Positions 1-30,000 of a stretch of DNA of 30,000 nucleotides are shown in pieces. The notes beneath the pieces were generated by a model. The model was not told the origin of the DNA. It saw only the letters and a list, made by a program, of their open reading frames with translations, and ran no database searches. Source of the stretch: Cochliopodium minus (lineage: Eukaryota; Discosea; Himatismenida; Cochliopodiidae). Within the stretch, counting starts at the first letter, position 1. Every line of letters begins with the position of its first letter. Where the stretch lies: the NCBI GenBank assembly GCA_024220525.1, contig JAMYWO010000398.1:1-30000 (forward strand), read 5' to 3'. The position numbers and the translations under genes are program-made.

Positions 1-75
1 ATTTATTTTATTTATTTTATTTATTTTATTTATTTTATTTATTTTATTTATTTTATTTATTTTATTTATTTTATT
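1..75. repeat. AT minisatellite, 9-bp unit
   Basis: The window opens in a tandem array with unit ATTTATTTT, repeated about eight times. It lies downstream of the 3' end of the large minus-strand gene. The following 76-219 is AT-rich non-coding sequence with nothing else recognisable. The array is cut by the window edge, so its full length is unknown. Confidence 0.9.
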
Positions 76-219
76 AAGTAGAAGATGCTACATTTGGGTC
101 TGACAAAGAGAAAAGTTTGACTGTTCTCTGTAAGGCCAAAAAAAAAAATTATTATTATTTATTTATTATATATTATTAAATTTAATTTATTTTTCTTAAT
201 TTAATAAAATCTGATTGAT

Positions 220-3200
220 TTAAATTCCATCAACATTGTTGAGTTTCTTGTAGTTCCTTTTGAGGCGAGCAACAAGGGCAAAAACAACAATAATAATAAG
301 AATAAAGACAGCACCAGCAATGGCAATTCCAACGATAGCACCAGTTGACAAAGGAGAAGATTTGGTTTCCTTGGAACCGGAAAGGGTGTATAAATCAACA
401 CCCACACCAGGAGTAGTGACAGTTGAAGAATCTCTAGGAGAAGAAACAAAAGAACGAGAAAGAACAGTTCCATTAGAGAAAGAGAGGGAATAAATACCAT
501 GAACATAGTATTGTTGATAGGTTTGAACAGAAAGAGGAGTTGCATCAAAAGTTACACCACCATAAATGTTGGGGGAGATTCTGGTATTGAAAAGAGAGGC
601 GAGAGCATAGTTGGTATTTACTCTTCCTCCAGAAACCAAGGTAATCCTAAAATCGTTAGTAACTCTTGGATCCAAACAACCATAATTGTTGTCAGTAGTT
701 TGGGAAGAAGTTAAAACACTGGCATTGTTCGGAAGATAACAGACATAAAGAGTGGTAACAGTTATGTTGAATTGAGATCTTTCATTAGCATCAAGAAAAG
801 GGAAAACATAAATGGAATCACCTGTATCAAACAAGTTTTCTGAAGGGAGTTGCGCGAGAGCAGATTCTTCTGAATCATAAAATTGAAGGGAAAGAGGGAT
901 GGTGATAGCTTTCTGAACAGTGTCAAAGATGACATAGTTGATATTGAGTTGAGAATTGATAGAGTTTCCAGTAGGATTGTAGTTTTGATAAAGAGACCAA
1001 ATCAAAGAGAATTGGTCATTAAAGTTTATATCTCTTTTAGAGGAGGTAGTGGTGCTGGTGAATTCCCATATTTGTTCACAAGGAGCACTGGTGAGACAGG
1101 TACAGGTTCCTCCAGATGTTTCGGGAGTGAGATTAGAAGTACAGAAAGGAGATTGAACTTGAAAGACAGGGTAAGTTCTTTGTAATTGAAAAGATCCTCC
1201 AATGGAAACAGGAGTGACATCTCCAAAATATTGTCCCAACAAGTTTACTGTGGTTGAAATTCTAACAAATAATCTGTTGTCTGCTGTTTGTCCAATGTAA
1301 AGAATAGTGACTTGCGCACCTGTTTGAACAGTGAGAGAAGAAACCAAGTTGAGAGTGGAATCCAAAGTAAATTGAAAAGGAATGATGTATTCTGACAACA
1401 CTCTCACTTTGTATCCACTTGTAGAGGTAGAGGTGAGTGGTGCCACCAATGAAGCATGAAGGTTCCCTACTACACTTATTGTTGTTGCGTTTGCACTTGA
1501 TGATGCTCCACATTTAAATAAATTAAAGAATCCCATAGAACTGTTATATATCAATTTATTCTCCACTATATTTGTTCCATTGTACACATTAAACAACTTC
1601 CAGTAATTTCTTTATTTAATTCAAAAATTAATTTAATTTTATTAATTAAAAAAACTTTATTTATAATAAATTCATTTTACCCTGGAGGGGGATATGCAAG
1701 ATATGTGGTAGTTCCCAAAGAAGGGTAGACACCTTTTTGGATATTTCTGACTTGAGCAGCAGATGGTGCAGATCTATAAATTTTAAAAATAAATTTTAAT
1801 TAAAAAATATAATAATATTGAAAAATAACTAAAAATTATTAAAATAAAATTAAATAAAAATTAAATAAAAATTAAATAAAAATTAAAGAAAAATTAAAGA
1901 AAAATTAAATAAAATTGTTACAAATTAAAATTAATAAATGAAGATAATTACCTCCAAACAGAAGAGTTGGTGGCAGAAGTACCAAAAAAGTCAGAGTATT
2001 TTCTGTTGACACAAGAATTATTTTTAGGAGACAAACCAAGAGTAGGATCAAAAGATTGAAAGTCAATGATCCAAGTAGCACCTCTCACATAATCCAAAGT
2101 GAGAGAAAAAGTAAAGTTTTGAGAAGAGAGATCAAAATCAATGTTGTAAGAAGGAAGAGTGGAATAAGGTCTAGGATTCAATGTTTGGGTTGCAATGTTA
2201 ATGATTTCAGAGGGTTGACAGAAAGCATAATCCCATGTGATGCAATCTGTTTGATTTTCTCCTGGTCCTTGATTTATTTGTCCTGGATGACATGTTTGAG
2301 TTGTTTGACAAAATCCACAAAGAAGGTATGAATCTAATAAGATAAAAAAAAAATATTAAAAAATTTTAAAAAATAAAATCAATTTAATAAATTAATATTA
2401 AATGAAATCTATTTAATAAAATAATTTAAAATCAATATAATAAAATATAGTAAGTTGAAAAGGTAAAGGTAAATAAAAATGATTGAAAGTGACAATAAAT
2501 TCTTACCACTCAAACAAGAAGCACAGTCAACGTGGTTGTGGCAAACATAATCAACAAAAACTTTAAAGTACAAGTTGAGGGGAACAAAGGAAGAACTTTT
2601 GGAAATGGCCACAGAAACGTTTCCATCAAAATAACCTCCACTACTCAAATTCCAAGCACCAGGATAAGAAGGATTGGCGATGGCAGGGATATTGATGTAA
2701 TAAGAGATGGATGCTGTTTGTCCTGCTGCTACTGTTCCCAAATCTTCTGAACTCAAAGGTAGTACTGTCACCAAACTTATTGTTGGTGAAAACAAGTGTG
2801 AAAGAACCACATCTATTGCATCTGATGGTCCATAATTTGTTATCTTTAAAAATAATTAAATTAATTTTTTAAGGATAAAATAAAATAAATAAAATTAAAT
2901 TGTAAAAATAACATTAATTTAAAAATTTGTTTGTCAAAACTTTTATTTTTTTGTGTTACCTTTAGAACAATAGGAGGAGTATCAAGTTGAGCAGGAACCA
3001 TAGTAGTAGGATAGGAATCAACAAAAGAAGCACTAATGTTGTATTGAACAGTAGAATTGACGGTATCAACATAAAGACAATTGTTACTTTGATCTATGTC
3101 ATCTTCAAGTCCATACAAACAGACTTGAAAATCTTATAAAAAAAGATTAAAAAAAAAAAAGAAGAAAAATAGAAAATAGGGAAAGAAACCTAAAGGAGTT

Positions 3201-6200
3201 CCTTCGGCAACACTTGAAGCAACAAAAAAGGTCATTGTAATATTGATGGTTCCATTCACAGCGAGTTCTGATTGAGAAGGAATACAAACCAAAACACCAT
3301 TGTTTCCTGTACATGAGGTGATCTGAATACAAAAACAAATTAAAGAATAAGAGAAAAATGATTTTTAAAAAGTTTACACCGGTAGAAGAAACATAAGAAA
3401 CAGCATCATTGGATTGTTGATTGTAGTTTAATTGAAAAATCAAAACGAGACCACTTGCAGTAGAAGGACCAGAATTTTGAAAGGTAAGAACAGGAATGGT
3501 CCAAGTGGTACCAGCAACGGGTTGTTGATACAAATGTACATTTTCTCTTTGGTGCAAATAAGACAAAAGATCAAGAATGAGATAAATATCTATTTCTCTG
3601 TCTGATACTCTCACGTCTGTTGCCACATTGTTTGCAGGGTTGAGATCTTCCTCTAAACTGGTAATGCTCCAAGTAGTATTAATTTTGAAATTGGAATCAA
3701 GAGAAGAAGAAACGAGGAGATCAATTTCCAATGTGTCCAAATAACCATCTGCATAACTAAATCTTCCAAAATCACATGTCAAATTCTTTAGGTCTCCATT
3801 GTTGAAGAAACAGTAGAGGTTGGAAGAGGCACTGGAGAAATTCAAGTAAGAAGGAAGGATAATGTTGATGGATGCATTTCTTGCGTCACTAGGTCCGTAA
3901 TTGTATACATTGAACAAATAACTGGTGGTTGTTCCTGGTACTGGTGTCATTGTATTTGTTTGAAGTGATAAATTTAAATCTGCCAATGTTTTTGATGTTG
4001 TGTTTGCTAAATTAAAAAAAAAAGTATTAAAAATAAAAGGAAAATAAGAATGTATATTTAAAATAAGAAAATATTAAAAAAGAAATAAGAAATATTTACC
4101 AACAAAATCGTTGTTGAAAGGTTTGGAATCAGTAGCATTTCCGGGATTAGGTAAACCCAAGTCAGCAGTTTGAAGATTAGAAAAGATGGAAAATTTGGTT
4201 TGAAGGATGGTAGCAAAAGGAACATTCGGATTTACAGTCAAAGAAGTAACTATGGTTCCACGAACATATGCAGCAGAAGTAATGGAAAGAGCATCCACTT
4301 GTTCATCACGAATTTGACAAGTAGAAATACCATTACTGTCCAAACAAAGTTCCACATTTGGTCCTGCTTGGAATTGAGAAGAATTAAAAATGATATTGAT
4401 CACCACTGAGGAGACATCGGAGGGTCCTGCATTGTAATAAGTGACATTGAAATTTACTGGTGTTCCTGCAATGGTTGGATCAGAATAATCTATGACAGAA
4501 ATTTGTAAATCATAAGAACTCGTCACATTTGCAGAAGTGGAGTTAACATTGTTTGAAATATCTATTTCCAAATCACTTGAATAAATGTTTGCAATCACCA
4601 AAGGAGTAGCAACAATAGACCAATTAGTAGGAACAAACAAATTCATGGAGGCAGTGAAAACGTTATTGACATTATTGAAAGGATCATAAAGGGGCAAGGA
4701 AGCATTCTTGATACATCTGATGGTGGTGAGACCTGTTCTGGTACAAGAAGGAAAACCAACAATGGAAGTAGGAGACTGGATGTCTTGAGGAACTTGTAAA
4801 TCAAGAATGATATCAGTAGAATCAGAAGGACCCAAGTTTATTGCTTCCAAATATATTGTCAAATTTGAACCTGCAGAAATGCTTGGTTGACAAGTAAAAC
4901 TGGTTATCACAAAATCTACGAGGTGAGTAATGTTTGATTTCAATGAAAGAGATGCTTTTGTGGGGTCTAAAATATCTTCATTGGCAGTAACATTTAAGTT
5001 TGTGATTTGAGAATAAACTCCCACGGGAACTTGATTGGTGACATTGGTAACGATCACAAAAGATTGGGAATTTCTTACTTGAAAGAGAGAAAGTCTCATG
5101 TCTGGTTTCACTACACATCTCACTGTCTCCAATGTTGATTGAAAATCTTCTCTATCAAAACAAACCAAATTTGTACTTGTAGAGTTTATAATCAGATTCT
5201 TTCCTTTGTTGAATACTATTTAAAAAAAAAAAGAAAAATTAGAGAATTCTAAAAACAAACATATGTTTTAAATGATGTAGATTTTTTAAAAAAAAAAATT
5301 GAGAAAAATATTATACAGATGGTGACGTTGGTAGCATCAGAAGGACCAACATTGGTAAGAGTAAAAAGATATTCAAGATATTCCCCAGAATTGGCAGAAG
5401 TGGTGTAACGAGTAACATCTAAAGAAAGATCGACTTGGGTAGATAATTGGATGGGAAAGGATTCAGTTTTAGTAGGAACGTCATTACCAAAATAGGAAAA
5501 GTAGATAAAAGGAGAAGAAATAGGCAAAGAAGAAGAAGGATAAATGGTAATTTGACCAGAACCAGTGTTAGGTGGAGCATTAGGTGCAGTGCTAGGTGCA
5601 GGAATAGATTGAGGGAAAGAACAATAAATGATACTGGATGTCTGGTTGGAAGAAAGACAAACAAAATCACCAACACTTGAAATAAAAGTAAAACCAGAAG
5701 GTAAATTTATATTAAATTTCGCTCCTGTTGCTTGAGAAGGTCCCCAATTTGTGAGAGCTACTTCAAACTGGTAATTCTCTCCTGTATAACTTTCCAAATT
5801 GTTCCCCCCGTTTACACTCAATGAAAGGTTTGTAGATGCCACGGTAACAAATGACTCTACAAATGAATTGTCATCACTATTGTCATCCCTATTTTCCATT
5901 TTAAAAAAACAATAAACATAAATAATGAAGGAAATCATTTTTACACGAAAAGATCGGTTGTTAAATCAACACCACTTGAAATAAAAAGTCTTTTGAAAGA
6001 ACCGGCACTGGTATCAGCCTGATATTTTAAAGTAAAAGTAAAACGAAAAAAATTTGAAATAAAAGAAAAAATTTTACAGGGACACTGATAAAAAAGGAAA
6101 ATGACTTTGTTTCATTGACAGTGACATTACCAGGAGAACATTTCCAGATGGATAAGACACTATTGGCATTGATACTTTCACAATAAGAATCATTACTGTT

Positions 6201-9200
6201 CAAAGTGGCTAATCCTTCAAATTGTAAAATAATGTAGACACCATTACCAGAGTAATTTATGTCATTGGGTCCATTGTTGGTAACACTAAAAGAGACAGGG
6301 TAAGAATCTCCTGAAGTCATAGTTTTTACAGCTCTATTGAATTTAGTCGAATAAAGTGATGTTTCTTCAGATCTTTTTGATGAAGTAATTGAAAGTTTTA
6401 TGTCTCCATGAACAGATGTTGGGCATTTCTAAGAATAAAAAAATTAACAAATTGAATTAGGGAAAAATAAAATTTACCAAAGAAATAGGACAAGAAACAG
6501 ACAAAGTATTGAAAGGATAGTAAGGATAGGTAACAGAATTACAAGCATTAGGATTAGTAGTACCTGCTTTCATTGCAACGTCTCTTTTATTCTTACTAGC
6601 AGAGGTGGTCGTACTCGTTGCAGTTGGATTACTTATTTGAGGTCCTTGGGATGGACAAGTACTTGCACCAATTGTTATGTTAAAAATCCCTTTCGGATAT
6701 GTAGTAGTGGTTGAAATGGAACATAAGATAGAATTATAATTTAAACTACTACAACAATATCCTTGTCCGTTATTTATGCTAACAAATTACAATGAAAAAA
6801 TTGACAAAAAAATAAATTAAAAGAAATTACAGGTATTTATCTCGAGAAGGATTTGAAGAAGGAGGACAAGTAGAAGCAAAACAACCAAACACATTTGTTG
6901 GGTATGCAGAATTTCTAATACAACAATAAGAATTACATTGTCGATTAGAGGAAGTAGTATCTAGAACTGAAAAACCAGAGGCAACCGGACATACAGCTCT
7001 ATCAGAAAAATGATGTAATTCCTCTTCTCTTTTTTTATTGGGAGCACCATTGTCAGTGGGGAAAAAAGTAAAACTAGTGATGTCAAAAGGTTCATCCAAT
7101 CCCAAAGGATAATCAATTACAGAATTACCATTAGTTAGAGTTCTCCAAGTGTCACTTCTTGCCTTAAACTCTGCATTGGGAGTGTAGACTTCTGTTACAA
7201 CATGATAATAGGTTACAAGACGACAAGTTCCATTAGGTTGATTTTGGGTGATGGAGAGATCATTGCAACGAGTCTCTTGACAAAGTTCTGTTCCTTGGGT
7301 ACAATTCCAATAAGAGAAAGAAACGTCTTGACCTGTATTGGGATTTGTAAAAGTAGCAGTTTGACAATTGGTTAATTGATAAGTAGAATTGGAAGTAGAA
7401 GAAACACAAGAAACATTGACCACATTACATTCGGTGATGGCGGTTTGGGTACAACTTTCCCAAGTTCTGGCATAAGAAGTGAGAGAAAGTTTATAATTTT
7501 CATTGGTGGAGAGGTAACTTCCTGTATAATCCACATTTTCATTCACATAGTAAGTTGTTTCATTAATTGTTTGAGTGAGAAAACTACCACCTTGTTCGGA
7601 ACTAGTGATGTTGTAAGAATAGGTTCCATCTGTTTGGAGAAGAGGTGTTCCAAGAGTATTGGGACATCCATACTTTAAAGTATCACTGGCATAATAAGTC
7701 CAGAATAAAGCAAAGGAATTCCCACTGCCACTTGCTTTACTGTACAACACATGACATTCATTATCATTCCTAAGAAAGACAGTGTTAGAAAGAGAGTCCC
7801 TCTTTTTTGTTGGAGATGATACAGGATTAAAGTTAAATTGAAAAGAAACAGAAAATTCACTGCTAGGATCAGAATCCAACTGTAAGTTTGCTTGATCTTG
7901 ATAAACAGGACATATTTGGGCTCCTATTCCAAATAATTCTTTTCCTCCTCCCCCTGTAGTTCCTTTTATTTGAGTCAAATCAACACAACAAGAAAAAGAA
8001 CCTCCATTCTGATTTAATGTTCCCACTAATGTCCATGTGTTCTGTTTGTCTGGGTTGAAACGCCATAATCCACCTTGTGCGAGAATTTCCGAACTTAATC
8101 CCGCTTGAAAATAAGAGCTATTAGGAAAATTAAAACAGAAAGTTGCAGAATTGAAATAGATAGAACTTAAAGTAACATATTGATAATCTGTGAATGGGAA
8201 AAAAGTATCTGGTGCATAATCTGGGAATCCTGTTGAAGATACCTTTTAAAAATTAAAAAATAAAGAACAATAATAAAAGAAATGAAAAAAGTTGGATTAC
8301 AGTGAGGATAGTTTGAAAGGACATTTGATTAAAAGTGGCATTAAAACCAGGTAAGTAAGCAGGGTTTCCAAGCGCCTCGGGGTTGAGATTTGGAGAGATT
8401 GAGAGATGAGTAACTGCTTGATCAATGGTCACATTTCTGGTGTAAACACCACCACAAAACACAGGTTCGGTGGTAACAACAGGAGTGTAGTAAATGTTCA
8501 TAAGGGAGGAATCCCCACATTGAGAACATCCATATCCAGAATAACCCGTAAAACAAGTACAATTATTTGGATTTCCGTTTGTACAGTTACCAAAAAAAGG
8601 ATAGATGACAGTAGTCCCCACTATTTCTCCATTAGATGGTGCTCTAGAGAGAACATTGTTGATTCTACTCAATTCTTGCAAAAGAACAGAACGAGCTGCT
8701 TTGTATTCTGTCAATCTTTGATTGTACAGGGTGAGTTCGTTGATGCTTCCAGTTAATTGATTGAATAAGCTGATGAGCTTATCATTTTGAATGGCTGCGG
8801 TCAAATCATTAGTTTGAATTCCAAGATCAATGATGAGCTTCGCTTGTGTATAAATTTGTAGAGCATCAGCAGTATCACCAATTTGTCCATCAAGCAAAGT
8901 AATATTCCCATTAAACCAATTTTCTGAATCAATTAGGTTTTGTTTCAGAACATCAATATCAACACCCACAAGAGTCTTATTATTGGTATCATAGATGTAT
9001 TGTTGTTGTGTATCATTCAATTCATAAATAGTTTTATTAATCTTATCCACAAGATTATCGATTGTCAAATTGAGCTGTTGCATTTTTGTCAATACTGCCG
9101 ATTTTTTGAGACTTTGTAAGAGAAATTGTTGATTCAATTGATTAATTGAATTGGTGATTGTTGCTATCAATTTTTGTAATGAGGACTATTAAAAAAAAAA

Positions 9201-10466
9201 GTATTTAAAATATATCAAAAAAAAATCAATTAATTTTACAATATTATTCTGGGTAACTGTAGTATTGGATCTTGTGTCTTCAAGTTGGGTGTTCAATTGA
9301 GCCAATGTTCTATTAAAAAATTAAAATTATAATTTAAAAATTGATTGAAAAAAACTTACGAATCACAATTAGCATTGACATCATTGATGGAAGCAACAAT
9401 AGATTGCAAGGTAGCATTATATTGAGCAATTAAATAATTATCACTATCAATCGAAGTTTGTGCAGCAATTTTTTGAGGACAAGAACCTGTTGCTGGGCAA
9501 GTAGCACTTGCTTGATTATAAACTGTTGTATCATAATTCAATTTAACTTGAGCACTACTTAAATCAAAGTTTGCTGCCAATTTTTGGGTTATAAGATTAT
9601 TCAAGCTAAAAATTAAATTAATTAAATCAGATTAGATCTTTTTTTGGTATCTTATTTTTAAAAATTGTTAACCTCATCAAACAATATTGAGAACTAGATT
9701 TGATATTATTATAATTTGAACTCATTGATGATAATAATGTATCCAATGAAGAGGTCATAATTTGCGTTGCAGAGAGTCTATCATTCAGATAAGTCTTATT
9801 TCCATTGATATATCCTTGAATTTGTGCCAATAATGCATTTAAATTTGTTAGAGTGATATTTTGATTGGTCCATTCAATAATGGAATTTTGCAAACTAGTT
9901 TGTTGAGAATCTAAAACTTGGATTAGCGATGCATTTTTCAAAATGTCTTGATTTATTTTATTTTGATAATACTGATACAAGGCAGTCTTGGTTGTTATCT
10001 TTGAGTTGATGTTTGATTGTTCCGTAAGGCTTGTAGTATAAAGATTCTTCAAATCAGAAACCCTATATAAGAAAATAATAAATTTGATAGAAATAAAAAT
10101 AAATAAGGATTACAATCTATTAAATGTATTTTCAGTGGCAGTAATATTTTCAGTATTTTCCAATTTTTGTTGTTCATAATTATCTTGAAGAAGGGTCAAA
10201 TTTTCAATAAGCACCAATTGAGAACAAATAGATGATTCCAATCTATTCATTCCATTTTGAACCAGAGATGCCATTCTGATTAAAAAAAGTTTGAGAATGA
10301 AATGAACAATAAAAATTTAAAATAAATACTTTTGATAAACTCCTTCTATACTGAAATTTATATCAACCAAATTATTGTATGTTTGAGTTTGTTCATTTTG
10401 CACAACAGATATATTTTGGCCAAGAGAAAAAATTGTAAAAAACACTATTATGATGAAAGCTCTCAT
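220..10466 (-). CDS. Giant type I membrane protein: coiled coil, EGF-like patch, eight DUF11-like repeats, C-terminal TM helix
   Basis: One spliced gene of about 19 exons and roughly 2950 residues. Exon joins kept an open frame at every GT..AG pair I checked, for example 10328/10276, 9673/9605, 8303/8244, 4099/4006 and 2506/2331. The start at 10466 begins a hydrophobic signal peptide (MRAFIIIVFFTIFSLG). Residues about 20-520 are Gln/Asn/Leu-rich and look coiled-coil. A Cys cluster near 535-560 (CTCFTGYSGYGCSQCG) is EGF-like. Residues about 600-1200 are Cys-rich and unfamiliar. From about 1240 to 2330 there are eight copies of a NxGPSDA-type motif followed by a beta-strand/LP pattern, as in DUF11/CARDB-like or integrin-alpha-like beta sandwiches. 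An unrecognised domain of about 400 residues follows. One TM helix (IVGIAIAGAVFILIIIVV) leads to a 15-residue basic tail. N-glycosylation sequons are very frequent. A role in adhesion or as a cell-surface receptor is inferred from architecture only; I know no named homologue. Confidence 0.8.
1847..1912. repeat. AT minisatellite, about 11-bp unit, in an intron
   Basis: About six head-to-tail units close to ATTAAATAAAA (some with AAAGAAAAATT) lie within the intron between 1773 and 1951 of the giant membrane-protein gene. This makes the intron about 180 bp, longer than most introns of the gene. Confidence 0.75.
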
Positions 10467-10634
10467 TGTTTTTTTTTTATTTTTCAAATTTTATATTTTT
10501 GATTTCGAATTTAATAACCCTCTTTACTGAGGATTTTGAGTTCAATTATTCTTAAATTAACTTTTAATTTGGATCGAAAAAAATTATTTGAAATATTTAT
10601 AAATTAATTTTAGTCATTCATCTATTTTAAAACA

Positions 10635-11622
10635 TTATTTTTTGGTATCTTTCTTTGTTGTTTCTTCCTTTTTGGATAATTTAGATTTTCTTCTTGAAGA
10701 GATTTGACGTCTTCTTTGAATTTCTTCATTTCTTCTTTGTTTGATCAATTGATTGTATGCTTCAACTTCTTTTTTTGCACTCTCTCTTCCTTTCAACTTT
10801 TCAGCTTTATGTCTTCTCTTTTGAGCAAGTTTTCTTGGAGTGACAAGTCTTTGGATTTTTGGTGCTTTGCTTCTTGGTTTTTTTCTTTTGCTTCCTTCTT
10901 TGATTGGAATTTCTCTTCTAATAACAAATTCTTTTACATTATCCTTCTTGGTCAAACTGAACAATTTTCTGATTTTGGATGCTCTTTTTGGACCCAATCT
11001 ATTTGGGACTGCTTTTTCAACTTCTGTCAAATCTGGGATTTCTTGTTCTCCTTTTCTCAAAATGATAAGATTTACAACAACAATTTCACTGCTGATGATG
11101 CAACCACGAAGAGATTTACGTTTACGAGTACCATCTCTCTTTTGTCCACGGTATCTATTGTAACAAGTGGTTCCTTCAGTGAGAAACAATCTGATACGAT
11201 CACTTGTCAAAACACCTTGTTTCATTGGAAATCCTTCCTTATCACTTCCACCAGTAATTTTGAATACATATCCTTTATATTCATCTCCAAGGAGACTTCC
11301 ATCAATTTCTTCTGCTAATTTTTTATCTTGAAAGAGACGGCTATATTTTTGTTTATATAAATGAATAAATTAAAAATTTAGAATAGAGTAAATCCGAAAA
11401 TAAAATTAATTTTAGTGAGAAGAAATTGAGAACAAAGTATCCTTAAATATGTTCTTTATATTTTAAATTGGGGCTCTCATTACTATTTAATGTATTTATC
11501 ATATTCAAATATCTCTTTCATTTAATTTTATTTTGAGGAATAGTTTTTTACACTTTCTTTTCATCTTCAAGTTCAATGACTTTTTGGCGACCAGTTGATG
11601 GGAAGGCAATATTGAGCTTCAT
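10635..11622 (-). CDS. RPS6: 40S ribosomal protein S6 (eS6), copy 1
   Basis: Structural component of the 40S subunit. Two exons: 11622-11552 and 11340-10635, with a 211-bp intron (GTAAAA..ATATAG). The product is about 258 residues; the family is usually 230-250. The N-terminus reads MKLNIAFPSTGRQKVIEL, and family hallmarks follow: GFPMKQGVL, RKRKSLRGCI, RLGPKRASKIRKLF and APKIQRLVTPR. The C-terminal tail keeps the basic RRRQISSRRKS stretch, equivalent to the S6-kinase target region of other S6 proteins, so phospho-regulation is possible. The gene lies 168 bp upstream of the giant membrane gene on the same strand and is divergent from P2X. An identical second copy lies at 18322-19309. Confidence 0.97.
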
Positions 11623-11750
11623 CCTTAATTTTTTTTTATAATTTATAATTATTATTTTTAATATTTATATTTTTAAATAATTTTAATAAAAAATCTTATT
11701 CAAATGGTAATTAGTAGAATCGATTTATAAAAAAATAAAAGAAAAAAAAA
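11623..11750. promoter_or_regulatory. Shared divergent promoter, RPS6 / P2X
   Basis: Only 128 bp separate the two start codons, and both genes read outward. The interval is almost pure A/T and includes poly-T and poly-A tracts, with an A-run directly before the P2X ATG. The same interval is duplicated exactly at 19310-19437. No specific factor site could be identified. Confidence 0.6.
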
Positions 11751-13953
11751 ATGAAAGAGAAATTTATTTCACTTTTCAATTATAGAACAGTTAAATTGAT
11801 TGAAATCAAAAGTTGGAAATTAGGATTATTATATTATGTAATTTTTCATTTTTTATATTTTCACATCAACAAAGAATCATTCATTTTATTACTAACAAAT
11901 TTTCATAAGTTCATCTCTTTATGTATTGTTGCTTATGTAATTGGATTTGTTATAATTTACCATAAACAATATCAAACAGTCAGTTTACCAGGTAATTAAT
12001 TTATCAATCTATTCCACCATCATAATTCAATTATCATTGTTACTCAAAAGTTGGGATATCAAATTTAAAGGTAGGAATTTGTCAATATAATTATTTAATT
12101 ATAATCTTAGATTCAAGCCAAAAGGAAATGGATATTTTTTTCGGCCAAATACTACCATGGTTGTATGGGATGGTAAAGAATTAATTTCTTATTTTTAAAT
12201 ATTCTCATTTAAAAAAGAATATGATATCTGTCCGATTGTCGAAAATAATGGGCTCTTTATCACAACAACTATGCATCCAACATATCATCAGCAAAGAACT
12301 ATTTATTCAAGCACATCAGTTAGAATTAAATTTTTTTTTTTTTTTGAAATTAATTCATCAATTTTTAAAAGTTAAAATGTGATCCACAAGAGAAGTGCCC
12401 AATATATAAAGAGACAGAGAATGGAAGAACTAACGGTGTTTGTGACGAGACAACTAATTGTAACCAAATTTTTTTTTAAAATCAAAATTAATAATCTAAC
12501 ACCTCTCCAACACCTATACCAATCAAACACCAATACCAATCAATTATAAATGAAATTATTTCGGAAAAATAGATTGTCAAGTTTCTGGTTGGTAAATTTT
12601 TTTTTTTAGTTTTATACAATTTGTTTCATTTTTGATGTGAAAAAAGGTATCCTCTTGAAAACCCATACAGTGAGAATTACACAATTACAGGATCTCAGAA
12701 TGTCTCCATTTTCATTAAAAACAATGTAATTTTCAAAAAAAAAAAAAACAATAATTTTTGATTGTTTCATTTTTATTTTAAAATTCATTTTTGACATAAT
12801 CACTTGTAATAAATGAATCAGGTAAAATTTTCAGAATTAAACATAAACATGGACAACTTAGGGGGAATGACACCTATACAATATGACTATTTAAATCCGA
12901 ATAATAAAAGTAATTCTCTTGCAAGGTTTGAATTCAACAGTTGTTCATTTAATATTTAATATTTCTTTTTATACTTATATTTATTTTAATATTTAATATT
13001 TCTTTTTATATTTATATTTATTTTTATATTTATTTATTTTAATATTTAATATTTCTTTTTATATTTAATTTAAACTAAATTTATTTTTCATTTAAAAAGT
13101 ATTTGGAGAATGGAAGATATAATAAATTTAAGTGGAAGTAAATATGAAGACATCACTGATTTAGGTTTAATAATCAAAAATATAAAATTTCTCATATAAA
13201 ATTTCTATTTTCCTGAAAATGTAAAAGGAGCTGCAATCGTAGCCTCTTTTACTTGGAACTGTGATTTTGATTTTTCAAAAATTTGCCATCCAAATGTTTC
13301 TTTTTTGAGAGTGGATAACCCCAATTCTGATTCAAAAGGTTCTTTAAAACAATAGTTTTTATTTTTATTATTTTTATTATTTTATTATTTTTTTATTATT
13401 ATTATTTTTATTATTTTTATTATTTTTATTATTTTTATTATTTTTATTATTTTTATTATTTTTATTATTTTTATTTCTTTCATACTTTAAATTGTAAATA
13501 GGATTCAACTTTAGAATAGGAAGACAGTATTACTCTCAAGAAAATACTTCCCAAATTCTTACTAGAGATCTCATCAAATATTTGGGAGTAAAAATATTTG
13601 TTGTTACTGCTGGTTCTGTAAATATGTTCTTGAATTTATTATAAGAATAAAATTTCTTATTTAATTATTTTATGGCAGGGTGGAAAATTTACATCTCCTG
13701 TTCCCTTTTTTCAAGGTTTTTTTTTTAAAAAGATTTCACCATTTTATTGTTATTTTTTCTTAGCCCTAGGAGCAGGATTATCTCTTTTGGCTGCTTCAAC
13801 TGTCATAGCAGAGTAATTATTTGATAATAAATTATATAAATTTAACTTTTTTTTAAAATTAGTATGTTATTAATCTATATCCTTCCCAAGAGATATTACT
13901 ATAAAGAAAACAAAATCAATGAAATAGATGACATCTCTGAAATGGATTATTAA
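11751..13953 (+). CDS. P2X-family ATP-gated cation channel
   Basis: Spliced product of about 368 residues, close to family length (about 380). The order matches P2X: cytosolic N-terminus (NYRTVKLIEIKSWKLGLL), TM1 with CIVAYVIGFVIIYHKQYQ, and an extracellular loop with VVWDEYDICP, ENGRTNGVC, CQVSGWYPLENP and NVSIFIKNNVKF. The ATP-site motif NFR follows (GFNFRIGRQYY), then TM2 (ALGAGLSLLAASTVIADMLL). The tail YKENK fits the conserved YxxxK surface-retention motif. The WCPxE element of many P2X proteins is WYPLE here. There are about 14 short introns. One (11838-11909) is 72 nt and free of stops, and removing it restores TM1 homology. One exon (12051-12070) is 20 nt. Introns at 12926-13099 and 13342-13500 carry AT repeats. 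In other amoebae such channels sit on the contractile vacuole; that location is not shown here. The early exon joins around 11990-12110 are the least certain. Confidence 0.9.
12935..13075. repeat. AT-rich tandem repeat in P2X intron
   Basis: About three imperfect units of some 50 bp are built on TTTAATATTTAATATTTC followed by a TTTATA-rich stretch. They lie within the intron that joins the exon ending near 12924 to the exon starting at 13100. No coding potential. Confidence 0.7.
13357..13478. repeat. AT minisatellite, 9-bp unit, in P2X intron
   Basis: A long run of TTTTTATTA units (period 9, with a few shorter variants at the left end) fills most of the intron between 13342 and 13500. It is similar in style, though not in sequence, to the 9-bp array at the window start. 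Confidence 0.85.
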
Positions 13954-14173
13954 AAAAATATTCTATATTTGATTTATTCAATTTTTAATAAATTGTTTTC
14001 AAATTTTAATAACTATATTTCAATAAATTCATATATGAAAAAACAAGCTTGCAAAAAATAAACAAATACTTTTGTCAAAAAAAATGTTAAAATGAGTAAA
14101 AAAAAAAGAATTAAATTAATTTATTAAAATAATATTAATATTATATTCAAAAAAAAAAAAAAAAGTTAACAGT

Positions 14174-15457
14174 ATGAAATTGTTTTGTTTTTTAATTTTT
14201 TCAGCATTCATTTATTGCTCACTTGCTCATTCATGGCTGGCATGCAGTGATTGTAAAATAAATATATATTCCATTTATTTTTTTTTTTTAAATTTTTGTC
14301 ACAGATAGACCAACGAGTAGAAAAAGAAAATTTTATTTTCATTGTTTTTAATAAAATTGCCTATTTCATATAGATGCTGTTGATAGCGTGACATACAATA
14401 ACTCAAGGTATTTTTCAAATAATAAAAGAAATAATAAAAGATATAATTAAATAAAATTAGATGTTTTGGATTTCCAAGAAATTGGGCTACATACAATGGT
14501 GGAGATGTAAATCAATATTTTTCGTCTTTCATCGTATTAAAATTAAGTATTATAGGTTTTTGGTTCAACTGGTAAATTAATGTAATTTTGGAAATAAAAA
14601 TAAAATTAATTATAATATTTTCTTCTTGAGAATAGATTATAGTTATCAAGGAAATGGATGCAGTGTAAGAGTTTTCATCTCAAAAATTTTGTAAATATTA
14701 TCATTTTAGGCAACCAAAAATGCAAGAGGAAATCCTATCAGTGCAGCTTATACAACAAAATAGTAAATACAAAGTCAATTCTTATAAATTTATTAACCTC
14801 TTTATTTAAAGTCCAATGGCAACATGGACCGCGGGAAAGCAAGTTTGTTTGGGATGGCCAGCAAAAACTCATGTGGCAGTTCCTTCAAAGTAATGCTATT
14901 TTACATATTCACTATAAGTTAAAAGTTTTCAAAATTTGAATTTATTATTAGCCCAACAGTACCAGATAATGGAATGTTGTTATACAGAAGCGCAGTTAAT
15001 CCAACTGCAGATCCCGCTCAATCCAACTTCACTTTGGTTCATGTTTTTGGGCCTCATGTAAATGGAACAGTTGATTACAAGTAAAATATTTTCTTAAGAA
15101 CAATCTTATTTGAAAAATTTTAATTTTTTATAGAGGATTCCAAAATTGTACAAATGCTGCGAACAATTCTGATAAAGCTTTATGTTTGGGGTGCTTTACT
15201 CTCCCAACCGACATTGCTGCAGGAAATTACACATTTGAATGGTATTGGGTAAAACATTTTATTATTTAAATTTGAGATCATACCTCTTTACAAATGTTCT
15301 TTTTTACTTTGGGTTTTTTTTTCAGGTTTTTGGTTATGGTTCAACTCCTTACACTTCTTGCTTTGATGTACGTGTTTTGAACACAAAAGGAAGTTCCTCT
15401 TCAATTCTAGCTTTTTCTTTTTCGATTTTTTTCTTTTCTGTCCTCTCTTTCTTTTGA
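14174..15457 (+). CDS. Secreted LPMO-like (histidine-brace) protein, probable GPI anchor
   Basis: Spliced product of about 240 residues from about 11 exons. Signal peptide residues 1-18 (MKLFCFLIFSAFIYCSLA) end just before HSWLACSDYRP, so the mature N-terminus would be His, as needed for a copper histidine brace. A second candidate His lies in LGWPAKTHVAVPS, and a Tyr/Phe-rich segment (NYTFEWYWVFG) resembles the strand holding the axial residue of lytic polysaccharide monooxygenases. Paired Cys and several N-glycosylation sequons are present. The C-terminus (NTKGSSSS, then a hydrophobic run to the stop) is a typical GPI signal. Exons of 12 nt (14305-14316) and 16 nt (14556-14571) are needed to keep the frame. 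I infer cell-wall or polysaccharide attack at the cell surface. Family number and substrate are not assignable by eye; another copper-binding secreted family is the alternative. Confidence 0.7.
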
Positions 15458-15808
15458 TTTGTCTTTCTAATTAAATTTTAATGTTAAAAATCGATTTTAT
15501 TTTTATTTCTCTTTCAATCTAGCAATCGTCCACTTAAAGTGAAATGAAAGGAGGTAGCCATATTCTCAGAAAGAGTTAAATACAAGAATTCTTTCTGGAG
15601 CAGAAAAATTTATGTCTGAATAAAATTATTAAACAATACCTCAAGATCAAGTATATCCAAAAAGTGTTTAACTGTTACCGCAGTCGGAAAATTAAAAAAT
15701 AATATAAAAATAAAAAATATTTTAGATTGATATTTGTAAAATAGGTTCCCAATGTTAATTCTAGAAGGCGTTTTTTTTCTTTGAAGGAAATTTTTCATTA
15801 CAAAGTTA
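15458..15808. other. AT-rich intergenic stretch
   Basis: No gene recognised. A 62-codon minus-strand open frame (15610-15798) has no family signature and a base composition like the surrounding non-coding DNA. The stretch may hold the 3' end of the LPMO-like transcript. Confidence 0.5.
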
Positions 15809-16800
15809 TTAACCTAAATGTTTGTGAGTGCTACCCCGGCATCAGTCAAAAAAAAACAGCATTTATCAAATATTTTTAAAACCAAGCAATTTTCAAAAAA
15901 TTCAAAAAGCATCAGGTGGACATTGGTGTAATGCTCTTAATAAACTTTTAAAACAAAAAAAAAAAATTTTTCATTTTTTGATAGCGGGAATATTCAAATA
16001 AAAAAAAAAATATATTTATAAATAAATAAATAAATAAATAAATATATAATTTTGTTCGATTTTTGGAGATTAATTGAATTAATGTGTTTTTGAAGACAAT
16101 TTCTGTGTATAAACAACGACAATGAGAACAAGAAGTGGGATAATTCTTACTTTTACATTGAAAACATTTCCCTTTTACATCTCTTATCCCTGAGATTAAA
16201 GAAGGGCTGGGTGGAATAGAAAATAAAACTTTTTTAGGAGAATCCTTAGAAATAAACATTCCAATTGACTCCATAAAAGAACGAAAAGGGATTTCTTTTT
16301 TAGTTTTGATTTTATATAAAGAGTAAGCATCAACAACACAATGATGGAGAGATATTTGAAGAAAGCTGTGGTGATAAATTGATTTGTGTGTGGACATTCA
16401 CCAGTTAATCTATCTATGTCATCAACATAGTGCATCCTACAGTTATAATCCTCAATACACTTTGCTATGTATCTCCTTGACACTTTTTGATCATTTTGGA
16501 TTGTAGGAGCAGATGTTGAGTAATTGGTAAAGATGTACAAACTTTTTTTATCTACAAATCTGGTTACGAAAATATTTTTGTTAATGGAACAAGAAGCCCA
16601 ATCTCCCTTTTCTAACGAAAGTTGTTCCATTAATTTACAGTTTTCCAACATCTTTGCTTGGTCTCATCATAACACAAAAACCAAAACCTTCTTTTTCATA
16701 AAAATCAGCAAGTTCTTTGAACCCAAATCCGGAATCTGCTGTAAGTTCATATGTTATTTGATTCCCTTCGTGTTGCCTTGGAAGACTCAACATTAATTCT
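15809..16800 (-). mobile_element. Decayed piggyBac-family DNA transposon (transposase 3' part)
   Basis: Minus-strand reading gives pieces of a piggyBac transposase DDE domain. The order is ADSGFGFKELADFYEKEGFG (16740-16680 region), EKGDWASCSINKNIFVTRF, YNCRMHYVDDIDRLTGE (the position of the family's MGGVDxxDQ segment), then HHCVVDAYSLYKIKTKKEI. The end is a Cys-rich finger, CFQCKSKNYPTSCSHC, as in the C-terminal zinc domain of piggyBac proteins. The pieces lie in different frames: at least two frameshifts, near 16650 and near 16390, so the copy cannot make transposase. A TTAA followed by CC at 15809-15814 may be the element's 3' end, since TTAA is the piggyBac target, but no matching opposite end was found. 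N-terminal coding sequence is not recognisable. Confidence 0.75.
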
Positions 16801-16895
16801 TTTACAACATCTAATGATTTTAATTATTATTATTATATTTTGTTTATTTTGCTTATTTAATTTACCAATTTTTTTAATTAAAGTAACTTACTATT

Positions 16896-17150
16896 ACACA
16901 ATCCGGTATCTCCACACCCACATCCCTTCTTAATTTATTTTTATTTTATTTAAATTCAATTATAAAAATTTTACCCTGATCCTTTGAGCTCCAACAGTAT
17001 TTTGTGAATGTCCTTCTGTTATTTGAGTATTTGAAATATTTTCGATAATGACTCCATCACTCGGGTGTTTCTTGTTTTTACATGCATGGAACTGCAACTT
17101 CATACTGTTGTGCCACATTTTTGCCCTGATCCGAAACAAGGACACTCTTT
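16896..17150 (-). repeat. Tandem diverged repeat, unit B (CXC-like remnant)
   Basis: This unit matches 17201-17452 at about 300-bp spacing with scattered substitutions and small indels. Both units contain the same minus-strand pieces: a Cys cluster (CPCFGSGQKCGTT here), then SCSSMHVKTRN, VIIENISNTQITEGHSQNT and an AGGGTAAAA donor-like site. A short intron-like AT stretch follows, and then GCGCGDTGLC. The duplication therefore contained an exon plus an intron. Confidence 0.8.
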
Positions 17151-17200
17151 TAATAGTTAATTTTATTTTATTGTAAAAAAAAAATTCTTACTTTTAGTTT

Positions 17201-17452
17201 CACATTTAGTTTTACACTCACATCCCTTTTTAATTTATTTTTATTTTATTGAAATTCAATTGTTAATATTTTACCCTGATACTTTGAGTTCCAACAGTAG
17301 TTTGTGAATGTTCTTCTGTTATTTGAGTATTTGAAATATTTTCGATAATGACTCCATCACTCGGTGTGTTTCTTGCTTTTACATGCATGGAACTGCAACT
17401 TCATACTGTTGTACCACATTTTTGCCCTGTTACAGAACAAGTACATTCTTTT
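17201..17452 (-). repeat. Tandem diverged repeat, unit A (CXC-like remnant)
   Basis: Partner of 16896-17150. The minus strand reads CTCSVTGQKCGTT, then SCSSMHVKARNTPSDG, VIIENISNTQITEEHSQTT and GCECKTKCETK at the lower end. The in-frame stop after GTTV occurs in both units, so it predates the duplication or the model of that join is wrong. Confidence 0.8.
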
Positions 17453-17960
17453 TTATAATAACAGAATCAAATTAAAATTCAAAATCAAATAGAATTATTA
17501 CTCCTACATTTCCCATTTTTATCTTGTGATTGTCAATTCTTCCGGCATAAGTTTTTCTATTAAAACAACTTTTTTAATTTGGTCTCGTTGCTGTTTAAAC
17601 ACCTTAAGATGGACGGAAGGATTTATGAACTATTAAAATATTTTATTTAAAATTTATTACATTAACATTTTTATATCTTTCTTTATCCTTCCCAATTGAA
17701 TCGATTCTCATACACGCAACAAAATGTTTTGATATTTGGGATGAATTTTTATTTTTATCAAGATTTGAATTGGGTTCCCATCACCTAAACATTAGTATTT
17801 TTAATCAGAATTCTTTCCACATATTTTTTTGACTTCTTTTTTGTATATTTTTACATTTCTTTTTGCCAATGTGATTGGATATATTGACACATTTGCCAGC
17901 ATTTAATCTACAAGTTTTTGGGCATTTAAAATGCCAATCTTCATTTTATGATCAAAATAT

Positions 17961-18320
17961 ATTGTTTGATGTCTTCCTTTCATAATATTTTCTTGAGGGT
18001 AATTATAATATTAGTTTATAATTACAACTCATTCTTGAGAATTCAATTCAATTTTTTTTATAATCAAAAATGAAAACAAAGAAGAAAAAAGATATACAAT
18101 AAAATTTTAAGAATGTTTTATTTGATCCATTTATCATGATTATGGTCGAAAGTATCTTACATTTTTTTAATTTTTTTAAGTTTTTGATGTCCGATCTGAA
18201 ACAGTTGAAGAATTCAAATTAGATCTATTATTGCATATTAATGAAAAAAGGAAAGATTAATTCAATACAATACTTTTTCACTTTTTTATAATGAAATTTA
18301 TTTAAATAATGTTAATTTAA
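17961..18320. other. AT-rich intergenic stretch
   Basis: Non-coding by eye, with poly-T and poly-A runs. It lies between the decayed Cys-rich sequence and the duplicated RPS6 block. It has no visible similarity to the sequence flanking copy 1 of the duplication, so the left junction lies at 18321. Confidence 0.5.
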
Positions 18321-19507
18321 ATTATTTTTTGGTATCTTTCTTTGTTGTTTCTTCCTTTTTGGATAATTTAGATTTTCTTCTTGAAGAGATTTGACGTCTT
18401 CTTTGAATTTCTTCATTTCTTCTTTGTTTGATCAATTGATTGTATGCTTCAACTTCTTTTTTTGCACTCTCTCTTCCTTTCAACTTTTCAGCTTTATGTC
18501 TTCTCTTTTGAGCAAGTTTTCTTGGAGTGACAAGTCTTTGGATTTTTGGTGCTTTGCTTCTTGGTTTTTTTCTTTTGCTTCCTTCTTTGATTGGAATTTC
18601 TCTTCTAATAACAAATTCTTTTACATTATCCTTCTTGGTCAAACTGAACAATTTTCTGATTTTGGATGCTCTTTTTGGACCCAATCTATTTGGGACTGCT
18701 TTTTCAACTTCTGTCAAATCTGGGATTTCTTGTTCTCCTTTTCTCAAAATGATAAGATTTACAACAACAATTTCACTGCTGATGATGCAACCACGAAGAG
18801 ATTTACGTTTACGAGTACCATCTCTCTTTTGTCCACGGTATCTATTGTAACAAGTGGTTCCTTCAGTGAGAAACAATCTGATACGATCACTTGTCAAAAC
18901 ACCTTGTTTCATTGGAAATCCTTCCTTATCACTTCCACCAGTAATTTTGAATACATATCCTTTATATTCATCTCCAAGGAGACTTCCATCAATTTCTTCT
19001 GCTAATTTTTTATCTTGAAAGAGACGGCTATATTTTTGTTTATATAAATGAATAAATTAAAAATTTAGAATAGAGTAAATCCGAAAATAAAATTAATTTT
19101 AGTGAGAAGAAATTGAGAACAAAGTATCCTTAAATATGTTCTTTATATTTTAAATTGGGGCTCTCATTACTATTTAATGTATTTATCATATTCAAATATC
19201 TCTTTCATTTAATTTTATTTTGAGGAATAGTTTTTTACACTTTCTTTTCATCTTCAAGTTCAATGACTTTTTGGCGACCAGTTGATGGGAAGGCAATATT
19301 GAGCTTCATCCTTAATTTTTTTTTATAATTTATAATTATTATTTTTAATATTTATATTTTTAAATAATTTTAATAAAAAATCTTATTCAAATGGTAATTA
19401 GTAGAATCGATTTATAAAAAAATAAAAGAAAAAAAAAATGAAAGAGAAATTTATTTCACTTTTCAATTATAGAACAGTTAAATTGATTGAAATCAAAAGT
19501 TGGAAAT
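18321..19507. repeat. Segmental duplication, copy 2
   Basis: Direct-orientation copy of 10634-11820. It holds a whole RPS6 gene with intron, the divergent promoter, and 70 bp of P2X exon 1. The junctions are sharp: just outside the RPS6 stop codon on the left, and after TTGGAAAT on the right, where copy 1 continues TAGGATT and copy 2 continues AATGATA. No flanking target-site duplication or terminal repeat was seen, so a transposon mechanism is not supported. Retroposition is excluded because the intron and promoter are present. Confidence 0.95.
18322..19309 (-). CDS. RPS6: 40S ribosomal protein S6 (eS6), copy 2
   Basis: Exons 19309-19239 and 19027-18322, with the same 211-bp intron. The predicted protein is identical to copy 1 over all 258 residues, including MKQGVLTSDRIRLFL and the basic C-terminal tail. 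The full 128-bp promoter was copied too, so the gene is probably expressed and raises RPS6 dosage. Only the sequence beyond the stop codon differs (AATTTAAATTAACATT on the minus strand), so the two mRNAs should have different 3' ends. Identity in non-coding positions points to a recent event or ongoing gene conversion. An assembly duplicate is possible but less likely, because both flanks are unique. Confidence 0.95.
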
Positions 19508-19509
19508 AA
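19438..19509 (+). pseudogene. Truncated 5' stub of the P2X gene
   Basis: The first 23 codons of P2X (MKEKFISLFNYRTVKLIEIK, then SWK) run into a TAA supplied by the junction sequence. The stub keeps the P2X start context and its side of the shared promoter, but stops before TM1. It cannot form a channel. It is convergent with the 3' end of the P5A-ATPase gene, 56 bp away. Confidence 0.9.
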
Positions 19510-19565
19510 TGATATTGTCAAAAGAAATGAAATAAGAAGTTAAATATTTAATGATATTATCTGAT

Positions 19566-22500
19566 TTATCCAGTCCATTTGAATAATTTTTTGGAAATGA
19601 ACTCCCATAAATAGGATAAAGTAAAATCCAAAAACAATACAATAACGAGTTTTCCTCTCAAATTTGGATTCAAAGGGGCCAATTCAAACATAGAATCCAT
19701 AGGTAAAATACCCAAAGCAACCAATACAGTCATGACACCCGAAGAAGTCAAAAAGTAAAAAAGGGGTTTATTTTCGCGAAGAGATTGCATCCAAGGATGG
19801 CCTTTTATAAAATCGAATAATTAATTTGAATTAAGTTTGACAGAATTCTGTTACCTTGATAATTTGTGATAAAAGTGGAAATTTGCATTACATTAGTCAA
19901 TAAAAACAAAGAAGTATTCAATACATTTGGCTTAAACACCTCTTCCACTGGTAATTTGACATTATCAAACATTTTAGCATGTTTAACAACAAAGATCATG
20001 GAGAGAAGATGAATAGTAAATTGACCAAAACTTAAACAAAATAATTAAATTTTTTAAAAAATTTAAGATTTGAAAAAGGAATTTACAGAGAAAAGAACAT
20101 GTAAGGATTGAAGAGAGAAGATGGAGGCTTTTCTTTGGAGAGATGGGGAAGTGGTTTAGCACGAGAAATAAATAAAAAGCTCAACGCAATGAAAATCCCA
20201 TTGACAGTCATTTGTCTTTATAAATTGTTTAAAATAAAATCAAAAATTTTGAAAAAATATTTCTTTTTTACGTATCACCAAATTTTACTCCATCAAGAAA
20301 TAGGACTGATAGACTGTAGGCGGTAACCAAACATTGCAAAGCAAGAATTTTGAACATCTGAGTAGTGGTGACCAACGTGCATCTTCCTTGTCTTACCAAA
20401 TCTATGATTGGTTGGATGTGATTTGTTTTTGTGGTGAAAGGAGCAGCAAAAGAAGCACCTTTTAAATTAAATAAAATAAATGAATTAAATAAATTAAAAT
20501 TAAATTTAAAATACCCATTTGGATCAAAGGTACTTCTTCATCTGAAGCAAAACTATTTTTGAAATCATTGATTTTCTTTGCTAATAGTTCAGTTGGGTTT
20601 TTTTTGACTTTTTTGGAAGGTTTGGTAGTGGATCTCTTTTTGACAGAGGGAGTAGAAGTAGATGAAACGTGTATGATCGCTTCTGGATGCACGTTGGTCT
20701 CTTCGTTTATTATGAGATCTTCATCAGGGTTATTGAGAAGTGCAACTCCCACATGTGACTGCTTTAATGCTCCCACATCTAAAAAAAGAAAATCAAAATA
20801 AATTTTATGTAAAATAAAGATTATAAAATTATAATTTAAAAATTTAACTAAAAGTTTTTTGAAGGAAAAATAAAGTACCATTGGTTCCATCACCACACAT
20901 CAGACAAAAATCGCCATTTTCTTTCAAAGTGGAAAGAACTATTTCTTTGTGTAAAGGTGAACAACGAGCAAAAACACGAATGTGGGAAACGTAAAGAGGA
21001 AGCAATTTGTTGATGTACAAGTACTGTAAACCCTCCCCTGTAACACACAACCCATAATCTTCACACAATTTCTTTATTTTATCCTTTTCTTTGGAGTCGT
21101 AGCAGTTTTGTTTTGTGCTTCCTCCCAAATCTTCCCATTTCCATGTGTCATTATTCTTTTTTTTTTAATCATAACGAAAAATTAATGTAAAAGAATCAAT
21201 AATTAACGTAAAATCCAATCTTTCTTTAAATGTTAATAATTTTCATTTTTATATTTTATTTTACCTCAAAAGAATTTGGCTTCAATAGGAGGACGTTCTT
21301 GAAAGGGAGGATCTCTAGTTGTTTGGCGACTTGAATGGCAGTCAATTCATTGTCACCAGTGATCATCACGTTCTTGTGGGAAGAAGAGGAAAGTTCCTGA
21401 AGTGTAGGAAGAGAGGATTTCTTAATGGGACAACTAAATATCAAAAAACCAGCAAATATCAAATCTTTTTCTGCTTCTTCTCTGCTCAAATCTTTTTTTT
21501 ATAAAATTATTAAGCAACAGTTTTTATAATTTTAATTTTTTCGAATTTTTTTTTGAATTTTTTAAATTTTAAATTTTTTTACCCTTGAGTTCATTCAAGC
21601 TCTTGAAGGTGATGGTTTTGTAAGCAAGAGAAATGACACGGTAACCTTTCATACTCCAAGATTCATAAGTGGTCTTGTAGTTGCTGGGTCTCTTTTCTGC
21701 ATCCAAGTGGTTGAAAATCGTTTCTGCTGCTCCCTTTGTCAATACGTATGCTTCATTCTCTGGTGACGTCGATACTCTTTTTAAAAATAAATTAAATAAT
21801 TAAAACTTTTTGAATTATGATAAAACAAAGTTTTCATATTTTATAAATTATTAAAAATGATTAAAAAATCAACGTTTCAAAATAAAAAAGGTGACAATAA
21901 AACTGGAATTGTATTTTCAAAAGAAAAAAAAAAATAATCAAAAGAAATTCTGAAAAAAAATCAAAAAAAAAAAAGAAATAAAAGAAACAATAATAGAAAT
22001 AATGTTAGAAACAATAAAAAAAGTATAAACTTTGCAATAGTGGTCATTCTCTTCAGGAAAGAAGTGAAATGAAATCTCTTGGCCATAGTGATGGAAATTT
22101 TGCGAGACTTGTTGGAACTAAACTCACCATTGGTGGACCAATTAGTAGACTCCAAAGAAGTGACTTCAAGGGGATCTCCCTGCAACTTTGAATCGAAAGT
22201 AATCAAATTATGGCAACCTCCTATCACGTATTGTGCCTCCTTGCTTTTCTCTATGATGTTCAAGTTGCTTACAATCTCTTTGGGAGCGTTGGGGAGGATG
22301 AGTCCTTCCAGTATCAGCTGGTCTGAGGTCAAGGTTCCTGTTTTGTCGAAACAACAGCTCGTTATTTTCCCTGCGAATGGAATGCGGAATGGTTCTATAT
22401 TTTTATAATAATGATTCAAAATAGAATTTATAAATTTTTTTATATTCAAACTCACATCAAAAATAATGATCAAATGATAAATTGAAATTTTTTTTCGAGA

Positions 22501-24421
22501 ATAAAACCAATCATCTCATTCAAATTTAATCAAAGATATTTTTCATTAAATAATTAATTTTGCATATATTTATTATTTAATCTCATGCTTTTGGAAGAGA
22601 AAGTTTGAAGTTATAAAGCCATATAAAATGTTAATAGGAGAAATTTTGATATAATTTTTTCAAATTTTTTTTTTTACCAGTACAAAAGACACTTAACTTT
22701 TGCAACTCAATGAGAGAATTTTGAACAGCGAGGGAAAGCTGAATGGGCAATTCAGGAGGGACAACAGAAGTGATGATCATGACACAATTTAAAAAGAGTT
22801 TGTATCTGCTTCTTGTTAAATCCTTCAAACCCTCTACCAACACGTAAAACGATGCCAAAATTGCGAAAAGAAGCAAAAAGAGGATGAATAACAAACTTTC
22901 TTTCGAGTTGGCAGTCATTTGCTTTGAATTGTAAAACACCATTTTCATCAACTTTCCTTGTGATGAGTTGAACCCTGTTTTCACTACGTATCCCAGTATA
23001 GATTGGTTGCTTGTTCCTTTAACCTCTTTTTTTTTTTTTTTTGAAAATAAAATTAATTTCTCTCAGACCAAGGATTTAATTAATGAAAAAATTTTATTAT
23101 TCTTAAAAATACAATTTTATAATAAAAAAAAAATAAACCTTGGTTAGAACCAGTAATAGCCTTGTTGGTTCCCTCCTCACAAACAGATTGAATAAACTTG
23201 GTTCCACTAAAAATGATGGAGAGTCTATCCTTCTTCCTGTCGAAAACATCATCAGGGTTGCGAGTACGAAGAGACTCCTTTCTTTGAGGTGTGCTTTCTC
23301 CTGTCAAAATGGATTCATTGATGACACAATTACCAGAGAGTAGGATCATATCACAAGGGGAGATGGTGTCTCTTTTTTTCTCGTTTTTTTTTCTTTTCAT
23401 TTTCATTTCGCAGATATCTCCCACCACCATGTCTGATCTGCTTATCTTTTGCCATTGTCCATTTCTGTACACCCTGTACTTGCTGGAGGAGGAAGGAAGC
23501 ATCTCTCTGAGCTTTTTGATGTTGGTGATTCTCTTTTTTACGAGGGTGGATTCGAAGATGATCAACATCACAAAGGTCAACAAGCTGTAATACCAATATT
23601 CATCCTGTTGAAAGATAAAAATTGAATTAAAAATGTTGATGAACTGGATTTTTGAATGATCTTCTTACCAACATCCATAATAAAACACAGAAGATTTGAA
23701 AAATGAATAAAGGGGCTAATGCTTGTTCAATAAAGAGTTCTTTAAATGTTGGCTCTGGAATATCAGTGTTGTTAGTTCCCCATTTATTCTTGCTTTGTTC
23801 AAAGGTGATTATTTTGTCCGTGATTTCTTTATTTTTTGATTTCAAATATTCTTCTGTGACGATCCCTGTTGCATTTTGATAGAATTTGATTTGTTCACTC
23901 AAAAGAAACTCTGTCTTCTTGAATATTTGAGCTTCATTGTCAAAATAAAATTTTCTTCTTTGGAATTCAAAGATGTATTTGTCATTCTATTCAATAGAGG
24001 TTAGAAAACAAATAAACAAGAATAATTTATGATAATTACTTGTTTAAAAATATTGGTGATAGTTGGATCTCCTTTATATTGATGTGGAATGACAAATACA
24101 TGGCTAGCATATTCTATTTTGGATGCCTGAGTGTTAATTTTTTTTTTAAAGAAAATGAGTAATAATTTTGCTGATTAATAAAGTGAATACATTTGAATAA
24201 ATCATGAAAGAATCAATGTAGGCACTCCAATATCTCCCAAGGAATGTCAAAATATGGAAAAATAAAGGAATGATTAGGGTAAGAAAATAATATGAATTCT
24301 CCATTTGAGAAGCATAGTAAGAGAGGCCCAAATAAATCAAGATAAATGGAAAAATGTCCAATCTCAAAGTTCTCTTATTTTTCAAAACAATTTTCTCAAC
24401 CAGTTTTGATTTTTCAATCAT
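19566..24421 (-). CDS. P5A-type P-ATPase (Spf1 / ATP13A1 family)
   Basis: ER membrane ATPase; P5A enzymes remove mislocalised transmembrane segments (dislocase activity). The spliced gene has about a dozen introns and encodes roughly 1080 residues, as usual for the family. The start at 24421 ([17 protein letters not shown]) follows a 14-A tract and matches the family N-terminus; an upstream in-frame ATG at 24478 is less likely. Landmarks in order: TGES actuator motif (23306-23295); PPELP in M4 (22759-22745), diagnostic for P5A; phosphorylation motif [11 protein letters not shown] (catalytic Asp at 22347-22345); [18 protein letters not shown]; and GDGTND split by an intron at about 20878. A charged linker ([20 protein letters not shown]) follows, then C-terminal TM helices ending at FKWTG. 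A Lys/Arg-rich insert ([13 protein letters not shown]) lies in the actuator domain. The intron between about 22676 and 22396 is long (about 280 bp). Confidence 0.93.
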
Positions 24422-24526
24422 TTTTTTTTTTTTTTGATGTAAATAAATAAAAATAAAATGAAGAGGGATGGGATCCATTAATGGGTTGGCAAAGGTTTAA
24501 TAAATTAATGAAAAAAAGTTCTAAAT

Positions 24527-25528
24527 TTACAAAGCAGTGAATCTATTATTTTTGTTCAATTTAGAATTCACTGCTTTTATGTGTTGGATTTGAAAAAGAA
24601 AATTTCCAGTTTTTCTTTGGGCCATCAAAATTCCAAAAGAATATACCTTGTGTATCTGCGGGACAACATCTTCTTCTACCATATAACCACCATCTTGGGT
24701 AAAAATGAAATCATTAAAAGGAACAATGACATCATACCATTGTTTATCTTCCATTGGGATCGAAGATAGTTCGCTATTTGTTTGTTCTTCTTGTTTTTCT
24801 TGTTTTTCATCATTTTCTGAATTATTTTGTGATTCTTCATCGGTTTTCTTCTCTTGAGGAAATTCAAAAGGATCGAATGCTTTTAAATTTTCATCTTCCC
24901 TCTTTTCTTCTTTGATATCTTCTTGAAGATCATCTTCTTGATCTTCCTCTTGTTTATTTTCTTTTTTCCCATCTCCCTCTTTCTTGGGCAATTCGAAAGG
25001 ATCAAAAGCCCTCATCTCTTCTTCGCTTATTTGTTCCACTCTTTCTTCACTGAATATCCTTCTTCTTTTCTGTTTTTGCAACAAATATTTTGCCTTATCC
25101 GTTGTGATGAATGCTTGAAATAAATCAGAAGGTTGTGCACTCTCACATCTCATGTTCGAAACATATATTTGATTATCTCCAGCACATCTTATTCTAAATT
25201 CTAAACCATCAAATTCTTCTAAATTCCATGTTTCGGAATCTTTGCTCACTATTGCAGCATATCCACTTCTAAGCATTTTGCCACTTGTTTCAATATTTAT
25301 TTCTCCATCGAATTCTCCACATTTTTCTTTATCATTGTATCTCCATTTTGCCATTGATTTTCCTCCTATGTCAGCATCAACCATTAATTTGAATCTTTCT
25401 ATGCTTTTTTGATTATCAAATTTGAATAAAAATAAATCTTGTGGATTCATAGATCTTCTGATATGATCTATAGTCCAAATATCTGACCATTTACTCTTCC
25501 CCAATATTGATTTAAATAAACTCTTCAT
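24527..25528 (-). CDS. CIA30-domain protein, NDUFAF1-like complex I assembly factor
   Basis: Intronless, 333 residues. The ATG at 25528 is chosen; an upstream in-frame TTG is not a start. CIA30 features: LFLFKFDNQKSIERFKLMVD, DIGGKSMAKW, EFDGEINIETSGKMLRSGYA, FDGLEFRIRCAGDNQIYV, then near the C-terminus WYDVIVPFNDFIFT and SFGILMAQRKTGNFLFQI. The first and last parts of the domain are separated by an acidic, low-complexity linker of about 130 residues rich in E, K, Q and D. The linker contains two near-copies of a motif (AFDPFELP and AFDPFEFP) about 50 residues apart. The basic N-terminus (MKSLFKSILGKSKW) could be a mitochondrial targeting helix. In other eukaryotes the protein chaperones assembly of respiratory complex I. 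It is tandem with the P5A-ATPase gene (105-bp gap) and divergent from Rab. Confidence 0.85.
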   Translation of the reverse strand: MKSLFKSILGKSKWSDIWTIDHIRRSMNPQDLFLFKFDNQKSIERFKLMVDADIGGKSMAKWRYNDKEKCGEFDGEINIETSGKMLRSGYAAIVSKDSETWNLEEFDGLEFRIRCAGDNQIYVSNMRCESAQPSDLFQAFITTDKAKYLLQKQKRRRIFSEERVEQISEEEMRAFDPFELPKKEGDGKKENKQEEDQEDDLQEDIKEEKREDENLKAFDPFEFPQEKKTDEESQNNSENDEKQEKQEEQTNSELSSIPMEDKQWYDVIVPFNDFIFTQDGGYMVEEDVVPQIHKVYSFGILMAQRKTGNFLFQIQHIKAVNSKLNKNNRFTAL

Positions 25529-25783
25529 CTTCAATTTTTAATTTTTTTTAATATTTATTCTTTTCTTGTTGTGAAAAATCATTTGATTGAAAAAGGGTTA
25601 TTCATTAAATTGATAAATGATATTTGAATTACAAAGAAATAATTTAAGGATAGAACTTGATAATGAGGAAATTCTAACAAATTTAACAATACTCTTTTTA
25701 TTTTTTTTATTAATTGACGTTTAAAAATATAAAAAAAATCTCTCCCATTTGGAATATATAAAGATAATCAATCCTAAAAACAT

Positions 25784-26845
25784 ATGTCAGACTCGTATGA
25801 CGAATTATTCAAAATATTATTAATTGGTTTGAAATTTTTGGCATAAATTTTGAATATGGAAAACGAATACTAAAAAATGAATATTTTTATTCATTAGGAG
25901 ATAGTGGTGTGGGAAAAAGTTGCCTTCTTTTGAGATATACTGAGGGAAGTTACACAGATAGTTATATATCAACTGTAAAATTATTTTTTTAAATTAATAG
26001 TTCTATTTTTTAATTGAAATGAATTAATTTAAAAGATTGGAGTAGATTTTAAAACAAAATTAATAGAAGTTAATTCCAAAAGGATAAAATTGGAGGTAAA
26101 ATATAATTATATCCCTTGCAAAAAAAAACTTTTTAATTCAATATAATATTTGAAATAGTGCTGGGATACAGCAGGACAAGAGGTACAAACATCATTCGAA
26201 TTATATTCCATAATAAACATTTCAAATAATTGAAAAACCCCTATTAACAAAATTTTATAAAAGCGCTTTCAAACAATAACTGCATCATATTACAGAGGTG
26301 CTGCAGGTAAATAAAAATTTTTAAAATAATGAATTATTGAATCAAATCCAACACAAATATTAAATTATTTTTCAAACAAAATTTTCAATCAATCAATTTG
26401 TTCTTTCTCGATATAGATATTTATTTATCATTTCTCGATAATAATTCACTTCCTACATAATTATTTCATTTTAAAACTCTTATACAATTAAAATTTAGGA
26501 ATCATTTTGGTTTATGATATCACAAGCAGAGATAGTTTCACAAAATTATCATTGTGGAAAAATGAGATTGATAAATATTCGGGAAATAAAGATTTAAAAA
26601 TAATGGTCTTGGGGAATAAATGTGATATTGAAAATGATCGCAAAGTAAGCACCAAAGAAGCTGAAGAATTTGCATTGAGCCATGGTGCGAAATTTCTCGA
26701 AGTTTCCGCTAAACAAACCATCAACGTCGAAAAAGCATTCACACAATTAACCCAAGAAATTCTCAAAACTGGCGAAAAAACCATCAAATCTTCCTCTCTT
26801 GATTTAAATTCTACCAAAACAAAGAAGAAAATGTGTTTAATCTAG
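25784..26845 (+). CDS. Rab-family small GTPase, Rab1/Rab8-like
   Basis: Spliced product of about 197 residues from six exons. G-box motifs are complete: GDSGVGKS (P-loop), switch I YISTIGVDFK as in Rab1/8/10, WDTAGQE with RF-type Rab signature ([13 protein letters not shown]), GNKCD and EVSAK. Introns start at about 25828, 25974, 26096, 26182 and 26308 and all are GT..AG. It should cycle on secretory membranes. The C-terminus is KKKMCLI, with a single Cys third from the end. Normal Rab prenylation needs CC, CxC or a Cys fourth from the end (CaaX), so lipid attachment is uncertain. It is divergent from the CIA30 gene with 255 bp between starts. Rab versus another Ras-superfamily class is secure; the exact subfamily is not. 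Confidence 0.92.
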
Positions 26846-27097
26846 AAAAAAAAACTTTGTTTTCGTTATAATTATAAAACAATAACAAAACCCCTTTATT
26901 ATTTTATTGTAAAAAAATATATAATATTAAGATTTAAAGATCTGATTAAAAAAAAAAACAAACATTCACCAAAACAAATCCTATCCTTTTTCCTTTTGAT
27001 AAACACTTTCAAAAATTGTGAGCAATTATATCTTTTTTATTGATGAAATTATTGAATTAATTAATAAGAACATTTTATAATAATAAAAAAAAAAAAA

Positions 27098-28866
27098 ATG
27101 AACTCGAAAATATCTTTTATAAATGATGGAATAAGGGAGAATGATGAAAGGTAAAATCTCATTAAAACATCGATGTGATGGATAAAATCGAATAACGTTC
27201 CATATTTAATTTTATCTTTATTTATAAAGTATGAATGGAGAGGTTGAGCTTACTCATACCCACAAGAGACTGAAAGAGATACCCACCTCAATTTTCAGTA
27301 TGAATAATCTCGTTAGGTAAAATATAATACTCTATTTAAAATTTTAAATAATTAATTTGTTATGGATGAAACAAGATTATTTCTGAACGACAATCAAATA
27401 GTGGAGATTCCCAAAGAAATTAAAAATTTGAAGAATTTAGAAATGTATATCTTTTATTATTCAATACATAATATTATTAAGTTGAAATCTTTTTTTCAAT
27501 CAGATTATGGCTGAATGATAACAAAATAGAAAAAATACCAAGATCATTAGGAGAATTGGTGAAATTAACTGAATTATTATTGCATAATAATAATTTGACC
27601 ACATTGCCAAATCTTCAATCTCTTATCAATCTAAAAAGATTGACGATACAAGGTATGAAAATTGGATAAACTAATCAATGATTTAAGATTTAATTCATAT
27701 AAAATTAATTAAAAAATAATAAATTGAATTGAATTAAATTTTAAAAGTAAATAACTTCACAAATCCACCCCCATCAATGGTGGAAAAAGAAGGAGCGGGG
27801 GCAATCCTGGAATGGTTCTCTTTAGAAGACAAAGAATCTCAAGAGGATTTTGAAAATATTAGAAATCAATTTTTTCAAACAGAATCCTCACCACCAATGC
27901 CCAAGGCCCAATCGTAAATTATTTTTTTTAAAAAATTTTTTTTTTTACATTTTTTTTCCAAAAGTGAAAATTCACCTGTAAAAAGTTCTCCCAAAAAGAA
28001 ATTATCTTTGAGAAAGAAGAAAACAGTTTCAAAAAAAACATTAAAGACACTTTCGTACCATCCTTCTGCAAATTCCACGGTTAAAAAAAGTTTGTAAAAT
28101 AATTTATTTTAAAATTTATTTCCTTTATTTTAATTCTTTATTTTTATAATATTTGTATTTTATTTTAAAGGGATTCAGAAAATATGACGAAGGATGATTC
28201 TAACATAGAAACATTTGTTAAAGAACATAATAAAAGTTTCAACAATCTCAAAGATGTGAAAGATTTCTCTTTTTCTAAAGATGCTTTCAGGAAATCTCCC
28301 AGCAAGACGGATTCTCAAAAATTTGAAACCAAGCCCAAAGATCAAATTCAACCACAAGAAGAGGAAGAAGTGTTATTAGAAGCACCTGCCCGAGTTAAAT
28401 CTTCCAAGTAATATTTTTTGATTTTTATTACAGATGATACTGACATTTTTATTACTTTAAAAGGCCAATAAGTTCATCTCCCAGTAAAAAAAAAAAGAAA
28501 TCCTCCTCATCTCTTTATAAACAACTTGTTGACACAAAAAAACAGCTTAAACAGCTCACACAGTTGGTTCAACAACAAACTGAGAATGGCAAAAACAGTA
28601 TCAGTGATGAAGATGACAAATCAAGTGGAGAAGGAGACAATAATGCAAATAATACTCCTTTACCTGAACCGCAAAATATTCAATCTCCTTTACCTGAATC
28701 TCAAAATATTCCAAAAAGTAAAATTAATTTTAAAATTATAATTTATTCATTTAATATTTTATTTCGAATAGGCACCAATATGAAAGGATATCTAACATTT
28801 TCCATTTTTACAAATTTCCTCCTTTTCATATTTATTTTATTTCTCGCTTATGTTTATTACCTCTAA
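27098..28866 (+). CDS. Tail-anchored leucine-rich-repeat protein
   Basis: Spliced product of about 412 residues with about nine exons. The start at 27098 follows a 13-A tract. Residues about 30-130 hold four to five LRRs (KRLKEIPTSIFSMNNLVRL, LNDNQIVEIPKEIKNLKNLE, LNDNKIEKIPRSLGELVKL, HNNNLTTLPNLQSLINLKRL). An LRR cap follows (NNFTNPPPSMVEKEGAGAIL). Residues about 150-370 are low-complexity, rich in Lys, Ser and Glu, with a short coiled-coil-like YKQLVDTKKQLKQLTQLVQQ and a duplicated PLPExQNI motif. A single hydrophobic helix at the extreme C-terminus (FTNFLLFIFILFLAYVYY) looks like a tail anchor. No signal peptide. The layout recalls LRRC59-type ER membrane proteins, but similarity beyond layout is unproven. 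It is convergent with ALG6 at a 50-bp gap. Confidence 0.85.
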
Positions 28867-28916
28867 AAAATTAAAATGATCTCAAAAGAAAACAATGATT
28901 TTAATGTTAATTTTAA

Positions 28917-30000
28917 TTAGTTCTGTTTTTGTTTCACATCTCTTGTTGATCCAAGAGAGATAATGTTAAATTGTAAAAAATAAATATAAATAAAAGAAGA
29001 GAAAAAGTGTAAGAAAGAATAAACAGTGAACATCATTGTGATAATGTCAGGGTATCTCGTTGGAGGTACAAAAAAGATATCCACCATATGAATCAAAACC
29101 ATCCCAGAAATCGATATCTTTAGAAAAATAAATAAATGAATCTTAATTCAAAGGCTTTAAACAAAATTTACATAAAAAAAGAAATTTTTTAGACGAAAAA
29201 TGGTTTTTGGGAAATCCATGAGAGCAAGGTAAATTAGCATCAAAGCAATGTAAGGAACATACAAATCATCTTTTTTGACGAGGGGATAAACAGAGAAAGT
29301 GGCTACAATGGAAAACCAGAAAGCCTAAAAAAATTATAATAAATTTGAAAAAAATAAAAAAAAAATGACTTCAAAAGGCAAAATGGGGAACAAGCAAACA
29401 AAAGGGATCAAAGGCAATAATATTGATTTTTCGTGAACTTGAAAGGAGAACATGAAAAAAGAGAGGGAACAGATGAACAAGCTGAACAAAAAGTTTCTTT
29501 TGTTGGGCCTGAAAAGAAGGTGGACACAGGAAAACAAAAATGATCCCGCTGTGATCAATGTACTACAAAAAAAAAGTTATTTCAAATAATAATGACTTTT
29601 TAACATTTAAATTTTATTATTGTTTTTTTATTTTTTAATTTTTTTTACCTTAAACGAACGAGGGTTGGAGGAGAATAAAAAAGATTGAATTTGACAAACA
29701 GAGAAGCGGAACACCAAAAATTGGCGACCTTGTCTTCAAAGAGGCCCCTAGAAAAGGGAAACACCCTGTGCAACACCTGCAATGTCGATTCTATTGAAGA
29801 GAGAAAGGGGTACCAACACAAAGCGAATGTCAATATTACCACCACACCTATCTTTCCAATTCTATAAACAAACGAGAAAAAATTCTGCAATAAAAAAAAA
29901 AAGAAATAAATTTAAAATTTAAAAAAAATAATTAAAAAAAAAATAATTAAAAGAAAATAATTGAGAAAAAAAAATAATGAAAAACAAAAAAGTAAATACT
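28917..30000 (-). CDS. ALG6: ALG6-type dolichyl-P-Glc glucosyltransferase (3' part, runs off window)
   Basis: The C-terminal half of a multi-spanning ER enzyme that adds the first glucose to dolichol-linked Man9GlcNAc2. The exon near 29886-29651 reads ILTFALCWYPFL and VLHRVFPFSRGLFEDKVANF, the hallmark that separates ALG6 from ALG8. The next exon (about 29561-29383) has FFMFSFQVHEKSILLPLIP, containing the conserved HEKSILL motif. Then come an exon at about 29325-29180 (YVPYIALMLIYLALMDFPKT) and a last exon with FFVPPTRYPDII, ending at 28917. Five or more TM helices are visible. The 5' part lies beyond 30000. The segment 29890-30000 is A-rich and non-coding, probably an intron. Confidence 0.9.

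Follow-up and report, generated by a model that had tools for sequence, protein, structure and literature searches.

DUF11 domains, renamed CLIPPER in 2025 and often isopeptide-bonded in the stalks of prokaryotic fibrillar adhesins (PMC12617251, in the sections concerned), are described in parts of both PMC12617251 and PMC9210967 as an adhesin stalk. A row of NxGPS-type repeats in the eukaryote Cochliopodium minus raises the question of what such repeats are, and what kind of protein they would serve, in a eukaryotic gene. The window in which they lie is a stretch of 30,000 nucleotides (positions 1 to 30,000 of contig JAMYWO010000398.1), with 20-36% GC in 1-kb bins; Anaeramoeba ignava, by comparison, is reported at 80.65% AT (PMC11550330), and Anaeramoeba was set aside as a source. 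The 44.65 Mb assembly contains no exact match to a universal 18S 3'-end pattern.

Gene model and protein layout

The gene model runs on the minus strand from an ATG at 10466 to a stop at 222-220, joining 19 exons across 18 GT-AG introns into a coding frame that is open through 8,784 nt and encodes 2,927 aa (Table 1). The introns measure 49-178 nt (median 57.5 nt) and average 86% AT. Because the model was built for an open frame and admitted only GT-AG introns, neither property is independent evidence for it. The join at intron 14 (3189-3133) is weak, with the donor GTTTCT, and at the last intron a second acceptor also keeps the frame open (exon 19 from 1609, not 1540), which gives 2,950 aa. 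The first-pass annotation had placed a protein of about 2950 residues on this strand and between these ends; the model bears out its coordinates, strand and anatomy, and its length equals the product of the acceptor at 1609 rather than the 2,927 aa obtained with 1540.

Table 1. Features of the predicted DUF11 gene and the encoded protein, in window coordinates
Feature	Position	Strand	Basis
Whole gene	220..10466	-	gene model, intron statistics, alternative acceptor
Signal peptide, aa 1-16	10419..10466	-	N-terminal hydrophobic stretch (KD peak 2.13, aa 4); cleavage point inferred
Helical, partly coiled-coil-like region, aa ~20-515	8646..10409	-	helix-band periodicity, strongest aa 20-215; last ~85 residues unsupported
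EGF-type Cys patch, aa 536-558	8517..8585	-	pattern match at aa 544
Cys-rich region without family match, aa ~560-1200; dibasic KKRD, KKRE, NKRD sites	6481..8513	-	
DUF11 repeat 1, weak (motif 6261-6278)	5846..6371	-	7.3 bits, bacterial-only profile
DUF11 repeat 2 (motif 5732-5749)	5435..5845	-	24.2 bits, bacterial-only profile
DUF11 repeat 3 (motif 5336-5353)	4926..5434	-	21.4 bits, bacterial-only profile
DUF11 repeat 4 (motif 4821-4838)	4518..4925	-	10.8 bits, bacterial-only profile
DUF11 repeat 5 (motif 4416-4433)	4002..4517	-	22.4 bits, bacterial-only profile
DUF11 repeat 6, best match (motif 3885-3902)	3597..4001	-	49.1 bits, bacterial-only profile; 47 bits, Pfam DUF11, repeat alone
DUF11 repeat 7 (motif 3459-3476)	3053..3596	-	21.3 bits, bacterial-only profile
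DUF11 repeat 8, weak, Cys-free (motif 2820-2837)	2550..3052	-	6.7 bits, bacterial-only profile
PSI-like Cys motif, aa ~2318-2370, split by intron 16	2212..2543	-	sub-cut-off Pfam PSI match and Cys pattern
C-terminal extracellular region without family match, aa ~2371-2885	349..2211	-	
Transmembrane helix, aa ~2889-2911	271..339	-	KD peak 3.36 at aa 2893
Basic cytoplasmic tail, 16 residues, ARLKRNYKKLNNVDGI	223..270	-	without NPxY/F

The strongest hydrophobic peaks of the protein are those of the signal peptide and the transmembrane helix, which, with the short basic tail, had been read correctly in the first pass; a weaker peak (KD 1.73) at aa 2229 falls inside repeat 8. A coiled-coil stalk of about 500 residues had also been proposed, and it is partly supported: hydrophobic residues show strong periodicity in the helix band at aa 20-120 (shuffles as high, 7/300) and aa 100-215 (0/300), whereas the signal is marginal at aa 210-330 (26/300), off-period at aa 330-430 (3.86; 7/300) and absent at aa 430-520 (139/300), in a test that is not specific, because C-terminal aa 2500-2650 also reach 10/300. 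The Pfam SPAM match at aa 307-398 stays under its cut-off (24.1 against 35 bits). Long helices placed in exon 6 by AlphaFold2 have a pLDDT of 36.6 and were discarded as coiled-coil support.

The Cys pattern at aa 544, which we take to be EGF-type, agrees with the EGF-like patch noted earlier, but no Pfam family matches it at E<=1. Behind the repeats, the PSI-like stretch scores 17.7 bits in isolation against Pfam PSI (PF01437; E 0.0046; cut-off 23.1) and 11.7 bits within the long protein, with the Cys pattern present. No Pfam match at E<=1 falls in aa ~560-1200, and aa ~631-1100 have no relative in the PDB or viral contigs and no paralogue in the genome. Similarly, no Pfam family has its best stretch in aa ~2371-2885; the C-terminal region has VPS33 (E 0.5) as its sole PDB row, aa 2330-2927 have no paralogue in the genome, and the exon-19 part has no relative in viral contigs. 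The earlier remark that the N-terminal 1200 and C-terminal 400 residues match nothing recognisable survives as two large segments without detected relative or paralogue; it had overlooked the PSI-like motif. The dibasic sites are also new relative to that annotation, as are three points taken up below: the missing isopeptide triad members, a Cys pair in the repeats and one more DUF11 gene in the same genome.

The eight repeats and the isopeptide triad

Eight NxGP[SN] motifs (aa 1252, 1390, 1522, 1660, 1795, 1941, 2083 and 2220) stand against a maximum of two, and a mean of 0.06, in 500 residue shuffles of aa 1201-2320, so that the eight NxGPSDA-type repeats of the first pass are confirmed. Its DUF11-like reading is upheld by Pfam DUF11 (PF01345), which matches aa 1201-2927 with 116.7 bits (E 8.5e-34; curated cut-off 24.6 bits), six stretches passing E<=1 singly, and by a profile made from bacterial sequences only, which places all eight repeats and gives aa 1201-2320 149.5 bits against a shuffle maximum of 8.4 (500 shuffles). 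NCBIfam TIGR01451 matches three stretches (E 4e-11). Since the best single-domain score among the shuffles is 7.0 bits, repeats 1 and 8 are not secure by score alone. As judged from these profiles, the eight tandem repeats are DUF11/CLIPPER domains, two of them weak. The AlphaFold2 model of repeat 6, one repeat of the eight, is a nine-strand beta sandwich (pLDDT 84.9) that fits the Ig-like sandwich of 7-9 strands used as the DUF11 criterion, and it is not independent of DUF11, because its alignment consisted of four own and 30 bacterial DUF11 rows.

The Lys-Asp-Asn triad of isopeptide-bonded CLIPPER domains is not present in the C. minus repeats. The Asp column reads L, I, F, L, I, I, F and H in repeats 1-8 (Asp 0/8) and the Lys column V, S, V and L in the four alignable repeats (Lys 0/4), against 92% and 83%, respectively, of 372 bacterial domains, frequencies that are inflated because the consensus with which the domains were fetched itself contains Lys, Asp and Asn (and no Cys). 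That bacterial sample, fetched with a typed consensus, comprised 80 loci kept from 381 confirmed stretches; 25 of its 397 domains were removed on E-value or coverage, leaving the 372 from 79 loci. Asn occurs in one of three alignable repeats (repeat 3), and repeat 6 has an Asn one residue off the column, so that a clear loss holds for Lys and Asp only. Some DUF11 domains are without the bond according to the part of PMC12617251 that treats them, and therefore the DUF11 membership of the repeats stands. A Cys pair is kept in seven of the eight repeats and in 224 of the 372 sampled bacterial domains; in the repeat 6 model its members, at model residues 64 and 76, fall in two successive strands (E63-66 and E73-77), and repeats 1-7 are probably each pinned by a disulphide across this hairpin. 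In the second DUF11 gene, the last repeat retains a possible Lys-Glu-Asn triad, and hence a natural isopeptide bond may exist in a eukaryotic protein.

Prokaryotic DUF11/CLIPPER adhesins are likewise very long secreted surface proteins with DUF11 domains in tandem, whereas the C. minus gene has 18 predicted introns, a transmembrane anchor, EGF- and PSI-type Cys motifs, and repeats without the isopeptide Asp (8/8) and Lys (4/4 alignable). A bacterial or archaeal fibrillar adhesin is defined, in the relevant passages of PMC12617251, by stalk repeats, an adhesive domain and a sorting domain. The stalk repeats are common to both, but Pfam recognises neither an adhesive nor a sorting domain in the C. 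minus protein, which has its transmembrane anchor instead and falls outside that definition; it may work like a fibrillar adhesin, though it is not classed as one. No enzymatic domain is recognised in the protein sequence.

A putative stalked receptor

The signal peptide, the single transmembrane helix and the DUF11 domains support a type I surface protein, as the first pass had it. We give a probability of roughly 0.6 to the reading that the locus encodes, in a single eukaryotic gene, a stalked type I adhesion or recognition receptor whose CLIPPER stalk is free of isopeptide bonds and pinned by disulphides; ligand and function are derived solely from the stalk, because no adhesive domain was recognised. 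The DUF11 domains would form a semi-rigid stalk of some tens of nanometres, keeping the helical and Cys-rich N-terminal part off the membrane, where this part might bind other cells, prey bacteria or surfaces. Such a stalk would do without the Lys-Asp-Asn cross-link and would use disulphides made by the eukaryotic secretory pathway instead. The shortness of the tail and its lack of NPxY point to anchoring or partner signalling rather than direct talin coupling.

KR dipeptides number seven against 1.56 expected (0/500 shuffles have as many), while no enrichment is seen for the remaining dibasic pairs (RR 0, RK 1, KK 4). The KR sites suggest kexin/furin-type processing, which could yield disulphide-held chains. 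This enrichment, with five of the seven sites outside both repeats and tail, would also suit a protein whose N-terminal part, once cut off at dibasic sites, is shed or makes up extracellular coat, matrix or cyst material and does not act as a receptor, as would the Ser/Thr/Asn-rich composition and the short tail. We consider this alternative unlikely, given the strong C-terminal transmembrane helix and the fact that the KR motif alone argues for cleavage. Asn-X-Ser/Thr sequons number 67 against 59.0 in shuffles (sd 6.7), ~1.2 sd above.

A stalked receptor invites comparison with the dictyostelid Sib proteins, large, integrin-beta-like adhesion proteins of type I on the surface of amoeboid protists. 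Both are large type I surface proteins, and the C. minus protein differs in its DUF11 stalk and in the lack of a tail NPxY/F. The assembly yielded no integrin-beta match (controls silent).

Integrin likeness, origin and gene integrity

Integrin alpha chains join an FG-GAP beta propeller to three leg domains of the Integrin_A_Ig type, and an NxGPS-type motif occurs in integrins. The thigh and calf legs thus share with the repeats a similar beta sandwich and motif, whereas the C. minus protein has eight repeats, an N-terminal helical region in place of the propeller and no NPxY/F in its tail. With the repeat 6 model, integrin alpha chains fill rows 1-23 among the best 50 in Foldseek (TMq 0.68-0.76), many of them re-determinations of one protein, and CLIPPER 9IFR follows at rank 25 (TMq 0.56). 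A profile of the own repeats finds integrin alpha-4/-5 in three of seven weak PDB rows and not 9IFR, and four C. minus repeats added to 30 bacterial ones bring integrin alpha-4 to first place (E 1.1e-4) and integrins to 10 of 17 rows, against one of four for the control profile of the 30 bacterial repeats alone. These results speak for an ancient eukaryotic origin of the repeats, as a module resembling the integrin-alpha leg, over acquisition from bacteria, and would make the protein a leg-only cousin of integrin alpha. The protein also passes Integrin_A_Ig_3 (28.7 bits; cut-off 23.6), but so do five of eight bacterial DUF11 controls, drawn at random from 41 bacterial DUF11 frames with 4-8 domains; a further integrin control, which took four repeats without Lys and Asp (four of seven listed), pointed the same way. 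Integrin-leg likeness is also given as a property of bacterial DUF11 proteins in the portion of PMC9210967 concerned. The likeness noted in the first pass is therefore real and largely a general DUF11 property; integrin alpha as an identity was dropped on these grounds. Pfam finds no FG-GAP in the protein (one match in the assembly). We regard the integrin-leg ancestry as distinctly improbable.

For the CLIPPER reading, lateral acquisition of the repeats, raised in the first pass, is plausible on distribution alone. Mean identity among the C. minus repeats (0.19-0.24) is about the same as that to bacterial repeats (0.18-0.26). In a FastTree tree of 88 sequences (eight own, ten from the second DUF11 gene, 70 bacterial), repeats 1-7 form a group with two of the second gene's repeats (support 0.79), the remaining eight of that gene come together (0.997), repeat 8 of the main gene lies elsewhere, and the repeats of neither gene are monophyletic; the tree is too weakly supported, and we therefore make no claim on lateral transfer from it. 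Repeat 6 has no close relative in viral contigs, nor have repeats 2-6 in plasmids (E<=0.01). Together with the missing paralogues of aa 631-1100 and 2330-2927 and the other negative results in viral contigs, this would fit the lineage-specific receptor supposed in the first pass. Among the matches listed, no eukaryotic DUF11 protein was found described in the DUF11 literature. Six eukaryote papers among these matches were set aside, as their matching parts contain DUF1121, DUF1181, DUF1191, DUF1168, DUF1126 and DUF1117 instead (PMC3188802, PMC7952579, PMC3828140, PMC5014347, PMC2777172, PMC8169666).

A 2025 survey, in its section on the subject, judges its own eukaryotic isopeptide-domain matches to be likely false positives or contamination (PMC12617251). 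The C. minus gene agrees with that survey in that its repeats are without the bond Lys and Asp, and contamination does not explain it, given the 18 predicted introns and an eS6 ribosomal-protein gene on the same contig and strand across a gap of ~170 nt (10466 to 10635). Repeats 1, 3, 7 and 8, like the PSI-like motif, are split by introns, and the domains are continuous only if these joins are made; the joins outside domains are predicted from the open frame and splice signals alone. As predicted, 10466..220 is one gene, not two. That it holds two or more adjacent genes, or is a prediction artefact, is highly improbable: the model was optimised toward an open frame, and with ~170 nt to the eS6 frame, introns of 173-178 nt could conceal gene borders, but the interrupted domains need their introns spliced, and a single signal peptide stands at the start and a single strong transmembrane helix at the end.

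The locus shows DUF11 domains encoded by a gene with 18 predicted introns on a eukaryotic contig. A wider interpretation, which we offer tentatively and hold to be doubtful, is that a prokaryotic CLIPPER stalk was taken up by a eukaryotic lineage and re-engineered for the ER, with Lys and Asp giving way to hydrophobic core and the hairpin disulphide kept, and was fused with EGF- and PSI-type motifs and two regions without family match into an integrin-leg-like receptor that is not an integrin. The locus would serve as a test case for how a prokaryotic adhesin stalk is adapted to eukaryotic secretion and for how DUF11 relates to integrin-alpha legs.

Assignment of the repeats to DUF11

The repeats of the window gene are, as judged from their sequence, DUF11 domains (PF01345, now CLIPPER), and the first-pass annotation, which had claimed eight DUF11-like copies, was right at the domain level. 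The Pfam DUF11 model matches the protein with an E-value of 8.5e-34 (116.7 bits), with six stretches passing E ≤ 1 alone, and NCBIfam TIGR01451 gives 42.7 bits. As an independent test, 80 bacterial loci were fetched with a typed consensus and a profile was made from their own repeats, using 391 of the 397 domains listed. This bacterial-only profile matches all eight repeats, with 7.3, 24.2, 21.4, 10.8, 22.4, 49.1, 21.3 and 6.7 bits for repeats 1-8, and no other stretch of the protein exceeds 0 bits. Residues 1201-2320 as a whole score 149.5, against at most 8.4 across 500 residue shuffles, and the best single domain scores 50.8, against at most 7.0. Repeats 1 and 8 score near the shuffle maximum, so neither stands alone, and both are supported by their motif and their position in the array.

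Isopeptide columns and the hairpin Cys pair

The 2025 survey that renamed the family describes CLIPPER as a fibrillar-adhesin stalk; crystal structure 9IFR shows an isopeptide bond between Lys and Asn, with Asp presumed to act as catalyst. According to the same account, the bond is missing from some DUF11 domains, and 29.7% of CLIPPER domains carry disulphides alongside isopeptide bonds, at varied sites (PMC12617251). In the bacterial set (372 domains; 79 of the 80 loci represented), Lys, Asp and Asn occupy their columns in 83%, 92% and 90%, frequencies inflated by the query consensus. In the window repeats the Asp column holds L, I, F, L, I, I, F and H, with no Asp in any of the eight; the Lys column, alignable in four, reads V, S, V, L, and the Asn column, alignable in three, reads N, T, F. 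Repeat 6 also carries an Asn one residue off that column.

The hairpin following the isopeptide columns carries a Cys pair in 7/8 window repeats and in 224/372 bacterial domains; already common in bacteria, the pair is therefore not new in the window gene. A few bacterial domains likewise combine it with missing isopeptide residues (the pair is present in 15 of the 18 without Lys and without Asp/Glu). What stands out is that the pair is kept without the isopeptide residues across a whole array.

Gene structure and history of the array

Features of the window gene and its protein, and of the second DUF11 gene
Feature	Position	Details
Window gene	10466 to 220, minus strand	ATG at 10466, stop at 222-220; 19 exons, 8,784 coding nt, 2,927 aa
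Signal peptide	N-terminus	
Helix-type hydrophobic periodicity	to ~aa 515	periodicity test
EGF-type Cys pattern	aa 544	pattern match
Cys-rich region	after EGF-type pattern, to ~aa 1200	no family assignment
Eight NxGP[SN] repeats	aa 1221-2315	
PSI-like Cys motif	from aa 2318	17.7 bits with the Pfam PSI profile, under its cut-off
C-terminal region	after PSI-like motif, to ~aa 2885	no family assignment
TM helix	KD peak at aa 2893	KD 3.36
C-terminal tail	16 residues	no NPxY/F
Second DUF11 gene (L005)	3099-8618, contig C5, minus strand	uninterrupted 1,840-aa frame; DUF11 2.9e-24

The window gene has 18 introns of 49-178 nt (median 57.5; AT 86% on average). Because the gene model was fitted so as to stay open and to use GT-AG introns, both features are built in. 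An alternative in-frame acceptor of the last intron gives a product of 2,950 aa, which agrees with the length of about 2950 residues first proposed. The eukaryotic origin of the gene rests on introns that split domains and on an eS6 ribosomal-protein gene on the same contig. The eS6 region is present twice (10634-11830 and 18321-19516; 1,197 nt, 99.7% identity, 7.7 kb apart), either as a recent duplication or as an assembly artefact.

Elsewhere in the window, an ATTTT-type tandem repeat at the contig start (1-80) adjoins the 3' end of the gene, a 239-nt direct duplication lies at 16914-17452 (copies 300 nt apart, 92% identity), and P-type ATPase-like exons, judged by eye from open frames, lie at 20844-23986 on the minus strand. 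The window covers bases 1-30000 of contig C393 in an assembly of 598 contigs (44.65 Mb). Across this assembly, a universal 18S 3'-end pattern has no exact match; nuclear rDNA may be absent from it or divergent in it.

Relative to the repeat motif, introns fall at +66/+90 (repeat 1), +11 (3), +110, repeat end (5), +32/+76 (7) and -3 (8), and those inside repeats represent all three phases. These differing positions and phases indicate that the array did not arise by recent exon duplication and has probably spent some time in a eukaryotic genome. The window repeats diverge from one another about as much as from bacterial repeats. In a FastTree phylogeny, repeats 1-7 cluster with two repeats of the second DUF11 gene (support 0.79), and repeat 8 is separate. 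Lateral acquisition from prokaryotes is plausible as an argument from distribution.

A DUF11 search of the assembly gave at least four matches in at least two genes. The second, L005, encodes a hydrophobic N-terminal stretch, 112 Cys and nine repeats related to one another, and includes a 375-bp tandem array (4.0 copies, 94%). Its last DUF11 repeat (aa ~1650-1770) aligns Glu and Asn at isopeptide columns, and the Lys of DLVLRK can be placed by eye in the third, a column that the scripted alignment left open; the other ten aligned repeats have no Asp in the Asp column. This candidate Lys-Glu-Asn triad is a possible eukaryotic isopeptide bond.

Protein architecture and proposed role

The window protein contains 71 Cys, and no paralogues of aa ~631-1100 or aa 2330-2927 were found in the assembly. 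The coiled coil of about 500 residues proposed in the first-pass annotation holds in part: helix-type periodicity is strong at aa 20-215, but beyond this it is weaker or off-period, and it is absent at aa 430-520. The earlier observation as a whole was sound and its interpretation partly borne out.

From this anatomy, we expect that the protein would be secreted through the ER and anchored by its single TM helix, with the CLIPPER stalk bearing the helical and Cys-rich regions at its far end. KR dipeptides occur more often than expected (7 against 1.56; as many in 0 of 500 shuffles), which suggests kexin/furin-type proprotein-convertase processing, as occurs in some integrin alpha chains. Four of the seven precede D or E; RR, RK and KK are not enriched in the protein. 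The protein would most likely serve to adhere to, or recognise, cells, prey or surfaces, the main alternative being a shed or structural coat. The DUF11 domain and its stalk role are already known; the eukaryotic setting, the absent cross-link residues and the overall architecture together set this gene apart.
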